Program-made: the position numbers and the translations under genes
The notes under the pieces: generated by a model
Database searches by the model: none
What the model was told of the DNA's origin: nothing
What the model saw: only the letters and a program-made list of their open reading frames with translations
In this document: piece after piece, positions 1-64,000 of the stretch
Layout: the number at the start of each line of letters is the position of its first letter
Numbering within the stretch: the stretch's first letter is position 1
Assembly (NCBI RefSeq): GCF_003011885.1
Contig: NZ_PXXO01000001.1
Span: 1-64,000 of the forward strand
From: Cyanobium usitatum str. Tous
Lineage (GTDB): Bacteria > Cyanobacteriota > Cyanobacteriia > PCC-6307 > Cyanobiaceae
Reading direction: 5' to 3'
DNA: 64,000 nt

Positions 1-13
1 GCTGCTTGATATT

Positions 14-253
14 TCATTCGTCAGGTGCTCGAACATTTTGGTGTAGTTTAGCATTGGCAATGGTGCTCAGGAGTTTAGTGTTTTTGGTGTGGCGTTGCTG
101 CTCTAGGGTCTTGATTGTGCCTGTTACCTCCACCCGCCGCTGAATCAGTTGGTCGGCATTGAGGTCAGCAAGGTGGGGGAATGGGTCTGGTGCCTCTGGC
201 GGCAGGGTCTTGAGAACCCGCTGAAGGTCAGACCGTGAGATCGGTGGTGTCAT
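14..253 (-). CDS. Small hypothetical protein, probably truncated by a nonsense codon
   Basis: A 79-residue product of unknown function. Residues about 46-78 (IKTLEQQRH, LLST, VRAPDE) align with the larger protein at 7260-7661 (IKTLEQERH, LLST, VRAPGGW). The codon-by-codon match continues past the stop: the other copy reads A-P-G-G-W-V-L-K-Q, this one A-P-D-E-stop-N-I-K-Q, so the TGA replaces a TGG Trp codon. The gene therefore looks like a C-terminally truncated paralogue whose old reading frame runs off the left edge of the window. Its ATG overlaps the stop of the upstream RHH gene by 4 bp (ATGA), an arrangement common in toxin-antitoxin operons, but no toxin family is recognised. Confidence 0.5.
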   Translation of the reverse strand: MTPPISRSDLQRVLKTLPPEAPDPFPHLADLNADQLIQRRVEVTGTIKTLEQQRHTKNTKLLSTIANAKLHQNVRAPDE

Positions 254-447
254 CAGTCATTTTTGATTGCACCCTCATTCACCAAGCGGTTGTAGTGACA
301 CTGAATGGCGTCCTCCACGATGGAAGCGAGGGTGATGGATTGATTGGTGCGTTGGCGGTGATGCTGGATTTCAGAGACCAGTTTCATCGTCTCCTCACTG
401 AGGCGGATTCCAAATTGTTTTGGAGCATCGGGATGGTCGTATGCCAT
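253..447 (-). CDS. Ribbon-helix-helix (CopG-like) small DNA-binding protein, candidate antitoxin
   Basis: 64 residues from ATG at 447. After a short N-terminal HPDAPKQ stretch, residues about 12-19 (FGIRLSEE) look like the RHH beta-strand. Two helices follow, ending in a segment (ASIVEDAIQCHYNRLV) typical of RHH helix 2. RHH proteins bind operators as dimers and often act as antitoxins. It is translationally coupled to the 79-residue gene downstream (4 bp overlap). The N-terminal segment PKQFGIRLSEETM recurs in a pseudogene at 12667-12742 and, more diverged, at the start of the protein at 12789-13250. A longer start inside the upstream open frame is possible but lacks family support. Confidence 0.7.
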   Translation of the reverse strand: MAYDHPDAPKQFGIRLSEETMKLVSEIQHHRQRTNQSITLASIVEDAIQCHYNRLVNEGAIKND

Positions 448-517
448 TTCTGCTGGGGCGTATGGGTGAAGTGTGGCAGGGGATTCCGCCAGCACCAGCA
501 GGGATAAGGAAGAGCAT
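395..517 (-). other. Possible leader ORF overlapping the RHH start
   Basis: A 40-codon frame starts at ATG 517, crosses the RHH start at 447 and stops at 395 in another frame. Aligning the duplicated upstream regions (518-634 and 990-1107) places this ATG at the same distance from the -10 box as the start codon of the 644-991 gene. It could be a leader peptide or a relic start left by module shuffling. There is no protein-level support. Confidence 0.2.
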
Positions 518-634
518 CGGATGGAACCTCTGTGGGTTTCAGGAATGGGTTGAGAGGGGCGAACTGCTATGAGTTTCTTGCCCCTCAACGCTGAAATTAT
601 AGCACTATACCAGCAAGATGTGGTGCTTAGTGCT
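518..634 (-). promoter_or_regulatory. Duplicated promoter region (copy 1)
   Basis: This stretch aligns with 990-1107. On the minus strand it carries a consensus -10 box TATAAT (596-601) preceded by TGC, and further upstream the conserved motif GCACTAaGCAcCA. It probably drives the RHH operon. The two copies keep the -10 to ATG spacing within one base (79 and 78 nt). Confidence 0.5.
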
Positions 635-643
635 TGAAAGTCG

Positions 644-991
644 TTAAATCGCAACCAGTTCAGGCACCTCCTGCGATGCCGCCACCTCCAGAGCAACCGC
701 ATCAAGCATCTGATCGGTAACTGAGCGGTGGGTAGTGGGGGTCAGGTCACCAAAGCGGGCAGTGAGTGCCTGGGAGAACAGATTCGTGAACTCGGTGCTG
801 ATCGTGGTGGAAAGCAGGTCAGCAGCAAATGCCCAGTGCTGAATCATTGAGGCAGCACTGAGGTTTCCGCCCGCAGCAGCATCAGCAGAATCCTGTTCCC
901 ACTGGCAGCAGCGGTCACGAAGAGCAGCAACCATCACGCCCTGGGCAGCATTGAGGGTCGCAAGGTCAATGTTGGAGAAATCGGTCGGCAT
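644..991 (-). CDS. Hypothetical protein, 115 aa
   Basis: Unrecognised, mostly helical, Ala- and Thr-rich protein without a signal peptide or membrane span. The start at ATG 991 is supported by AGAGGA about 9 nt upstream. It is followed by the RHH operon on the same strand but has its own copy of the duplicated promoter region, so it is probably expressed in parallel with that operon. The ORF is intact. No function can be assigned. Confidence 0.55.
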   Translation of the reverse strand: MPTDFSNIDLATLNAAQGVMVAALRDRCCQWEQDSADAAAGGNLSAASMIQHWAFAADLLSTTISTEFTNLFSQALTARFGDLTPTTHRSVTDQMLDAVALEVAASQEVPELVAI

Positions 992-1107
992 GGGTCTGAT
1001 CCTCTTTGGGATTCTGGAGTGGGTTGAGATGGCGGGTTTCTAATGAACCTCTTGCCTTCACCGCAGTAATCATAGCATATGGAACTGAGTATGATGCGTA
1101 GTGCGCT
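990..1107 (-). promoter_or_regulatory. Duplicated promoter region (copy 2)
   Basis: Homologous to 518-634. The minus-strand -10 is TATGAT (1069-1074) with a TGC extension, and the upstream motif GCACTAcGCAtCA matches copy 1. It precedes the 644-991 gene by about 78 nt. Conservation of the two motifs despite drift elsewhere suggests function. Confidence 0.45.
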
Positions 1108-1203
1108 TTTGGATTGCGGAATGTTCCGTTGAGTTCTGCTGTGTGTATCGCTACGGCATCGTTTCCAATTTGCTTTAGAAATGGGGTCGTAAGCGGAGTC
1201 GGT

Positions 1204-1293
1204 ATGGTCGCAACTGGTTTCCCATCACTTCTTGCCTTAGTCGCCCTGGTGGGGTTTGTCGTGGTTCAAGCAGTGCTTAGGTTTGGTGCCTAA
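1204..1293 (+). CDS. 29-residue single-span membrane micropeptide (copy 1)
   Basis: ATG to TAA, 29 codons. The product has a short N-terminus, a hydrophobic core (PSLLALVALVGFVVV) long enough for one membrane span, and the C-terminal tail VLRFGA. The paralogue at 13408-13497 has the same length and shares PSLL, VALVG, VV, VL and FGA; the differences are conservative (R/K, F/L, A/V). The 90 bp upstream are also conserved, including GCGGAGTCGGT directly before ATG. Length conservation and conservative substitutions argue for a real peptide. Type I toxins such as TisB are similar in size, as are small photosynthetic subunits, but no family match is claimed. Confidence 0.6.
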   Translation: MVATGFPSLLALVALVGFVVVQAVLRFGA

Positions 1294-1353
1294 TACTCTG
1301 CTCTCTGTGTCAGGCACGGGAGCATAGGCAGAAAGTACTGCTTTGCCCTGTTA

Positions 1354-1375
1354 AGGCACTTGAGGTATTGTGCCT
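1354..1375. promoter_or_regulatory. Inverted repeat upstream of the XRE gene, candidate operator
   Basis: AGGCAC (1354-1359) and GTGCCT (1370-1375) form a perfect 6 bp inverted repeat with a 10 nt spacer, four bases before ATG 1379. A further AGGCAC lies at 1312-1317, and AAGGCACTTG (1353-1362) recurs inside the gene at 1409-1418. The position suits autoregulation by the XRE protein. The site is inferred from symmetry only. Confidence 0.4.
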
Positions 1376-1378
1376 CTT

Positions 1379-1630
1379 ATGGCAAAGCAAGTTCGTCTGA
1401 CCCTCGCCAAGGCACTTGCCAAGGCAAATCTGCGTAGGGCAGAGGCGGGTGAGAAGGCAATCACGATGAATGGTCTGGCAGTGGCGGCAGGAGTAGCGGC
1501 AACGACCATCACCCGACTGGCACGGAACGATCAGAAGGCGGCATCAGCACTGTCATTGGATTTGGCATCCAAGATTGTGACGGTGCTGGATTGTGGGATT
1601 GAGGATCTGTTGGAGGTTGTTGAGGCGTAA
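1379..1630 (+). CDS. XRE/Cro-family HTH transcriptional regulator
   Basis: An 83-residue single-domain protein. The segment ITMNGLAVAAGVAATTITRLAR (about residues 29-50) is a helix-turn-helix of the Cro/C1 type, and the C-terminal helix VLDCGIEDLLEVVEA is the usual last helix of the fold. It probably represses its own promoter through the inverted repeat at 1354-1375. ATG 1379 is preferred over GTG 1370 because GTG lies within the operator arm. The gene converges on the nuclease gene at 1640 with only 9 nt between the stops. Confidence 0.75.
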   Translation: MAKQVRLTLAKALAKANLRRAEAGEKAITMNGLAVAAGVAATTITRLARNDQKAASALSLDLASKIVTVLDCGIEDLLEVVEA

Positions 1631-1639
1631 TCCCCTTCC

Positions 1640-2710
1640 TTACCCAAGTCTCTTTCTGAGAGATGCACGAATTCTGTCACTGCATGAATACAGGTCTGAT
1701 GCCGAACCAAGTTCTACAAATTTGGGTTCTGTATCGTCAAATATCTCAACCTTTTTATTTGCGCCATTGAAGTAAAGGCGAACTACTGATTTCCAGGTGT
1801 TGCCGTCAACCAGAATATTAAAGTAAGTCTTAGTATCCTTCTCTAGAAGTCTTGAGGGGTCTATGTCTGAGGCGCAAATTGCTCTAACAATGTAGAGACC
1901 TTCGGTTTCTTCTGCCGTTGTTTCAACGCCGTTGCTGTTAACGCTTTGTTCGCTTGGAGATTCTATGGGGGCAGCATCCTCAGTTTGTTGCCCGACCTCA
2001 ATCGCTGACTTTAGTCTGTCATTTACCCGATCATTAATGTAAGCAAGTAATGCCTCCTGCACGATTGGTTTAAATTGCTCCTGAATGCTTGATGTCACTC
2101 GCTTACCGCTGTGAACCCTGCCCGCCATTTCCTTGATAAACCATTCACTTGGATCCTGCAGTTCCTTTTTGATTTCCTCCTTTACCCCGCCTAGATATTT
2201 GAGTCTTTCTGCTGAATCAAGCAAACCTGCAAGGTCATACATTGACTTTGTAAGTTTCTTGATCTCCTTGACTGGCGCATTTGAGAGATCAAGAAGATCA
2301 ATCTCTGCAAATGGAGTTGGATCCATCACATTTGTATTGTCCAAATCAGAGTAAAACTGATATATCCTGCCATTGGTGAGGATGCCTACCCTTGCCTCTG
2401 TTACATGGAAGTATCTGGCAAGTTGCCCTTTTTCAGTGTCTTTAAGGTTGGTTTTATATGGTTTTGCTTCAATGAGAATCTTGGGTTTTCCGTTTTCAAG
2501 TATGGCGTAATCTACCCGCTCTCCTTGCTTGATTTCTGGGAAGTCGGCGGAGTATTCGGGCATCACTTCTGACGGATTAAATATGTCATATCCCAGTGCC
2601 TGAATAAACGGCGTTATAAGCGCCATTTTGGTCGCCTCTTCGTTCTGGAGATTATCTGCACTTTCCTTTGCTCGCTTGGCAAGTGTTTGGAGATGGTCAA
2701 TCAAATCCAT
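1640..2710 (-). CDS. Orphan type I restriction HsdR-N-like PD-(D/E)XK nuclease
   Basis: 356 residues. The N-terminal 120 residues match the HSDR_N family: Glu24/25 after a helix, ERVDYAI with Asp67, then ILIEAKPY with Glu81 and Lys83, giving the D...ExK catalytic set of metal-dependent nucleases. FHVTEARVGILTNGRIYQFY is the usual continuation. No SF2 helicase domain follows, and no HsdM or HsdS lies nearby, so it is not a normal type I enzyme. The C-terminal 110 residues (from about 255) are separate and unrecognised. Such stand-alone proteins occur in defence and mobile contexts. It is last in a minus-strand series with 2771-2938 and 2950-3513. Confidence 0.75.
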   Translation of the reverse strand: MDLIDHLQTLAKRAKESADNLQNEEATKMALITPFIQALGYDIFNPSEVMPEYSADFPEIKQGERVDYAILENGKPKILIEAKPYKTNLKDTEKGQLARYFHVTEARVGILTNGRIYQFYSDLDNTNVMDPTPFAEIDLLDLSNAPVKEIKKLTKSMYDLAGLLDSAERLKYLGGVKEEIKKELQDPSEWFIKEMAGRVHSGKRVTSSIQEQFKPIVQEALLAYINDRVNDRLKSAIEVGQQTEDAAPIESPSEQSVNSNGVETTAEETEGLYIVRAICASDIDPSRLLEKDTKTYFNILVDGNTWKSVVRLYFNGANKKVEIFDDTEPKFVELGSASDLYSCSDRIRASLRKRLG

Positions 2711-2770
2711 GTCTTTTAGAAGCGGTGGTTACAGGATAGCGGTTAATGCCTGATTGTCTTACTCTTGCAT

Positions 2771-2938
2771 CTATTGATATGTACTGCCGTCACCAGGAAG
2801 CACCTCCAAGAGCAGGTCACTCAGATCCAACTCTTCGTCTTCGTCTGCTTCGGGTGTGGTGAAGGTCGCTGAGGTCACGGGGACTGGTCGCTTGTGCCCA
2901 TTCTCGCTGCAAGAGCAGCGTTTTGCCTGCTTTGCCAT
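2771..2938 (-). CDS. Small Cys-containing acidic-tailed protein, 55 aa
   Basis: A short ORF found by reading the gap between two minus-strand genes. It begins MAKQAKRCSCSENGHKRP, a basic Cys-Ser-Cys/His start that could bind metal or nucleic acid, and ends in a strongly acidic stretch (EADEDEELDLSDLLLEVL). It begins 11 nt after the stop of the 2950 gene and ends 60 nt before the nuclease start, consistent with one transcript. No family is recognised. Confidence 0.5.
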   Translation of the reverse strand: MAKQAKRCSCSENGHKRPVPVTSATFTTPEADEDEELDLSDLLLEVLPGDGSTYQ

Positions 2939-2949
2939 AAGTATATTTA

Positions 2950-3513
2950 CTACTCGTCCCGATCATCCATATTTGTTGCCTCTTCAAATACACCCTCTCG
3001 ATTCCAGTAGTTGTCAACATCTCCACCGATTTCTCCCGTTATCGACGATGAATTTTCATTTAGGGCATCCAGCGAAATAATAGGTTGTGGTTCGTAATTA
3101 TTCATTACTGACCCTATGTCTCCTTGCTCGTGCGCCCAGATTTGATAACCTTCCCAGTCTTCGGTCTTTATCGCATTTTCCAAATATCGCAAATGCTCGG
3201 AATTGTCATATTCAGTTATTCTCTCTTGAAACGGCGCTACTAATGAACCATTTTTCCACTTGCAAAATTCTTTGTATCTTTGGTGAAAATGTGATGTTAA
3301 TATTCCACTAGTCACTTCCTTTTCGTTTCTGGGGAAAAATCCACTTTGGCGAATACGCCTCCATTCGACTCTTGCTTGCTGTTTTGATAACACTTTCTGA
3401 GCAATGACATCATTCTTGTCGATGCAGATGTAGTGGCAAATTAATTGCTCGTCATCAACGGCGAACATGTGCCAACATAGGGATTTGGAGGTAAGAAGGA
3501 ATAAATTTTTCAT
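2950..3513 (-). CDS. Hypothetical protein, 187 aa
   Basis: An intact, AT-rich gene of unknown function. The product is mixed alpha/beta without a signal peptide, rich in Asn, Glu and aromatic residues, with an acidic C-terminus. Its base composition differs strongly from the core genome to the right, suggesting acquisition. It is first in the 3513-to-1640 minus-strand cluster, so it may act with the nuclease. Confidence 0.6.
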   Translation of the reverse strand: MKNLFLLTSKSLCWHMFAVDDEQLICHYICIDKNDVIAQKVLSKQQARVEWRRIRQSGFFPRNEKEVTSGILTSHFHQRYKEFCKWKNGSLVAPFQERITEYDNSEHLRYLENAIKTEDWEGYQIWAHEQGDIGSVMNNYEPQPIISLDALNENSSSITGEIGGDVDNYWNREGVFEEATNMDDRDE

Positions 3514-3647
3514 CTTGAGATGTACCGAATTGCGTAGAATACCGTTAACCTAAAATTTTGCATTCCTGTTGTTTGCTCCTTCTGTATGCTCTTACAGATA
3601 TCGATTGTGATTGGAATTGCCTGCCTTGCCTCTCTTTAATCATGAAA

Positions 3648-4085
3648 TCAACTTGATAAATTCCAGAACACACCATTCTCGTCGCAATGACTGTAAAGAT
3701 TTTGATATTTGTCTACCAACCTCGCTTTAGAACTATATTCTTTCGCTATTTTCCTGGTTTGACTAATCGCTTCAGGATGACTAAAGAAGTCCTGCATGCC
3801 AGCGGATTCGACGCATTGCCACTCGCCGTTATCCGCCTCCACTTCAATAAACAGTTCCATGACATCCTGAATGCCTGTTGTATCACGGAATGAGTAATGC
3901 GAATTTAAATTTCCCGACTCCTCTCTGATCCGTTTAATTTGATCTTCTCTATACTGCCTTGCGTCATCTTCTCTTATCTGTTTCTCTCTTTTCATTCCAT
4001 GCGCTCTTTTGGCGCCTGCCCAAACACCACCGACTACCGCTATTGCGGTAAGTACAATCTTGGCAACTGACTTTGCTTGAGACAT
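3648..4085 (-). CDS. Membrane-anchored hypothetical protein with coiled coil
   Basis: 145 residues. Residues about 7-24 (VAKIVLTAIAVVGGVWAG) form one N-terminal membrane span. A highly charged segment follows (about 31-56, rich in Arg, Glu, Asp) that should form a helix or coiled coil, then a mixed soluble domain. No family is recognised. The 134 bases upstream hold no gene. Confidence 0.55.
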   Translation of the reverse strand: MSQAKSVAKIVLTAIAVVGGVWAGAKRAHGMKREKQIREDDARQYREDQIKRIREESGNLNSHYSFRDTTGIQDVMELFIEVEADNGEWQCVESAGMQDFFSHPEAISQTRKIAKEYSSKARLVDKYQNLYSHCDENGVFWNLSS

Positions 4086-4127
4086 TTGAATGTATAGATT
4101 TTTTTGATTTTACTTGAAATAGTCGAA

Positions 4128-4817
4128 TCACCTTGGAACGATGATCACGCCCGTATTTTGTTGTAATTTTATATTGCCCAATCCTTGCTGAATGCTATTC
4201 CCTGCAGACTCCAATCCCTCTCTCTGAAGTTCACCCTGTACTGCTAGTCCTGTGCCAATCGCCCTTCCATGCTCAATAACTGCATTGCTTGCATTTGCTG
4301 ATTCCTTCTCTCGGGTTCTGACTTCTGCCGCCGTGTTAGGAGATAGGCAAATTCCTTCGTGGAATATCTGACCTTGTTCGCATCTTGGATCGCCCCTGTC
4401 ATGCATGATTCCAGTCGATAACTTGAGGTTTGTCATGAAGCGCAAGGCGACATCTTCTTTTGCGAATATTATTTTCCCAACACTTTCACTACCGTCGTTC
4501 TTTATGTAAACTATATCAAATGAGTACTTCCTCCCGATGCACCAAAACCCGTATGCGTTGCAAACGCCATTGTTCGCATTGTAGAAAAAAGTTTTGATTC
4601 TCCTGTAGAGCACCTCGTCTTTCTCGTTTATTAGTATCGACTGTGTGTCAAACTTGACTTTGCAGTCATTTCCTCTCTCTCCACACCACGCTTCAAATAT
4701 CTTTGTTTCATTGTTTTTGTTGCCGACATCAGCAGTCCCAAAGTCCGCTTTTGCCTGTGTGGTCAGCGCCGTAAGAGTTATTGCTATTCCGATGCCAAGA
4801 CCCCGCAGTAGTTTCAT
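4128..4817 (-). CDS. Exported hypothetical protein
   Basis: 229 residues from ATG 4817; an ATG at 4835 would add six residues but spoils the signal peptide. MKLLRG followed by GIGIAITLTALTTQAKA is a classical Sec signal with a cleavage site after AKA. The mature part has several Cys (CGERGNDC, GVCNAYGFWC, RCEQGQIFHEGIC) that probably form disulfides, and a C-terminal Gln/Gly-rich helical tail. The family is unknown. It is one of a group of exported proteins in this region. Confidence 0.6.
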   Translation of the reverse strand: MKLLRGLGIGIAITLTALTTQAKADFGTADVGNKNNETKIFEAWCGERGNDCKVKFDTQSILINEKDEVLYRRIKTFFYNANNGVCNAYGFWCIGRKYSFDIVYIKNDGSESVGKIIFAKEDVALRFMTNLKLSTGIMHDRGDPRCEQGQIFHEGICLSPNTAAEVRTREKESANASNAVIEHGRAIGTGLAVQGELQREGLESAGNSIQQGLGNIKLQQNTGVIIVPR

Positions 4818-4835
4818 GCCTGCTTTCCTATACAT

Positions 4836-5337
4836 GCCATGAGAGCAACATTACTGCCTGCTATGCCAGACGGCAATGCTTAGTCTATAGGTTTCGAGTT
4901 TTTGCTTGTTAGGTGCTCCATGCGCTAGGTGCTTTCTCTCCTGCCGCAAGGTGCAGCGTTCTACCAGTTATGCAGTGGGTGCATAGAACCACCAAGATTT
5001 ACGATGGACGCTTGCCCGACCGTCATATATGGCGTCACCTGCTCCTCGCTGCATCAACTGCCAGAACTTCAGCGTTTGCAATGGAACTGCTGGTGTCTGC
5101 AGGGTCTGGCAAGTCCTGTTGCTTGCTCAGTTGGCGTCCATTAACCGTTGTGAGCATTGGACGGCACCTGCGGTCAGATAGGAGCGCAACCATTGCGCCT
5201 CTGCTTATTGGGATGCCAATGCTTAGGAGGATGCTTGTGGGATCTGCAGTTCTTGCCCTCGCAGGTTTTTCAGTGTGTTCGGGTTGACGTGTGTCGTCTG
5301 TTGCTTTCTGCCACCTCTTATTGATTATAGGGAAATT
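4836..5337. other. Gene-poor stretch, possibly a decayed gene
   Basis: No convincing gene. On the plus strand a 24-codon frame at 5213-5287 reads like a signal peptide (MLRRMLVGSAVLALAGFSV) but stops at once, suggesting the remains of an exported-protein gene. A 40-codon minus-strand frame around 5040-5160 is also open but unsupported. Confidence 0.3.
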
Positions 5338-5496
5338 CTAAGGATCCGTATTGAGAACACTTTTCAGAATTGATTCCAATACTTTACCTCTCGTGTCCAT
5401 TCCCCACTCCAAACGTAATTCTTCTAGCATTGCCAGTTCTTTCATGCTAAGTCGAATTGTGCAAGTAACTTGCCTGTGTTCTGCATCCTGTGTCAT
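5338..5496 (-). CDS. Ribbon-helix-helix small DNA-binding protein, 52 aa
   Basis: A short ORF with the RHH pattern: beta-strand VTCTIRLS (residues 10-17), helix 1 MKELAMLEELRLEWG, turn MDTRG, helix 2 KVLESILKSVLN. RHH proteins of this size are transcriptional repressors or antitoxins. No coupled partner is evident downstream. Start ATG 5496, stop TAG. Confidence 0.65.
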   Translation of the reverse strand: MTQDAEHRQVTCTIRLSMKELAMLEELRLEWGMDTRGKVLESILKSVLNTDP

Positions 5497-5657
5497 GTTA
5501 AATCCCGCTGAATGAGTTCTTGCGGGTATCGCATGTCGGGCAATGCGTGCGCTTCTCCGGATTCATTTGTTCCGGATGAATTAACCATTTTATTCGAGTG
5601 TGCGGCAATTGTAATTTAATTCCATTGCCTGTTGGATGATAGTCGAACGATTTGCTT

Positions 5658-5873
5658 TTACCATCCTCCTAGCAAGCAACCGGGAGGAGGCGTCTGTGCG
5701 TACTGGCACATCCCATCTGCGTTGCAGCATATGTATACGTATCCCTGCATTCGAGCGTTCATGTCCTGTGTCATCTGGCACCGGCAACCATATGCCTGGG
5801 ATTGCGCGGGAAAGATGATTGCAAGGGAAGAAACAATAACAACCCCAAGTGTCGAAGCGATACGGTCTCCCAT
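5658..5873 (-). CDS. Small exported Cys-rich protein
   Basis: 71 residues. MGDRIASTLGVVIVSSLAII followed by FPAQSQA is a signal peptide with a likely cut after SQA. The mature 44 residues contain seven Cys (CRC, CC, MCQ, PPGC), pointing to an oxidised, disulfide-stabilised peptide outside the cytoplasm. No family is recognised. Several larger open frames overlap here on both strands; this one is preferred for its signal peptide. Confidence 0.5.
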   Translation of the reverse strand: MGDRIASTLGVVIVSSLAIIFPAQSQAYGCRCQMTQDMNARMQGYVYICCNADGMCQYAQTPPPGCLLGGW

Positions 5874-5945
5874 GGTTCAACTCTGCGGATATGCATGTCT
5901 AGTGTAAATCCTGCCCTGACCAACCAGTGCTTCTATCAACCGCTC

Positions 5946-6179
5946 TCATTTATTAGTATAGGTGTATTCGTCTGTCCGATGCCTGCTTCTTCCCAGGCGC
6001 TCCATCGCGCCGCCTGCTGATCCTTCTCCCAGATACCCTCCAGCATCTGCCGCAGGCGTTCGGTTCTGCAGGGCATGCCGCCGATTCATGCGGAAGATCC
6101 CCTTCAGACGCCAGCACTTGATGCTTGCAGCAAGGGCAAAGACCAACCAGGGCACCAGCATCCAGAGGGGGTTGCTCAT
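5946..6179 (-). CDS. Small membrane protein coupled to the zinc-finger-like gene
   Basis: 77 residues from ATG 6179, which overlaps the upstream stop by 4 bp (ATGA). MSNPLWMLVPWLVFALAASI is a single hydrophobic span; the rest is basic and Gly-rich. DNA at the 3' part (about 5998-6035) recurs in the remnant at 11098-11242, showing the pair was once duplicated. Function unknown. Confidence 0.5.
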   Translation of the reverse strand: MSNPLWMLVPWLVFALAASIKCWRLKGIFRMNRRHALQNRTPAADAGGYLGEGSAGGAMERLGRSRHRTDEYTYTNK

Positions 6180-6481
6180 CACGCTGCTGCCTGTGCCCTC
6201 TGGCAACGCTTGGTCTGCTTGTGCTGTCTGAATGTCCATTGGTTGCCCCTTACGACCATTCCGCAGTGCTCACAGGGCGTCGTAGGCACTTCTTTGATCC
6301 AGGTGGAAGGTCGCTCGCCCACCAGTTCTCTGCGTGACGGGTCAATGCCCCTTCCGCTCTGGTAGCGGGTGAGTGCTGGAGGGGTGGTTACGAATCCCGT
6401 TTCCAAGCAACGGAACAGCAGATACTGCCCCCGAAGGTTTTGGAGTTTGATGGGTTTGATGGTCGTGGGGATGCCTGGCAC
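6179..6481 (-). CDS. Hypothetical protein with C-terminal CxxC-H-C zinc-finger-like motif
   Basis: 100 residues. The N-terminal part (KPIKLQNLRGQYLLFRCLE) has no known family. The C-terminal part CEHCGMVVRGNQWTFRQH followed by KQTKRC has the spacing of a small zinc finger (C-x2-C, H, C), suggesting nucleic acid binding. It is followed by a membrane protein gene with a 4 bp overlap. A partial copy of residues about 10-32 lies at 11155-11240. The palindrome at 6547-6562 sits 66 bp upstream. Confidence 0.55.
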   Translation of the reverse strand: MPGIPTTIKPIKLQNLRGQYLLFRCLETGFVTTPPALTRYQSGRGIDPSRRELVGERPSTWIKEVPTTPCEHCGMVVRGNQWTFRQHKQTKRCQRAQAAA

Positions 6482-6546
6482 CGTTCAGGTATTTCACTAA
6501 AACTTACCCAGGTTAGGTTCTTTCGTCTGATCCTTTTTCAATTATT

Positions 6547-6562
6547 GTCCCCATATGGGGAC
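6547..6562. promoter_or_regulatory. Perfect 16-bp palindrome, candidate operator
   Basis: GTCCCCATATGGGGAC is a perfect palindrome in the 144-bp gap between the divergent genes 6179-6481 (-) and 6626-6835 (+). Its symmetry and position suit a dimeric repressor controlling both directions. The binding protein is unknown; local RHH or XRE proteins are candidates. Confidence 0.5.
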
Positions 6563-6625
6563 TGGATAACCTCGCCTTAACTAGCGAATTCCGCTTACCT
6601 TGGATTTGGTCGCAATTGCAACGGT

Positions 6626-6835
6626 ATGCGGATCACGCACTCGGATGGTGAGCATCTACTCGTTCTGAGTGACGCAGAAGCGGCGGCGCTTGTTGAGGCG
6701 TCTGCTCTGATTGTGCTTGCTTCTCAGTCCATTGCTGGCGCAGCACTACCTCCAAGGATGGCAACGGTGCTTGGGCAACTCTTTGATGGTCTCAATGTTC
6801 CTACTGCCGTCTCTGCACCTCAGCAGGACAACTGA
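6626..6835 (+). CDS. Small paralogous hypothetical protein A
   Basis: 69 residues beginning MRITHSDGEHLLVLSDAEAA. The next gene (6856-7083) encodes a related protein with matching N-terminus (MRVT...DHLLCLSEDEVGLLVD), so these are tandem paralogues. Both have a beta-strand start and two helices. No known family. Confidence 0.55.
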   Translation: MRITHSDGEHLLVLSDAEAAALVEASALIVLASQSIAGAALPPRMATVLGQLFDGLNVPTAVSAPQQDN

Positions 6836-6855
6836 GTTCACTGAACGCCAGGACT

Positions 6856-7083
6856 ATGCGGGTTACATCAGTTGGAACCGATCACCTTTTGTGTCTCAGC
6901 GAGGATGAGGTTGGTCTGCTGGTGGATCTGTGCCACGCAGGTGCCTTCTCGGAGCACATCGCCTCTTCTGCTGAACGACGGGAGCGTGTGGATGCCTTTA
7001 TGTGGCAGGTGCAGCAGTCGCTGTTGCCAGCAGTCCAGAAGCGTTACGGCAGAAAGGCGTTGAAGAGGTCTAGGACGGCGTAG
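6856..7083 (+). CDS. Small paralogous hypothetical protein B
   Basis: 75 residues, 20 nt downstream of its paralogue at 6626-6835 and probably co-transcribed. Shared pattern: MR(I/V)T, HLL.LS..E...LV, then a helical region and QL/QSL near the end. This copy ends in a basic tail (KRYGRKALKRSRTA) absent from the first, which might bind nucleic acid. Confidence 0.55.
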   Translation: MRVTSVGTDHLLCLSEDEVGLLVDLCHAGAFSEHIASSAERRERVDAFMWQVQQSLLPAVQKRYGRKALKRSRTA

Positions 7084-7094
7084 GGGCAAGAGAC

Positions 7095-7229
7095 CTACTT
7101 CTTGACGCCTTCCTGAGGTGTTGCACCTGGTTGCCCATTCATCTGTCCGCAGCAGCAGCACTGGGCATAAGCAGCAGTCCCCATCAGCAGGGTTCCAGTG
7201 GTCAGAGCAAGAAGCAGCAGGCGCTTCAT
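7095..7229 (-). CDS. 44-residue exported peptide with a four-cysteine cluster
   Basis: A short ORF with an excellent signal peptide: MKRLLLLALTTGTLLMGTAA then YA, cleavage expected after AYA. The mature part starts QCCCCGQMNGQPG, four consecutive Cys, followed by a short hydrophilic tail ending in KK. Four adjacent Cys in a roughly 22-residue mature peptide suggest metal binding, disulfide crosslinking or a modified peptide. It converges on the 6856 gene. No family recognised. Confidence 0.5.
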   Translation of the reverse strand: MKRLLLLALTTGTLLMGTAAYAQCCCCGQMNGQPGATPQEGVKK

Positions 7230-7259
7230 TTGGGTCTTGTGCGAAGTCGTAAACGCACT

Positions 7260-7661
7260 CTATGGACGCTTTCTGCTGTTGGTGACTGCCTTGGCGATCA
7301 GGGACTCAATGGACTCCTTGACCTCACCACCCAAGCGTGAGTAGTATAGGTGTATCTGCCCGCCCTGTGCCTGCTGTTGAAGACCCTTGTTGGCATCCCT
7401 GACTTCGGAGTCGTATTCCCAACTGGTTCGTGACCGCTGCTTGAGAACCCAACCGCCAGGGGCACGAACACCAAAGCGGAGTTCGGCATCGCCAAAGGTG
7501 CTCAGTAGTACAGCGTCTATGGAGTGGCGCTCCTGCTCCAGGGTCTTGATGATGCATAATGCTGCATAGTGCATCACCAACGCAACCAGCGTCGCACCAA
7601 GTGAGGCATTCCTTTTGACCCCAATTTCAACAAGAAGATGCACGAATTGCGGAGAAGTCAA
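7260..7661 (-). CDS. Hypothetical protein, full-length paralogue of the 14-253 gene
   Basis: 133 residues; the start is uncertain (7661, or internal ATG near 7557). The middle IKTLEQERH...LLSTF...VRAPGGWVLKQ matches the truncated protein at 14-253. The C-terminal part (QIHLYYSRLGGEVKESIESL) is also found, with a stop codon, in a remnant at 8932-9035. Predicted helical, no membrane span. Unknown family, evidently mobile or recombining within this region. Confidence 0.5.
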   Translation of the reverse strand: MTSPQFVHLLVEIGVKRNASLGATLVALVMHYAALCIIKTLEQERHSIDAVLLSTFGDAELRFGVRAPGGWVLKQRSRTSWEYDSEVRDANKGLQQQAQGGQIHLYYSRLGGEVKESIESLIAKAVTNSRKRP

Positions 7662-8089
7662 ACTCCTAACCGCCGAGCATTTCCAGGCAATTCGTTTTTT
7701 TGTAAGGAAATTTTCATTTTATTGCAATTCCTGTGATCCAGAATCAAAAACAATAAAGAGACGCCCTAAGGGCACTTGAAGGTTGATTTGATTCAAGGCG
7801 CCAAGGCGGGTCTTTCAAGTGCTCTTTGGGGGAGGAGGCACCTCTGATCTACCCGACTCTCCAAGGTCTTATTCTTCAAGGGGAGCACCGCCTCAGAGGT
7901 TTTCGCAGTCGGTGCTAAGACGTGAGGTTCTATTGCGGATTATTCAGAAGTGGCGTAATTTAGGATATAATGAGTGTGTTAAAGGTTCTTGCTTAGAGTG
8001 TACAGAGTAGGCAATCGTCCCGCAAATCTCCATGCCATTCTTTCTTCCATTAGTCAACTGCCAAGAATCCACGACTTCGGTGACAGCAA
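7662..8089. other. Intergenic stretch with a long imperfect inverted repeat
   Basis: No convincing gene in 428 bp. Positions 7768-7780 and 7814-7826 (GGCACTTGAA and TTCAAGTGC cores) pair over 12 of 13 bases around 33 nt. CTTGAA at 7775-7780 can alternatively pair with TTCAAG at 7792-7797. Bases about 7863-7925 weakly resemble the PIHQG gene family at 9042. This may be a structured leader or decayed DNA. Confidence 0.3.
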
Positions 8090-8278
8090 ATGGTTGCCCA
8101 CAACAACAATAGTGACCGCTACCAATTAAACCCAGATAGTTTTCCACGTCGCATAGACCTTGAGGTCTCAGAAGAGGTGCTTGCCTACCTGCAACGGATT
8201 AGCGACAGGACTGGTAGGTCCATCGACCAAATCGCTGCCGCCATCATTGCCCAGAATGCCGAACAACATGATTCTTAA
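8090..8278 (+). CDS. Ribbon-helix-helix-like small protein
   Basis: 62 residues. RIDLEVSEEVLAYLQRIS and then GRSIDQIAAAIIAQNAEQ fit strand-helix-turn-helix of an RHH domain, with a short N-terminal extension (HNNNSDRYQLNPDSF). Probably a DNA-binding regulator. A second RHH-like gene follows 90 bp downstream on the same strand. Confidence 0.55.
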   Translation: MVAHNNNSDRYQLNPDSFPRRIDLEVSEEVLAYLQRISDRTGRSIDQIAAAIIAQNAEQHDS

Positions 8279-8368
8279 CTGTTTGACCTTTAGTTATAAA
8301 TGTCCACGGTTACTGGTATCTCGTGCTAAAGTAATAATGGCGTTTTGCTGAGGTTAGGGGAGCGGCAT

Positions 8369-8563
8369 ATGAATGTCTCTTCAGAGGTTGATGAAGATCC
8401 GAGCAAGGAGACTATTTCCCTCTCTCACAAGCGGATTACAGTTACAATTTCCGTTGCAACAGCGAGGAAACTAATGATGAGAAGTCGTGCGGAAGGGAGA
8501 TCTTTGAGTAATCTTGCTTCGTATATTCTGGAGCAAGCATTGGCAAGTGATTCTCAAGACTGA
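8369..8563 (+). CDS. Ribbon-helix-helix-like small protein
   Basis: 64 residues from ATG 8369, chosen over TTG 8345 because AGGGGAG lies 6 nt before it. KRITVTISVATARKLMMRS is the strand and first helix; GRSLSNLASYILEQALA is the second helix. Upstream, TTACTG and TAATAAT at 16 bp spacing (about 8313-8339) are a plausible promoter. DNA-binding regulator or orphan antitoxin. Confidence 0.6.
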   Translation: MNVSSEVDEDPSKETISLSHKRITVTISVATARKLMMRSRAEGRSLSNLASYILEQALASDSQD

Positions 8564-8600
8564 AAACAGTGCTCTGCACTCTTAGTCAACGAAGAAGAGA

Positions 8601-8906
8601 TCAGTGCGCCTGTAGCAGTGCCCGATTGAGGTTGTCGTCGCACCCCACCACTAACTGCGGGTAGATGCTGCCTTCTTTGTAGGCGGCATAGGCGTGAGCA
8701 CAGACCGCTCGGGTTGTCTCCTGCCACTGCTTAAAAAGTGCCTTGGGCACCTTTTGCTTCAACTGGTCTGTGGATTGCTCCCAGGACTGACCAGCGCAAT
8801 AGCGCATCTCCACGGTGTTCTCTCCAGGGCACTGGATCTTGGGTTCCTGGGCGTGAATAGCAGCGGGGAGCAGGAACACGCCTGTGACGACCAGCAGGTG
8901 CTTCAT
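8601..8906 (-). CDS. Exported LprI/DUF1311-like protein
   Basis: 101 residues. MKHLLVVTGVFLLPAAIHAQ is a signal peptide cut after IHA. The mature part CPGENTVEMRYCAGQSWEQS has the Cys-T-EM-x-C-A pattern of the lysozyme-inhibitor LprI-like family (DUF1311), and two further Cys (AVCAHAY, VGCDDN) complete the expected disulfides. DUF1311 proteins act in the periplasm. The assignment rests on pattern recognition. Confidence 0.6.
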   Translation of the reverse strand: MKHLLVVTGVFLLPAAIHAQEPKIQCPGENTVEMRYCAGQSWEQSTDQLKQKVPKALFKQWQETTRAVCAHAYAAYKEGSIYPQLVVGCDDNLNRALLQAH

Positions 8907-8931
8907 CGGAATCTTCTGGCGCTGCTTGAAG

Positions 8932-9035
8932 GGTATGGACGCTTTCCGCTGTTGGCGACTGCCTTGGCGGTAAGGGACTCAATGGACTCCTTGACCCCAC
9001 CACCTCAGGGCGAGTAGTACAGGTGTATCTGCTTT
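8932..9035 (-). pseudogene. C-terminal remnant of the 7260-family gene
   Basis: About 100 bp aligning with 7258-7358. The minus-strand frame reads QIHLYYSP-stop-GGGVKESIESL, so the copy has no start and carries an internal TGA. It lies between the DUF1311 gene and the 9042 gene. Confidence 0.5.
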
Positions 9036-9041
9036 TGTGCG

Positions 9042-9308
9042 ATGCCTGCTGCCCGCCCTGTGCCACCTGCCGTCTCCTCTGAGGAATGGGAGTTCCTTGA
9101 GTGGAATGTCCTCAAACCATCCCGCTCCTCAAGCGTCTGTATCACCTGTCAGCACTTTCGCTACGAGGTCGGCAGGCACTGCGTCACCCTGCTGACCTGT
9201 CCGATTCATCAGGGTCTGATCCCCCAAGGTGAGCACCTGACCAGGCGGTGTTCCCAGTGGGTGCCAAGGCAGGAGGTGGCGGTTGGGTGGTGTTCTGAAG
9301 GTGGGTAG
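9042..9308 (+). CDS. Small Cys/His-containing protein of the PIHQG family
   Basis: 88 residues. The motif CITCQHFRYEVGRHCVTLLTC (read as C-x2-C-x-H ... H-C ... C) and then IPQGEHLTRRC form a Cys/His set typical of small zinc-binding domains, ending QWVPRQE...WCSEGG. No named family is claimed. Two incomplete copies exist nearby (9868-9975, 12370-12450), so this is the intact member. Confidence 0.55.
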   Translation: MPAARPVPPAVSSEEWEFLEWNVLKPSRSSSVCITCQHFRYEVGRHCVTLLTCPIHQGLIPQGEHLTRRCSQWVPRQEVAVGWCSEGG

Positions 9309-9357
9309 TGCTTTGAGTGTGTCCGCCTGAAGACCTGCGGCAATCACCCCATGGCGT

Positions 9358-9470
9358 GAGTGTAAATGCCTAATAGCGTTAGGGAGTCGTGATGAGCGAC
9401 GGGAAGCATGTCCCTGGCGGAGTCGAACACGCCAGGGATTTTTTTGTGAACAAACCTTGCCCATGCTCGC
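9358..9470 (+). ncRNA. Duplicated hairpin element with intrinsic terminator (copy 1)
   Basis: Aligns over about 105 bp with 13567-13672, including a 44-base identical core. Three possible hairpins: AATGC/GCGTT around CTAATA; GTCG/CGAC around TGATGAG; and TCCCTGGCG (9411-9419) with CGCCAGGGA (9430-9438), followed by seven T (9439-9445), a textbook terminator. In the other copy the last stem keeps pairing through a G-U wobble. Small RNA candidate. Reverse-complemented, part reads GTTCGACTCCGCC like a tRNA/tmRNA T-arm, so an old attachment site is the alternative. No promoter is evident. Confidence 0.45.
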
Positions 9471-9601
9471 GCTCAATACCAGTGCCTGACTGAAATATCC
9501 CTCTATGGCGGTGTTCGACCCGTCCATAGGTCGAGGAAGTGGGCGGAGATTTCGTCCCCGTTGCTCACGCCCCACTCCTCTCTCTCTTCGCCCGAACACC
9601 G

Positions 9602-9862
9602 ATGAAGAGCGTCATTGCTACTGGTCTGACGGGCGTTCTGGCATCCCTTGCTCTGATGACCAGTTCTGCCCTTGCTCAGCAGATGTTCCCTGCTGGCGGA
9701 AGTGGTGGGACCTCCTGCCCAGGCGGTTCCAGTTACAAGGGCAGCGGGTATTGCCTTGCCACCAAACCAGGGCAGCAGTTCTTCCCTGCTGGTGGCAGTG
9801 GCGGCACCTCCTGCCCAGTAGGTTCCAGTTATGCGGGGTCTGGTTACTGCAAGACGCGCTGA
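9602..9862 (+). CDS. Exported protein with two tandem Gly/Cys repeats
   Basis: 86 residues from ATG 9602; the open frame extends upstream but only this start gives a signal peptide (MKSVIATGLTGVLASLALMT, cleavage after ALA). The mature protein is two copies of a unit beginning QQMFPAGGSGGTSCP and ending SSYKGSGYC, separated by LATKPG, so each unit has two Cys and many Gly/Ser. It is possibly a disulfide-linked surface or matrix peptide. Not a known family. Confidence 0.55.
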   Translation: MKSVIATGLTGVLASLALMTSSALAQQMFPAGGSGGTSCPGGSSYKGSGYCLATKPGQQFFPAGGSGGTSCPVGSSYAGSGYCKTR

Positions 9863-9867
9863 CCCTT

Positions 9868-9975
9868 CCGATTCATCAGGGTCTGATTCTCCAAGGCGAG
9901 CACCTGACTAAGCGGTGCTCTCAGTGGGTGGTATCGCAGGAGGTCAAGCGTGGGTGGTGTCCTGAGGGTGGGTGA
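9868..9975 (+). pseudogene. C-terminal remnant of the PIHQG gene family
   Basis: About 105 bp matching the 3' end of the 9042 gene (9198-9306): IHQGLILQGEHLTKRCSQWV and then RGWCPEGG, without any start. It begins directly after the stop of the repeat-protein gene. Confidence 0.55.
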
Positions 9976-10293
9976 GTGATGTTGGGGTAGGTTAGATGCC
10001 CAGATTTGTTCTGGCGCAAGCGATTTGCGTCTTCCGTCGAGTTCACGGAAGGAAATAGATGGTGGGGTAAATGTTGGGGTAATTCGTACCCCAACACCTG
10101 AAAAAGGTCTGAGAGAGTCCGTATAAGACCGAACTCGACGGACACCCTCTCCGCTTCTCAAGAGTTTTCAAAGGGTCTGGTTCGTCCAGACCCTTTGTTG
10201 TATCTGGATTTTTGGGGAGTAGGTGGTCCAGGTGAATCCACCTAAAACCAAAAATATCTGCACATTTTGCGGTTCAATCCTTTTGATCTGCTG
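9976..10293. other. Hairpin-rich non-coding stretch
   Basis: No supported gene. It holds several perfect inverted repeats: CTTCCGT/ACGGAAG (about 10031-10051); TGTTGGGGTA (10072-10081) with TACCCCAACA (10087-10096) around ATTCG; AAAGGGTCTGG (10170-10180) with CCAGACCCTTT (10186-10196) around TTCGT; and the nested TTTTTGG/CCAAAAA with AGGTGG/CCACCT (10209-10254). The last probably terminates the minus-strand genes ending at 10294. CACCCTCTCCGCTT at 10143-10156 recurs at 12655. Confidence 0.4.
10209..10254 (-). terminator. Nested inverted repeat downstream of the lipoprotein gene
   Basis: Outer arms TTTTTGG (10209-10215) and CCAAAAA (10248-10254), inner arms AGGTGG (10221-10226) and CCACCT (10238-10243). 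Read on the minus strand it lies 40 nt after the stop at 10294 and could end that transcript; there is only a short T tract. Confidence 0.35.
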
Positions 10294-10587
10294 TCAGCGC
10301 CTCTCTGTGATGGGTTCCCACTCCGCCTTCATTCCGATGTCTGGTGCGCCCGATTCCTTGTTGGTCTTCTCCACCCACTGCGCCCTGACGATCCTGTGAC
10401 CTTTGAGGGCTTGGCGCATTCCTGGTGGCGCCTGGGCAGCGGCGCAGGAGTTGCCTCCATTGCTGCAGGCACTGGATCCCGACTGGTTTGCCTTAATCCC
10501 GCAACCACCCATCACCAGCAACCCAAGGCACAGTGCAAAAATTTTTGCTCGGCGTAATTCGGAACCCACTCGTATGTCTTCAGTCAA
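10294..10587 (-). CDS. Small lipoprotein
   Basis: 97 residues from TTG 10587; GTG at 10569 is an equally good start. KIFALCLGLLVMGGCG is a lipoprotein signal peptide with lipobox VMGGC, so the mature protein is lipidated. The remainder is short and hydrophilic with no family match. It overlaps the upstream exported-protein gene by 8 bp, indicating one operon. Confidence 0.55.
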   Translation of the reverse strand: MTEDIRVGSELRRAKIFALCLGLLVMGGCGIKANQSGSSACSNGGNSCAAAQAPPGMRQALKGHRIVRAQWVEKTNKESGAPDIGMKAEWEPITERR

Positions 10588-10981
10588 GGAAGAAATAAGT
10601 CAAATGAATACCTTTCCCGACATATTCGTGCTTGACTCCACCCTCGTAGAAAGTCCCTCTGTAGAAGGCGGGTATAGTTTTAGCGTTTCCAGGCGGCGTG
10701 ATGATTTTTACATTACAGGTTTGCACCTTTTCTGAGATCTTTTTGCAGGACTCAAGATTTCTTGTTATTTCGTAGACCGAGTGATCTGCGAAAGTAATCA
10801 TATCAAAGGATTGCTTTTCAGTTGTGGCACCTGCAATAGGAGTGATCGCGCAGTAGTCACGCTTGCCATTTCTTTCGCAATTGGGGGAAAGCTGTGCATT
10901 GGCGTTTGGGAGTACCGTTGCTGCATAACCGCCCAGAACTGCGATGGCGGCAACAGTTCCAAAGTGACTCTTCAAGTTCAT
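10580..10981 (-). CDS. Exported hypothetical protein
   Basis: 133 residues from ATG 10981; an upstream ATG at 11032 would bury the signal peptide. MNLKSHFGTVAAIAVLGGYA leads to a cut after ANA. The mature domain has Cys pairs (NCERNGKRDYC, CKKISEKVQTC) and is beta-rich at the C-terminus (IPAFYRGTFYEGG). Unknown family. Followed by the lipoprotein gene with an 8 bp overlap. Confidence 0.55.
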   Translation of the reverse strand: MNLKSHFGTVAAIAVLGGYAATVLPNANAQLSPNCERNGKRDYCAITPIAGATTEKQSFDMITFADHSVYEITRNLESCKKISEKVQTCNVKIITPPGNAKTIPAFYRGTFYEGGVKHEYVGKGIHLTYFFLD

Positions 10982-11097
10982 GACCTGTGTTTGCTGAGTG
11001 ATAGCGGAGTCTTCGCTGGAGGAATACCGCATTTTGCAAAACTAAACCTGTCTCCTTTTGTCCTTGGTTGTTCGCCAGCGTCCTCTCTCAATCATCA

Positions 11098-11242
11098 CGC
11101 CGCCTGCTGATTCTTCTGCCAGACCCGCTCCGGCGCCAATTGCAAAGACCGACAGTGGTCACGAATCCCGTTTCCAAGCAAGGGAACAGCAGGGTCTGCC
11201 CACGGAGGTTTTGGAGTTTTGTCGGGTTGACGGTCACACCAC
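11098..11242 (-). pseudogene. Remnant of a duplicated zinc-finger-like / membrane protein pair
   Basis: On the minus strand, directly after the transporter stop, a short frame reads KLQNLRGQTLLFPCLETGFV like the protein at 6179-6481. It then jumps to DNA matching about 5998-6035 in the following membrane-protein gene. The intervening 350 bp of that pair are missing, so this is an internally deleted copy of both genes. Confidence 0.5.
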
Positions 11243-11246
11243 TCCC

Positions 11247-12323
11247 TTAGTGCTGGTGACGGTGGTGCCCATCGCTGACATGCGGATGGGCATGGGCAAT
11301 AGGTTCGTGCCGATGCGGATGAGAGTGCCAGTAGGCACCATCTGTTCGCACCCCGTTCGCTTCGTCATTGGGATGCTGGTGGGCATGGTGCTGGTCCTGG
11401 TCGCCAGGGTTATGGAGGTGTTTGTGTTCATGCCACACCTCGTCATGGCGATGCCAATGTGCATGGTCTTCATTGAGCAGCAGTACAACTCCAACCACCA
11501 TCAAGACGCCAGAGGCAATCATGTTGGCGCTGAGTGCTTCTTTGAGGGCAAGGACAGCAAACCCTGCTCCAACAAATGGTGCCGTCGCAAAAATCACTGA
11601 TTCCCTGGCAGCGCCCAACTCCCGCAGCGCCAGCAGATCCAACCAGATCGAAAGTCCATATCCGATTCCGCCAATCGCCAGGAGCACCACGACCTCCATG
11701 GGGGTTGGGAACCTTGCCCCTGTTAGTCCTGCCAGCAGCAGCATCGGCACTGATGCTCCAACCGATTTCAGTAAAGCGATCTGCATCGGGTCTCTGATGC
11801 TCAGGCGCTGACTGATGTTGTTGTCTATGCCCCATCCAAGACACGCCAGGGCGATAAATACCGCTCCATGAAGGGTCGTTCCTGAAGCGGTGCCGCTCCC
11901 GATGACCAATGCCCCAGCAATGATTAGTGCCGCTGCCGCAGTGCCTTTGCCGCTCAGGTGTTCCCTGCCAATCAGGACAGCAATCCCCATCGTGAACACC
12001 GCTTCCAGGTTCAGCAGCAAGGACGCAGAACCCGCTGACAGGAGTGCCAACCCGCTGACCAGGCAGATGGGAGCAGCAATGCCGCCAAGCAGGGTCAGCA
12101 ACGCCAGCATCCCCAGGTCCTGGCGCTTGACCGAACTCTCTTGAGTGCTTTGCCCCCGCACTGCCCTTGCCGTCAGCAGTGCCAGTGCAGATCCCCCATA
12201 GAGCAGTCCCGCCAGGGCAAGCGGCGATCCTGCTGAGGTCAAGGTGCTGACCAGCGGGGCGCTCAGACCAAAGATCACTGCAGCAAGCAGACCTTTGAGC
12301 AGTCCTTGGCGCCGGTGGTCCAT
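11247..12323 (-). CDS. EamA/DMT-family transporter with His-rich C-terminal tail
   Basis: 358 residues. Ten hydrophobic segments in two EamA repeats (about 10-140 and 150-282) identify a drug/metabolite transporter of the inner membrane. A hydrophilic tail follows (from about 284: DHAHWHRHDEVWHEHKHLH and more), with roughly 25 His, ending HHRHQH. His-rich tails suggest divalent metal binding (Zn, Ni, Co), so metal or metal-complex export is an inference. A similar conserved tail occurs in other EamA proteins. The only clear metabolic-type gene in the accessory region. Confidence 0.85.
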   Translation of the reverse strand: MDHRRQGLLKGLLAAVIFGLSAPLVSTLTSAGSPLALAGLLYGGSALALLTARAVRGQSTQESSVKRQDLGMLALLTLLGGIAAPICLVSGLALLSAGSASLLLNLEAVFTMGIAVLIGREHLSGKGTAAAALIIAGALVIGSGTASGTTLHGAVFIALACLGWGIDNNISQRLSIRDPMQIALLKSVGASVPMLLLAGLTGARFPTPMEVVVLLAIGGIGYGLSIWLDLLALRELGAARESVIFATAPFVGAGFAVLALKEALSANMIASGVLMVVGVVLLLNEDHAHWHRHDEVWHEHKHLHNPGDQDQHHAHQHPNDEANGVRTDGAYWHSHPHRHEPIAHAHPHVSDGHHRHQH

Positions 12324-12369
12324 CTATCAATCCTAAATCCAGTCTCCGTATTGGATCAAGGCGATTGCC

Positions 12370-12450
12370 GCCTGCGTATCTGCTCTTGTGCGATGCCTGC
12401 TGCCGTTCCTGTGCCACCTGCCCCATTCATCAGGGTCTGATTCCTCAGGG
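12370..12450 (+). pseudogene. Internally deleted copy of the PIHQG gene
   Basis: Starts like the 9042 gene (ATGCCTGCTGCC... CCACCTGCC) and then jumps to its C-terminal coding DNA (CCATTCATCAGGGTCTGATT), now out of frame with an early TGA. The shared sequence also covers about 20 bp upstream of the ATG. Confidence 0.45.
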
Positions 12451-12646
12451 GGGAATCTCAGGTTACAACAGCACCGAAGTCGGAATCGGAACCTTCTGTT
12501 GAGTTACACGAATCTTTGCCCCATGGCATCCCACTCAGGTTCAGTGAATCTCGTCTGGTTTTGTGAGATGTTTTGTTAGATCTCAAGATGAGATTGCTGT
12601 CTTTTTTCTCCTAATCCATTCCAGGGCAACCCATGTTGTTTTCAAA

Positions 12647-12668
12647 TCGAATCCCACCCTCTCCGCTT
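12647..12668 (+). repeat. tRNA-Ser-like 3' fragment, possible attachment-site relic
   Basis: TCGAATCCCACCCTCTCCGC resembles the T-arm and acceptor 3' half of a cyanobacterial tRNA-Ser; no 5' half is present. The last 14 bases (12655-12668) recur exactly at 10143-10156. The fragment abuts the truncated end of an RHH gene copy (12667-12742). Such fragments mark integration at tRNA genes; an integrase is absent. Confidence 0.4.
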
Positions 12669-12742
12669 ATGCAGAGACCAGTTTCATTGTTTCCTCACTG
12701 ACACGGATGCCGAACTGCTTTGGAGCACCGGGATGGTCGTTT
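12667..12742 (-). pseudogene. Fragment of the RHH gene
   Basis: Minus-strand frame DHPGAPKQFGIRVSEETMKL then VSA-stop matches residues 4-25 of the RHH protein at 253-447. The ATG is lost (a TAA stands just upstream) and the helical part is cut off at the tRNA-like fragment. Confidence 0.6.
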
Positions 12743-12755
12743 TAACAATCGTTGC

Positions 12756-12796
12756 TTGCCTGATAGAGCCAAGCAGGCTATGGCTCTATCAGGCAA
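12756..12796 (-). terminator. Perfect 16-bp inverted repeat at the end of the 12789 gene
   Basis: TTGCCTGATAGAGCCA (12756-12771) and its exact complement (12781-12796) flank a 9-nt loop. It overlaps the last codons of the minus-strand gene, so it probably ends or protects that transcript; there is no T run. Confidence 0.45.
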
Positions 12797-13250
12797 ATCG
12801 TGACACCTGCCATTCGGCATTGCCTTTGCTTTGCGTAAGATGAATGATGTTTTCAAAATCTTTCTCGTCCCGCCATTTGAGTTCAGCATTAATGCTAATA
12901 TTGTCAGGCGTAATATTATTATTTAGGCTTAAGTGTTCTGCTGCAAATTCCAATATTTTTAATGCCTGGGGTAGCTGGGAGAGCCATCGGTGATGCTTGT
13001 TTTCGTATTTTATCTCAATTGCAATATGCTCAATCGCAGCATTTAGCGCAGTTGGGTCGTCAATTAATTCCTCTTTGCTTTGAGTGCCATCGCCGCAAAT
13101 ATTGATATAGAAGTATATGCTTCCTTTGATTGCAGGTGCTTTTAGGATGCTATCGCTACCAATTTTGGTAAGTAGTTCCCTATGCTCTTCAACCGTCTCC
13201 TCGCCAAGGCGACTGCCTAACTGCTTTGGAGAGCCTGGCTGTTCGTTCAT
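12789..13250 (-). CDS. Hypothetical protein with RHH-family N-terminal module
   Basis: 153 residues. The first 20 (MNEQPGSPKQLGSRLGEETV) are homologous to the start of the RHH protein at 253-447, and about 35 bp of 5' leader DNA are shared too. The rest is unrelated: an AT-rich, Ile/Asn-rich domain without a signal peptide. This looks like a chimera in which a common 5' module was joined to a new C-terminal domain. Function unknown. Confidence 0.55.
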   Translation of the reverse strand: MNEQPGSPKQLGSRLGEETVEEHRELLTKIGSDSILKAPAIKGSIYFYINICGDGTQSKEELIDDPTALNAAIEHIAIEIKYENKHHRWLSQLPQALKILEFAAEHLSLNNNITPDNISINAELKWRDEKDFENIIHLTQSKGNAEWQVSRFA

Positions 13251-13407
13251 AACCGCTGGATCGTGTGGTTGTAGTGTGGCAGGGCATGGAGGGTTGCCAG
13301 GTCAAGGGAGGAGAAGCCTGCGGAATGTTCAACTGGTTTCCGCTGTATATATCGCTACGGCGCTCTTATGAATTTGCTTTAGAAAGGATGAATTCAGCGG
13401 AGTCGGT

Positions 13408-13497
13408 ATGGATTTCTCTGGTTCGCCCTCGCTTCTTGTCTTTGTCGCCCTAGTGGGGCTTTTAGTTGTCGAAGTGGTTCTCAAGTTTGGCGCCTGA
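13408..13497 (+). CDS. 29-residue single-span membrane micropeptide (copy 2)
   Basis: ATG to TGA, the same 29 codons as 1204-1293. It begins MDFSGSPSLLVFVALVGLL and continues VVEVVLKFGA. Compared with copy 1 it keeps hydrophobicity, the basic residue before FGA, and the position of every structural element, while many codons differ synonymously or conservatively. The upstream 90 bp (13317-13407) also align with 1115-1203. Divergent from the 12789 gene, as copy 1 is from the 644 gene. Confidence 0.6.
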   Translation: MDFSGSPSLLVFVALVGLLVVEVVLKFGA

Positions 13498-13566
13498 CGT
13501 ATTATTTTTTGGTTTAAATCAACCACAGTGGTGTTCAGTCCAGGAGGCGCCGATATTCCATGCAGC

Positions 13567-13672
13567 GAGTGTAAACGCCTAAAAGCGTAAGTGAGTCGTG
13601 ATGAGCGACGGGAAGCATGTCCCTGGCGGAGTCGAAAGCGCTAGGGATTTTGTGAGCGAACCCTGCTTCTTT
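13567..13672 (+). ncRNA. Duplicated hairpin element with intrinsic terminator (copy 2)
   Basis: Second copy of the element at 9358-9470. The terminator stem is TCCCTGGCG (13620-13628) with CGCTAGGGA (13639-13647), one G-U pair, then four T. The first hairpin is ACGC/GCGT around CTAAAA. Substitutions between copies fall mostly in loops or keep pairing. Same caveats as copy 1. Confidence 0.45.
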
Positions 13673-13811
13673 GGCATTTTTGGCAGGTTTTCGAGTGCCA
13701 GTTGTGGAATTGAGTTGGTGATCGCAGCAGTAGCCGGTCTGTGGGTTTACAGGGGATTTCCTTTTCCTGCTTCCTGCGGCATCCTTGGGTTGAATTCCAT
13801 CACTACTTAAG

Positions 13812-14033
13812 ATGAGGGACGACGATTTCTCTTTGGTCGACGACGATGCCAATGATGTGGAGCTGCCTGTCTTTGATATGGGCGCCGAGCACTGGCAGGA
13901 GGAAATTGATTTTCTAGAACAACGTCTTCGTGGCGAGCAGGGCGATATTGATAAGGACGATAAGGAGACCTGTAAGGAGGCACTGGCAATCGCCAAGGAG
14001 AACCTTGCGAATTGCTTAAGGCGTCAAAAGTAA
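13812..14033 (+). CDS. Small acidic hypothetical protein
   Basis: 73 residues. An Asp-rich N-terminus (MRDDDFSLVDDDANDVELPV) precedes a long charged helix (HWQEEIDFLEQRLRGEQGDI onward), so it may be a coiled-coil or adaptor protein. No family recognised. No clear partner gene. Confidence 0.5.
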   Translation: MRDDDFSLVDDDANDVELPVFDMGAEHWQEEIDFLEQRLRGEQGDIDKDDKETCKEALAIAKENLANCLRRQK

Positions 14034-14113
14034 TATCCTTGTAATTTTAGACGTTGCATGTTGCCCAACCACTTGTTCAGGGGCCAATAGCTAATCGGAA
14101 TTGATTTTGCGAG

Positions 14114-14335
14114 TCAAGCACGGACGTTCACTTTGCTGTAAAGCGAACAAAACTCTTCTTTGCCTGAATCCATGGCATGGGCCATTGAGTTGAGCACATA
14201 CTCAAGATCTTCGGTTGCTAGCTCGCCGAGCGAATTCCAGTTTAAGGCAAACAGAATTGAAGAGTCCATGGCAGGGTGTTGAGGCCACCCTGATGCAAGG
14301 ACGACTGATTTAATGTCTGCAAACCATAACCCCAT
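14114..14335 (-). CDS. Hypothetical protein, 73 aa
   Basis: An intact ORF with a hydrophobic start and a helical, moderately acidic C-terminal half (LGELATEDLEYVLNSMAHAM). No signal peptide cleavage motif and no known family. The 263 bp between this gene and 14599 hold only AT-rich sequence with a 7-bp inverted repeat (ATGGGAT/ATCCCAT, near 14350). Confidence 0.4.
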   Translation of the reverse strand: MGLWFADIKSVVLASGWPQHPAMDSSILFALNWNSLGELATEDLEYVLNSMAHAMDSGKEEFCSLYSKVNVRA

Positions 14336-14598
14336 AAGCCGTCAAAATGGGATTTCAGCACATCCCATGGTCTTAAGAAATTAAGTAGCAGACGAAATAT
14401 CGCTGCGCTGCAGTGGATTTGGAGAGTTTGAATACTATGCGACTTGGAGCAAATATATTTTTCTACTTTTTCTTAGCATTAGCGGTGTGAGTATTAGAGG
14501 TTGATATTTGCGTATAGCAAAATTTATGCTGATCCTAAGATGCTTTTCTCGATGAAGTTATCGACTTGCCGATTCTGGTTCTGGTCCGAAACCTGACT

Positions 14599-14898
14599 TT
14601 AGTAGTTGTCGCCGTACTTGACTTCGGCTGATGCATTCATAAGTTCTACAGTCGTTTGGAAGCCCTGCGCCACGGTTACCTCGTGTTGGATGCCGATGTC
14701 CCTTAATGCAGTTACGTCGTATTCAGGAGCGGTGATCCAGCTGAATCCTTTGCCAAATGTGTTGTCAGGGTTGACCACATACCAATGGCAAGCGGTGTCT
14801 GGAACTGCCACCGAGCATTTGGTCCAGTCGTTGTCCCATTGGGGGACTTGAACAAATGAAAGGGCCGCAAATAAGAAACCAAAAATGCTTAACAACAT
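14599..14898 (-). CDS. Exported hypothetical protein, 99 aa
   Basis: MLLSIFGFLFAALSFVQVPQ is a hydrophobic signal sequence or anchor. The remainder has two Cys (KCSVAVPDTAC, likely a disulfide) and a beta-rich body. Unknown family. It is the last gene before the GC-rich core begins near 14,950. Confidence 0.5.
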   Translation of the reverse strand: MLLSIFGFLFAALSFVQVPQWDNDWTKCSVAVPDTACHWYVVNPDNTFGKGFSWITAPEYDVTALRDIGIQHEVTVAQGFQTTVELMNASAEVKYGDNY

Positions 14899-15019
14899 GG
14901 CCGTCTTATGAAATCTTCACAATCCTACTACGGTTAGGTCGCTTTTTGTCGTTTCCCTGATCTGGATTTGGGTTCGGTTGCCTAAATTTCCATCCCTGAT
15001 CTGCGTCGAGCCCCTGGAG

Positions 15020-15166
15020 ATGCCCCACCACGAGAACCGTCCCACCAAAATCTGCCCCGTTTGTGAGCGGCCCTTTCAGTGGCGGCGCAAGTGGAGGGAT
15101 GTTTGGGATGAGGTGCGCTACTGCTCAGAAAGGTGCCGCCGGCAACGCACCGCCAAAGAGGTTTAA
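15020..15166 (+). CDS. DUF2256 domain protein
   Basis: 48 residues from ATG 15020. The core [20 protein letters not shown] followed by [12 protein letters not shown] has two Cys pairs (CPVC, CSERC) and the WRRKW...VWDEV signature of DUF2256, a small zinc-ribbon-like family common in cyanobacteria and proteobacteria with unknown role. The next gene starts 3 nt later, so they are probably co-transcribed. Confidence 0.85.
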
Positions 15167-15169
15167 AAG

Positions 15170-15496
15170 ATGCGCCTCACCTTTGTGAAGTTGGAGCTGG
15201 GTCTGGTTTCTAAGCCCCAATTCGACGCCGTGATTCCAGCCCATCTGGCCTGGCTGGCAGAACTAGAACGCAAGGGCCATGAGCCCCGCAGTGGTTATTG
15301 GGCCGATCGGGTCGGCCGCAGTGGCGATGGGGCTGGCGGCATGTTGCTGTTTACGGCAGCCAGTTGGGAAGAAGCGGAGGCCCTTGTTCGAACAGATCCG
15401 CTGATCGTTCAGGGATGCGTCAGTTGGACGCTGCATCAATGGGCGCTGGTGTTTCCGCCAGCAGGCCTAGCTGTGAAACAGCAACACCAGACCTGA
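15170..15496 (+). CDS. YciI-family protein
   Basis: 108 residues. The arrangement (beta-strand start, AHLAWLAELERKGHEPRSGYW, GGMLLFTAASWEEAEALVRTDP, QGCVSWTLHQW) matches the YCII-related ferredoxin-like fold, in which EAxxxxxxDP is diagnostic. YciI proteins are small enzymes or binding proteins of varied function. It follows the DUF2256 gene closely; its 3' end overlaps the minus-strand gene at 15467 by 30 bp. Confidence 0.8.
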   Translation: MRLTFVKLELGLVSKPQFDAVIPAHLAWLAELERKGHEPRSGYWADRVGRSGDGAGGMLLFTAASWEEAEALVRTDPLIVQGCVSWTLHQWALVFPPAGLAVKQQHQT

Positions 15497-15718
15497 ATTG
15501 AGCTGGTGAAACTCCCGCTCTTCGCGACTTAGATCGAGCCCTACCTGCAGACCTTCCTTGAGGGCATCTTCATAGGGAGGAGCTGTTGGCGCTGCCCCGG
15601 CTTGCCACAGGGCTGCAATCCCTACAGGTGTGGCGTGCCAGCTAAAGCAAGGGGTTAGCCCGATGTTCGGCTCCTTGAGGGCATCTTCGAGCAGCTCGCG
15701 AATTGCCATGTTCTCCAT
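15467..15718 (-). CDS. Conserved-looking hypothetical protein, 83 aa
   Basis: An ORF with ordinary core codon use, beginning MENMAIRELLEDALKEPNIG. Soluble, no recognised domain. It converges with the YciI gene and overlaps its last codons. Confidence 0.45.
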   Translation of the reverse strand: MENMAIRELLEDALKEPNIGLTPCFSWHATPVGIAALWQAGAAPTAPPYEDALKEGLQVGLDLSREEREFHQLNSGLVLLFHS

Positions 15719-15758
15719 GATCTGCTTGCAGCTTCGTCAGGGGCAGGGGCAGGGGCAA

Positions 15759-16772
15759 TCAGCTGAGAGTTTTCGTGATGAACGCCACTGCAGCGGCAGC
15801 AGTGAGCCATATCAGCTCAAGCCGCCGATTTAGTTGCAGCATTTGCAGTACCGCCGCCTGATCCGGCGCTGGCAGCCCAGCGGCAAGCAGGGGCTTGCGA
15901 TGCATTTGGCCGCCATAGCTATTGCTGCCCCCCAGCTGCACCCCGGCGACGTGGGCGTAGGCGGCTTGGGATAGCCCCGCATTTGGTGAGGGGTCGGCGG
16001 CGCCATCGCGCCGGGCCGCTGCCAGTACCCCAAGGCTGCGGCCTGGCTGGCCAGCCGCCAGCGGCAGGCTCACCGCCACCAACCGGCAGGGCAGCCAAAC
16101 CAGTAGGTCATCGAGGCGGGCTCCCGCCGTGCCCAGCCAGCGCAGGCGCCCGCGGCGGTAGCCCAGCATTGAATCCAGGGTGCTCGCTGCTTTGAAGCCC
16201 CAGGCCAGGGCCAGGGGGCCGGGCCATGAGGGGTTGAGGCTCCAGAGCCCAGCCCCCAGCAGCATCCAAAACAGTGGCGCAAACAGACCGTCCACGCCGT
16301 TCTCGCTGGCCGTTTCGGCCAGGGCCCGCAGGATTTCCGGGGCGTCGAGATCGGCCGTGTCGCGGCCCACTATCCAGGCAAGGGCCCGGCGGGCTGGCTG
16401 AAGGGCTGCCTGGGTTGGGTTGTCGCCAGAGTGGTCTGTCTGGTTTTGTTCTATCTGGTTTTGTTCTGTCTGTTTCTGTACAGCTTGTACGGAATTAGGC
16501 AGAGCTTTCAGTACCCCACCCACCGCTTGCTCGAGGCTGCGGCCGGCAAGAGCGCTGGCCAGGGCCACCACCAGCAGCGGCGTAGGAGCCAGCCGCTCCA
16601 TTCCCCAGCCCGCCAAGACGCTGCAGCCCACTAGCACCAGCGTGATCAAGCCGCCCGCCAGCCGCAGCTTCCAGGCTCTGTTGCCCGCCCAGGCTTCAGC
16701 GCCGCGGCGCAGCACGGTGATCCACCAGCCCATGACCACCACCGGATGGGGACACCAGCGCGGGTCCCCCAT
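15759..16772 (-). CDS. cbiB: Adenosylcobinamide-phosphate synthase (CbiB/CobD)
   Basis: Integral membrane enzyme that joins the aminopropanol arm to adenosylcobyric acid in B12 synthesis. GDPRWCPHPVVVMGWWI is the CbiB N-terminal signature; GxDTADLDAPEILRALAETASENGVDG and the Tyr-Arg-rich GYRRGRLRWLG region also fit. The first ATG (16772) lacks the usual first hydrophobic segment; the frame is open upstream (NPLLLVVLACALDRL) but has no ATG/GTG/TTG before it meets ilvC, so the true start is unclear. An in-frame insertion near residue 100 (QKQTEQNQIEQNQTDHSGDN) comes from tandem 15-bp repeats. Confidence 0.85.
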   Translation of the reverse strand: MGDPRWCPHPVVVMGWWITVLRRGAEAWAGNRAWKLRLAGGLITLVLVGCSVLAGWGMERLAPTPLLVVALASALAGRSLEQAVGGVLKALPNSVQAVQKQTEQNQIEQNQTDHSGDNPTQAALQPARRALAWIVGRDTADLDAPEILRALAETASENGVDGLFAPLFWMLLGAGLWSLNPSWPGPLALAWGFKAASTLDSMLGYRRGRLRWLGTAGARLDDLLVWLPCRLVAVSLPLAAGQPGRSLGVLAAARRDGAADPSPNAGLSQAAYAHVAGVQLGGSNSYGGQMHRKPLLAAGLPAPDQAAVLQMLQLNRRLELIWLTAAAAVAFITKTLS

Positions 16773-16849
16773 TAGGCGATCGAGGGCGCAGGCGAGGACA
16801 ACCAGCAGCAGGGGGTTGCTGAACAGTTGATTGCTGAGCAGGGGCTGGA

Positions 16850-18498
<1,649 letters not shown>

Positions 18499-18581
18499 GG
18501 GTTTGGTTGGGGTGGTCGGTGGAACGCGGGGTGCCTGGGGGGGGGGGGCTGGCTGCCTGACGGTGGCTGCCAGAAGGTGGC

Positions 18582-19268
18582 TCAGCCCAGGCCGGCTGCC
18601 GTGGCCGGCGGAGCGGTTGGAAGGTCTTTCAGGCTCGTGAGTACCCGATCGATCAGTCCGTACTCCTTGGCTTCCTCAGCGGTGAAGTAAGTCATGCGGT
18701 CGGAATCGCGCGACAGCTGCTCCACCGACTTGCCGGTGTTGAGAGAAAGCATCTCCAGCAGGGTGCGCTTGTTGTGCAGCACTTCCTGGGCCCGGATCTG
18801 GATGTCGGTTGCCTGGCCGCGGGCGCCGCTGCGGGGCTGGTGCAGCACGATTGAGGCGTGGGGTAGGGCGGCCCGATGGCCCTTGGTGCCAGCGCTGAGG
18901 ATCATGGCTGCGGTGCCCATTGCTTGGCCGATGCAGATGGTGTGCACCGGCGGCTTCACGTAGCGGAGCGTGTCGGCGATGGCGAAGGCTTCGGTTTCAA
19001 AGCCAACGGCGTCGCCGGTGTACCAGCTGGTGCCGGTGGAGTTGATGTAGAAGAAAATTGGTTTCTCCGGATTGTCAAACTCCAGGTAGAGCAGCTGGGC
19101 AATGATCAACTCGGTGACGTCAATGCCCATCTGGCGCTTGGCGTCGTCGTCGCTGAACAGGGGCAAGCCCAGATAAACGATTCGCTCCTTCAGCAGCAGG
19201 CTGGGCAGATCGGGCGGCGGCGTGCGCATGGCCGCGGAATCGCCGTAGTAGGGGGCTGAAACCGACAT
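18582..19268 (-). CDS. clpR: ClpR, catalytically inactive ClpP paralogue
   Basis: 228 residues of ClpP fold. The nucleophile is missing: where ClpP3 has GLAASMG, this protein has GQAMGTA, placing Gly118 at the Ser position, while the His (VLHQPRSG) and Asp regions remain. This is the ClpR hallmark. ClpR mixes with ClpP3 in one protease ring in cyanobacteria and plastids. Upstream gene of the clpR-clpP3 pair; the PIN/TRAM gene ends 30 bp further upstream. Confidence 0.93.
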
Positions 19269-19298
19269 CCGCGGTTGATGGAAGCAGGTTTGCGGAGC

Positions 19299-20453
19299 CT
19301 AGCGGGGGCCGTCCGCCTGCGGATTGGCCTTGCTGCGCTCTTGCCGTGGTTTGCGCTTGGCGGTGGCCTCCCCATTGGCCTCGGCTGGGGCTCCTTCGCC
19401 CCGGGCGAAAACGATCCGGCCAGTGGGGTTTTGCAGGGCTCCGGTGACCACCACCGGCAGCCGCTCGCCAATGCGGCCCCGGGCGCCTTCCACCACCACC
19501 ATGGTGCCGTCGTCGAGGTAGCCCACGCCCTGATCGGCCTCCTTGCCATCGCGGGCGATCTTGAGCTGTAGCTCGTCGCCAGGCTGCACCTCGGGCCGCA
19601 GGGCGATCACCAGCTCGCTGAGGTTGAGCACCTTGAGATCCTTCACCTCAGCCACCTTGGCCAGGTTGTAGTCGGCGGTGAGCAAGGTGCCGCCGGTGTC
19701 GGCGGTGAGCAGCAGCAGCTTGTCGTCGACGCCGTTGCCTTCGTAGCGGGTGCTGTTGACCACCAGCCGCCGGCCGTACTGCTCGCGCAGCTCGCTCAGC
19801 AGCTTGAGGCCGCGGCGGCCCCGGCCGCGCTTCTCGGCGTTGCCCGAGTCGGCCAGGGCCTGCAGCTCATCGATCACGCTCTGGGCCACGATCACCTGGC
19901 CCTCCAGCAGCCCTGAGGCGAGCAGGCCGCGGATGCGGCCATCAATGATCACGCTGGTGTCGAGGATTTTGGCGCTGGCCGGTTGCAATACCCCATCGGC
20001 CACCAACATCGCCTCCGTGCTGCTGGGGTTGAACAGGCGCAGCAGGGTGCGGCCATGCACCTCGGCCAGGTTGTAGCCCGATACGCCGAAAAAGACGTTG
20101 CTGAGCACCGCCGCCAGCGGTTTGACGAAGATCACCTCCCAGGGCAGGGGCAGCAGCAGGATCGGCGCCAGCAGCAAGTTGGCCACCAGCAGGCCGAGGA
20201 TCAGGCCCACGGCGCGGCTTACCAGCAGGTCGGTGGGCATGGTGCGCACCTGCTGCATCAGTTTGCGCCGCAGCTGCTGGAAGAAAACTCCAGCGATCAC
20301 TCCAAAGAAGGCACCGAAGCCGCCCAGCACGGTGCGCAGCCCTTCTGGTTTGTCCACCTGCAGCAGCAGCTGCTCGGGCAGCAGGTCTACCCCCAGCCAC
20401 CCGGCGGCGGCGCCAGAGATCACAAACAGGATCAGGATGAGGGAGTCCACCAT
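19299..20453 (-). CDS. PIN/TRAM domain membrane protein (YacL-like)
   Basis: 384 residues. Four N-terminal membrane segments (about 4-20, 42-58, 80-102, 105-125) precede a PIN nuclease domain: ILDTSVIIDGRI (Asp165), then VIDELQALADSG and KLLLLTADTGGTLLTADYNL with the conserved acids. A TRAM domain follows (GYLDDGTMVVVEGARGRIGE) and a basic low-complexity tail. This architecture is widespread in Gram-positives and cyanobacteria; the function is presumed RNA-related. Confidence 0.88.
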   Translation of the reverse strand: MVDSLILILFVISGAAAGWLGVDLLPEQLLLQVDKPEGLRTVLGGFGAFFGVIAGVFFQQLRRKLMQQVRTMPTDLLVSRAVGLILGLLVANLLLAPILLLPLPWEVIFVKPLAAVLSNVFFGVSGYNLAEVHGRTLLRLFNPSSTEAMLVADGVLQPASAKILDTSVIIDGRIRGLLASGLLEGQVIVAQSVIDELQALADSGNAEKRGRGRRGLKLLSELREQYGRRLVVNSTRYEGNGVDDKLLLLTADTGGTLLTADYNLAKVAEVKDLKVLNLSELVIALRPEVQPGDELQLKIARDGKEADQGVGYLDDGTMVVVEGARGRIGERLPVVVTGALQNPTGRIVFARGEGAPAEANGEATAKRKPRQERSKANPQADGPR

Positions 20454-20543
20454 TCCCGTCGTGCGTGGCTACCCAACTGATCTGGGATGCAGCATGCCTG
20501 ATTTCGGTGCCTTTGGCCTGAAGGGGTTTCCGCACCTGTCGTT

Positions 20544-21899
20544 GTGACTGCTCAATTTCCCCATCCAGTTTCAGTCCCAGCCCCAGCTCCAGGCCTGGCA
20601 GCCGCCCTGCTCTGGCCGCCGCGCAGTGCCTATTTGCACATCCCCTTTTGTCACCGGCGTTGCTTTTATTGCGACTTTCCGGTGGTGCCCCTGGGCGACC
20701 TTGCCGGCGGGGAAGCGCCGGCGCCGGGGTCGGCCTCGATTGCGGCCTACCTCAGCCTGCTGCTGCAGGAGATTGCCGCCTCGCCCCCCGGCCCCCCGCT
20801 TGCCACGGTGTATTTCGGTGGCGGTACGCCCTCCCTGCTGACGCCCCCCCAGCTGGAGTCCCTGCTGGCGGCACTGAGCTGCCGGTTTGGCCTGGCTCCT
20901 GGAGCTGAGATCAGCCTGGAGCTTGATCCAGCCAGTTTTGACCAGGATCGCCTGGCTGGCTATCTGCAGGCCGGGGTAAACCGGGTGAGCTTGGGCGGCC
21001 AGAGCTTTGACGATGCCGTGCTCGCCGGGCTGGGTCGCCGCCACCGCGGCGCGGACCTGCTGGAGGCCGCCGGCTGGCTGGCCCAAGCCCTGGGCGGCGG
21101 GGCCCTCAGCAGCTGGAGCCTGGATCTGATCCAGGGCCTGCCGGGTCAGGACCTGGGCCACTGGCGCCGCCAACTGCGGCAAGCCATTGCCCTGGCACCG
21201 CCCCACCTTTCCGTCTACGACCTCACCCTGGAGCCCGGCACCGTGTTTGCCCAGCGCCACGATCGCGGCCAGCTGCAGCTCCCCGATGCCGACCTAGGCG
21301 CCGACTTGATGGAGCTCACCTGGGCCGAGCTCAGCGCCGCTGGCTACGGCCACTACGAGATCTCCAACTTCGCCCTCCCAGGCCATGCCTCCCGCCACAA
21401 CCGCGTCTATTGGAGCGGCGCCGGCTGGTGGGGCTTTGGGATGGGAGCCACCGCGGCGCCCTGGGGCGAGCGCCTGGCCCGGCCGCGCACCCGCGAGGCC
21501 TACGCCGACTGGTTGGCCCAGCCGGGCTCGTCGCCCGCTAGCGCTGGTCAGGCTTGCCCAGGAATGCCGCTAGATGAGCGCTTGCTGGTGGGGTTGCGCC
21601 GCCGCGAGGGGGTTTCCATGCCCGCGCTGCTGGCCCAGGCGGGTCTGGGGCCAGCGGCGCTTGTGGCCTTGCGCAGCCACTTGGATCCCTGGATAGGTGA
21701 GGGGCTGCTGCGGATTGAGGGGCCCCGCTGGCGACTCAGCGATCCAGCTGGCCTGGCCCTCAGCAATGGGGTGCTGAGGGAGCTACTGGCTTGGTGGCAG
21801 GAGCAGGAGCAGTTGCTTGGGCAGGGTGACGCTGGCTGGCGATCCAGCCTTGCAGCGCTGCCACCCCCAGGGCACGACCCTGCAACAGCGGCGGGCTGA
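20544..21899 (+). CDS. hemW: Radical SAM heme chaperone HemW
   Basis: 451 residues from GTG 20544. [20 protein letters not shown] holds the radical SAM cluster motif (Cys36, Cys40, Cys43) with the preceding YxHIPFC of the HemN/HemW group. [21 protein letters not shown] and [11 protein letters not shown] are further family blocks. HemW proteins carry heme rather than act as oxygen-independent coproporphyrinogen oxidase, although they are often annotated as HemN. The 3' end overlaps panB on the opposite strand by 140 bp. Confidence 0.92.
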
Positions 21900-22638
21900 A
21901 CGGGGGCTGGCGGCTGGTGAGCCCCAGCAGGTCTGCCGTGACCCGAACCTGGCCATCACAGCCCTCGCCGGCGCCGATGCCTATCACCGGTAGATCCAAT
22001 TCCTGTTGCAGCAAGGCGCCCAAATCGGCGGGCACGTGTTCAAGCACTAGGGCGAAGCAACCCGCTGCCTGCAGGGCCAGGCCTTGGCGCCGCAGTCGCT
22101 CGCGGCTGACCTCATCGTTGCCCTGGCGGCGGTAGCCCAGCCGATGAACCGACTGGGGGATCAGGCCGATGTGGCCCATCACCGGTATTCCGCTGCGCAC
22201 CAACCGGTCGATCAAGGTCAGGGTCTCAGGCTCGGCGCCTTCAAGTTTCACAGCGGCGGCGGGGGTCTCCTTGAGCACCCGGCCGGCGGCAGCTACTGCG
22301 TCATCTGGGTTGCACTGATAGCTGAGGAAGGGCAGATCGCAAATAAGCAGGGGCATCTGCCCAGGGCCGCAGCTGCTGGCCAGGCCGCGGGCCGTGGCCC
22401 GGGTGTGGTGCAGCATCTCCTCGAGGGTCACCGGCAGCGTGGTGGCGTGGCCCAGCACGGTCATCGCCAGGGAATCCCCCACCAGCACCGCATCAGCGCC
22501 CGCCTCGGCCACCAGAGCGCCAGAGAGGGCATCCCAGGCCGTAAGCATCGTGATCGGCAGGCCAGCCTGCTTGCGGCTCGCCAGATCAGCGGGGCGCAGG
22601 GGCACGGGCTTCGGTGCGGGTGATGCCATTGCTAACAT
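21760..22638 (-). CDS. panB: 3-methyl-2-oxobutanoate hydroxymethyltransferase
   Basis: 292 residues. First step of pantothenate synthesis: adds a hydroxymethyl group from methylene-THF to ketoisovalerate. [56 protein letters not shown]-type (here HRLGYRRQG) and [15 protein letters not shown] are the PanB blocks with metal-binding Asp residues. The Ala/Pro-rich C-terminal extension is coded in the part that overlaps the hemW 3' end antisense. Confidence 0.95.
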
Positions 22639-22646
22639 CTAGTCGA

Positions 22647-22743
22647 CTCGGACCCATGCGGCTCTGACGCCCAAATCTGGTCAGGACCGGAAGGGAGCAG
22701 CCACACGGGATGCTCAGGGCAGGCGTGGAATCCGGGTCACCCC
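22647..22743 (+). ncRNA. ffs: Signal recognition particle RNA (4.5S type)
   Basis: GGTCAGGACCGGAAGGGAGC then AGCC (22679 onward) is the conserved domain IV loop that binds Ffh. Flanking arms pair: GACCC (22651) with GGGTC (22734), and ACGCC with GGCGT inside. The size of about 95 nt suits a bacterial SRP RNA of the short type. It sits between divergent panB and the ftsZ stop. Ends are estimated. Confidence 0.92.
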
Positions 22744-22759
22744 AATCACAAACCGCTGA

Positions 22760-23941
22760 CTAGCTTTCCTGGCTCTGGCGGTTGAGCAGGAATGGCGGGA
22801 TTTTGGCGCCCCGTTCCTCCTGGGTGCTGTTGAACAGGGGAGTTCCGGCAAAGCTGACCACGGTGCGCTCGGTGCGGTAGGGGGCGCCGCTCTCGAAGCC
22901 GGTGGCGATCACGGTCACGTGGATTTCGCCCTCGAGGCGTTCATCCACCACGGCACCCACAATGATGTTGGCGTCAGGATCGACAACCTCGTAGATCACT
23001 TCAGAGGCGGTGGTCATGTCCTCGAGGGTCATGTCTTTGCCGCCGCTGATATTGATCACACAACCCTTGGCACCGTCGATGCGGGCCGATTCCAGCAGGG
23101 GGCTGCTCATCGCCGCCTGAGCCGCCTCAAGAGCGCGGGAGCGGCCGGAGCCCACCCCGATGCCAAGCAGTGCGGTGCCGGCGCCAGCCATCACCGAGCG
23201 CACGTCGGCGAAGTCGACGTTCACCAAGCCAGGCCGGGTGATGATGTCGCTGATGCCCTTAACACCCATCCGCAACACGTCATCGGCGGCGCGGAAGGCC
23301 TCTTGCAGGGGGGCGCCGGCAATGGCATCGCGCAGGCGATCGTTGGGGATCACGATCAAGGTGTCCACGCTCTCGGCCAGCCGGGCAATGCCCTCTTCTG
23401 CCTGACGCAGCCGCTTGCGACCTTCAAAACCGAAGGGCTTGGTGACGATGCCTACGGTGAGGGCGCCAACTTCCTTGGCGACCTCGGCAAGGATTGGTGC
23501 TGCGCCGGTGCCGGTGCCACCACCCATGCCAGCGGCGATGAAAACAAGGTCGGCACCCTGCAGTGATTCCTGCAGTTCGGCCCGGGACTCTTCCGCAGCC
23601 TTTTGGCCGATTACCGGATTACCGCCGGCACCTAGGCCGCGAGTCAGTTTTTGTCCGAGCTGGATGCGCTTCTGCGATGCCGACTGCAGCAGCGCCTGGG
23701 CGTCGGTGTTCAGCACCCGGTAGCCCACACCCTGGAGGTCGGAGGCAATCATGCGGTTCACCGCATTGCTGCCGCCACCGCCGACCCCGATCACTTCGAT
23801 GCGTGCCGACTGGCTCGGCACAATCTCGCCTGAAACGCCGCCAAAGGACGGATCGTTTGAGGCCTGGACACCGTTTGACTGGGAAGAGCTTTGGGTCATA
23901 GCGGCATCGGGGGTGACGGTGCGAACAATCGGCGACTGCAT
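22760..23941 (-). CDS. ftsZ: Cell division GTPase FtsZ
   Basis: 393 residues. [16 protein letters not shown] (from about 50) is the FtsZ nucleotide-binding start, and [13 protein letters not shown] (about 137-149) the tubulin signature. [17 protein letters not shown] and [15 protein letters not shown] are typical of the C-terminal domain. The N-terminal extension of about 48 residues, rich in Ser/Gln, is usual for cyanobacteria. It polymerises into the Z ring at midcell. Downstream of ftsQ on the same strand. Confidence 0.97.
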
Positions 23942-24018
23942 TATGTCGGCGTTTCCTTGCCTGGATCAGGAGAGTGTCTCACCTTTGCGGGTTTCCTGGC
24001 ATGTCTCTGCTGGATTCC

Positions 24019-24852
24019 TTACGGCTCCCTGCTGGCGGCAGCCTGGCCAGGGGTGGAGGGTAGGCCCAGCTCGGGTTGTTCTGGATCGCTGAGATCGATG
24101 GATTGCAGCTGGCGGCCCTTCACCTTCGCCGGCAGTTCCTGTTGCAGGTGACGGAGCACTTCAAGGCGCCGCCCCAATTGGGCATCAGCCGGCCCGAGGC
24201 GCACCTTGCCGAGCCGCTTGCTCTGCAGCCACAGGCTGCTGTCTGGTTCAAAGCGGATCTGGGTGATATCTCCACCAATCCGCCCCCGTTGTTCGAGTAC
24301 CAGGGCGAGGGCCGGGCGGTAGCGGGCCTGCCAACCCAGCACCAGTAAGCCGGAACTGGCTTTGGCTGCGGCCCCCTGGCCCTGGCCAATGCTCATCCAG
24401 TGGCCGAATCGATCGACATAGCCCTGCTCGCTTCCCTTGGCGGTGCGTCGCTGGGCCCTGGCTACCGCCTGGCGGTCGACCAGTTCAACCCGCAGCCGCG
24501 GCGGTGCCATCAGCCGACTCACCCGCACCTGTTCCACCGGCAGGGCACCGGCCAGCACATCGGCGATGCGTTTGGGGTGCAAGCCCAGCAGGGGTTGGGG
24601 AAAAGTCAGGCGGACGGCTTGTACCACCTGGTCGGTTCCCACCTGCTGGCTGCCCACCACCTCCACCTGGTCGGGGCCGGTTAGTACCCAGCCCTGACGC
24701 AGCAGGCCGTAGCCCAGGCCGCCGGCGAGGGCTAGCAGCACAAGGAAACGCCAAAGATTGCGCAGGCGCTCTCGGCGCCGCTGCTGGCGCAGTTGGCGCC
24801 GCCGCTCCGATCCAGGTTGGAGAGGGGTGGCACTCACCGCAACAGGCTCCAC
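24019..24852 (-). CDS. ftsQ: FtsQ/DivIB-type cell division protein
   Basis: 277 residues. An Arg-rich cytoplasmic start (ERRRQLRQQRRRERLRNL), one membrane span (about 36-54), then a POTRA domain (VEVVGSQQVGTDQVVQAVRL) and the FtsQ beta domain (GYVDRFGHWMSIGQ). Part of the divisome linking cytoplasmic and periplasmic components. Located between the membrane protein gene and ftsZ, as in many bacteria. Confidence 0.9.
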   Translation of the reverse strand: MEPVAVSATPLQPGSERRRQLRQQRRRERLRNLWRFLVLLALAGGLGYGLLRQGWVLTGPDQVEVVGSQQVGTDQVVQAVRLTFPQPLLGLHPKRIADVLAGALPVEQVRVSRLMAPPRLRVELVDRQAVARAQRRTAKGSEQGYVDRFGHWMSIGQGQGAAAKASSGLLVLGWQARYRPALALVLEQRGRIGGDITQIRFEPDSSLWLQSKRLGKVRLGPADAQLGRRLEVLRHLQQELPAKVKGRQLQSIDLSDPEQPELGLPSTPGQAAASREP

Positions 24853-24859
24853 TCCTGGC

Positions 24860-25270
24860 TCACAACTCGCAGCGCGAGCGCGACATCAGCTCATCGATCC
24901 AGCGCCGGGCCCGCTCTGAATCGGCGAAGGGCAGGTCTTTTTGTTCGCCACCACCCACTAAGCGCAGTCGGCAAGCCCCCTGGCTCTCTTCGGTGAGGGG
25001 CGCCTCGCCCGAACCCAGCGAAAGCAGCTCAACCAATTCGAGCTGCTTAATCACAAAAAAGTCATCTTGTTTGAGTTGACCGGCTTCGAAGGAGCACCAA
25101 CTCAGCAGGCCATCCACCAGCCGGGCGCCGCCGCAGCTGTCGAGTTTGGCCAGCTCGGAGCCCTCGGCCCATTCGCGAAACAAGCGCTGCCGCCGCCGCT
25201 CGAGCCAGCCCAGGGCGGTGAGCAGTACGAACACTAAAAGCAGTGGCAACCAAAGCAGGCCGTGACTCAT
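24860..25270 (-). CDS. Small membrane protein of the ddl-ftsQ interval
   Basis: 136 residues: one N-terminal span ([20 protein letters not shown]), then a charged linker and a soluble domain with two Cys. Start ATG overlaps the ddl stop by 4 bp and the stop lies 8 bp before ftsQ, so it belongs to the ddl-ftsQ-ftsZ operon. I do not recognise the family; a role in the cell envelope is inferred from context. Confidence 0.75.
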
Positions 25271-26394
25271 GTCGAAGGGCCTCCACTAGATACCTGCAAA
25301 TGCCATTCTCGGGCCCCTTCGATCAATTCGCGCACCAAGGTGGGCAGGGCCACACCCGTGGCGGCCCAGAGCATCGGGTACATGCTCTGGCTGGTAAAGC
25401 CCGGCAGGGTGTTGATCTCGTTGAGCCACAGTTCGCCACTGGCTTCGCAGAAGAAGAAGTCAACCCGCGAAAGCCCCATGGCACCAACGGCCTCACAGGC
25501 CTCTATCGCCATGCCCCGGCAGCGTTCAGCCACCGCCTCTGGCACCAGCGCCGGGATCACGGTGTGGCTTTTGCCCTCGCTGTATTTGGTTTCGTAGTCG
25601 TACCAATCGGCTTCAAAGCAGATTTCGCCCAGCACCGAGGCCTGCAGGGGCTGGTGGCCGCCGCCCCGCACCGCGCATTCCAGCTCGCGGGCCGTCACCC
25701 CCTGCTCCACCACCAGCCGCGGATCAAGGGCGGCGGCAAGCTTCAGACCGGCCTGCAGGCTGGCCCGATCAGTGGCCTTGCTGATGCCCACCGAAGAGCC
25801 GAGGTTGGCTGGTTTCACGAAGCAGGGGTAGCCGAGCTGGCTCTCCAGCTGGTCGAGCAGGGGGTCGTCGTTTTGGGCCGCTGCGCTCGCTGACACGCAG
25901 GCATAGGGCACCTGGGGCAGGCCGGCGGCGGCGAAGGCGGCCTTCATCGCCTGCTTATCCATGCCCACCGCCGAGCCCAGCACACCCGAACCCACATAGG
26001 GAACCTGCATCAGGGTGAACAGGCCCTGGATCGTGCCGTCTTCGCCGTTGGGGCCGTGCAGCACCGGCAGCCACACATCGATCTCTAGGGCGCCGGCAGG
26101 TAAGCCCCGGAATCCAGGCGGCGGCAGCGGTTGGGGCAGTTGCTCGAGCCGGGCCGGGCTGCCCTGGCGCAACACAGCATCGGCCAACTCAGCTCCCCAC
26201 CAGCGCCCTTCGGGATCGATGTAGAAGCAATGCAGCGCGTAGCTCGACGCGTTTTCGGCATCCCGCATGGCCGCCGCCACCGTGGCGGCGGAACGGATTG
26301 AGACGGCATGTTCGCCGGAGGCCCCCCCAAAGATCAGACCAACGGCGATGGGGGTGGGAGTCATGCCGGCCGGTATGGGACCCAGGGGGCCCAA
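25267..26394 (-). CDS. ddl: D-alanine--D-alanine ligase
   Basis: 375 residues. ATP-grasp enzyme making D-Ala-D-Ala for peptidoglycan. [18 protein letters not shown] (about 18-35) is the Ddl N-terminal signature, followed by [31 protein letters not shown], and the C-terminal [19 protein letters not shown] with metal-binding Glu/Asn. Longer than E. coli DdlB, as is usual for DdlA types. Sits 4 bp after miaB's stop. Confidence 0.96.
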
Positions 26395-26397
26395 AAC

Positions 26398-27789
26398 TCA
26401 GGCCAGTTTGCCGCTCAAGGAGAAGGCGCGCACCTCTTCGATTTGCACCGTTACTAGGTCGCCCGGTTTGATCGGGCTGCCATGGGCGTTTTGAGCGGGG
26501 AAAAAGGTGAGCCGGTTGGTGCGGGTGCGGCCCATCACCTGATTGGAGTTTTTGGGATTGCTGCTTTCCACCAGGATCTGCTCACAGCGGCCGGCGTAGC
26601 GGTTGCTGCGCTGCTGGGCGGTGCGCTCCACCAGGGCGTTGAGCTCCTGCAGGCGTTCCACCTTCACCGCCTCACTGAGCTGGTTTGGCCAGTCGGCTGC
26701 TGGGGTGTTGGGCCGCGGCGAGTAGGCGGCGGTATTCACCAGGTCGAAGCCGATCTCCTCAATCAGGGCCAGGGTGCGGCGGTATTGGGCGTCGCTTTCG
26801 CCGGGGAAAGCCACGATCGCATCGGCACTGATCGAGGCATCGGGCATGCGCTCACGGATGCGCTCAACGATGCGGCGGTAGCGATCCACCGTGTAGCCGC
26901 GGGCCATGGCTTTGAGCACGTCATCGTCCCCGCTCTGGAAGGGCACATGGAAGTGCTCGCACACCTTGGGTAGGTCGGCGCAGGCATCGATCAGCCGCTC
27001 GGTGAAGTAGCGCGGGTGGCTGGTGGCAAAGCGGATCCGCTCAATTCCGGCCACGTCGTGGACGTGATGGAGCAGGTCGGTGAGGGTGTGGGCGCGGCGG
27101 CCTTCGGGGGTGATGCCGGGCAGGTCGCGGCCGTAAGCGTCGATGTTTTGGCCCAGCAGGGTGATCTCCTTGAAGCCGCGTGCCGCCAGGCCCTGCATTT
27201 CCAGCTTGATCGCTTCGGGCAGCCGCGACTGCTCCTGGCCGCGCACCGAGGGCACCACGCAGTAGGTGCAGCGCTCATTGCAGCCGTAGATCACATTCAC
27301 CCAGCCGCATACCTGGCTGTCGCGGCGAGCGGTGGTTATGTCTTCAAGGATGTGCTGCTCACCGGTGGCTAGCACCTGCTGACCCTGCTCCACCTGGGCC
27401 AGCAAGGTGTCCAGCCGGTTGGCGTGCTGGGGGCCCATCACCAGATCCAGCTCGGGCACTCGCCGCAGCAAAGATTCGCCCTCCTGCTGGGCTACGCAGC
27501 CCGCTACCACCAGGGTGAGGTTGGGGTTGATTCGCTTGCGTTGGGCCTGGCGGCCTAAGTAGCTGTAAACCTTCTGCTCGGCGCTATCGCGGATTGTGCA
27601 GGTGTTGTAAAGCACCAAATCGGCGCTGTGCTCGTCCGTGCCGGCCCGGTAGCCCATGGCTTCCAGGATCCCGGCCATGCGCTCGGAATCCGCCTTGTTC
27701 ATCTGGCAGCCAAAGGTGGTGATCCAGTAGCTGCCGCGGGGGACGTTGGTGCTGAGGTTGGTGGCCGTCATGCAACTAGTTTCGGCCAT
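26398..27789 (-). CDS. miaB: tRNA-2-methylthio-N6-dimethylallyladenosine synthase
   Basis: 463 residues. Radical SAM methylthiotransferase acting on A37 of tRNAs that read U-starting codons. The N-terminal UPF0004 domain has [16 protein letters not shown] with the first cluster Cys, [14 protein letters not shown] and [10 protein letters not shown]. The SAM cluster is [20 protein letters not shown], and a TRAM domain closes the protein. Start at 27789 or ATG 27774. Confidence 0.96.
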
Positions 27790-27833
27790 CGGGTTCGGCT
27801 ATCAGAGTTGGCGGCTGGCGGGAAAAGGGATCT

Positions 27834-27890
27834 GGTCTGGTGTCCTGGAATCTGTACACGCTGTACGGATTCCAGGACGTGTGCCAGACC
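27834..27890. repeat. Long near-perfect hairpin between miaB and the epimerase gene
   Basis: TCCTGGAATCTGTAC (27843-27857) pairs with GTACGGATTCCAGGA (27863-27877), 15 bp with one G-T, loop ACGCT. Outside a small internal loop, GGTCTGG (27834-27840) pairs with CCAGACC (27884-27890). It lies in the divergent intergenic region, 33 bp before the epimerase ATG. It may be a repeat element, protein site or leader structure. The tip motif recurs in cbiB. Confidence 0.6.
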
Positions 27891-27922
27891 CGTGTCAGCT
27901 TGAGAGCAGCGCCTCAGCCCTA

Positions 27923-29020
27923 ATGCAGCTTCGCCTGCAACGCTTTCAGCTCACCAAGGCCGTGCCCCTGGCCATCAGCCGCGGCACGACGGCTACGGCG
28001 GAGCACCTGCTGGTGAGCCTTGAGCACGACGGGCTCACGGGCATAGGCGAGACCGGCGGCTTTGAAACCGGCCACCGCCATTACGACATCGATGCTGTTG
28101 CGGCGGAGCTGGAGGCGGTTGCCCCCCAGCTGGCCGCCCTGGCGCCTGAGCCCCTGCAGGCCCTGGAGCCCCTGCTCGCCGCCCTGAGCCCCCCGGCCCG
28201 TTGCGGCTTGGATCTGGCCCTGCACGACTGGTGGGGCAAAAGGTTGAACCAGCCCCTGCACCGGCTCTGGGGCCTGGATCCAGGCGCCTGTGTCGCCACC
28301 AGCGTCACCCTTGGCTTAGGTACGCCCGAGGCTGTCCTGGCGCGGCTCGAGCGCTGGTGGCTGCAGTTGCCTGCCACCCGCATCAAGCTCAAGCTGGGCA
28401 GCCCCGCTGGCATCGCCCACGACCTGCCCCTGCTGGAGGGGGTGGCTACCGCCCTTGAGCAGCGGCGCCAGCAGACAGGTAGCGCCTGCGAGCTGCAGGT
28501 GGATGCCAACGGCGGCTGGGATCTGGCCACAGCCCGGGCCATGCTCGAGCCCCTGGAGCGGGCCGGCGTGGTGCTGCTGGAGCAGCCCCTGGCGCCCCTG
28601 CTGGATCCGGAGGCTGACAGCGCTGGTTTTGCGGCCTTGCATGGCGAATCTCCTCTGCCCCTGGTGGCCGATGAGAGCTGCTGGCGGCTGGCCGATCTGC
28701 TGCGGCTGGCCCCCCACGTAGATGGCATCAACATCAAGTTGCTCAAGAGCGGTGGCCTCAGCGAGGCCCTGCTGCTGGCCCAGACGGCTCGCCGCTTGGG
28801 TTTAGGGGTGATGGTGGGGTGCTACTCGGATGGCGCCCTGCTCAATGGCGCGGCAGCCCAGCTGCTGCCCCTAGTGACCTGGCCCGATCTCGATAGCCAT
28901 CTCAACCTGGTGGACGACCCCTTCACCGGATTAACCCTGGAGGGAGACGTGCTGATTCCGCCAGCGGGCCCCGGCCTTGGCATCAATCTGGGTATCTCCA
29001 TGGGGCAGGCGTCATGTTGA
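27923..29020 (+). CDS. Enolase-superfamily epimerase, DgcA-like (N-acetyl-D-glutamate racemase or dipeptide epimerase)
   Basis: 365 residues from ATG 27923; the open frame continues upstream across the hairpin but without family similarity. Catalytic blocks of the MLE subgroup: KxK base RIKLKLG, metal ligands VDANGGWD, EQPLAP, ADES, and the second lysine NIKLLKSGGL. Known activities are Ala-Glu dipeptide epimerase and N-acetyl-D-Glu racemase (DgcA). The overlap with a DUF1611/DgcN gene favours the latter: conversion of N-acetyl-D-Glu to N-acetyl-L-Glu. Confidence 0.85.
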   Translation: MQLRLQRFQLTKAVPLAISRGTTATAEHLLVSLEHDGLTGIGETGGFETGHRHYDIDAVAAELEAVAPQLAALAPEPLQALEPLLAALSPPARCGLDLALHDWWGKRLNQPLHRLWGLDPGACVATSVTLGLGTPEAVLARLERWWLQLPATRIKLKLGSPAGIAHDLPLLEGVATALEQRRQQTGSACELQVDANGGWDLATARAMLEPLERAGVVLLEQPLAPLLDPEADSAGFAALHGESPLPLVADESCWRLADLLRLAPHVDGINIKLLKSGGLSEALLLAQTARRLGLGVMVGCYSDGALLNGAAAQLLPLVTWPDLDSHLNLVDDPFTGLTLEGDVLIPPAGPGLGINLGISMGQASC

Positions 29021-30075
29021 GCCCAAGCGCTCCGGTCGTGCTGCTGCTCCACGGCGGCCTCGACGACCTCAGCGGCAAGACCGGTTTGGCAATGTTGCGC
29101 TATCGCAGTGGGCCAATCGTGGCGGTGATCGATCCGGCTTTCGCTGGCTCCGACCTGCAGCAGGTGAGCGGCATTGAGCGGGCTGTGCCGGTGGTGGCTG
29201 ATATGGCGGCGGCCCTGGCCTACGGGCCCGAGGTGGCGGTGGTGGGGCTGGCCCCCTCCGGTGGCCGCCTGCCACAAGCGATGCGGGCCGATCTGCTGGC
29301 GGCGCTGGAGGCGGGGCTGAACCTGGCCAGTGGCCTGCACAGCCGCCTTGGCGATGATCCCGAGCTGGCTGCCGCCTGCAGCCGAGCCGGCCAGTGGATC
29401 TGGGATCTCCGCCAGGAGCCGGCTGGCTTGGAGGTGGCAGCAGCGAGAGCCGCTGCCCTGCCCTGCCGCCGGGTGCTGGCCGTGGGTTCGGATATGGCCG
29501 TGGGCAAGATGAGCGCCTGCTTGGAGTTGCAGGCTGAGGCCAGGCGCTGCGGCCTTGACGCCCGCTTTGTGGGCACGGGTCAGGCGGGCATCCTGATCAG
29601 CGGCCAGGGCGTGGCCCTCGATGCCGTGCGGATTGATTACGCCGCCGGTGCCGTGGAGGCGGCCGTGCTGGCCGCCGCCGTTGGGGCCGGGCCGCAGGCG
29701 TTGCTGCTGGTGGAGGGCCAGGGGTCGCTTTGCCATCCGGGCTCCAGCGCCACCTTGCCCCTGCTGCGCGGCAGCCAGCCCACCGAACTGCTGCTGGTGC
29801 ACCGCGCTGGCCAGAGCCACGTGCGCACCCGGCCAGGGGAGGTGCCGGTGGCGATCCCGCCCCTGGCCGAGTTGATCGCGGCGCTGGAGGCCCTGGCGGC
29901 CTTGGGGCGTCCCGATGGCCTGCGGCCGCGGGTACGGGCCGTGGCGCTCAACACCGCCCGATTGGACGCCGCCGCAGCTCAGCTTGCTGTTGACGCCACC
30001 GCGGCCGAGCTCGGCTTGCCTTGCGCCGATCCGGTGCGGCATGGGGCTGGGGTTTTGCTGCAGGCGCTGCAGTAG
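29014..30075 (+). CDS. DUF1611 protein, DgcN-like D-glutamate N-acetyltransferase
   Basis: 353 residues. ATG overlaps the epimerase stop by 7 bp. The C-terminal P-loop-like domain VLAVGSDMAVGKMSACLELQ, GTGQAGILISGQGVALDAV and LVEGQGSLCHPGSSATLPLL are DUF1611 signatures. DgcN of marine bacteria acetylates D-Glu so that DgcA can racemise it; this gene pair is the known signature. Here it would let the cell use or recycle D-Glu from peptidoglycan. Function by family and context. Confidence 0.85.
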   Translation: MLSPSAPVVLLLHGGLDDLSGKTGLAMLRYRSGPIVAVIDPAFAGSDLQQVSGIERAVPVVADMAAALAYGPEVAVVGLAPSGGRLPQAMRADLLAALEAGLNLASGLHSRLGDDPELAAACSRAGQWIWDLRQEPAGLEVAAARAAALPCRRVLAVGSDMAVGKMSACLELQAEARRCGLDARFVGTGQAGILISGQGVALDAVRIDYAAGAVEAAVLAAAVGAGPQALLLVEGQGSLCHPGSSATLPLLRGSQPTELLLVHRAGQSHVRTRPGEVPVAIPPLAELIAALEALAALGRPDGLRPRVRAVALNTARLDAAAAQLAVDATAAELGLPCADPVRHGAGVLLQALQ

Positions 30076-30078
30076 TCA

Positions 30079-30112
30079 CAAAAAAGCCGCCCCAAAAGTG
30101 GTGGGGACGGCT
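30079..30112 (-). terminator. Intrinsic terminator of tRNA-His
   Basis: Read on the minus strand: AGCCGtCCCC stem, loop, GGGGcGGCT, then six T (30079-30085 complement). It is directly downstream of tRNA-His and also lies just after the plus-strand DgcN-like stop. Confidence 0.75.
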
Positions 30113-30122
30113 AGGAAATCAA

Positions 30123-30197
30123 GGGCGAGCGAGGGGATTCGAACCCCCGGATGGCGGCACCACAAGCCGCTGCCTTAACCGCTTGGCGACGCCCGCC
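30123..30197 (-). tRNA. tRNA-His(GTG)
   Basis: Minus strand begins GGCGGGCGTCGCCAAGCGG, anticodon loop CTTGTGGT gives GTG, T-arm GGGGGTTCGAATCCCC, acceptor closes GCTCGCC. CCA is not encoded. Confidence 0.95.
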
Positions 30198-30269
30198 TCG
30201 CCCTTGGAATGTAGCAAGTCGTGGCCTGTCAAGGCTTCTCACCCCTTGCGGCGGCCTGCTTCAGCCCAG

Positions 30270-30482
30270 CTACCGCGGCCTCAGCCACAGGATTGGAATT
30301 GCCACCAGGCAGAGAATCCCCGCGCCTGTTTGCAGTTCGGGCAGCACGCCGGCCACTGGCACCAGCAGCGGCGAGCGCAGCCAGGGCCCGACTATGTCGC
30401 GCAGAAATGCTGCTGAGTTGGCGTCGAGCAGGGCTGCTGCCAGGGCAGCCAGAAAGGCCGTGCCAATGAGCTTCTGGTCCAT
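30270..30482 (-). CDS. Small hydrophobic membrane protein
   Basis: 70 residues with two hydrophobic stretches (LIGTAFLAALAAALLDANSA and AGILCLVAIPILWL). Upstream of tRNA-His on the same strand. No family recognised. Confidence 0.5.
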   Translation of the reverse strand: MDQKLIGTAFLAALAAALLDANSAAFLRDIVGPWLRSPLLVPVAGVLPELQTGAGILCLVAIPILWLRPR

Positions 30483-30568
30483 GCCCTTGCCCCTGGGCTC
30501 GCATTAGACAGGACGTTGAGGGTTGGGGCAAGGCGCCTGCCGTGGTGAGCAAAGGGTGCCAACCTTGA

Positions 30569-31015
30569 TTGCCTGCAACTTTGCACCGTTTGGTCTGCCG
30601 TTCGGACACCCCGGCCCGCTTTGCATGGGCGCCTGGCTTGATCGTGCTCGGCCTAGCCGCTGGCGGGCTTGCCCTCACCAATCCATCCCCTGCCGATTTC
30701 CGCGCCTACGCCAGTGATCGCCTAGTGGAAGAGATCAGCAAGGAGCTCTGCGGCGATGGCGGCTTGCCGGTGCTGTTGCGGATGGCGATCAACAACTGCC
30801 TGGGGCTTGTTCAGGCCCAGCGAGCGGCCTTGGCGGCCGTGGTGCTCAGCCACACCCGCCGCCGCAACTACGGCCTGTTGAGTGTTTTCGAAAGTGAGCT
30901 GGGCGGCCAATCGCTGCTGCGCTGGCAGGTGCCGCGCTTTCGCTCCACCGTCGTGGGCGTAGCCGGTCAATTTGTGTTGATCAGCGCTGCCAGCGACCGT
31001 TCCGAGAGCCCCTAG
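30569..31015 (+). CDS. DUF4359 domain protein
   Basis: 148 residues. One hydrophobic segment (WAPGLIVLGLAAGGLALTNP), then DFRAYASDRLVEEISKELC and RRNYGLLSVFES, the DUF4359 pattern seen in cyanobacteria. Probably membrane-anchored with an external domain; the role is unknown. The stop overlaps the GTG start of the amidohydrolase by one base, so both are likely on one transcript. Confidence 0.75.
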   Translation: MPATLHRLVCRSDTPARFAWAPGLIVLGLAAGGLALTNPSPADFRAYASDRLVEEISKELCGDGGLPVLLRMAINNCLGLVQAQRAALAAVVLSHTRRRNYGLLSVFESELGGQSLLRWQVPRFRSTVVGVAGQFVLISAASDRSESP

Positions 31016-32295
31016 TGGAGCTGCGCCTGCCCCGGGGGCTGCTGGATCCGCGCCTGGGCGGAGCAGGGTTTCGCGCCGATGCGGATGGGCTGGTGTCCCT
31101 GAGCATCGCTTTCGAGGCGGGACGGATCACGGCCATTTCGCCCCTGCCCGCCCAGGCGGCGGCGGCCAGCCTGCCCCTGGCCTTCACTCCCCTAATTGAG
31201 CCCCATGCCCACTTAGATAAGGCTTTCAGCGCCGCTGCCTTTCCCAACCGGGAGGGCACGATGGCGGCGGCCTTTGCTGCTAACCAACGCGAATACGCTC
31301 AGCGCAGCGTTGAGCAGGTGGCTGAGCGGGCTGAGCGGGCCTTGGAGCGGGCCTGGCGCAACGGCGTGCGGGCGATCCGCAGCCATATCGATAGCGTGGG
31401 GGCTGGGGCCGAGCCCAGCTGGGAAGCCCTGTTGGCGGCCCGTGAGCGCTGGCGCGAGCGGCTGGAGCTGCAGCTGGTGGCCCTGGCACCAATGGCCCAT
31501 TGGCTCACGGCGGAGGGGCAGTCCCTGGCCCGGCGGGTGGCCGCTGGCCAGGGGCTGCTGGGTGGGGTGATCGGGCCGCCCTATGGCCAGGGTGCCGCTA
31601 GCCGCAGCGCCGACCGCGAGGCCCTGCTGGCCCTGCTTGACCTGGCCGAGCGCCATGGTTGCGGGGTGGATCTGCACGTTGATGAGGCCGATTCCTGCCC
31701 TGGCGAGGGGGTGGCGATGGTGGCCCAGTTGGTGTTGGAGCAGCGCCGCGCCGTGGCGATCACCTGCAGCCACGCCAGCAGCATGGCCCTGTTGCCGCAA
31801 CGCAACTGCGACCGGCTGGCGGATCGGCTGGCCGCCGCCAACATCGCCGTGGTAGCCCTGCCTAACACCAATTTTTGGCTGCTGGGGCGCCGGCCCGGGC
31901 GCACTCCCTGGCGGCGGCCCCTGGCGCCGATCCGCAGCCTGCAGCAGGCGGGCGTGAGGCTGGCTATCGGCGGCGACAACGTGCAAGACCCCTGGTATCC
32001 AGGTGGTGATTTCGATCCCATTGAGCTGCTGCGCTGGTCGGCGCCGCTCTGCCAATTGATGCCCTGGCAGCGGCTGGGCCTGGCCCCCTTCAGCACCGCC
32101 GCCGCAGCGGTGCTGGAGCTGGCCTGGGATGGGGTGGTGCGGCTTGGGGCCCCAGCCGATTTAGTGCTGCTTGGTGCTGGTAGCTGGGGGGAGCTGCTGG
32201 CCCGGCCGCCCCAGCGGCGGGTATTGCGTCAAGGCGTCTGGCTGCCGCCGCCCGAAGCTGAGAAGCCTTCACCCCTTTTGCCACCCCATGGCTGA
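31015..32295 (+). CDS. Amidohydrolase of the cytosine deaminase (CodA) family
   Basis: 426 residues from GTG 31015. Metal-dependent deaminase motifs: EPHAHLDKAF (about residue 61), VDLHVDEADSC, ITCSHASSMALLP and IGGDNVQDPWYPGGDFDPIE, closely following the CodA layout. The substrate could be cytosine, isoguanine or another cyclic amidine. ATG of the FAD oxidase overlaps this gene by 8 bp, so the two enzymes probably act together. Confidence 0.82.
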   Translation: MELRLPRGLLDPRLGGAGFRADADGLVSLSIAFEAGRITAISPLPAQAAAASLPLAFTPLIEPHAHLDKAFSAAAFPNREGTMAAAFAANQREYAQRSVEQVAERAERALERAWRNGVRAIRSHIDSVGAGAEPSWEALLAARERWRERLELQLVALAPMAHWLTAEGQSLARRVAAGQGLLGGVIGPPYGQGAASRSADREALLALLDLAERHGCGVDLHVDEADSCPGEGVAMVAQLVLEQRRAVAITCSHASSMALLPQRNCDRLADRLAAANIAVVALPNTNFWLLGRRPGRTPWRRPLAPIRSLQQAGVRLAIGGDNVQDPWYPGGDFDPIELLRWSAPLCQLMPWQRLGLAPFSTAAAAVLELAWDGVVRLGAPADLVLLGAGSWGELLARPPQRRVLRQGVWLPPPEAEKPSPLLPPHG

Positions 32296-33667
32296 GCGTT
32301 GCCCTGAGGACCAGATCACTGCCCTGGCAGCTGAGCTGCGCCGGTTGGATTCGGCCCTGCCGCTGCTCGGGGCCGAGTCGCCGCTGGAGCTGGAGCGGCT
32401 CTCCCGCGACTACTACGACTACTCGCCGGTGCTGGTGCCCCTGCTGCAGGGCTGCCGCGCCCAGCTGGTGGCCGGAGCCACCACGGTGGAGCAGGTGCTG
32501 CTGGTGGCAGGAGCCTGTGCTCGACAGGGCGTGCCCTTGACGGTGCGGGGTGCCGGCACGGGCAACTATGGCCAGTGCGTGCCGCTGCAAGGCGGCCTGG
32601 TGCTGGATCTCAGCGGCCTCAATCAGCTGCGCCAGCTGGATGAAGCCACCGGGGTGCTCGAGGTGGAGGCAGGCGCCTTGATGGGGGCGATCGAGAAGCA
32701 GTTGGCCCCCCGGGGCCGGGCCCTGCGGCTGGTGCCCAGCACGGTGCGCAGCGCCAGCATCGGTGGGTTTATCGCCGGTGGCTCCGGCGGCATCGGCTCC
32801 CTGCGCTGGGGTTTTCTGCGCGATCCTGGCAACCTGCTGGGCCTGGAGGTGGTAACCCTCGAGCCCGAGCCGCGGCTGCTGCAGCTCGATGCTGCGGCCA
32901 GCGCCCCGCTCAACCACGCCTACGGCACCAATGGCATCATCACTGCCCTGCGGCTGCCCACCAGCGAGGCTGTGGTTTGGCAGCAGCTGGTCGTGGGTTT
33001 CGAGCAGTGGGGGCAGGCCCTGGCGGCGGCCCAGGCCCTTACAAGCACGGCCTTTGAGCTCAATGCCATCACCGTGCTGGAGGCTCCGCTGGTTAGCCAG
33101 CTCCCCTGGCCGGCGGGCTGTCCGGCGCCCGAGCCTGGTGAGCAGCGCCTGATGTTGCTAGCCGCCCCCGCAGCCCTGGAGGTGTTGCCGAGCTGGCTGG
33201 CGGCCCGGGGCGGAGCGCTGCGCTGGCAGGCCCCCCAGGGCCAGAGCCGTGGGCTGCCGCTGCGGGAGCTCAGCTGGAACCACACCACCCTGCATTGGCG
33301 CGCCCAGCATCCTGATTGGACCTACCTGCAGATGCTGCTGCCCCAGCCGGAGGCCCCCTGTCTGGAGCGCCTGCGGGAGCAATGGGGCGACGACCTGCTT
33401 TGGCACCTGGAGGCCGTGAGGCAGCAGGGTGCGGCCCGGCTGGCGGCCCTGCCGCTGCTGCGCTGGCGCGGCGAGGAGGCCCTGCAGCAGCTGCTAGACG
33501 ATTGCCGCCGCTGCGGTGCCGTGTTGTTTAACCCCCACGTGATCAGCGTCGAAGATGGCGGCTTGGGTGTGATCGATGCCGACCAGGTGGCAGCAAAGGC
33601 CGCCTACGACCCGGCCGGCCTGCTCAACCCCGGCAAATTGCGCGGCTGGCTTAACAGCCCAGGCTGA
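32288..33667 (+). CDS. FAD-linked oxidase (GlcD-like, FAD_binding_4)
   Basis: 459 residues from ATG 32288. The PCMH FAD-binding domain shows VPLTVRGAGTGNYGQCVPLQ, RLVPSTVRSASIGGFIAGGS and GSGGIGSLRWGFLRDPGN; the C-terminus ends YDPAGLLNPGKLRG, typical of D-lactate/glycolate-type oxidases. The substrate is not predictable. Overlaps the amidohydrolase gene by 8 bp. Confidence 0.85.
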   Translation: MAERCPEDQITALAAELRRLDSALPLLGAESPLELERLSRDYYDYSPVLVPLLQGCRAQLVAGATTVEQVLLVAGACARQGVPLTVRGAGTGNYGQCVPLQGGLVLDLSGLNQLRQLDEATGVLEVEAGALMGAIEKQLAPRGRALRLVPSTVRSASIGGFIAGGSGGIGSLRWGFLRDPGNLLGLEVVTLEPEPRLLQLDAAASAPLNHAYGTNGIITALRLPTSEAVVWQQLVVGFEQWGQALAAAQALTSTAFELNAITVLEAPLVSQLPWPAGCPAPEPGEQRLMLLAAPAALEVLPSWLAARGGALRWQAPQGQSRGLPLRELSWNHTTLHWRAQHPDWTYLQMLLPQPEAPCLERLREQWGDDLLWHLEAVRQQGAARLAALPLLRWRGEEALQQLLDDCRRCGAVLFNPHVISVEDGGLGVIDADQVAAKAAYDPAGLLNPGKLRGWLNSPG

Positions 33668-34232
33668 GGCGGGTGTCGGCGCCTGTGATCGGGTTGGTGC
33701 CTTCGGCATCGCGGCAGAGGGAGCGCTGGTCTACCCGGTCGATCAGGGCGTCGCTGAAGTCGGCATCGGTGACGTTGGCGCCGCGGAAGCTGCTGCCTGA
33801 AGCGATCGCCCCGGTGAGAATGGCTCCGCTGAGATCGGCTCCGGAGAGGTCCACCTTGTCCATCAGGGTGCCGCTGAGATCGGCGCCGGCGAAATTGGCA
33901 TTGGGGAAGGCCGCCTGGGTGAGGATCGCCCCGTGCAGATCGGCGCCGCTGAAGTTGGCGTGCCGTCCGGTGGCCCCAGCGAAGGAGGTATTGGCTAGAT
34001 CCTGACCGCTGAAATCCTGCTCGTTCTGGTTGGTGAGCGTGTAGTCCACGCCGGAGAAGTCGGCCGCTGCAGGCAATGGAGAAAGCAGTGGAGACAGCAC
34101 CAGCAGCAGCCCCAGAGCTAGGGAAAGGACTACTGATTTCCCTATTGATCTCGCGCTTGATTTTGCTCCTGATTTCGCTACTGATTTGGCTACTGACTGG
34201 GCCACTGAGAGGAGCTCGAAGAAGGGAGCCAT
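33651..34232 (-). CDS. Exported pentapeptide-repeat protein
   Basis: 193 residues from ATG 34232; the longer frame to 34343 lacks a better signal. The signal region includes an unusual KSVAKSVAKSGAKSSARSIG repeat from 12-bp DNA repeats, then a hydrophobic core (LSLALGLLLVLSPLLSPL) cut after AAA. The mature protein has A(D/N)LxG repeats (ANFSGADLHGAIL, ANFAGADLSGTLM, VDLSGADLSGAIL) forming a right-handed beta helix. Likely in the periplasm or thylakoid lumen. Confidence 0.85.
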   Translation of the reverse strand: MAPFFELLSVAQSVAKSVAKSGAKSSARSIGKSVVLSLALGLLLVLSPLLSPLPAAADFSGVDYTLTNQNEQDFSGQDLANTSFAGATGRHANFSGADLHGAILTQAAFPNANFAGADLSGTLMDKVDLSGADLSGAILTGAIASGSSFRGANVTDADFSDALIDRVDQRSLCRDAEGTNPITGADTRLSLGC

Positions 34233-34316
34233 GGGGATGGGCCGCGGGACCTCACTTTGGCCTGGATGGTGTGGAGTGGCAGAAGGGGAGGAGGAGGCGC
34301 GTGTTTTATGACTTGA

Positions 34317-34336
34317 CTTAGCCTTAGCTAAGCTAA
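34317..34336. repeat. TTAGCTAA-type palindrome after folC
   Basis: CTTAGCCTTAGCTAAGCTAA, 15 bp downstream of the folC stop. It shares its core with the larger palindrome cluster at 42063-42109. Confidence 0.45.
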
Positions 34337-34351
34337 CAAGCAAAAACCTGA

Positions 34352-35638
34352 TTAAGCAAAGTCAGAAGTCCCTTCAGAAGTCCCTGGGCTTGCAACTGGG
34401 GTCTGCTCTGATGTGGCTGCCTGGCCGAGTAGGTAGAGAGAGCCAGCAGCTACCACGCGCTGCAAACCACTTCCCGCTTGGGCCAGGCCGGCCTCGAGGC
34501 TGGGGGCGCTGTGCAGCTGGCTAGCGAGTCTGGGACAGGCGGCTGTAAGGGCTTCAAGGCTCCAGCAGGCGTGCCCCGGCACCGGCACGATCCAGGCCCG
34601 GTCGCCTGGGGCCAGCAGGGCCGCGGCTATCTCCGGCCCCTGCTTGTTGGCCAGCATGCCAAGCAGCCAGTAGCGCGGGCCGGAGGCCAGGCCGTGGCGC
34701 TCGGGATGGGCGTCGAGTTCGGCGCGTAGGGCGAGGGCGGCCGGCAGGTTGTGGGCGCCATCGAGCAGTAGGGGTAAGCCGTGCCAGCTCAGTTGTTGCA
34801 GTCGGCCTGGCCAGCGGGCTGCTGCGAAACCGCGGCGTATGGCTGGGTCGTTGACCGGCCAGCCCCGTTCCTTTAATGCCCGCAGCAGGCCCAGGGCGAC
34901 GGCGCCATTGGCGGCCTGCACGGCTCCTGAAAGCCCCAGGGTCCACTGGTTGAGATCCAGCGGCTCCACCCAGCGCAGTTCGGCTCCCACTGCGGCGGCG
35001 CTATCGCTCAGCACCGCCGCCACCTCCGGGCTCTGGGGAGCGCTAATTGCCACGGCCCCCGGCTGGAGCACGCCGGCTTTTTCGGCGGCAATCGTGGCTG
35101 GATCCGGCCCGAGGAACTCAGCGTGGTCGAGCCCCACCGAGGCAAAGCCGATCACGGGCCGGTGGGGATGGCAGGTGGTGGCGTCGAGCCGGCCCCCCAG
35201 TCCCACCTCCAGCACCACCAGCTCCAGATCAGCTGCCGCGAAGGCCAGGAAGGCGGCGGCGGTGACCAGCTCAAACGGTGTTAGCTGGTGGCGTTGGGCG
35301 ATCGGCGTGGCGGTTTCCAGGTGGCGGCGCAGGCATGGCGCGGCGATCGGGTCATGGCAAAGCCGGATGCGCTCGGTCCAGCTCACCAGGTGCGGCGAGG
35401 TGTAGAGGCCGGCGCGGATGCCGGCGGCCAGCAGGGCCTGGTGCACCAGGGTGCAGATCGAGCCCTTGCCGTTGGTGCCCGCCACCTGCACGGCGGCAAA
35501 GCGGCGCTCGGGGTTGCCAAGCTCGGCGAGGGCGGCCTGGAGGCGATCGAGTCCCAGGTCGACGCCGCGGCGGCTGAAGGGCTCGATCAGGTCGGCGAAA
35601 TTGTCGAGCTCAGTGCCCACGGCTGTTTCATCGGCCAC
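34352..35638 (-). CDS. folC: Folylpolyglutamate synthase / dihydrofolate synthase
   Basis: 428 residues. Mur-ligase fold: P-loop GTNGKGS (residues 54-60), YTSPHLVSWTERIR, VLEVGLGGRLDAT and LLDGAHNLPAALAL, all FolC landmarks. It adds glutamate to dihydropteroate and folates. The start overlaps the end of argD by 11 bp. Confidence 0.94.
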   Translation of the reverse strand: MADETAVGTELDNFADLIEPFSRRGVDLGLDRLQAALAELGNPERRFAAVQVAGTNGKGSICTLVHQALLAAGIRAGLYTSPHLVSWTERIRLCHDPIAAPCLRRHLETATPIAQRHQLTPFELVTAAAFLAFAAADLELVVLEVGLGGRLDATTCHPHRPVIGFASVGLDHAEFLGPDPATIAAEKAGVLQPGAVAISAPQSPEVAAVLSDSAAAVGAELRWVEPLDLNQWTLGLSGAVQAANGAVALGLLRALKERGWPVNDPAIRRGFAAARWPGRLQQLSWHGLPLLLDGAHNLPAALALRAELDAHPERHGLASGPRYWLLGMLANKQGPEIAAALLAPGDRAWIVPVPGHACWSLEALTAACPRLASQLHSAPSLEAGLAQAGSGLQRVVAAGSLYLLGQAATSEQTPVASPGTSEGTSDFA

Positions 35639-36842
35639 GGCTGAGTAGGGCGCGCTCGAGGCGGTCGACGGCCAGGCGCAGGTGGCGGGGCTGGATCACC
35701 AGCGGGGGCACGAAGCGCACCACCCGTGGGCCGGCGGGCACCAGCAGCAGCCCCTGCCCCATGGCCGCCTTGACGATGTCCGGAGCGCTTGGGGCCTCTT
35801 CGCGCAGCACCAGGCCTTGCAGCAGACCCCAGCCCCGCACCCCCTCCAGCAGGGTGGGATGACGGCTCACCAGCTGGGCCAGTAGCTCTTGCAGCAGTGC
35901 GCCCATCCGCTGCACGTGGCTGAGCAGGTCGCGCCGCTCTAGTTCGGCTAGCACGGTGAGGCCGGCGCGGCAGGCGAAGGGGTTGCCGCCGAAGGTGCTG
36001 GCGTGTTCGCCGGGGCGGAAGTGATCCACTGAGGCTTTCACCGCCAGGGCACCGATGGGGATGCCGCCGCCGAGGCCCTTGGCCAGGGTGATCGCATCGG
36101 GCTCGACGCCCAGCTGCTCGTAGCCCCAGAGCTGGCCGCTGCGGCCAACGCCGATCTGCACTTCATCGAAGATCAGCAGAATGTTGTGGGCGTCGCAGAG
36201 CTCCCGCACCCGCCTAAAAAAGGCCCTGTTGCCGGGATGCACGCCGCCTTCGCCCTGAATTGGTTCGAGCAGCACGGCGGCCACCCGCGGACCCTCCACT
36301 TCGCAGGTGGCGAGCAGAGCTTCAAAGGCGGCAGTGTCGTTGTAAGGGAAGTAGCGGAAGCCCTGCACCATCGGCTCAAAGCCCTGGTGGTACTTGGGCT
36401 GACCCGTGGCCGTAACCGCAGCCAGGGTGCGGCCGTGGAAGCTGGCTTGGGCGGTGAGGATTAGGGGCGCCTTGCCGTCGCCAGTGGCGATTCCCCTCAC
36501 CGTGTGGCCGTGCTTACGGGCCAGTTTGATGGCGGCCTCATTCGCCTCAGCGCCGGAGTTGCAGAAGAAAACCCGATCCAGGCAGCTGCTGGCGGTGATC
36601 GCAGCGGCGAGTTCCTCCTGCTCGGGGATTCGATACAGATTGGATACGTGCTGCAGCTTGCCCAGCTGGCGGCTTAGGGCCCGCTTCAGCCGCCCGTCAC
36701 TATGACCGAGGGTGCAGACGGCAATGCCGGCTACACAGTCGAGATAGCGCTTGCCATTGCTATCCCAAACCCAGACTCCCCGGCCTCGGGTGAGGCTGAT
36801 CGGGAAGCGGGCGTAGGTGTCCATCACGGCTGAGGCAGACAT
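35628..36842 (-). CDS. argD: Acetylornithine aminotransferase
   Basis: 404 residues from ATG 36842; the frame extends upstream into tRNA-Leu, which excludes the longer start. Class III PLP enzyme: FFCNSGAEANEAAIKLARKH, FHGRTLAAVTATGQPKY, IFDEVQIGVGRSG, and PLP lysine in TLAKGLGGGIPIGA. It makes N-acetylornithine in arginine synthesis and may serve in lysine synthesis. Confidence 0.93.
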   Translation of the reverse strand: MSASAVMDTYARFPISLTRGRGVWVWDSNGKRYLDCVAGIAVCTLGHSDGRLKRALSRQLGKLQHVSNLYRIPEQEELAAAITASSCLDRVFFCNSGAEANEAAIKLARKHGHTVRGIATGDGKAPLILTAQASFHGRTLAAVTATGQPKYHQGFEPMVQGFRYFPYNDTAAFEALLATCEVEGPRVAAVLLEPIQGEGGVHPGNRAFFRRVRELCDAHNILLIFDEVQIGVGRSGQLWGYEQLGVEPDAITLAKGLGGGIPIGALAVKASVDHFRPGEHASTFGGNPFACRAGLTVLAELERRDLLSHVQRMGALLQELLAQLVSRHPTLLEGVRGWGLLQGLVLREEAPSAPDIVKAAMGQGLLLVPAGPRVVRFVPPLVIQPRHLRLAVDRLERALLSRGR

Positions 36843-36865
36843 GCCTGAGTGGGTGATGGGCGAGA

Positions 36866-36947
36866 TGGGAGCGGTGGGACTCGAACCCACAAACCCGAAG
36901 GCGCTCGATTTTGAGTCGAGTCCGTCTACCAATTCCGGCACGCTCCC
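36866..36947 (-). tRNA. tRNA-Leu(CAA)
   Basis: Minus strand: GGGAGCGTGCCGGAATTGG, anticodon stem CTCGA, loop CTCAAAA (CAA), long variable arm GCGCCTTCGGGTTT, T-arm GTGGGTTCGAGTCCCAC, acceptor CGCTCCC plus A. CCA is not encoded. Confidence 0.94.
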
Positions 36948-36959
36948 GCAGTTGAGAGC

Positions 36960-38306
36960 TTAAGCCGCCGAGCTGACACGCTCAATGCTGGCACCGGCGG
37001 CATTGAGCTTGCCCTCAAGATTGGCGTAGCCACGGTCTAGGTATTCGAGGCCGCGCACGCTGGTGATGCCGTCGGCGGCTAGGCCAGCCAGCACCATGGC
37101 CGCGGAGGCGCGCAGGTCGCTGCCTTGCACTGGAGCACCGCTGAGGCGTGCCACCCCTTCCACAAAGGCGGTGTTGGCCTGCATGCGGATGTCGGCACCC
37201 ATGCGTTGCAGTTCGCCCACGTGCTGCAAGCGATTTTCAAAGATGTTTTCGGTGATCACGCTGGTGCCCCGGGCCGTGGCCAGCAGGCTCATGAAGGGGG
37301 CTTGCAGGTCGGTGGGGAAGCCGGGGAATGGCTGGGTGCGCAGGTCAACTGCATTGATCTGATCGGCCTTGATGGTGAGCCCGACGCCGTCGTGCTCCAA
37401 GGTGCAACCCGCCTCCTCGAGCTTGGTTAGTACGGCGCCAAGGTGATCTGGGATCACTGGGGTTACCCGCAAATGGGAGCGGGTGATGGCGGCTGCCAGT
37501 AGAAACGTGCCCGCTTCGATGCGATCTGGGATCACGGCGTAGTCGGCGCCATGCAGGCGATCCACACCCACGATCGTGATCGTGGAGGTGCCGGCGCCGC
37601 GCACCTTGGCGCCCATGGCGATCAGCAGGCCTGCCAGATCAACCACCTCTGGCTCAAGGGCGGCGTTGTCGATCACCGTATCGCCATCGGCGAGCGCGGC
37701 CGCCATCATTAGTGTCTCGGTGGCGCCAACGCTGGGGCAGTCCATGTGGATGCGGCCGCCCGTGAGGCGATGGCCGCTGCCTGGCACCACGGCGGTGACG
37801 ACCCCATGCTCAATGGTGACCTGGGCACCCAGGGCCTTGAGACCTTTGACATGCTCGACAACTGGCCGGGTACCGATCTGGCAGCCGCCTGGAAGGGGCA
37901 CCTTGGCCATGCCAGTGCGGGCAAGCAGGGGGCCAATGCAGAAGAAGCTGGCCCTCAGGCTATTCACCAGCTCGTAGGGCGCTGTAGAGCTATTGATTGA
38001 ATCTCCTTTTAATTCCAGCGCGTCACCATCACGGTGGACCTGGCCGCCAAGGCTGCTGAGCATTTCGCCCATGGCGGCGATGTCGGTGAGAGGAGGGACG
38101 TTTCTCAGTCGGATGGTGTCCCTGGTCAACAGACAGGCAGCCATCAGCACCAAGGCTGAGTTCTTGGCACCACTCACGTGCAGCTCACCGGAGAGGCACC
38201 GGCCGCCTCGGATTTCAAGCCGAGGATTTTGAAGAGAACGGGTCTTGCTAGGTGATTGGACAGCGATCAGACCCATGGAACGACTGCCCAGCTCATGTCG
38301 CAGCAT
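36960..38306 (-). CDS. murA: UDP-N-acetylglucosamine 1-carboxyvinyltransferase
   Basis: 448 residues (or 438 from ATG 38276). First committed step of peptidoglycan synthesis. SGAKNSALVLMAACLL holds the conserved Lys-Asn; the catalytic Cys is in LPGGCQIGTRPVVEH (Cys142); AGTFLLAAAITRSH and PGFPTDLQAPFMSLLATA are typical. Only tRNA-Leu(CAA) and argD follow on the strand. Confidence 0.95.
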   Translation of the reverse strand: MLRHELGSRSMGLIAVQSPSKTRSLQNPRLEIRGGRCLSGELHVSGAKNSALVLMAACLLTRDTIRLRNVPPLTDIAAMGEMLSSLGGQVHRDGDALELKGDSINSSTAPYELVNSLRASFFCIGPLLARTGMAKVPLPGGCQIGTRPVVEHVKGLKALGAQVTIEHGVVTAVVPGSGHRLTGGRIHMDCPSVGATETLMMAAALADGDTVIDNAALEPEVVDLAGLLIAMGAKVRGAGTSTITIVGVDRLHGADYAVIPDRIEAGTFLLAAAITRSHLRVTPVIPDHLGAVLTKLEEAGCTLEHDGVGLTIKADQINAVDLRTQPFPGFPTDLQAPFMSLLATARGTSVITENIFENRLQHVGELQRMGADIRMQANTAFVEGVARLSGAPVQGSDLRASAAMVLAGLAADGITSVRGLEYLDRGYANLEGKLNAAGASIERVSSAA

Positions 38307-38429
38307 ATTGACAATAAAAGGTGAGACCGTCTAGACCACCGCCGCCGGAACTGGCTCCGACTCCTGGTGCGGGTTGCCGATGGCTTATGTTTTGCTCGTT
38401 GCACCGAGCTCAGCTCTAGCGACAGCCAC

Positions 38430-38513
38430 GCGGATGTGGCGGAATTGGTAGACGCGCTAGTTTCAGGTACTAGTGGCAGCAATGTCGTGGGAGTTCAAGT
38501 CTCCCCATCCGCA
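38430..38513 (+). tRNA. tRNA-Leu(CAG)
   Basis: GCGGATGTGGCGGAATTGG start, anticodon stem CTAGT/ACTAG with loop TTCAGGT (CAG), variable arm TGGCAGCAATGTCGT, T-arm GAGTTCAAGTCTC, acceptor CATCCGC plus A. The next gene begins 8 bp downstream. Confidence 0.94.
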
Positions 38514-38521
38514 CTTTTCCC

Positions 38522-38770
38522 ATGATCGTTCTCAAGATCTCAAACGCTTCCGAGGTGATGGCTTCGAAGCTAGGCAAATTCCTTGAGAGCCTTACCCCCG
38601 ACAGCCTTGATCAATCCACGATCGAGGACATTGTCATCAAGAAATTGGTCGAAAACCTCCATGCTGAAGGCTTGAAAGGTGAGGTCGCCTCGGTGCGTGG
38701 TCTCGATTTAGACGGCAAGGAGCTCGTAGTGCACGACGGTTTGAGTGTGCGCCGTCACCAGGCTTTCTGA
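38522..38770 (+). CDS. Small conserved-type protein, 82 aa
   Basis: MIVLKISNASEVMASKLGKF and a C-terminal beta segment (GLDLDGKELVVHDGLSVRRH). Soluble, core codon use, placed between tRNA-Leu and the methyltransferase with a 26 bp overlap. Family not recognised. Confidence 0.7.
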   Translation: MIVLKISNASEVMASKLGKFLESLTPDSLDQSTIEDIVIKKLVENLHAEGLKGEVASVRGLDLDGKELVVHDGLSVRRHQAF

Positions 38771-39611
38771 AGTGATCCCAAGCGATGGCTTGGGTGCTGC
38801 CGAGCCGCTCACTAGCCGCCGCAACCCGCTTGTAAAGCAGCTGCGTCTTCTGCAGGAGTCTCGCGGTCGCCGCGAGCAGGGGTTGCTGCTTCTGGAAGGC
38901 ACCCACCTACTGCAGGAGGCGGTGCGCCTAGGGCTTCAGCCCAGGGACCTTTTGGCTACCGCCGCTTGGCTGGCTGACCATGGCGATCTGGTGGCAGCCC
39001 TGCCTCCAGGCTGCAGTTGGCGACTGGTGAGTGGTGAGGTGCTGGAGGCCATAGCCACTACCCAGCATCCCGACGGAGTGGTGGCCAGCCTGCTGCCTCC
39101 GACGGCAGCGGCTCCAGGCACAGCCAGCTTTGTGCTGGCTCTTGATGGGATCCAGGATCCTGGCAACCTCGGCACCTTGATGCGCACTGCCTTGGCGGCG
39201 GGGGTTGGGGCCCTGTGGCTGGCCGATGGGGCTGACCCATTTCAACCAAAGGTGTTGCGCGCCTCGGCGGGGGCGGCTTTGGCCCTGCCCCTGGTGCGAG
39301 AGAGCAGGCAGGAGTTGGCGGAGCGGTTGCAGGCGGCAACGGCCGCCGGCCTGCAGCTGGTGGTTGCGGTGCGCCCCGAGACCGGATCTGTGCCTGTTAT
39401 TTCGGCACCTCTTCCCTATTGGCAGCTCGATTGGACCCGGCCCACGGTGTTGCTGCTTGGCAATGAGGGAGCTGGGGTGTCAGCGGAGCTCCAGGCCCTT
39501 GCCAGCCAGCGCGTCACCATTCCCCACAGCCCAGCGGTGGAATCCCTCAATGTGGCCGTGGCGGCAGCTCCGCTACTGCTCGAGCGTCTGCGCCAGCAGG
39601 CTGGAGCTTGA
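38745..39611 (+). CDS. TrmH/SpoU-family RNA methyltransferase
   Basis: 288 residues from GTG 38745 (GTG 38772 is possible). The N-terminal substrate-binding part (RRNPLVKQLRLLQESRGRRE, LLLEGTHLLQEAV) and the SPOUT domain (ALDGIQDPGNLGTLMRTALA, ADPFQPKVLRASAGAALALP, LLLGNEGAGVS, IPHSPAVESLNVAVAAAPLL) are all visible. It 2'-O-methylates rRNA or tRNA; the exact site cannot be told. Confidence 0.9.
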   Translation: MCAVTRLSEVIPSDGLGAAEPLTSRRNPLVKQLRLLQESRGRREQGLLLLEGTHLLQEAVRLGLQPRDLLATAAWLADHGDLVAALPPGCSWRLVSGEVLEAIATTQHPDGVVASLLPPTAAAPGTASFVLALDGIQDPGNLGTLMRTALAAGVGALWLADGADPFQPKVLRASAGAALALPLVRESRQELAERLQAATAAGLQLVVAVRPETGSVPVISAPLPYWQLDWTRPTVLLLGNEGAGVSAELQALASQRVTIPHSPAVESLNVAVAAAPLLLERLRQQAGA

Positions 39612-39649
39612 CGGGGGAGAATGCCCGTCAACAACCGCAGTGCTGCCCG

Positions 39650-41140
39650 GTGAGCGACGCCCCCCTCCACGGATTGCGTTTTGACGGATCGCTTTTTGAC
39701 GGATCGAGCTTCGATTACGACGTGATCGTGGTCGGTGCCGGCTATGGCGGCTTCGATGCGGCGAAGCACGCTGCCGACCATGGCCTGCGGGTCGCCATTG
39801 TTGAGTCTCGCGATATGGGCGGCACCTGTGTGAACAGGGGCTGTGTGCCCTCCAAGGCCCTGCTGGCGGCCAGCGGCCGGGTGCGGGAGCTGGCCGACGC
39901 CGAGCATCTGGCTGGCTTTGGCATCCACGCCGCCCCAGTGCGCTTTGAGCGCCAAAAGATCGCCGACCATGCCAACCAGCTGGTGGCAACTATCCGCAGC
40001 AATCTCACCAAAACCCTGGAGCGCGCCGGTGCCACGATCCTGCGGGGTCAGGGCCGCCTGGCCGGCCATCAGCATGTAACTGTGCGCGAGAGCGGCAGTG
40101 GCATCGAGCGCACTATCAGCGCCCGAGATGTGATTCTGGCTACTGGTTCTGAGCCTTTCGTGCCCCGCGGTATCGAGACAGATGGGCGCACCGTGTTCAC
40201 CAGCGATGAGGCGGTGAACCTCGAGTGGCTGCCCCGCTGGCTGGCGATCATCGGCAGCGGTTATATCGGCTTGGAATTCGCTGATGTCTACACGGCCTTG
40301 GGCTGTGAGGTCACGATGATTGAGGCCCTCGATCGGGTGATGCCCACCTTCGATCCCGACATCGCCAAGCTTGCTGCCCGCACCTTGATCAATGGCCGCG
40401 ATATCGACGCTCGTGCCGGTGTGCTGGCCCGCAAGGTTACCCCCGGCTGCCCGGTGAAGATCGAGCTGGCAGACATGGCCACTAAGGAGCTTGTGGAAAC
40501 CCTGGAGGTGGATGCGGTGCTGGTGGCCACTGGGCGGGTGCCCACTAGCGCCGTGCTCAACCTGGCTGCCGTTGGTGTGGAAACCGAGCGGGGCTTCGTG
40601 CCAGTCGACGAGCGGATGCGGGTGCTGGTGGGAGGTGAGCCGGTGCCGCACCTTTGGGCCGTAGGCGATGTGACCGGCAAGATGATGCTGGCCCACACCG
40701 CCGCCGCCCAAGGCACCGTGGCCGTAGACAACATTCTTGGCCACAGCCGCCAGATCGACTACCGCTCAATTCCAGCGGCCACCTTCACCCACCCGGAGAT
40801 CAGCTCGGTGGGCCTGAGCGAGGCCGATGCCAAAGCCCTGGCTGAGCAAGAGGGCTTTGAGCTGGGCCTGGTGCGCAGCTACTTCAAGGCCAATTCCAAG
40901 GCCCTGGCTGAACTCGAGGGCGAAGGTCTGATGAAATTGCTGTTCAACAAAGCCAGCGGTGAGGTGCTGGGCGCCCACATCTTTGGTTTGCATGCGGCCG
41001 ACCTAATCCAGGAGATCGCTAACGCCGTGGCCCGCCGCCAGAGCGTGTTGCAACTGGCCACCGAGGTGCACACCCATCCAACCTTGAGCGAGGTGGTGGA
41101 AGTGGCCTACAAGCAAGCAGCCATGGCGGTGGCAGGCTGA
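39650..41140 (+). CDS. lpd: Dihydrolipoamide dehydrogenase
   Basis: 496 residues from GTG 39650 (TTG 39608 is the longer option). [20 protein letters not shown] is the FAD-binding motif; [16 protein letters not shown] holds the redox disulfide (Cys60, Cys65); [26 protein letters not shown] (NAD) and the C-terminal HTHPTLSE with the catalytic His are present. E3 component of pyruvate dehydrogenase and glycine cleavage. The N-terminus has a small duplication ([12 protein letters not shown]). Confidence 0.95.
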
Positions 41141-41145
41141 GCACC

Positions 41146-42033
41146 ATGGAGATCCGTCGCCGGCCGCCCAACCCCAAGGTGAAGGTGGCCTTTCTCGAAT
41201 ACGCCATCCGCCACGAGGACAGCGAGCCACGCCACATTCTTGAGCAGATCCTCTGGGAGAAGGATCGGGAGATAACGGCCGCCCGGGAGAGGGTGCCCTT
41301 GGAGAAGCTCAAACAGCAGGTTGCTGAGCTGCCGGCGACCAGGGATTTTTTGGCGGCCCTACGGGCCTCCTGCCGCAAGCCGGCGGTGATCGCCGAGGTG
41401 AAAAAGGCCAGCCCCAGCAAGGGCGTGATCCGCGAGGATTTCGATCCTGAAGCGATTGCCAAGGGCTACGCAGCCGGTGGTGCTAGCTGCCTCTCGGTGC
41501 TCACCGATAAGCAGTTTTTCCAGGGTGGCTTTGAGGTGCTGGTGCAGGTGCGCCAGGCGGTGGATCTGCCCCTGCTCTGCAAGGACTTCATCCTGAGCCC
41601 ATATCAGCTATTCCAGGCCCGCGCCGCCGGGGCTGATGCGGCCCTGCTGATCGCCGCGATTCTCAGCGATCAGGATTTGGCTTACCTGCTCAAGGTGGCC
41701 AGGGCTCTGGGCCTGGCCGTGCTGGTGGAGGTGCACGACGGCGAGGAACTAGAGCGGGTGCTGGGCCTTGATGGCGTGCAACTCATCGGTATCAACAACC
41801 GCGATTTGGCCAGCTTCCATACCGATCTGGCCACCACCGAGCAGCTCACTGCCGTTTATGGCGAACGCATCCGCGCCAAGGGCTGCCTGCTGGTGAGCGA
41901 GTCGGGCCTGTTCACCCGCGACGACCTCGACCGGGTACAGGGTGCTGGCGCCGATGCGGTGCTGGTGGGCGAAGCGCTGATGCGTCAGGCCGATGTGACC
42001 GCCGCCCTGGAGACCTTGATCGGCAGCGTCTGA
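41146..42033 (+). CDS. trpC: Indole-3-glycerol phosphate synthase
   Basis: 295 residues, starting 5 bp after lpd. TIM barrel: [20 protein letters not shown] (catalytic Lys), [44 protein letters not shown] and VLVGEALMR. Makes indole-3-glycerol phosphate for tryptophan. The extra N-terminal 30 residues are typical of cyanobacterial TrpC. A palindrome cluster follows at 42063. Confidence 0.96.
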
Positions 42034-42062
42034 TGATCGGCAGGGGCTGATCTTTGTGTTTG

Positions 42063-42109
42063 CAGTGCTTAGCTAAACCAAGGCTTAGCTAAGCACTGGT
42101 TTAGCTAAG
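42063..42109. repeat. Nested TTAGCTAA palindrome cluster with two alternative hairpins
   Basis: Three copies of TTAGCTAA in 47 bp. CAGTGCTTAGCTAA (42063-42076) pairs perfectly with 42085-42098, loop 8 nt. CTTAGCTAAACCA (42068-42080) pairs perfectly with TGGTTTAGCTAAG (42097-42109), spacer 16 nt. The two stems share a strand and exclude each other. Between convergent trpC and rpsD; possibly a bidirectional terminator or repeat element. Confidence 0.65.
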
Positions 42110-42186
42110 AAGCGCGCAGGTTGGGTGCTGCCGCTACGCCAGCCGCCACCCCAGCCGCTACGCCGGTCGCTACAAAAATGAATGCA

Positions 42187-42216
42187 ACAAAAAGCCCCCG
42201 CCACTGGGCGAGGGCT
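42187..42216 (-). terminator. Intrinsic terminator of rpsD
   Basis: Minus strand: AGCCCtCGCC, loop, GGCGgGGGCT, then TTTTTGTT. It lies 35 bp after the rpsD stop. Confidence 0.8.
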
Positions 42217-42250
42217 TGGGGAGTTCGGGGCCGCAGCAGCACCCAGTCGC

Positions 42251-42859
42251 TCACACCTTGCGGGAGTAAAACTCAACCACCAGCAGTTCGTTGATCTCAA
42301 GGGCGACCCATTCGCGCTCGCACTTGCTGATCACCTTGGCGACGAGCTTGTTCTTATCGAGCTCCAGGTGGGGCGGGATGTTGGCCAGACCCGGGAAGGC
42401 CAAGTTGCCTTCAGCCAATTGCTTGCTCTGCTTGCGCTCGCGCACGGCGACCACATCGCCGGCCTTGCACTGGTAACTGGGGATGTCCACGACGCGGCCG
42501 TTCACGGTCAGGTGGCCATGGTTCACCAGCTGACGGGCGCCGGGGACGGTGGGGCCAAAACCCAGACGGAAGCAAACATTGTCGAGACGGTTCTCGAGCA
42601 GTTTCAGCAGGTTGGTACCCGTGGAACCCTCTTGGGCCCGGGCTTTCTTGACGTAGCGAACCAGCTGACGTTCGGAGATGCCGTAGTTGAAGCGAAGCTT
42701 TTGCTTTTCTTCGAGGCGGATGGCGTATTCGGAGCGCTTGCGACGGGCTTGGCCGTGCTGACCGGGGGGATAAGACCGCTTGGCGGACTTACGGGTGAGA
42801 CCGGGAAGGTCTCCCAAGCGCCGCGTGATCCTCAGGCGAGGGCCGCGGTAGCGAGACAT
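42251..42859 (-). CDS. rpsD: 30S ribosomal protein S4
   Basis: 202 residues from ATG 42859. [20 protein letters not shown] start, [20 protein letters not shown], and the S4 RNA-binding domain [20 protein letters not shown]. Primary 16S-binding protein and assembly initiator. Single-gene transcript with its own terminator. Confidence 0.97.
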
Positions 42860-42927
42860 GAAAACAAATTCAAAGGACGAAGTACCTCCCTTGGGAGGCA
42901 AGGCGCTGCGGTATCGAGCATGCTGGG

Positions 42928-43320
42928 ATGATCCCGCTAACTCGAGCTGTGCCGCGCCAACGATCGATCCTATCGGTTGGGCCGCGCAGCCTCGATCTCC
43001 AGCCAGAGCCGGGCCTCGCCTCCCTGCAAGAGGCCGAGCTTGGGGCTTCACCCCAACTGCCAAACAAACAGTCAACCCAGCTGCTGACCCAATTGCTTAC
43101 TACTGGCCTGGCGGCCCTATTGCTCGCCTTGATCAGCTTTTATCGCCAGTGGATTTCGCCCTTGCTGGGGCCCCGCTGCCGTTTCATTCCCAGTTGCAGC
43201 GCCTACGGCCTCGAGGCGATCAGCCGCCATGGGCCCTGGCGGGGCAGCTGGCTCACCCTGCGCCGGCTGCTGCGTTGTCATCCCTTCAGCGCCTGCGGTT
43301 GCGATCCGGTGCCCGATTGA
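42928..43320 (+). CDS. yidD: YidD membrane protein insertion efficiency factor
   Basis: 130 residues as an open frame from ATG 42928. The family core starts near residue 65: [50 protein letters not shown]. The N-terminal 60 residues are longer than usual and may not be translated, but no better ATG is present. Acts with YidC in membrane insertion. TGATG overlap with the next gene. Confidence 0.88.
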
Positions 43321-43634
43321 TGCTCTCCTCCGCTCCCTCTTGGCCCTCTTCCTCCCCCGGGCTCCCGGTTTTGCTGCTGCTAACCCGCAAGGGGTGCTGT
43401 CTCTGCGAGGGACTGGAGCAGAAGTTGCGCGCCCTCGATCCTCCACTGGCGCTGGAGTTGATCGATGTGGATGGTGATTCCGCCCTGCAGGCCCGCTTTG
43501 GGTTGGAGGTGCCGGTGCTGCAGGTGCGCTCCGGCCAGGGAGATCGGCAGCTGCCGAGGGTGCCGCCCCGGCTGGCTGGCGCCAGCTTGCAGGTTTGGTT
43601 GCAGAAGCACGGTTTTTCCGGCCAGGACGCTTAG
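43320..43634 (+). CDS. Glutaredoxin-like (DUF836) protein
   Basis: 104 residues. LLLLTRKGCCLCEGLEQKLR contains a Cys-x2-Cys redox motif (C-C-L-C) at the start of a thioredoxin fold; FGLEVPVLQV has the cis-Pro. DUF836/glutaredoxin-family proteins are small redox factors. ATG overlaps the yidD stop by one base. Confidence 0.8.
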   Translation: MLSSAPSWPSSSPGLPVLLLLTRKGCCLCEGLEQKLRALDPPLALELIDVDGDSALQARFGLEVPVLQVRSGQGDRQLPRVPPRLAGASLQVWLQKHGFSGQDA

Positions 43635-43661
43635 AAAGGCGCCAGCTTTCCTGACGGTGCC

Positions 43662-45155
43662 ATGACCCAGCTGCTCCATCAGGTCCTGCAGCAGGTGGGT
43701 TTGGAGGTGCCGTTGGGCGTGCCCAACGGGGAGTTGAGCGGCATCAGCTGTGACTCGCGCCGCATCGGGCGGGGCACTTTGTTTCTGGGGCTGCCTGGCA
43801 CCCAGGTTGATGGGGGCTGCTTCTGGCCCCAGGCCTTGCAGGCCGGTGCGGTAGCTGCGGTGATCAGCGAGGCCGCGGCGGCCCTTCAGCCGCCTGGGCC
43901 AGGCGATGCTGTGCTGGTAGCGCCTGAACCGCTGACCCGCTGGGCCGGAGAGCTGGCGGCTGCCTTCTGGTCCCAGCCCAGTCGCCGGCTGGCCCTGATT
44001 GGGGTCACCGGCACTAATGGCAAAACCACCACCACCTATTTGATTGAGCATCTGGCGGTTTCGTCAGGCAGGCCTTCGGCCCTGTTTGGCACCCTGGTGA
44101 ATCGCTGGCCTGGCCATAGCGTGACGGCTCAGCACACCACGGCCTTCGCCGATCTGCTCCAGGCCCAGCTGGCCCAGGCCGTTGAGGCCGGTGCCCAGAT
44201 CGGTGCCATGGAAGTGAGCTCCCATGCCCTTGATCAGCAGCGGGTAGCTGGCTGCCACTTCTCCGGCGCCGTGTTTACCAACCTCACCCAGGATCACCTC
44301 GACTATCACCCTTCGATGCAGGCCTATTTCGAGGCCAAAGCGCGGTTGTTTGCGGAGCCGCTGCTGGCTGGGGGGGCGGTGGTGAATGGCGACGACCCCT
44401 GGGGCGCCCAGCTGGTGAGCCGTCTGGGTAAAGCCTGCTGGCGCAGCTCGCTGGAAGATCCCAGCGCCGAGCTGTTCATCCGCGATTTGCAGCTGGGGGC
44501 AGGCGGCGTGCGCGGGGTGCTTCAGACACCGGCGGGGGAGGGGGCATTTCACTCGCCCCTGCTGGGTCGCTTCAACCTGATGAACCTGCTGCAGGCGGTT
44601 GGTGCCCTGGTACAGCAGGGCGTCCCCCTGCCCCAGTTGCTCGAGGGGCTGGCCGATTTCCGCGGCGTGCCTGGTCGCATGGAGCGGGTGGTGGTGGGTG
44701 ACGGCGGCGGCGACCCGGCCGTGCTGGTGGATTACGCCCACACTCCCGATGGCCTGGCCAATGCCCTGGCTGCCTGCCGCCCCTTTACGGCGGGGCGTCT
44801 GATCTGCGTGTTTGGCTGCGGCGGCGACCGCGACCGCAGTAAGCGCCCCCAGATGGGAGCTATTGCAGCCCAGCTGGCTGACCAGCTCTATGTGACTTCC
44901 GACAATCCCCGCACGGAAGATGCCCAGCAAATCCTGGCCGATGTGACTGCTGACATTCCTCCTGGAGGATCCATGCAGGTGCAGGCCGACCGGGCGGTAG
45001 CTATCGCCGCCGCCATCGCCGAGGCCGAACCTGGGGATTTGGTGCTGATCGCCGGTAAGGGACATGAGGACTACCAGATCCTCGGCACCACCAAGGTTCA
45101 TTTCGACGACCGGGAAGAGGCTGACAAAGCCCTGCGCCGCCGCCGGGGCACTTAG
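43662..45155 (+). CDS. murE: UDP-N-acetylmuramoyl-tripeptide synthetase (meso-DAP adding)
   Basis: 497 residues. [18 protein letters not shown] (P-loop 117-124), [28 protein letters not shown] and [14 protein letters not shown] are Mur ligase blocks. [12 protein letters not shown] carries the DNPR motif that selects meso-diaminopimelate. Cytoplasmic peptidoglycan precursor synthesis. Confidence 0.96.
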
Positions 45156-45239
45156 AGGCTGAATGCTTCTCAATGCTCCCAGTATCTTGTTTCCGTAAGG
45201 TGCTCCCGATAAATTTAGATAGTCCTATCAATCATTTTT

Positions 45240-45998
45240 GTGACAGCCTCTATTCCAATGGGCAAGAAGCTTCTTGCCGAAGGCTTCGGAACTTTTTGGC
45301 TGGTATTGGGAGGTTGCGGTAGTGCCGCAATCGCCGCTAATTTCCCGTATCTCACTGGAGCCGACATTGCCCCGGGCAATCCCTTTGGGCTTGGTTTTCT
45401 AGGCGTGTCGCTGGCCTTCGGTCTCACGGTGGTAACAATGGCCTATGCAATTGGGCACATCTCTGGTTGTCATCTCAACCCGGCGGTGAGCTTCGGCCTT
45501 TGGGCCAGCGGACGCATGAAAGGTTCGGAGCTGCTGCCCTACATCGTGGCTCAGGTGATTGGCGGCGTGCTGGCCGGAGGCTTTATCAAGCTGGTCGTGG
45601 CAGGTGGCCCGGCTTTTGATTTAGTGATGGCTGGTAGTAATCCGCTGGCTACCAATGGTTGGGGCACCCATTCGCCGGGTGGCTATGGCTTCTGGGCAGC
45701 CTTGATCGTGGAGCTAGTGCTCACCTTCTTCTTCCTGTTGGTGATTATTGGTGCCACTGATCGCCTGGCTCCATCTGGCTTTGCTGGCCTTGCTATTGGA
45801 CTCACCCTGGCGCTGATTCACATGATCAGCATCCCGGTGACTAATACATCAGTTAACCCTGCGCGTAGCACCGCAGTGGCTGTTTGGGCCGGAGTGGAAG
45901 CGATGGGGCAGCTCTGGTTGTTCTGGGTAGCGCCGATCGTGGGAGCCTTGCTCGCTGGTTGGGTTTATCGCAATGTGTTCAGCGACCAGGCTTCCTGA
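45240..45998 (+). CDS. aqpZ: Aquaporin Z
   Basis: 252 residues from GTG 45240 (ATG 45258 is possible). Six membrane spans and two NPA boxes: [16 protein letters not shown] and [15 protein letters not shown]. The Arg after the second NPA and the His/Thr pattern suit a water-selective channel. Codon use is slightly less GC-rich than neighbours. Terminator at 46028. Confidence 0.95.
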
Positions 45999-46027
45999 TA
46001 CCAATTAGATTTAGGAAAGCTTGATCT

Positions 46028-46057
46028 AGAGAAGGGGCGTAAGCCCCTTCTCTTTTT
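46028..46057 (+). terminator. Intrinsic terminator of aqpZ
   Basis: AGAGAAGGGGC, loop GTAA, GCCCCTTCTCT, then TTTT: a perfect 11 bp stem 29 bp after the aqpZ stop. Confidence 0.9.
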
Positions 46058-46072
46058 GGCGTTGGGATCAAC

Positions 46073-47236
46073 TCAGAAGGCTTGCAAAGCTCCAAGTAGT
46101 TGATCAATTTCGGCTTCGGTGGTGGTGATGTGGGTGCAGGCTCGCAGGCAGTGGGGGTCGTCGAGGCTGCGCAGCCAGATGCCTTGCTCACCCAGGCGCT
46201 TCACCACCATTTCCGGATCTTCCCCGCTGATCTCAAAGCTGACCAGCCCCGCTGGTGGCGGCACCTCCAACAGCGTGCGGGCGCGCGGGTTTGCCTGCAG
46301 CCCTTGCCAGAGATAGCCGCTGCGCTGCTGAATCAGGGCCAGGCGCTCTTCGGCTGTGCCTTCCGCCTCCAACAGGTGCAGGGATTGCTCAAGCCCAGCG
46401 CAAAGGGGTATGCAGGAGGTGGCCACTTCAAAGCGCCGGCTGTCGGTGTGAAATTCGCTCTGGCCGCTGGCTTCGTGGCTGAGACTGCGCCAGCCGATCA
46501 GGGTTGGCCTGGCCTCGCGCACCACCCGTTCCGATAGGGCTACTGCTCCCAGTCCCTCCGGGCCACAACACCATTTGTGGCCGGTGCAGCCGTAGATGTC
46601 AGCGGCGGCTGCGGCGGCTTCGATGGGAATGGCCCCAAGGGATTGGGCCCCGTCCACCAGCAGCCAGGGCTGCTTGGGGTGTGAGCTGAGCTGGCCGGCT
46701 ACCGCTGCAATCGGCATCACCTGGCCCGTATTCCAGAGCAGGTGTGAAAGCACAACCAAGCGGGTGGCGGGGCTGAGTTGGCGATCCAATCGCTGCAGCA
46801 CCTGCTTGTTTGTGTCATCGGCAGTGCCGAGTAGATCCGCCACCGGCAAAGTTGTGAGCACAAGCCCTTGTCGGTGGGCTAGTTCGCGGCAGGCGGCTAC
46901 CACCCCCGGGTGCTCGCAGTCGCTGATCAGGAGTTCGTCGCCTGCCTGCCAGGGCAGGCCCCAGAGCGGCAGTACGCAGCCACTGGTTACGTTTTCGCTG
47001 AAGGCCAACCGGTGCGCTGGCACGCCAAACCAGCCAGCCAGGTGCTGGCGCAGCTGGCTGCTGGTCTGTTCCACAAAAGGCCATACCTCGCCGGTAAACG
47101 GGCCCAGCTCCTGGATGGTGCACCAGGCGGCAGTGATGGCCTCGAGGGACGAGCTCGGCAGGGGCCCCTGGCCGCCGTAATTGAAGTAGGTCTTGTTGGC
47201 CAGGGCGGGTAGCTGGGCGCGGAAATCAGCTGGCAT
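46073..47236 (-). CDS. Class V aminotransferase / cysteine desulfurase-like protein
   Basis: 387 residues from ATG 47236. PLP fold type I: TYFNYGGQGPLPSSS start, LLVDGAQSLGAIPIEA, and the PLP lysine in YGCTGHKWCCGPEGLGAV. Resembles IscS/SufS-like and isopenicillin epimerase-like enzymes; no clear sulfur-relay Cys loop is visible, so cysteine desulfurase activity is uncertain. Confidence 0.85.
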   Translation of the reverse strand: MPADFRAQLPALANKTYFNYGGQGPLPSSSLEAITAAWCTIQELGPFTGEVWPFVEQTSSQLRQHLAGWFGVPAHRLAFSENVTSGCVLPLWGLPWQAGDELLISDCEHPGVVAACRELAHRQGLVLTTLPVADLLGTADDTNKQVLQRLDRQLSPATRLVVLSHLLWNTGQVMPIAAVAGQLSSHPKQPWLLVDGAQSLGAIPIEAAAAAADIYGCTGHKWCCGPEGLGAVALSERVVREARPTLIGWRSLSHEASGQSEFHTDSRRFEVATSCIPLCAGLEQSLHLLEAEGTAEERLALIQQRSGYLWQGLQANPRARTLLEVPPPAGLVSFEISGEDPEMVVKRLGEQGIWLRSLDDPHCLRACTHITTTEAEIDQLLGALQAF

Positions 47237-47301
47237 CAGGAGCATTTATTTGCTCGGATCCTGGCATTGCATTGACGACCGGTCGATTGATCCGTGAAAG
47301 T

Positions 47302-48138
47302 ATGAATAGTTCAACCTATGAATTGTTGGCAATGCCAATTCCAGATCTGTCAGCGCTCGTGGTCTCCACGATTGTTCCCTTTGTTTTGAAGTTGGTAGGG
47401 GCAGTAGCCCTCTGGATCGCGGGTGGCTGGCTGATTCAGCTGGCTATGCGCATTATGCGCAAAAGTTTGCGTCATAGCAGCCTGGATGTGACAGTTGTTG
47501 GCTATCTGATCAATATCCTCGCTGCGGTTTTGCGAGTGATCTTGGTGGTAGCGATACTCGGCTTCTTTGGTATTCAGACAGCCAGCTTTGCTGCCCTACT
47601 TGCTGGTGCCGGCGTTGCAATCGGGGCGGCCTGGAGTGGCATGCTCGGCAACTTCGCGGCTGGTGTTTTTCTGCAGATTTTCCGCCCTTTCAGTGTCGGT
47701 GACTTCATTACAGCTGCTGGCATCACCGGCACAGTGGAGGAAATTGGCATGTTTGTTACTTCGCTTCTAGCGCCAGACAACGTGCGCAATATCGTGCCGA
47801 ATGGCAAGTTGTTTGGCGACACCATCCAAAATTATTCGGTCCATGGTTACCGTCGCGTTGAGCTAGTGGCCCAGCTCGACAATTCCGCTGATGTAGGCCG
47901 TGCCATTGCCCTGCTTAAAGAAGCCATCAAGCAGGTTCCTAATCAGTTTGCTGGGATGGAGGCAGACGTCGAGGTGCTCGAGTTCAGTGAGCGTGGTCCC
48001 CGTTTGGCGGTGCGTCCCTACACCCACACCAGCAACTATTGGCAGGTGTATTTCGACACCAATCGCATGATCATCGACGTGCTCGGTGCCAATGGTTTCC
48101 CCGTGCCCAGGATTCCCCTGGCGATGGGCGCTAACTAG
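47302..48138 (+). CDS. MscS-family mechanosensitive channel
   Basis: 278 residues from ATG 47302 (TTG 47272 or ATG 47332 are alternatives). Three membrane segments; the pore helix GALLAGAGVAIGAAWSGMLG-type region here reads ALLAGAGVAIGAAWSGMLGN, followed by the beta domain FRPFSVGDFITAAGITGTVE and VRNIVPNGKLFGDTIQNYS. Small-conductance channel releasing solutes on osmotic downshift; three-span, like E. coli MscS. Confidence 0.92.
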   Translation: MNSSTYELLAMPIPDLSALVVSTIVPFVLKLVGAVALWIAGGWLIQLAMRIMRKSLRHSSLDVTVVGYLINILAAVLRVILVVAILGFFGIQTASFAALLAGAGVAIGAAWSGMLGNFAAGVFLQIFRPFSVGDFITAAGITGTVEEIGMFVTSLLAPDNVRNIVPNGKLFGDTIQNYSVHGYRRVELVAQLDNSADVGRAIALLKEAIKQVPNQFAGMEADVEVLEFSERGPRLAVRPYTHTSNYWQVYFDTNRMIIDVLGANGFPVPRIPLAMGAN

Positions 48139-48416
48139 AGCACCTGGCCAACCATTACGGCGGCGATTGCAGAAAAAAGCGTGATGCCCAAGGCGGTGAG
48201 TGGGTTCTGTCCCTGAGCCACCGCCACGGAGGTTACGATCCCTGCCCCAAGACAGGCCACCGCCAGTTGGTTAAAAACTTCAGGGCGGCTGTTTGGAGTG
48301 GGGCTCACGGATGCTCGGGCGGCTTGGGCCAGAACGTAGAGGTAATTTCCTTTTGATTCCCGGCCTAAAGCCAAGCTTGTTACCTGACGTCGGAGTTCGT
48401 TACGCCTCGACATCAA
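48135..48416 (-). CDS. Small membrane protein, 93 aa
   Basis: A basic N-terminus (MSRRNELRRQVTSLALGRES) and two C-terminal hydrophobic segments (FNQLAVACLGAGIVTSVAVA; LTALGITLFSAIAAVMVGQV). Converges with mscS, overlapping its stop by 4 bp. Unrecognised. Confidence 0.6.
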   Translation of the reverse strand: MMSRRNELRRQVTSLALGRESKGNYLYVLAQAARASVSPTPNSRPEVFNQLAVACLGAGIVTSVAVAQGQNPLTALGITLFSAIAAVMVGQVL

Positions 48417-48427
48417 CGCCAGCTGCC

Positions 48428-49903
48428 CTAACCGCGGGAAGCGGGCCTGGCCCGGCCCCCGCTGGCCCAGGCCTGCAGCGCCTCCAGCTGCTCCCGGGCG
48501 GTGCGCGAAAGGGGCACCACCTGGCTAGCGGCAGCAATCAGGTCGGCTTCGCCGAATTCCCGCTGCTCGGCGAAGGCCAGGTGCATGGCCTCGATCACGG
48601 TCTGCTCCAGTTCGGCGCCGGAGAACCCCGCGGTGCGATCCACCAGCACTTCCAGGGTGATGCTGTGCTTTGGCCGGCGGCGACGCAGCTGCAGATCAAG
48701 AATGGAGCGGCGCTCGTCAGCGCTGGGCAGATCCAGCAGGAAAATCTCGTCGAAGCGCCCCTTGCGCAGTAGTTCACCTGGCAGCTTGTCGACGCCATTG
48801 GCGGTGGCCACCACAAACACGGCGCTGGTTTTCTCTGCCATCCAGGTGAGCACCGTGCCCAGCACGCGCTGGCTGGTGCCCCCATCACTGCGGGAATCGC
48901 CCCCAAAGCCTTTGTCGATCTCATCTATCCAGAGCACGCAGGGCGCCATCGCCTCCGCTCGCTGGATCATGTCGCGGGTGCGGGCCTCTGAAGCCCCCAC
49001 CAAGCCGGCGAACAGCCGGCCCACATCCAGGCGCAGCAAGGGCATGCTCCAGCTGTGGGCTATTGCCTTGGCGGTGAGCGATTTGCCGGTGCCCTGGGGG
49101 CCCACCAGCAGCACGCCCCGGGGCAGGGGCAGGCCATAGCGCATGGCTTCTTCGCTGAAGGCCATGTGGCGCTGTTCTAGCCAGTGCTTGAGGGCTTCGA
49201 GTCCACCGATATCGGCGGGGCTGGCCTCGCTCGGGCAGTACTCCAGCAGCTCGCTCTTGGCGATCGCCTGACGTTTCTCCTCCAGCACCTCGGCTAAATC
49301 CGCCTCCCCGAGTTGGCCGCGCCGCGCCAGGGCCCGGGCTGCTAGCTGGCGCACCCGCTGCTCGCTAAGGCCGTGGCAGGCGGCGGTGAGCTGTTCGCAC
49401 ACGGCCGGTGCCATCGGGTAGCCACTGGCGCCAGCAATCGTGCTGAGCAGTTGACGGATCTCTTCGGCACCAGGCAGGGGTAGATCCAGCAGGGTGATGC
49501 TGTCTTCCAGTTCCCGGGGAATGGCCCAGTCGGGGGCGGTGATCACCAGGGTGCGGGGGGCCTGGCGCAGGCTCGAGGCCAGGTTGCGCAGCCGGCGGCA
49601 GACACCGGCGTCTTCGCAATAGCGGTGAAAATCGCGCAGCACCAGCAGGGCCCCCTGCTCGGGCGGCAGGGTATCGAGGCAGGCCAGGGCCGCCATCGGG
49701 TTGCGGGTGGCCTCGCCACTGCGGTTTGGGGCACCGCTCAACCCATCAATGAAGTCCCAGCGCAGCAGGGTGCGGCCGCCCAGTCGTTGGGCGGCTTGTT
49801 CAAGCAGGCCATCAACCCGTTCCTCCTCAAGGCTGCGGATCCACAGAATCGGCGTGCGGGCCCGGATCAGTAGATCGAGTTGGTCGGCCCAGCTGTCTGT
49901 CAC
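48428..49903 (-). CDS. Ycf46-like AAA+ ATPase
   Basis: 491 residues. The N-terminal domain (LLIRARTPILWIRSLEEERV) is typical of Ycf46; the AAA module has Walker A GPQGTGKS (about 270), Walker B CVLWIDEIDKGF and RVLGTVLTWMAEKTS. Ycf46 is conserved in cyanobacteria and plastids; it is linked to carbon-use regulation in Synechocystis, but its biochemical role is unclear. Last gene of the rpmH-to-ycf46 minus-strand block. Confidence 0.9.
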   Translation of the reverse strand: MTDSWADQLDLLIRARTPILWIRSLEEERVDGLLEQAAQRLGGRTLLRWDFIDGLSGAPNRSGEATRNPMAALACLDTLPPEQGALLVLRDFHRYCEDAGVCRRLRNLASSLRQAPRTLVITAPDWAIPRELEDSITLLDLPLPGAEEIRQLLSTIAGASGYPMAPAVCEQLTAACHGLSEQRVRQLAARALARRGQLGEADLAEVLEEKRQAIAKSELLEYCPSEASPADIGGLEALKHWLEQRHMAFSEEAMRYGLPLPRGVLLVGPQGTGKSLTAKAIAHSWSMPLLRLDVGRLFAGLVGASEARTRDMIQRAEAMAPCVLWIDEIDKGFGGDSRSDGGTSQRVLGTVLTWMAEKTSAVFVVATANGVDKLPGELLRKGRFDEIFLLDLPSADERRSILDLQLRRRRPKHSITLEVLVDRTAGFSGAELEQTVIEAMHLAFAEQREFGEADLIAAASQVVPLSRTAREQLEALQAWASGGRARPASRG

Positions 49904-49913
49904 GGAGGGAGGC

Positions 49914-50453
49914 TCAGGGTTTCAGGCCCTGCAGGGCGCTCCAGCGGGAATCGATGCCATCGCCGTCGCTGCTCCAGGTGGCCGGACCGGGGCAGTCCTT
50001 GCCGCAGTGGTTAACGATGGGTAGCAGCAGGTTTAGTTGCTCAAATACCCAGTGTTCTGGATCGAAATTGCCCCTGGGATCGAGCTGCTCCATCAGACCG
50101 CTGTCGTCAGCCTCGCCCTCCATTGCCATCGAGTCGGATGGGATTGGGGCGGGTTCGCCGATCCAAAGCAATTCTTGGTTGCTGGCGCGCAGGGGATGGT
50201 TGAAGTGCTGGAGGCAGCGGTCGCAGCAGAGGGTGACGATCGTTTCTGCTTTGCCTACCACCTCCAGCACGTTGCCTCGATGGTTGGCGTGCAGTTGGCC
50301 TCGCACCGGTGTGAGGCTTGCTATACCCTCGATGGTTTGGTCTATTTGCCAATGGCGCCCAGCTTCCAGGTGCCGCAGATCCGAAAGGGGAACCGGCCGA
50401 AGCCGCTCCCCGACAATCTGATCAGAGTGCTCTGGCTGGGGTGAATTGGACAC
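49914..50453 (-). CDS. DUF177 (YceD-like) protein
   Basis: 179 residues. The DUF177 core is visible as LTPVRGQLHANHRGNVLEVV, LCCDRCLQHFNHPL with its Cys pair, ELLWIG, and a C-terminal QLNLLLPIVNHCGKDCPG with three Cys/His, probably a zinc site. Bacterial and plastid homologues aid 23S rRNA or L32-related ribosome assembly. Lies 3 bp from the yidC stop. Confidence 0.88.
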   Translation of the reverse strand: MSNSPQPEHSDQIVGERLRPVPLSDLRHLEAGRHWQIDQTIEGIASLTPVRGQLHANHRGNVLEVVGKAETIVTLCCDRCLQHFNHPLRASNQELLWIGEPAPIPSDSMAMEGEADDSGLMEQLDPRGNFDPEHWVFEQLNLLLPIVNHCGKDCPGPATWSSDGDGIDSRWSALQGLKP

Positions 50454-50456
50454 GGG

Positions 50457-51584
50457 TCACTTCTTGCCCTTTGGTTCGAAGGGCAGGCGACCGCCACTGG
50501 CTGACACAGTCACGGGTTGCTGCGCCATTTGCTGGTCAAGGATCGCCTGCAGGTTGTCGGGCAAGGCTTCGCGGCTGAGCAGGAAGGTCTGCAGGGCCTG
50601 GAAGATGTTGGCCACCACCATGTAGAGCAGCACCCCAGCCGGCAGGGGGAAGAACAGGAACATGCCGGTGATCATCACCGGGGTGATCTTGTTCGCGGTG
50701 GATTGCTGAGGATTGGCGGGCATGCCCATGCCAGAAAGGATCTGGGAGGCAAACAGGCTTGCGCCGAAACCTGCCACCAGGATGGCGATGTCCCAGTTCA
50801 CGGCGCCATCGGTCATAAAGCCCACCTGGCCGAGAGCCTTGATGAACAGGAAGCCGCTGCGGGCCGCCAGGCCGGGGATCTTGGCCTCGACTGTGGCGTC
50901 GCCGGTGCCTAGGGCAGTGATCGTGCCATCAGCTGCCACGCTTACGACGCCTTCTCCTTTGGTCACGCTCCAGGCGGGCGTGTAGGCGTCGCCATGGTCG
51001 ATGCCCTGCAGCACCGAGGCAAAGCTCGAGCCGTCTTTGGTGTGGAGCTTCACCTGGGCTGAATCACCCACTCCCAGCTTGGTGCCGCCTTCGAGGCTGG
51101 CGATCACCGGCACGTGGGTGGTTTCGGTAACGAAGATCGAGTGGCTTGGGCTGTTGAAGGGTTTGGGTTCGACTGCGGCGATTTGCTCAGCAGGCAGCAC
51201 CTTGAGGTTGAAGGTGTAAGGCACATCCGCGAAAGGTGAGCCCCGCAGGGTGGCGAACAGGGCAAACAGGATTGGCATCTGCACCAGCAGGGGCAGGCAG
51301 CCGGCTAGGGGGCTGCCGAACTCCTTCATCAGCCCGCCCAGCTCCTCCTGCTGCTTCTGGGGGTTGTTGGCGTATTTGGCCTTGATCTCGGCCTGCCGCT
51401 TCTGCATGGCGGGCTGGGCGATCCGCATGCGGCGGGCGTTGCGGATCGAGCCGGCGCTGAGCGGGAACAGGGCCAGCCGGATCACCACGGTGAGGGCGAT
51501 GATTGCCAGGCCATAGCTGGGCACCAATCCGTAGAAGAAATCGAGGATTGGGAGCAGCAGGTTGTCGGAGATGTAGCCGATCAC
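50457..51584 (-). CDS. yidC: YidC/Oxa1 membrane protein insertase
   Basis: 375 residues. Transmembrane core: [20 protein letters not shown] with the hydrophilic-groove Arg, [20 protein letters not shown] and [14 protein letters not shown] periplasmic insert of about 120 residues between spans 2 and 3 is cyanobacteria-like. Inserts proteins into plasma and thylakoid membranes. Downstream of the PH-domain gene. Confidence 0.96.
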
Positions 51585-51637
51585 GGCAGAGGGGCTCTCG
51601 GGGTAGGGGGGCGCGTGGGCTCAGTGTGACTGATGGT

Positions 51638-52045
51638 CTAGGCGGCCATGCCCTTGGGTGTGGACCTTTTGGCTTGGCGGCGCTCCTCGATGTAGGCCTC
51701 GAGGTCCCGGAACCCAGGCACTGCGCGCATCTCGAGCTTGGAGCCGTCGTTGAGCACCAGCACCATGTCGCCCCAGAGGCCGAAGCCGCGGGGCACACTG
51801 CGCACCTCCCTGATTTGGCTGTACACAACCTGGGTGCGGTCGCGCCCCAGCCAGCCACCGTTTACCTCGATCCGGCGACTGGTGATCCGGAAACGCAGCC
51901 AAAAAGCCCGCACGATCGCTCCAATGGCGAAAGGAATGCCGATGAGGGTGAGCCCGAGCACCAAATTGAAGATCAGGTCTCCCTTGGCGGGTCCACCTTC
52001 GTAGAAAACGCTTTCCTCAATGGAGGTGGCGGGGGCAGTGCTCAT
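51638..52045 (-). CDS. PH domain membrane protein (YdbT/bPH_2-like)
   Basis: 135 residues from ATG 52045, overlapping rnpA's stop by 4 bp. A membrane hairpin (LIFNLVLGLTLIGIPFAIGA) then FRITSRRIEVNGGWLGRDRT and the bPH strands (QVVYSQIREVRSVPRGFGLW). The constant position between rnpA and yidC suggests a membrane biogenesis link. Confidence 0.88.
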   Translation of the reverse strand: MSTAPATSIEESVFYEGGPAKGDLIFNLVLGLTLIGIPFAIGAIVRAFWLRFRITSRRIEVNGGWLGRDRTQVVYSQIREVRSVPRGFGLWGDMVLVLNDGSKLEMRAVPGFRDLEAYIEERRQAKRSTPKGMAA

Positions 52046-52425
52046 CGCGTCAGGCCTGCTTGGTGAAGAAGTTGACTGCATTCTCCCAGTAAGGCCTGGG
52101 GGCATTGCTCAGCGCTACCGGGTTTGAGGCTGAGTAGGAGCCAGAGGCAGCGCTGGCCATCGCCGATTTGCTGGGCAAGTAGGTGCTCGTGCAGGAGCCG
52201 GCGCAGGCGATTGCGGCGCACGGATCGTTTGTGCACCTTGCTGCTGATCACAATCCCGCAGCGCCAGGTGCTGGCCGGACTTTTCTGCTGCTTGGCAGGT
52301 AGGAGTTGGGGCAGGGCGTCCAAAACGCGGAGCAACAAAAAAGGGCCGTGCGTTTTGCGGCCCTTCTGATACACACGGTCAAACACCCGTTGCCCCTTAA
52401 GCCGGTGGCACTGGGGCAGGGCCAA
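52042..52425 (-). CDS. rnpA: Ribonuclease P protein component
   Basis: 127 residues. HRLKGQRVFDRVYQKGRKTH, RCGIVISSKVHKRSVRRNRL and RRLLHEHL are the RnpA motifs including the RNR RNA-binding signature. Helps the RNase P RNA mature tRNA 5' ends. 5 bp after rpmH. Confidence 0.95.
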   Translation of the reverse strand: MALPQCHRLKGQRVFDRVYQKGRKTHGPFLLLRVLDALPQLLPAKQQKSPASTWRCGIVISSKVHKRSVRRNRLRRLLHEHLLAQQIGDGQRCLWLLLSLKPGSAEQCPQALLGECSQLLHQAGLTR

Positions 52426-52430
52426 GGCTC

Positions 52431-52568
52431 TTAAACGGCGAGGCGGGCCCGGCCGCGGCGGCGGCGGGTGCGGATCACGCGGCGGCCTGTGTGGCTGCGC
52501 ATGCGTACACGAAAACCAGATACGCGCTTGCGCTTACGACTCGTTCCTTCCAGGGTGCGCTTGGTCAT
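52431..52568 (-). CDS. rpmH: 50S ribosomal protein L34
   Basis: 45 residues, too short for most ORF cut-offs. [45 protein letters not shown] is the complete L34. First gene of the conserved rpmH-rnpA-yidC block. Confidence 0.96.
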
Positions 52569-52664
52569 GGCTGGCTCTTCGCTGCGCTTATTGCGTCGGT
52601 AATGGGCGTAAGGGCCAACCTATCAGGCGGGGTTGGCGCCGCTGGGGCTCAGTGCCTATGCCGC

Positions 52665-53258
52665 TCAGTTGTTAGGCGGATCGATCTGAATCAGCCAGCT
52701 GCCCAGGTAGCCGGCCATCGGCACGTCGCCGGGGGCTTGGGCCAGCGCATTGAACTGATACATGCCGATGTTGAAGGGATTGAAGATGTTCATGTACACC
52801 CCGATGGTGCCGGTGTCTGGCACGGGGGTGTCTGGGAAAATCTCTATGGCACCGCCATCGGCAGATACTTCGATCGTGGCTGGGATGGTCTCCTGGCACT
52901 TGGTGCGAGACATCATGCCGCCTTCACTCATCTTGCAGAGCTTGACACGCTTGGGATCAATCTTGGTGTCAAAATAACTTGGGACGCTAATACTTAGTTT
53001 TAGGATTGCCGTCTTGCGATCTTTTGGTCTGAGTATCAAGTAGTACTCCGAGCGCTTGAGGCGCTGGGTGTCGGTCATGAAGAAGTAGAGCTTGCGATAG
53101 TCCTTGGTGTTGTCCCAGCGGAACTCCATCAGGCTGGGCGTGCCCTGGGCCAGGCTCGGCTGGAGACTGGTGCTAAGCGCAACTGCTCCAGTGACGAGTG
53201 CGGCGCTGGCGGCCAGGGCCGGGAGGGCGAGTTGGTGGCGAAGGCGAGGGAAACCCAT
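52665..53258 (-). CDS. DUF2808 exported protein
   Basis: 197 residues from ATG 53258. Signal peptide with hydrophobic LALPALAASAALVTGAVALS and a cut after LAQ. The mature domain (YYLILRPKDRKTAILKLSIS, GTIGVYMNIFNPFNIGMYQF) matches DUF2808, a cyanobacterial secreted family of unknown function. Single gene. Confidence 0.88.
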   Translation of the reverse strand: MGFPRLRHQLALPALAASAALVTGAVALSTSLQPSLAQGTPSLMEFRWDNTKDYRKLYFFMTDTQRLKRSEYYLILRPKDRKTAILKLSISVPSYFDTKIDPKRVKLCKMSEGGMMSRTKCQETIPATIEVSADGGAIEIFPDTPVPDTGTIGVYMNIFNPFNIGMYQFNALAQAPGDVPMAGYLGSWLIQIDPPNN

Positions 53259-53346
53259 CAGGGCTGCACCATTAAGTGATTTGATTCTCAGCAGGGAGCT
53301 GCTGCCCCGGTGCCCGGGGTGGCCGGCCCCAAAGGTGGCGGCGGGC

Positions 53347-53724
53347 CTACGGCTGAGCCCGATCTGGGCGCAGGCTTGCTGCCTCGCGCAGGTAGGGGTG
53401 CAGCGGGGTCTGCTGCGGTTGTAGCCAGGCATGGGCCAGCAGTCGGATGCAGCGAGGCAGATCGCCCGCTACTTCCATTTGCTGGCAATCGAGCAAAGCC
53501 ACCTGGTCCCAGCCTGGCTGGCGCCTGGCGATGGCCGCCGGAAAACAGGCATCCAGATCCCGGGTTACGGAAAAGGTCACCGACAACAGCTGCTCTCCCT
53601 GGAGTCCATTGCGCTCCATAAGGGCATCCACAAGCTCCTTGACACAGGCCTGAATCGCCTCGGTGCTGTTCGCCTCGGCGGTGGTTGCCCCGCGTAGGGC
53701 CCGCAGCACAAAACCAGCATTCAT
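53347..53724 (-). CDS. aroH: Chorismate mutase, AroH type
   Basis: 125 residues from ATG 53724, which overlaps the sppA stop by 4 bp (ATGA); this start also fits the family (VLRALRGATTAEANSTEAIQ). The AroH trimer-type motifs RGATT and SVTFSVTRDLDACFPA are clear. Converts chorismate to prephenate for Phe/Tyr synthesis. Confidence 0.93.
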   Translation of the reverse strand: MNAGFVLRALRGATTAEANSTEAIQACVKELVDALMERNGLQGEQLLSVTFSVTRDLDACFPAAIARRQPGWDQVALLDCQQMEVAGDLPRCIRLLAHAWLQPQQTPLHPYLREAASLRPDRAQP

Positions 53725-54533
53725 GGCCTGTAGAGCCACAGGGGTTGACCGCTCCAGGCCAGTTCCAGGCTGAAGCTCTCGATCAGCTGGCGCAGTTGGC
53801 TGCGGCCTGGCAGTACACCGCCAAAGCGTTTAGGCGGGCTGCCAAAGGTGGTTGGGCGGGTTTTCTCAGGGTCGAGGCCAGCCAGCTCAGCGGCCAGTCG
53901 CCTGGCCGTCTCCTCATCACCGAGCACATCTACTAAACCCAGCTCCAGGGCTTGGGCGCCGCTGAACACCCGGCCATCGGCGAAGCCGCGCACCGTCTCT
54001 TGGTTAAGCCCCCTTCCCGTTGCTACGGCCTCCACAAACTGGTGGTAGCTCGAATCAATCAAGCTCTGCAGCAGCTTGCGTTCCCCTTCGCTGAGAGCGC
54101 GATCCGGCGAAAGAATGTCTTTGTAGAGGCCGCTCTTGACGGTTTCAAAGCTCACGCCCACCCTCTCCAGCAGTTTGGAGAGGTTGTTGCCCCGCAGAAT
54201 CACGCCGATCGAGCCGGTGATAGTGCCTGGGTTGGACACAATTTTCTCGGCGGCAACTCCGATGTAGACCCCGCCTGAGGCGGAAATGTTGCCGAAGCTG
54301 GCCACCACCTTGCAGCCCTTTTCTCGCAGGCGCATTAGGGCGCTGTAGATCTCCTGGCTGTCGCCCACGGTGCCGCCGGGGCTATCAATGCGCAGCAGAA
54401 GAGCAGGGCACTCCCGTTGCTCCACCTGGCGCAGGGCCTTGAGCACCCGGCTGCGGGTCGGGCCGGCGATTGGTCCTTCGATGGCAATGCGCGCCAGGGT
54501 GCGACGGGTCTTGCGGCGCCAGGGCCAGGGCAT
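53721..54533 (-). CDS. sppA: Signal peptide peptidase SppA
   Basis: 270 residues from ATG 54533. IDSPGGTVGDSQEIYSAL, the nucleophile Ser in ASFGNISASGGVYIGVAA, and the general-base Lys in VKSGLYKDILSPDRAL identify the short SppA type. Membrane-associated protease that degrades cleaved signal peptides. A long upstream open frame is a shadow of the opposite EamA gene. Confidence 0.93.
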   Translation of the reverse strand: MPWPWRRKTRRTLARIAIEGPIAGPTRSRVLKALRQVEQRECPALLLRIDSPGGTVGDSQEIYSALMRLREKGCKVVASFGNISASGGVYIGVAAEKIVSNPGTITGSIGVILRGNNLSKLLERVGVSFETVKSGLYKDILSPDRALSEGERKLLQSLIDSSYHQFVEAVATGRGLNQETVRGFADGRVFSGAQALELGLVDVLGDEETARRLAAELAGLDPEKTRPTTFGSPPKRFGGVLPGRSQLRQLIESFSLELAWSGQPLWLYRP

Positions 54534-54591
54534 TTGGGATAGGTGAAGTGGTTGGATCTTAAAAACAAAGCCTTCGCCGGCCAGGAAGCCC

Positions 54592-55527
54592 ATGCCCCAG
54601 GCCCTGCGATGGCCCTTGATGTTGCTCCCTTTTGCGCTGTGGGGCACGGCGATGGCGGCGATGCGGCCCCTGCTGGAATCCGGCAGTCCCCTGCAGGTGG
54701 CAAGCCTGCGGCTGCTGCCAGCGGGGGTTCTGGTGCTGCTGGCCGCCCTGTTGCTGGGCCGCTCCCTGCGGGTGGCTGCCGTTGATTGGCCCTGGTTGCT
54801 GGCCTTTGCCCTGGTGGACGGCAGCATCTTCCAGGGGCTACTGGCCCGGGGCCTGGGCCAGACCGGAGCGGGCCTGGGTTCGGTACTCATTGATTCCCAG
54901 CCCCTGCTGGTGGCCCTGCTGGCCCGCAGTCTGTTTGGGGAGGCGATCAATCCGGTGGGCTGGGTGGGCCTGCTGCTGGGGTTGCTCGGCATCCTTTGCC
55001 TGGGTTTGCCGGCACCGGTGCTGCGCCACTGGTGGCTCGATGGTCCCGTCGCCCTTGGCGAACAGGCCTGGAGCCATGGGGAGCTGTGGATGCTGGCGGC
55101 GGCGGCGGCGATGGCCATCGGCACGGTGCTGAGTCGCTACGCCAGCCGCCAGAGCGATCCGGTGGCAATTACCGGCTGGCACCTTCTGCTTGGTGGCCTG
55201 CCGCTGCTGGGCGGGGTCGCCTGGGAGGGGGCCCTACTGCCCAGCTGGAGCCTGGGAGAATGGGGATTGATGGCTTACGCCACCGTGCTCGGCAGCGCCC
55301 TGGCCTACGGCCTCTTCTTCTGGTTTGCCAACAGTGGTGACCTCACGGGTTTCACCGCTCTCACCTTCTTAACTCCCGTCTTCGCCCTGCTCTGCGGGGT
55401 TTTGCTGCTTGATGAGCAGTTGCAGCCGCTGCAGTGGCTCGGGGCCCTGCTGGCCTTGGTGTCGGTGCTGTTGATCAACCGGCGCCAGCAGCTCTGGCGC
55501 GGCACCTCCCTGCTGGAGCAGCCGTGA
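54592..55527 (+). CDS. EamA/DMT-family transporter
   Basis: 311 residues with ten hydrophobic segments in two EamA repeats. LWGTAMAAMRPLLESGSP start and LFGEAINPVGWVGLLLGLLG at the repeat end are typical. Substrate unknown. TGATG overlap with the glycosyltransferase gene (55527), so they are co-transcribed. Confidence 0.9.
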   Translation: MPQALRWPLMLLPFALWGTAMAAMRPLLESGSPLQVASLRLLPAGVLVLLAALLLGRSLRVAAVDWPWLLAFALVDGSIFQGLLARGLGQTGAGLGSVLIDSQPLLVALLARSLFGEAINPVGWVGLLLGLLGILCLGLPAPVLRHWWLDGPVALGEQAWSHGELWMLAAAAAMAIGTVLSRYASRQSDPVAITGWHLLLGGLPLLGGVAWEGALLPSWSLGEWGLMAYATVLGSALAYGLFFWFANSGDLTGFTALTFLTPVFALLCGVLLLDEQLQPLQWLGALLALVSVLLINRRQQLWRGTSLLEQP

Positions 55528-56600
55528 TGCGGATCCTGGTGGTGAGTACTCCGGTGGGAGCCCTGGGCAGTGGCCGCGGCGGCGGTGTGGAGCTGACGGC
55601 CTGTGCCCTGGTAGCGGGGTTGTTGGCGCGGGGCCACCGGGTGACGGTGCTGGCGGCCGAGGAGTCGGTGTTGCCCACCTCCTGCCTCGCCGCCGAACTT
55701 TGGACCTGTTGCGGCAGCTCCCAGACCAGCGCCCAGCACCAGCAGCGCAGTGCCGCGATCACGATGCCAGCCGACGGCCTGCTGCAGGCCTTCTGGCGGC
55801 GGGCGCTGTTGGAGGGGCCTGGGGCCGGCTTTGAGGCGGTGATCAACCTGGCCTACGACTGGCTGCCTCTCTGGTTGACCCCTCTAGCTCCCCTGCCCCT
55901 GTTTCACCTGGTGAGCATGGGTTCGGTGAGTGAGGCGATGGATTTGGCGATTGCCGAGCTGGCGGCTTGGGATCATCGGCGCCTCGCTTTTCATACCCGC
56001 GTGCAGGCGGAGGATTTTTGTTTGCCCCAGGCGCCGGTGGTGCTGGGCAATGGCTTTGACCTAGACGCCTACGGCTTCTGCGCCGAGCCTGAGCCGCTGC
56101 TCGGCTGGGCCGGCAGGGTGGCGCCGGAGAAGGGGCTGGAGGACGCGGCGGCGGCGGCGGCCCAGCTGGGGTTACCCCTAGCGGTGTGGGGTTTGGTGGA
56201 AGACCAGGCCTATGCAGCAGCTGTGGAGGCGTCGGTGCCGGCTGGCACCCTTCAGTGGCGTGGTTTCTTGCCCACCAATCAGCTGCAGCAGCAGCTCGGC
56301 CATTGCCAGGCCCTGCTGAATACCCCCAAGTGGAATGAGGCCTACGGCAACGTGGTGGTGGAGGCGCTGGCCTGCGGTGTGCCGGTGGTGGCCTATCGCC
56401 GCGGCGGCCCCGGCGAGTTGGTGCAGCACGGTCTCACTGGACTGCTGGTGGAGCCGGACGACGTGACGGCCCTGGCGGCGGCGGTGGCCCAGGTGGGCGC
56501 TATCGAGCGACGCGCCTGCCGGGCCTGGGTGGAGGCCAACGCCACGCGGGCGGTGCTGGCGGAGCGGGTGGAGGCGTGGTTGCTGGCGGGGCTGACCTGA
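55527..56600 (+). CDS. GT4-family glycosyltransferase, possibly UDP-glucose:tetrahydrobiopterin glucosyltransferase
   Basis: 357 residues. The start MRILVVSTPVGALGSGRGGG resembles the cyanobacterial BH4 glucosyltransferase (BGluT). The GT-B C-terminal domain has LGWAGRVAPEKGLEDAAAAA and the nucleotide-sugar motif NEAYGNVVVEALACGVPVVA. Pteridine glucosylation is inferred from similarity of the N-terminus; a lipid or polysaccharide acceptor is possible. Confidence 0.8.
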   Translation: MRILVVSTPVGALGSGRGGGVELTACALVAGLLARGHRVTVLAAEESVLPTSCLAAELWTCCGSSQTSAQHQQRSAAITMPADGLLQAFWRRALLEGPGAGFEAVINLAYDWLPLWLTPLAPLPLFHLVSMGSVSEAMDLAIAELAAWDHRRLAFHTRVQAEDFCLPQAPVVLGNGFDLDAYGFCAEPEPLLGWAGRVAPEKGLEDAAAAAAQLGLPLAVWGLVEDQAYAAAVEASVPAGTLQWRGFLPTNQLQQQLGHCQALLNTPKWNEAYGNVVVEALACGVPVVAYRRGGPGELVQHGLTGLLVEPDDVTALAAAVAQVGAIERRACRAWVEANATRAVLAERVEAWLLAGLT

Positions 56601-56690
56601 CCGAGATGGGGCATTCACGGCCATGCGGCAGGGGAACCGTTTGTGATCAGCTAGCCGCCGCCGAGATCGCCGAGCCCTGCTTGATGGCGG

Positions 56691-58604
56691 TTGGCAGGAA
56701 CTGCCAGGTCCGGCTTGCCACCAGCGGTCGCACGTCGCTTCAGTACGTTGAATGCTTCGGCAAAACGCCCTCTGCCACAGCGCTTAACGCCAGATCTGCT
56801 AAGCGCTGAGCCGCCACCGGCCCCGCTGACCCGCCATCGCCTCGTCTTGCTCTGCACCCTGGCGATCGGCTTGCTGCTGTTCGTGTGGCAGCTCGGCAGC
56901 ACGGGGTTAGTGGATGAAACACCGCCGCTGTTCGCCGCCTCGGCGCGGGCCATGGCTGAAACGGGCGACTGGCTGATTCCCCGCGTCAACGGCCTGCCCC
57001 GCTACGACAAGCCGCCGCTTGTGTATTGGTTGATGGGGGCCCTCTATGCCCTGCCGGGGCAGCAGGCCTGGAACCCCCTGGGCACCTGGGCGGCGCGGCT
57101 GCCCTCGGCCCTGGCCAGCGTGGCGCTGATGCTGGGCCTGGCCCACACCCTGCTGCGCTGGCCCCAGCGCTCCCGGGCCCCAGGGTCCACGGCGCTGGCG
57201 GCCGCCCTGGCCTACGGCCTTTCGCCCCTGGCGTTGGTGTGGGGCCGCATCGCCGTGAGTGATGCTCTACTGGCTGGGTGTCTGGGGTTCAGCCTGCTGC
57301 TGAGCTGGCGCTGCTATGCCGCAGGCGGGCGCCGCTGGTGGCAGGCCTGGCTGGTGCTGGGGCTGGCGGTGCTGGCCAAGGGGCCGGTGGCGGTGCTTTT
57401 GCTGGGGCTCACCCTTCTTTTATTTGGCTGGCTGCAGGCGGATCTGGGCGGGCTGTGGGCGCGGCTGCGGCCCCTGCCTGGGCTGGCACTCACCGCCCTG
57501 GTGGCGCTGCCCTGGTATGGCCTGGCGCTGCTGGTAGAGGGAGAGCCCTTCTGGCAGAGCTTTTTTGGTTATCACAATCTGCAGCGCTTCACCGCGGTGG
57601 TGAACAATCACCAGGCTCCCTGGTGGTTCTTCGTGCCCGTGCTGGTGATCGCCAGCTTGCCGGTCACGCCCTTGTTGCTGCTGGGGCTGGCCCAGGGCCT
57701 GGGGCGCCTGCGCTGGCGCTGGCTGCCGGCCGACCCGCTGGCGCCCGAGCTCTCCCTGCAGCGTTTCGCCGCCTGCTGGCTGCTGGCGGTGTTTCTGTTT
57801 TTCACTGCGGCCGCCACCAAGCTGCCCAGCTACTGGCTGCCGGCCACACCGGCGGCGGGCCTGCTGGTGGCCCTGGCTGCTCAGCGGTGCCGGCGCTGGG
57901 CCTGGGGGCTGAGCCTGCTGCTCACGGCGGTCCTGGCCGGGGGCTTCGCGGCAGGACCCCTTTGGCTGCCGCTGATTGAGGCCCCCGAGATGCCCAGCCT
58001 GGTGGCTGAGCTGTTGGCGGCGCCCTGGGTGCCCCTGGCCGCGGCCTTCTGGGCCCTAGCCCTGCTGCTGGGGGCCTGGGCGGGCTGGCGCAAGGACGCT
58101 CTTTCGGGCCTGCTGGCCCTGCAGCTGCCGCTGGCAGCGTTTGTGCCGGCGGTGTTGCTGCCGCTGGTGGAGTTGGGTGATCGGCTGCGGGCCGCCCCAG
58201 TGCGGGAGCTCGCGGCTGAGGCCCGCTCCGCCCGCCGGCCCAGCGAGCCGCTGGCGATGCTCGGCATGCTCAAACCCTCGCTGCACTACTACAGCCGCCG
58301 GGTGGTGATCTTCGAGGGTGATGAGCCCCAGCACCTGTTGAACCTGGCCGATCGCCTGCGGCATGAGAGCCGCCCAGGCCAACCCGCCAGCACGTCGGCG
58401 CAGCAGCCGAGTGTGTTGGTGGTGATTGATTCCGGCACCGCCGCCCAGCCCCACTGGCAGGGACTTAAACCCCAGCTATTGAGTCGCCGCGGTATCTATG
58501 CCCTCTGGCGCCTGGAGCGCAGTCGCCTGGAGCAGCGGGCGGCCCAGCTGCAGCGGCAGGGGGTGGCCGCCGACTGGCAGCTGCAGCGCCCCGAGCGCTA
58601 CTGA
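56691..58604 (+). CDS. ArnT/PMT-family membrane glycosyltransferase
   Basis: 637 residues; the start is uncertain. About 11-12 membrane spans. Near the N-terminus LVDETPPLFAASARAMAETG and VNGLPRYDKPPLVYWLMGAL are the GT83/ArnT signatures with the acidic residue in the first external loop. Transfers a sugar from a polyprenyl phosphate to lipid or protein outside the cytoplasm; the acceptor is unknown. Confidence 0.88.
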   Translation: MAGTARSGLPPAVARRFSTLNASAKRPLPQRLTPDLLSAEPPPAPLTRHRLVLLCTLAIGLLLFVWQLGSTGLVDETPPLFAASARAMAETGDWLIPRVNGLPRYDKPPLVYWLMGALYALPGQQAWNPLGTWAARLPSALASVALMLGLAHTLLRWPQRSRAPGSTALAAALAYGLSPLALVWGRIAVSDALLAGCLGFSLLLSWRCYAAGGRRWWQAWLVLGLAVLAKGPVAVLLLGLTLLLFGWLQADLGGLWARLRPLPGLALTALVALPWYGLALLVEGEPFWQSFFGYHNLQRFTAVVNNHQAPWWFFVPVLVIASLPVTPLLLLGLAQGLGRLRWRWLPADPLAPELSLQRFAACWLLAVFLFFTAAATKLPSYWLPATPAAGLLVALAAQRCRRWAWGLSLLLTAVLAGGFAAGPLWLPLIEAPEMPSLVAELLAAPWVPLAAAFWALALLLGAWAGWRKDALSGLLALQLPLAAFVPAVLLPLVELGDRLRAAPVRELAAEARSARRPSEPLAMLGMLKPSLHYYSRRVVIFEGDEPQHLLNLADRLRHESRPGQPASTSAQQPSVLVVIDSGTAAQPHWQGLKPQLLSRRGIYALWRLERSRLEQRAAQLQRQGVAADWQLQRPERY

Positions 58605-59146
58605 GGCTGCGCGCCTTCTAAAGACTGGGTCAGCTGCTTTTGCCGGCAGAAACTGCAATGGCCCCAGCGGGCCATTTCACCGGCGGGGGCCGGGCTGGTG
58701 CAGCGGGGACAGCTAGCCATGCCGTGGACGTCCACCCGGCTGGGATGGACGCTCCACACCTCTTCCTCCTGCTGGCGGCCGGGGGCTACGGCGGCGCTGG
58801 GGTGGTGCTGCTCCAGGCGTATGTCTCGCACGGTGAAGCCGTTGGCGCGTAGGGCCCCCAGCAGTTGGTGGCGGTTGTATTGGAGCGCCTGCAGCCAGGG
58901 GCCAGGGGCGGCGCCCACGGTGAGCAGGCCGCTGTGCAGCCGCAGGGGCCGGCAGTGGGGTGCCAGCTGGGCGCCGGCGATGCGGGGCCAGGCCTGCCAT
59001 AGGGCTGCCAGGTGTCCGCCCTGCTGCCAGCTTTGCTCCAATTCCCGCAGGCAGCTGGCCAGGGCGCTGGCGGGCTGCCGGGGTGGCGGCATCAGCAGGC
59101 TCAGATTGCCGAGTTGGCGGGTTTGCTGTCGGGGGGCCTTGGCCAT
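58598..59146 (-). CDS. DUF721 protein with C-terminal zinc-ribbon motif
   Basis: 182 residues. The DUF721 (DciA-like) part covers about 25-110 (LWQAWPRIAGAQLAPHCRPL, GLLTVGAAPGPWLQALQYNR). A C-terminal extension holds two Cys pairs (ASCPRCTSPAPAG, GHCSFCRQKQ), a zinc ribbon. DciA proteins help load the replicative helicase in many bacteria; a role here is inferred from the domain. Confidence 0.82.
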   Translation of the reverse strand: MAKAPRQQTRQLGNLSLLMPPPRQPASALASCLRELEQSWQQGGHLAALWQAWPRIAGAQLAPHCRPLRLHSGLLTVGAAPGPWLQALQYNRHQLLGALRANGFTVRDIRLEQHHPSAAVAPGRQQEEEVWSVHPSRVDVHGMASCPRCTSPAPAGEMARWGHCSFCRQKQLTQSLEGAQPQ

Positions 59147-59233
59147 GGCTTGACCCTATCGGCGGTGCGGCAATCCCGCTGGTGAATCAAGCCAAACCCT
59201 GGCTAACCTCAAGCCTTGCCCCTGCAGCCTCCG

Positions 59234-60007
59234 ATGGGCTTCTTCGACCGCCTCAGCCGCCTGATCCGCGCCAACGCCAATGCGGCGGTAGGCGCGATGG
59301 AGGACCCTTCCAAGATTTTGGATCAATCGGTGGCCGACATGCAGTCGGACCTGATCAAGCTTCGCCAGGCGGTGGCTACTGCTATCGCTAGCCAAAAGCG
59401 CATCCAGAACCAGGCCGAGCAGGCCGATTCCCAGGCTAAAACGTGGTACGAGCGCGCTGAACTGGCCCTCAAGAAGGGTGAGGAAGACCTGGCCCGGGAA
59501 GCCCTAGGGCGCCGCAAAACCTGCCAAGACACCGCCACTGCCCTCAACACCCAGCTGCAGAGCCAGGCGGGTCAGGTGGACCAGCTCAAAAAGAGCTTGG
59601 TGTCACTTGAGAGCAGGATCGCCGAGGCCAAAACCAAAAAGGACATGCTCAAGGCCCGGGCCCAGGCGGCCCAGGCCCAGGAGCAGCTGCAGAGCGCCGT
59701 GGGCAGCCTCGGCACCAACAGCTCCATGGCCGCCTTTGAGCGCATGGAGGAAAAGGTGCAGACCCTGGAGGCTCGCAGCCAAGCCGCCGCTGAGCTGGCT
59801 GGAGCAGATCTGGAGAGTCAGTTTGCGGCCCTTGAAGGTGCCCCCGAGGTTGACGATGAATTGGCGGCTTTGAAAAATCGCCTCGCCGGTGGGACACCGG
59901 TATCCCTGCCCCTGGGAAGCTCAGCTGCTCCCCAGCTCGAGCCCGTAAAGGTGAGCGAGGTAGACCCGGAGCTCGAGGAGCTCAAGCGTTCGATCGACAA
60001 ACTCTGA
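59234..60007 (+). CDS. vipp1: VIPP1/PspA (IM30) membrane-remodelling protein
   Basis: 257 residues from ATG 59234. MGFFDRLSRLIRANANAAVG is the PspA/VIPP1 amphipathic helix, followed by the long coiled coil (DPSKILDQSVADMQSDLIKL onward). The C-terminal tail after residue 220 (PLGSSAAPQLEPVKVSEVDP) is the VIPP1-type extension. An ESCRT-III-like protein needed for thylakoid membrane maintenance. Confidence 0.93.
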   Translation: MGFFDRLSRLIRANANAAVGAMEDPSKILDQSVADMQSDLIKLRQAVATAIASQKRIQNQAEQADSQAKTWYERAELALKKGEEDLAREALGRRKTCQDTATALNTQLQSQAGQVDQLKKSLVSLESRIAEAKTKKDMLKARAQAAQAQEQLQSAVGSLGTNSSMAAFERMEEKVQTLEARSQAAAELAGADLESQFAALEGAPEVDDELAALKNRLAGGTPVSLPLGSSAAPQLEPVKVSEVDPELEELKRSIDKL

Positions 60008-60086
60008 GCGGCTTGGCAGTTCGTCTCCGGCCGGCTGCCCCGCTTCATACAATCGCCGTACGCATACGTTTTTAAGGGCTGCTGTC

Positions 60087-60407
60087 GTGTCTGTCGCTCA
60101 TCTCACCGATGCCAATTTCCAAGCTGAGGTGACCGATTGTTCTACCCCCGTGCTGGTGGATGTGTGGGCCGAATGGTGCGGTCCCTGCCGGCTGATGGCT
60201 CCAATGATGGAGTGGATGGCTGCTGAATATGCGGATCGCCTGGTGGTGGGCAAGCTCGAGGCAGACGCCAACCCAGTGATTCGCGATGGCTTGCAGATCC
60301 AGGGACTGCCCGCCCTGATCTTGTTCCGAGATGGCAAGGAACTGGCACGCCACGAGGGTGCCATGGCCAAACCGCAGCTTCAGGCTTTTGTGGATGCCCA
60401 TATCTGA
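60087..60407 (+). CDS. Thioredoxin
   Basis: 106 residues from GTG 60087. VLVDVWAEWCGPCRLMAPMM with the WCGPC site (Cys31, Cys34), cis-Pro in QGLPALILF. The overlap of its stop with the next gene's ATG (60394) shows co-transcription with the aminotransferase. Confidence 0.93.
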   Translation: MSVAHLTDANFQAEVTDCSTPVLVDVWAEWCGPCRLMAPMMEWMAAEYADRLVVGKLEADANPVIRDGLQIQGLPALILFRDGKELARHEGAMAKPQLQAFVDAHI

Positions 60408-61587
60408 GCGCCTGTCGCGTCTTGGCAGCGGCGTTTTCGCTCGCAATGACCAGCGCAAATCGGCCTACGCATCTCGTGCCGCCAGCCGGGGTCTATCCCC
60501 ACTCCTCGATCTCTCACTCGGCTCCACCGATCTGCAACCCCCCGAGGCGGCCATCGAGGCGATCGCTGCCCAGCTTGGTCAGCCCGCCAGCGCCTCCTAC
60601 TGCCTTCACGCAGCGACCCTGCCCTTTCGCTTGGCAGTGGCCGATTGGGCCCAGCGTCGCTTTGGGGTGAAGGTGGATCCGGAGACGGAGGTGCTGTTGC
60701 TGGTGGGTTCCCAGGAGGGCACGGCCCACCTGCCCCTGGCGGTGCTCAACCCGGGTGATCGGGCCCTGCTGCTCGACCCCTGCTACCCCTCCCACCTGGG
60801 TGGCTTACACCTGGCTTCCGCTGAGCCGGTGTTGTTGCCGCTCGATCCCGAGGCGGGCTGGCGACCGGATTTTGATGCCCTCAGCGCAGAGCAGTGGGAC
60901 GACTTGAAGTTGATGGTGCTCGGCTACCCCCACAACCCCACTGCCACTACGGGCCAGCAGCTCTGGCTGGATGAAGCGGCGGAAAGGGCCTTTCGCCATG
61001 GGCTTGTGCTGGCCCACGACAACCCTTACGTGGATCTGGCCCTCGATGGCGAGGCGCCGGCCCTGTTGCGAGCACCCCATTGGCGCGACTGCGGCATTGA
61101 GTTTTTCTCCTTTTCAAAGGGCTGGTGTTTGGGGGGCTACCGGCTGGCTTTCGCCATCGGTGCCGAGTGGTTGATCAGCGCCTTGCGCCAGCTCAAGGGG
61201 GTGGTGGATTTCAATCAGTCCCTGGCCCTGCAGGCCGGGGCGATTGCGGCGCTTGAGCAGGCTCCGAATTGGCCTGGTCAGTTGCGGCAGGAATACCGGC
61301 AGCGACGCGATCGCATGGCTGACGCCCTTGAAGCGGTGGGCTGGCCGGTGCGGCGGCCCTCAATGGCGCTTTATTTGTGGTTGGAGTTGCCGCCCCAGGC
61401 GCGCCAGCGCAGCTGGGGCAGCGAGGATTTTTGTGCAGCCCTGCTCGAGGCCACCGGTGTGGCCCTGACGCCTGGCAATGGCTTTGGCCCCGGAGGCGAG
61501 GGCTGGCTGCGCCTTGCCCTGGTGCATCCGGTAGCCGAGCTCGAGGCTGGTGCGGCCCGCATCGGTGCCTGGCTGGCCACCCTTTGA
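60394..61587 (+). CDS. Class I/II aminotransferase
   Basis: 397 residues from ATG 60394, overlapping the thioredoxin stop by 14 bp. Fold type I: LDLSLGSTDLQPPEAAIEAI, GYPHNPTATTGQQLW, LAHDNPYVDLAL, the PLP Lys in FFSFSKGWCLGGYRLAFAIG, and the substrate Arg near EGWLRLALV. Could be aspartate-, alanine- or LL-diaminopimelate-pathway type; substrate not resolved. Confidence 0.85.
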   Translation: MPISERLSRLGSGVFARNDQRKSAYASRAASRGLSPLLDLSLGSTDLQPPEAAIEAIAAQLGQPASASYCLHAATLPFRLAVADWAQRRFGVKVDPETEVLLLVGSQEGTAHLPLAVLNPGDRALLLDPCYPSHLGGLHLASAEPVLLPLDPEAGWRPDFDALSAEQWDDLKLMVLGYPHNPTATTGQQLWLDEAAERAFRHGLVLAHDNPYVDLALDGEAPALLRAPHWRDCGIEFFSFSKGWCLGGYRLAFAIGAEWLISALRQLKGVVDFNQSLALQAGAIAALEQAPNWPGQLRQEYRQRRDRMADALEAVGWPVRRPSMALYLWLELPPQARQRSWGSEDFCAALLEATGVALTPGNGFGPGGEGWLRLALVHPVAELEAGAARIGAWLATL

Positions 61588-62291
61588 GCTGGCAGTTGCG
61601 CCGCCTGCCGGTGTGTGCGAGCACTGAAATCGAACTTGATCGCTGGCTGGAGCGGCGCCAGGCCGCAGGCTTGTCGCTGCAGAGGCTGGCGGTAACAGCT
61701 CGGCGCCAGCGTTTTGGCCACGGTCAGCAGGGGCGCCCCTGGTTGTCGCCGGCGGGCGGGATCTGGCTAAGTGCGGCCATTCCTTGGGCTGGGGCTTTGC
61801 CTGGAACGGCCTCCCTGGGCCTTGCGGTGGCGGTGGGGCTGGCCCAGCAGCTCGAGGCTCTGGGGCTTGTGGTGCAACTCAAGTGGCCCAACGATCTGCT
61901 CGTGGGGGATCGCAAAATTGCGGGGTTGCTGCCCCGGATGCGCTTGCGGGGCCAGCGGATCCGCGCTGCCCAGGTTGGGGTTGGACTCAATGGTTGCAAC
62001 CGGGTGCCCCCTGGAGCCCTGTCGGTGGCAGAGGCCCTCGGCTGCCGGCAGGGCCACCCCCTGGCGCGGCCCGAGCGCTTGTTGCCCAGGGTGCTTGCCG
62101 GCCTGGAATGGGCTGCGGCCCATGCCCAGCAGCCTTGCCAGGTGCGCGCTGCCGCCGAGGCCCGGCTGTGGCGCCCTGGGGCGGGCTGGTTGCACGACGG
62201 TGAGCTTTGGCAGGTGCTGGGTCTGCATGCCGATGGCCGCCTGCGCCTCGGCCGGCAGGGGCGGGAGCTGGCCCTCCAGCGCCACTTCTGA
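61584..62291 (+). CDS. birA: Biotin--[acetyl-CoA carboxylase] ligase
   Basis: 235 residues from TTG 61584, which overlaps the aminotransferase stop (TTTGA); GTG 61611 is possible. Short BirA without the DNA-binding domain: RQRFGHGQQGRPWLSPAGGI (a GRG-type biotin loop), VQLKWPNDLLVGDRKIAGLL and GVGLNGCNRVP. Biotinylates the BCCP subunit of acetyl-CoA carboxylase. Confidence 0.88.
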   Translation: MSWQLRRLPVCASTEIELDRWLERRQAAGLSLQRLAVTARRQRFGHGQQGRPWLSPAGGIWLSAAIPWAGALPGTASLGLAVAVGLAQQLEALGLVVQLKWPNDLLVGDRKIAGLLPRMRLRGQRIRAAQVGVGLNGCNRVPPGALSVAEALGCRQGHPLARPERLLPRVLAGLEWAAAHAQQPCQVRAAAEARLWRPGAGWLHDGELWQVLGLHADGRLRLGRQGRELALQRHF

Positions 62292-62334
62292 GGCCGTTCC
62301 CTCGGCAAGGGCGCGGTTAGGCAGGATTTTTACA

Positions 62335-63495
62335 ATGGCGCCTATGCGCCATCGCCAGCCACCGGGGCAACCCCCCCTCAATCCTGTTGCCCCAAGCCCC
62401 CTGCGCCGGGGCCGGGCCCTGGTGGCGATGCTGCCCCTTATGGCTGCCCCCCTGCTGGGAGTGGGCCTGGCCTGGGGGCAAAACCAGCTCAGTCCTGGCC
62501 TTGCCCCTTCGCCTGCTGCCGCTGGAGCCAACCCCCAGCCGGCAATCGAGATGCCGCCAGCGCCACCGCCCGTGCCCCTGGCCCAGCCGCTGCGTCCCGA
62601 TCCGGCTGCCCTGCCGAGCCGGCCGCCGGCCCGTTTTGATGCCTCCCTCGATGAGCTGGTGCGTGATGGGGTGGTTAGTCCGGTGGAGCGGGCCCGGATT
62701 CGTTCGGGCTCCGGCACGACCCCCTTCAACGTGCCTGCCCACCAGCAGGCCTGCAGCAGCGGCGCTCTTTCCCAGCAGGAGTGCAGTAGTGGCTTGGTGG
62801 TGCGCTGGCGCGGCCGTACCAACAACGGCGCAAATGGCGGCGTAGCAGGCGCTGAATCTTTTGCCCGCTATGACGGCGAAGGTCGCGTACTGCCTCCGCT
62901 CACGGTGCCGGTTTCGGCCCTGCTGGCCGGCGCTGGCGGTAGCTTCCGCCTTGCTGATGTCTTTGGGGTCACGCCCCGCCCGGCTCCGATCGGTGGAAAC
63001 GGCAACCGCAAGTTGCTGTTTCCTCTTATTGGTTCGGCGGTCACCAGCAGCAACTTCGGCTACCGGCTGCACCCGATCCTGGGCAGCTGGCTGATGCACG
63101 CGGGCCGCGATCTGGCGGCTCCAGAAGGCACGCCAGTGGTTTCAGCCCTGGGCGGCTTGGTGGTGAGCAGTGGCCTGGCGGGTGGCTATGGCCTGGCGGT
63201 TGAGGTCGAACACGACCGGCCGCGGCGCCGCACCCTCTACGGCCATCTAAGCGAGCTCTACGTCAAGGAGGGTGATCGGGTGCGCCAGGGCGAGGTAATC
63301 GGCCGGGTCGGCAGCACGGGCTTGAGCAGCGGACCCCATCTGCACTTCGAGCTGCGGCTGCCCGGCGACGGCGGCTGGGTGGCGGTTGATCCTGGTGATC
63401 TTGACCCGGGCAAGGGGGCCGCCGGCAGCGATGCCATCGCCCTGTTGATGGGGCAGCTATTGGAAAGATTGGAGCGGCCCCGCTCCCTTAGCTGA
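62335..63495 (+). CDS. M23 family metallopeptidase
   Basis: 386 residues from ATG 62335 (or 62344). A signal or anchor segment (ALVAMLPLMAAPLLGVGLAW), a Pro-rich linker (PAIEMPPAPPPVPLAQPL), then the LytM domain: YRLHPILGSWLMHAGRDLAA with HxxxD, and SSGPHLHFELRLPG with HxH. Cleaves peptidoglycan crosslinks or activates amidases outside the cytoplasm. Confidence 0.92.
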   Translation: MAPMRHRQPPGQPPLNPVAPSPLRRGRALVAMLPLMAAPLLGVGLAWGQNQLSPGLAPSPAAAGANPQPAIEMPPAPPPVPLAQPLRPDPAALPSRPPARFDASLDELVRDGVVSPVERARIRSGSGTTPFNVPAHQQACSSGALSQQECSSGLVVRWRGRTNNGANGGVAGAESFARYDGEGRVLPPLTVPVSALLAGAGGSFRLADVFGVTPRPAPIGGNGNRKLLFPLIGSAVTSSNFGYRLHPILGSWLMHAGRDLAAPEGTPVVSALGGLVVSSGLAGGYGLAVEVEHDRPRRRTLYGHLSELYVKEGDRVRQGEVIGRVGSTGLSSGPHLHFELRLPGDGGWVAVDPGDLDPGKGAAGSDAIALLMGQLLERLERPRSLS

Positions 63496-63502
63496 GGATC
63501 CG

Positions 63503-64000
63503 TCAGCCCAGAATCCGGCCGTCGCGGAAGTGCACGATTTTCTCGGCCCGGGCAGCCACGTCGTCTTCGTGGGTCACCATCACCACGGTCATGCCACCGC
63601 GATGCAGGGCATCGAAGATGTCGAGTACTTCGGCGGTGGTTTGGGAATCCAGGGCCCCGGTCGGCTCGTCGGCCAGCAGCAGGGCGGGCTGGTTGATGAT
63701 CGCCCTGGCTATGGCTACCCGCTGCTGCTGGCCGCCCGAGAGCTGATTGGGCTTGTTATTTAGCCGCTGACCCAGCCCCACCCGCTCGAGGGCGGCCTGG
63801 GCCCGTTGGCGCCGCTCAGCCGCAGGCACCCCCGCGTAAACCATCGGCAGGATCACATTGTCGAGGGCGCTCAACTGGGGCAGCAGATGGAACTGCTGAA
63901 ACACAAAGCCCAGGTCGCGGTTGCGCAAATCAGCGAGCTGGTCATCGCTGAGGTCTTCCACCGGGGTGTTGTTGAGCCGGTAGCTGCCACTGGACGGGCG
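63503..64000 (-). CDS. ABC transporter ATP-binding protein (LolD/MacB-like), 5' end outside window
   Basis: The C-terminal 165 codons are inside the window; the start lies beyond 64000. FVFQQFHLLPQLSALDNVIL (Q-loop), LSGGQQQRVAIARAIINQPA (signature), LLLADEPTGALDS (Walker B) and MVTHEDDVAA (H-loop) are intact. The NVxLPMxYAGV pattern is typical of the MacB/LolD/DevA group, which pairs with FtsX-like permeases for export or lipoprotein transfer. Confidence 0.92.
   Translation of the reverse strand, partial: RPSSGSYRLNNTPVEDLSDDQLADLRNRDLGFVFQQFHLLPQLSALDNVILPMVYAGVPAAERRQRAQAALERVGLGQRLNNKPNQLSGGQQQRVAIARAIINQPALLLADEPTGALDSQTTAEVLDIFDALHRGGMTVVMVTHEDDVAARAEKIVHFRDGRILG

Follow-up and report, generated by a model that had tools for sequence, protein, structure and literature searches.

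A single-helix micropeptide family with a common tandem-repeat promoter box in Cyanobiaceae

The window analysed here, a stretch of 64,000 nucleotides from Cyanobium usitatum str. Tous, contains two very short open reading frames that a first-pass annotation described as copies of a 29-residue membrane micropeptide. Are such frames genes at all, what does the conserved DNA ahead of them do, and is the product a toxin or a part of a membrane complex?

Results

Two related frames and their copies in the genome

Both frames translate exactly as the annotation had it. Copy 1 (1204..1293, plus strand) encodes the 29-aa peptide MVATGFPSLLALVALVGFVVVQAVLRFGA and copy 2 (13408..13497, plus strand) the 29-aa peptide MDFSGSPSLLVFVALVGLLVVEVVLKFGA, with hydropathy maxima of 2.46 (19 residues) and 2.73, respectively. 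The assignment of copy 1 draws on its translation, a further copy on contig C22, homologues and purifying selection, and that of copy 2 on its translation, synteny and the Pfam families of its neighbours. When the window was compared with itself using BLASTN, positions 1115-1291 aligned with 13319-13495 (74.9% over 179 bp), and the E value of 8e-15 means that the likeness is not due to chance. The alignment spans the upstream DNA reported as conserved, and GCGGAGTCGGT-ATG is found at both copies, as are Shine-Dalgarno-like GGAG motifs (1195..1198 and 13399..13402, both on the plus strand). Each copy is indeed divergent from a minus-strand gene, at 644-991 for copy 1 and 12789-13250 for copy 2, and these two genes are unrelated to one another. 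Past the stop codon of copy 1, a hairpin-like repeat without a T-run (1299-1324, TGCTC...GAGCA) shows matching changes on both arms in two other loci (L002 and L030).

Searching the whole genome (2.5 Mb in 25 contigs), we found four family members, two of them beyond the window. The peptide at C22:171947-172030 shares 28 of 29 residues with copy 1, differing in the last residue alone, and its gene is embedded in about 790 bp of DNA that is 87% identical to window positions 845-1629. Identity between the two segments was 96% in the peptide gene and 95% in the promoter box and leader (see below) vs. 75-77% in the flanking noncoding DNA, and the constraint is therefore local to promoter and peptide. 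The fourth member, at C9:33592-33666, encodes a shorter form, MRVPSLLALAALVGFVIVELVL, which we call type A.

The neighborhoods of the members vary between genera. Copy 2 lies near cbiB-ilvC-clpP, as judged by the Pfam families of its neighbours, and has no codirectional gene nearby; three other genomes (G005, G006, and G013) have a member at the same place, which is occupied in genera g1, g19, and g68 and must hence be old. At copy-1 type loci, minus-strand genes of 79, 64, and 115 aa are followed by the micropeptide and a gene for a Cro/C1-type helix-turn-helix (HTH) protein. In the window the 115-aa gene (644..991, minus strand) has no assigned family, and the HTH protein of 83 aa (1379..1630, plus strand; Pfam HTH_26, E 1e-6) is encoded 3' of the micropeptide, an arrangement found at loci of this type only. 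Micropeptide and HTH gene are paired at seven loci, including one from genus g10; because the other loci lack the HTH gene, we place it outside the core function. This small-gene module is duplicated, at window positions 1-1630 and at the end of contig C22 (genome G000); it stands at contig ends and resembles a repeated island cassette. Beyond it, on the minus strand at 1640-2710, lies an isolated gene encoding a type I restriction HsdR N-terminal (PD-(D/E)XK) domain.

In eight genomes, type A stands 5' of a gene of about 240 aa and a gene that reads as glutamine synthetase III-like. The ~240-aa protein, which is conserved and encoded directly 3' of type A and convergent with the glutamine synthetase III-like gene (L101, L104, L107, L109, L114, L115, L119, and L120), has no Pfam or NCBIfam family. 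In genus g6, two fairly dissimilar forms, MPQSTSLLALVGVVGFALISLLLGVLP and MARPSSLLAIMALIGLAMVELVTRLLAWA, occur at one locus, and this common locus supports their homology. A role as a leader peptide was rejected, given the varying neighbours and the isolation of copy 2.

Distribution in Cyanobiaceae

The annotation had proposed a homologue search among cyanobacterial genomes. Among same-genus genomes, 13 of 15 contained one to four copies, the other two being incomplete assemblies. Profiles extended the family stepwise, through other Cyanobiaceae genera to marine Synechococcus-type genera. At E <= 0.05, members were present in 121 of the 271 Cyanobiaceae genomes, which represent at least 16 of the 34 sampled genera, and marine Synechococcus reached six copies per genome. 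The hosts are freshwater Cyanobium and Synechococcus as well as marine Synechococcus, and named relatives with the family include Synechococcus sp. CS-1330, CS-1331, and 8F6 and Cyanobium sp. FACHB-13342 and T1B-Tous. The homology between marine and freshwater members is carried by about 20 columns and the common box.

Among 195 genomes sampled at class level, no credible member was found outside Cyanobiaceae, the few matches there sitting within long frames. Seven non-Cyanobiaceae matches (L019, L023, L025, L026, L139, L140, and L142) were rejected for this reason, and L022 for want of a nearby start codon. Profile A4 matched eight loci in genome contigs, seven of them picocyanobacterial and the eighth, in a Halieaceae metagenome-assembled genome (L080), probably a chance match. 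The small genomes of genus g18 gave no micropeptide match. For the peptide, nothing scored above threshold in viral contigs, phage records, and PHROGs or in Pfam, NCBIfam, and Rfam, and searches of the open-access literature on small cyanobacterial proteins, the peptide strings, and picocyanobacterial toxin-antitoxin systems turned up no description of it. The many-copy family is so far unnamed and is without a Pfam, NCBIfam, or PHROGs model.

Selection on the peptide

Another proposed check, the ratio of nonsynonymous to synonymous change, gave values well below one in every group. Pooled Nei-Gojobori dN/dS was 0.27 for type B (12 sequences), 0.12 for type A (5 sequences), 0.16 for g6 (9 sequences), 0.34 for g54 (3 sequences), and 0.07 for the marine members (11 sequences), for which synonymous sites were near saturation. 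Differences between family genes are concentrated at third codon positions, and within a group the peptide length is constant, apart from type A with its two lengths. The frames of the family are selected protein genes, as follows from dN/dS of 0.07-0.34, lengths fixed within clades, and some loci being syntenic between genera. Together with the lack of a family model, these results support the original claim of a duplicated, uncatalogued membrane micropeptide with conserved upstream DNA.

Family members are 22-33 residues long and follow the core pattern SLLA(x4)LxGFxVVExxL. In an alignment of 25 sequences, Leu-10 and Gly-17 were kept in all 25 and Leu-9 nearly so, while position 22, late in the helix, was usually Glu or Gln; in the main g6 form this position is Ser. 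Many members have a basic residue near the C-terminus, and the net charge is near zero. The 19-residue hydropathy maximum was 1.75-2.75 in all members tested, and the family thus combines the short conserved frame, the purifying selection, and the one helix expected of a single-pass membrane microprotein.

A tandem-repeat box upstream

The element common to the genera is a 21-bp tandem repeat with a period of 11 bp, CTThAGATTyn-CTTTAGAwTT. We anchored 55 protein-selected loci on CTTWA alone; exactly 11 bp before it, the first half-site appeared with C in 45, T in 48, and T in 37 of the 55 loci, followed by further bases G (44/55), A (42/55), T (45/55), and T (49/55). Allowing two mismatches, the box was found within 110 nt upstream of 17 of 40 members selected by the protein profile and in none of 240 control windows; with three mismatches, the counts were 24 of 40 and 1 of 240. 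The second half holds a −10-like hexamer (TATGAT, TAGAAA, or TAGGAT) 20-46 nt before most starts, and the start codon follows at a set distance past the box. The box was absent at seven loci (L273, L276, L284, L286, L297, L298, and L299).

Pattern search and column composition placed the predicted box of copy 1 at 1162..1183 (plus strand), with the first half TTTCCAATTTG and the second half CTTTAGAAATG containing the −10-like TAGAAA, and that of copy 2 at 13366..13387 (plus strand; TTATGAATTTG-CTTTAGAAAGG); in the window copies the second half is kept and the first is degenerate. An extra element lies further upstream, at 1144..1156 in copy 1 (TGTATCGCTACGG) and 13348..13360 in copy 2 (TATATCGCTACGG), both on the plus strand. 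It is present in type B, in homologues within the genus, and in genus g82; six genome sites match TGTATCGCTACGG within one mismatch, three of them at micropeptide genes, and exact TTTGCTTTAGAAA occurs in the genome at the three type-B copies only. The predicted leader is about 15-40 nt long, and the Shine-Dalgarno sequence is accessible in the window copies. Marine members (L267-L306) have a tiny leader hairpin, GGGCTxxGCCC, with TTGG/CCAA in one clade.

Judging from these sequence patterns, the most fitting reading of the conserved ~90 bp is a promoter with a putative regulator site, not the target of an antisense RNA. Each family gene seems to be transcribed by itself and from a promoter of its own, and the box common to most members suggests a common regulatory signal. 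Tandem repeats with an 11-bp period are the site architecture of OmpR/PhoB-type regulators. RpaA, SphR, or a sigma factor as the reader of the box would be guesses.

The box before other genes

In 20 genomes, the box pattern gave about 50 matches vs. about 9 in a reversed control, and the box was also found before small genes in smaller-genome relatives. It occurs 5' of a 60-aa gene with the motif GLYDxxGxLRF, between CYTH-domain and metF-like genes, in many genera including g18 (L197-L200, L203, L219, L229, L237, L241, and L309), and, in genomes of the marine Synechococcus type, 5' of genes with DUF3104 and Nif11 domains (L225, L227, L230, and L231; L243 and L246). In reversed orientation it separates trxB from gene X, which is small and conserved (L207-L212, L222, L235, and L236); in g18 it stands directly 5' of gene X (L310 and L315), and a box-like site lies ahead of a 42-aa gene (MVIIEWLLNGKRSREVVSLREAK...; L307 and L308), which psbA adjoins in L308. 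A box before kaiB (L216) overlaps the kaiB start codon and may be due to chance, and we discarded one-mismatch matches inside coding genes of the AT-rich g18 (L311-L313, L316, and L317).

Tentatively, and at slightly less than even odds, we propose that the box defines an undescribed Cyanobiaceae regulon, in which an 11-bp tandem repeat over the −10 would be read by a response regulator or a particular holoenzyme and would control mainly overlooked microproteins, the single-helix family foremost.

Discussion

What the peptide does has to be judged against several alternatives. Its size and topology, together with its near-universal presence in several Cyanobiaceae genera, would suit a core subunit like PsaM or PetN, present in stoichiometric amounts in a photosynthetic complex and peculiar to picocyanobacteria. 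Against this, the copy number varies from one to six, the inspected loci lie outside photosynthesis gene clusters, genus g18 is without a match, profile A6 matched no PDB chain, and Pfam, NCBIfam, and PDB gave no relation to a known small subunit of the photosystems, b6f, or NDH; we consider such a subunit unlikely. Type I toxins such as TisB, Ibs, and Hok are hydrophobic peptides of about 20-50 aa that may be multicopy, and the first-pass annotation had offered a toxin of this kind as one possible role, for which repression by an antisense or leader RNA and maintenance of the copies by addiction would be expected. The family resembles these toxins in its 22-33 aa, one hydrophobic helix (the hydropathy maxima given above), and several paralogues, and one locus type has an HTH gene paired with the peptide. 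However, the leader is short rather than long and structured, with the predicted −10 at 20-46 nt from most starts and the Shine-Dalgarno sequence accessible, and no promoter-like (sigma-70-like) site was found on the minus strand at either window locus. The family is also present in nearly all members of whole genera, in part at syntenic loci, instead of sporadically; the peptides have a conserved acidic residue and a net charge near zero, ordinary genes such as those for Nif11 and DUF3104 proteins have the box as well, and most loci are without the HTH gene. The toxin proposal fared badly on these grounds and is very unlikely.

More improbable still is a dual-function or purely regulatory RNA, with the small RNA as the conserved unit and the peptide incidental or secondary: the marine leader hairpin, with an apparent compensatory change, and the 3' hairpin at copies of the W1 type agree with it, but dN/dS well below one, fixed length, and synonymous drift within the frame argue for the protein, and Rfam gave no match. 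The least probable of the alternatives is a type II-like pair, in which the micropeptide and the adjacent Cro/C1 HTH protein would act as toxin and antitoxin or as signal peptide and receptor regulator. The pairing is conserved at seven loci, including one in g10, and the HTH protein matches HTH_26; yet a constant two-gene operon is not seen, as no such gene accompanies copy 2, type A, or nearly all of the other loci, and the peptide is equally constrained there. A published toxin-antitoxin study of Synechococcus CB0101 reported type II systems only (PMC5498466).

We favour, with a probability of roughly 0.55, a family of one-helix Cyanobiaceae peptides that are expressed from tandem-repeat promoters and serve as inducible accessories or modulators of a membrane complex. 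Homology, purifying selection, fixed lengths, the common box, and conserved synteny were observed, and from them we infer the remaining steps. A regulator of tandem sites, of OmpR/PhoB-type architecture, or a special holoenzyme would control the box and through it induce the peptide, which would insert in the thylakoid or plasma membrane. There the glycine face and the Glu/Gln residue may dock it onto a larger membrane complex, which it would assist or modulate as CydX, PetN, and AcrZ do theirs, and the copies may have been duplicated for dosage or as condition-specific variants. As the neighbours vary by genus, the proposed accessory role rests on size, helix, the conserved polar residue, and analogy. 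Of the two roles proposed in the annotation, that of a small membrane-complex subunit or partner still seems the more plausible.

Marine Synechococcus and their freshwater relatives contribute much to primary production, and one to six copies of the gene are present in many genomes of these organisms. With the common box, a lone short frame becomes part of a putative regulon that can be tested, and a rule emerges for finding more missed small genes: a box, followed by a short frame within 50 nt.

Among known regulatory sites, the cyanobacterial Pho box, bound by SphR, consists of 8-bp CTTAACCT direct repeats with a 3-bp linker (PMC1906773), and HLR1, the site of RpaB, reads KTTACAWW-N2-KTTACAWW (PMC13421787). 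Our box resembles both in being a tandem direct repeat and shares with the Pho box the 11-bp period. Its repeat, CTThAGAT/CTTTAGAw, nevertheless departs from CTTAACCT, the unit CTTTAGAT agreeing with it at 5 of 8 bases, and the box overlaps the −10 and precedes, among the genes seen, no phosphate genes, unlike the Pho regulon; from HLR1 it differs in both unit and period.

Among known peptides, CydX, AcrZ, KdpF, and MgtS are single-pass peptides of about 30-50 aa that act on a large membrane protein. The micropeptide is likewise small and single-pass but differs from them in having no adjacent partner gene and no recognised sequence similarity. Cyanobacteria have single-helix small membrane proteins of their own, including PetN (29 aa), PsaM, PsbX, and HliC (reviewed in PMC5126843). 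The micropeptide is like these in its length, its one helix, and its falling under the usual limits of gene callers; it differs in having no PDB or Pfam match, in its several copies per genome, in its own tandem-repeat promoter, and in having been observed in Cyanobiaceae alone.
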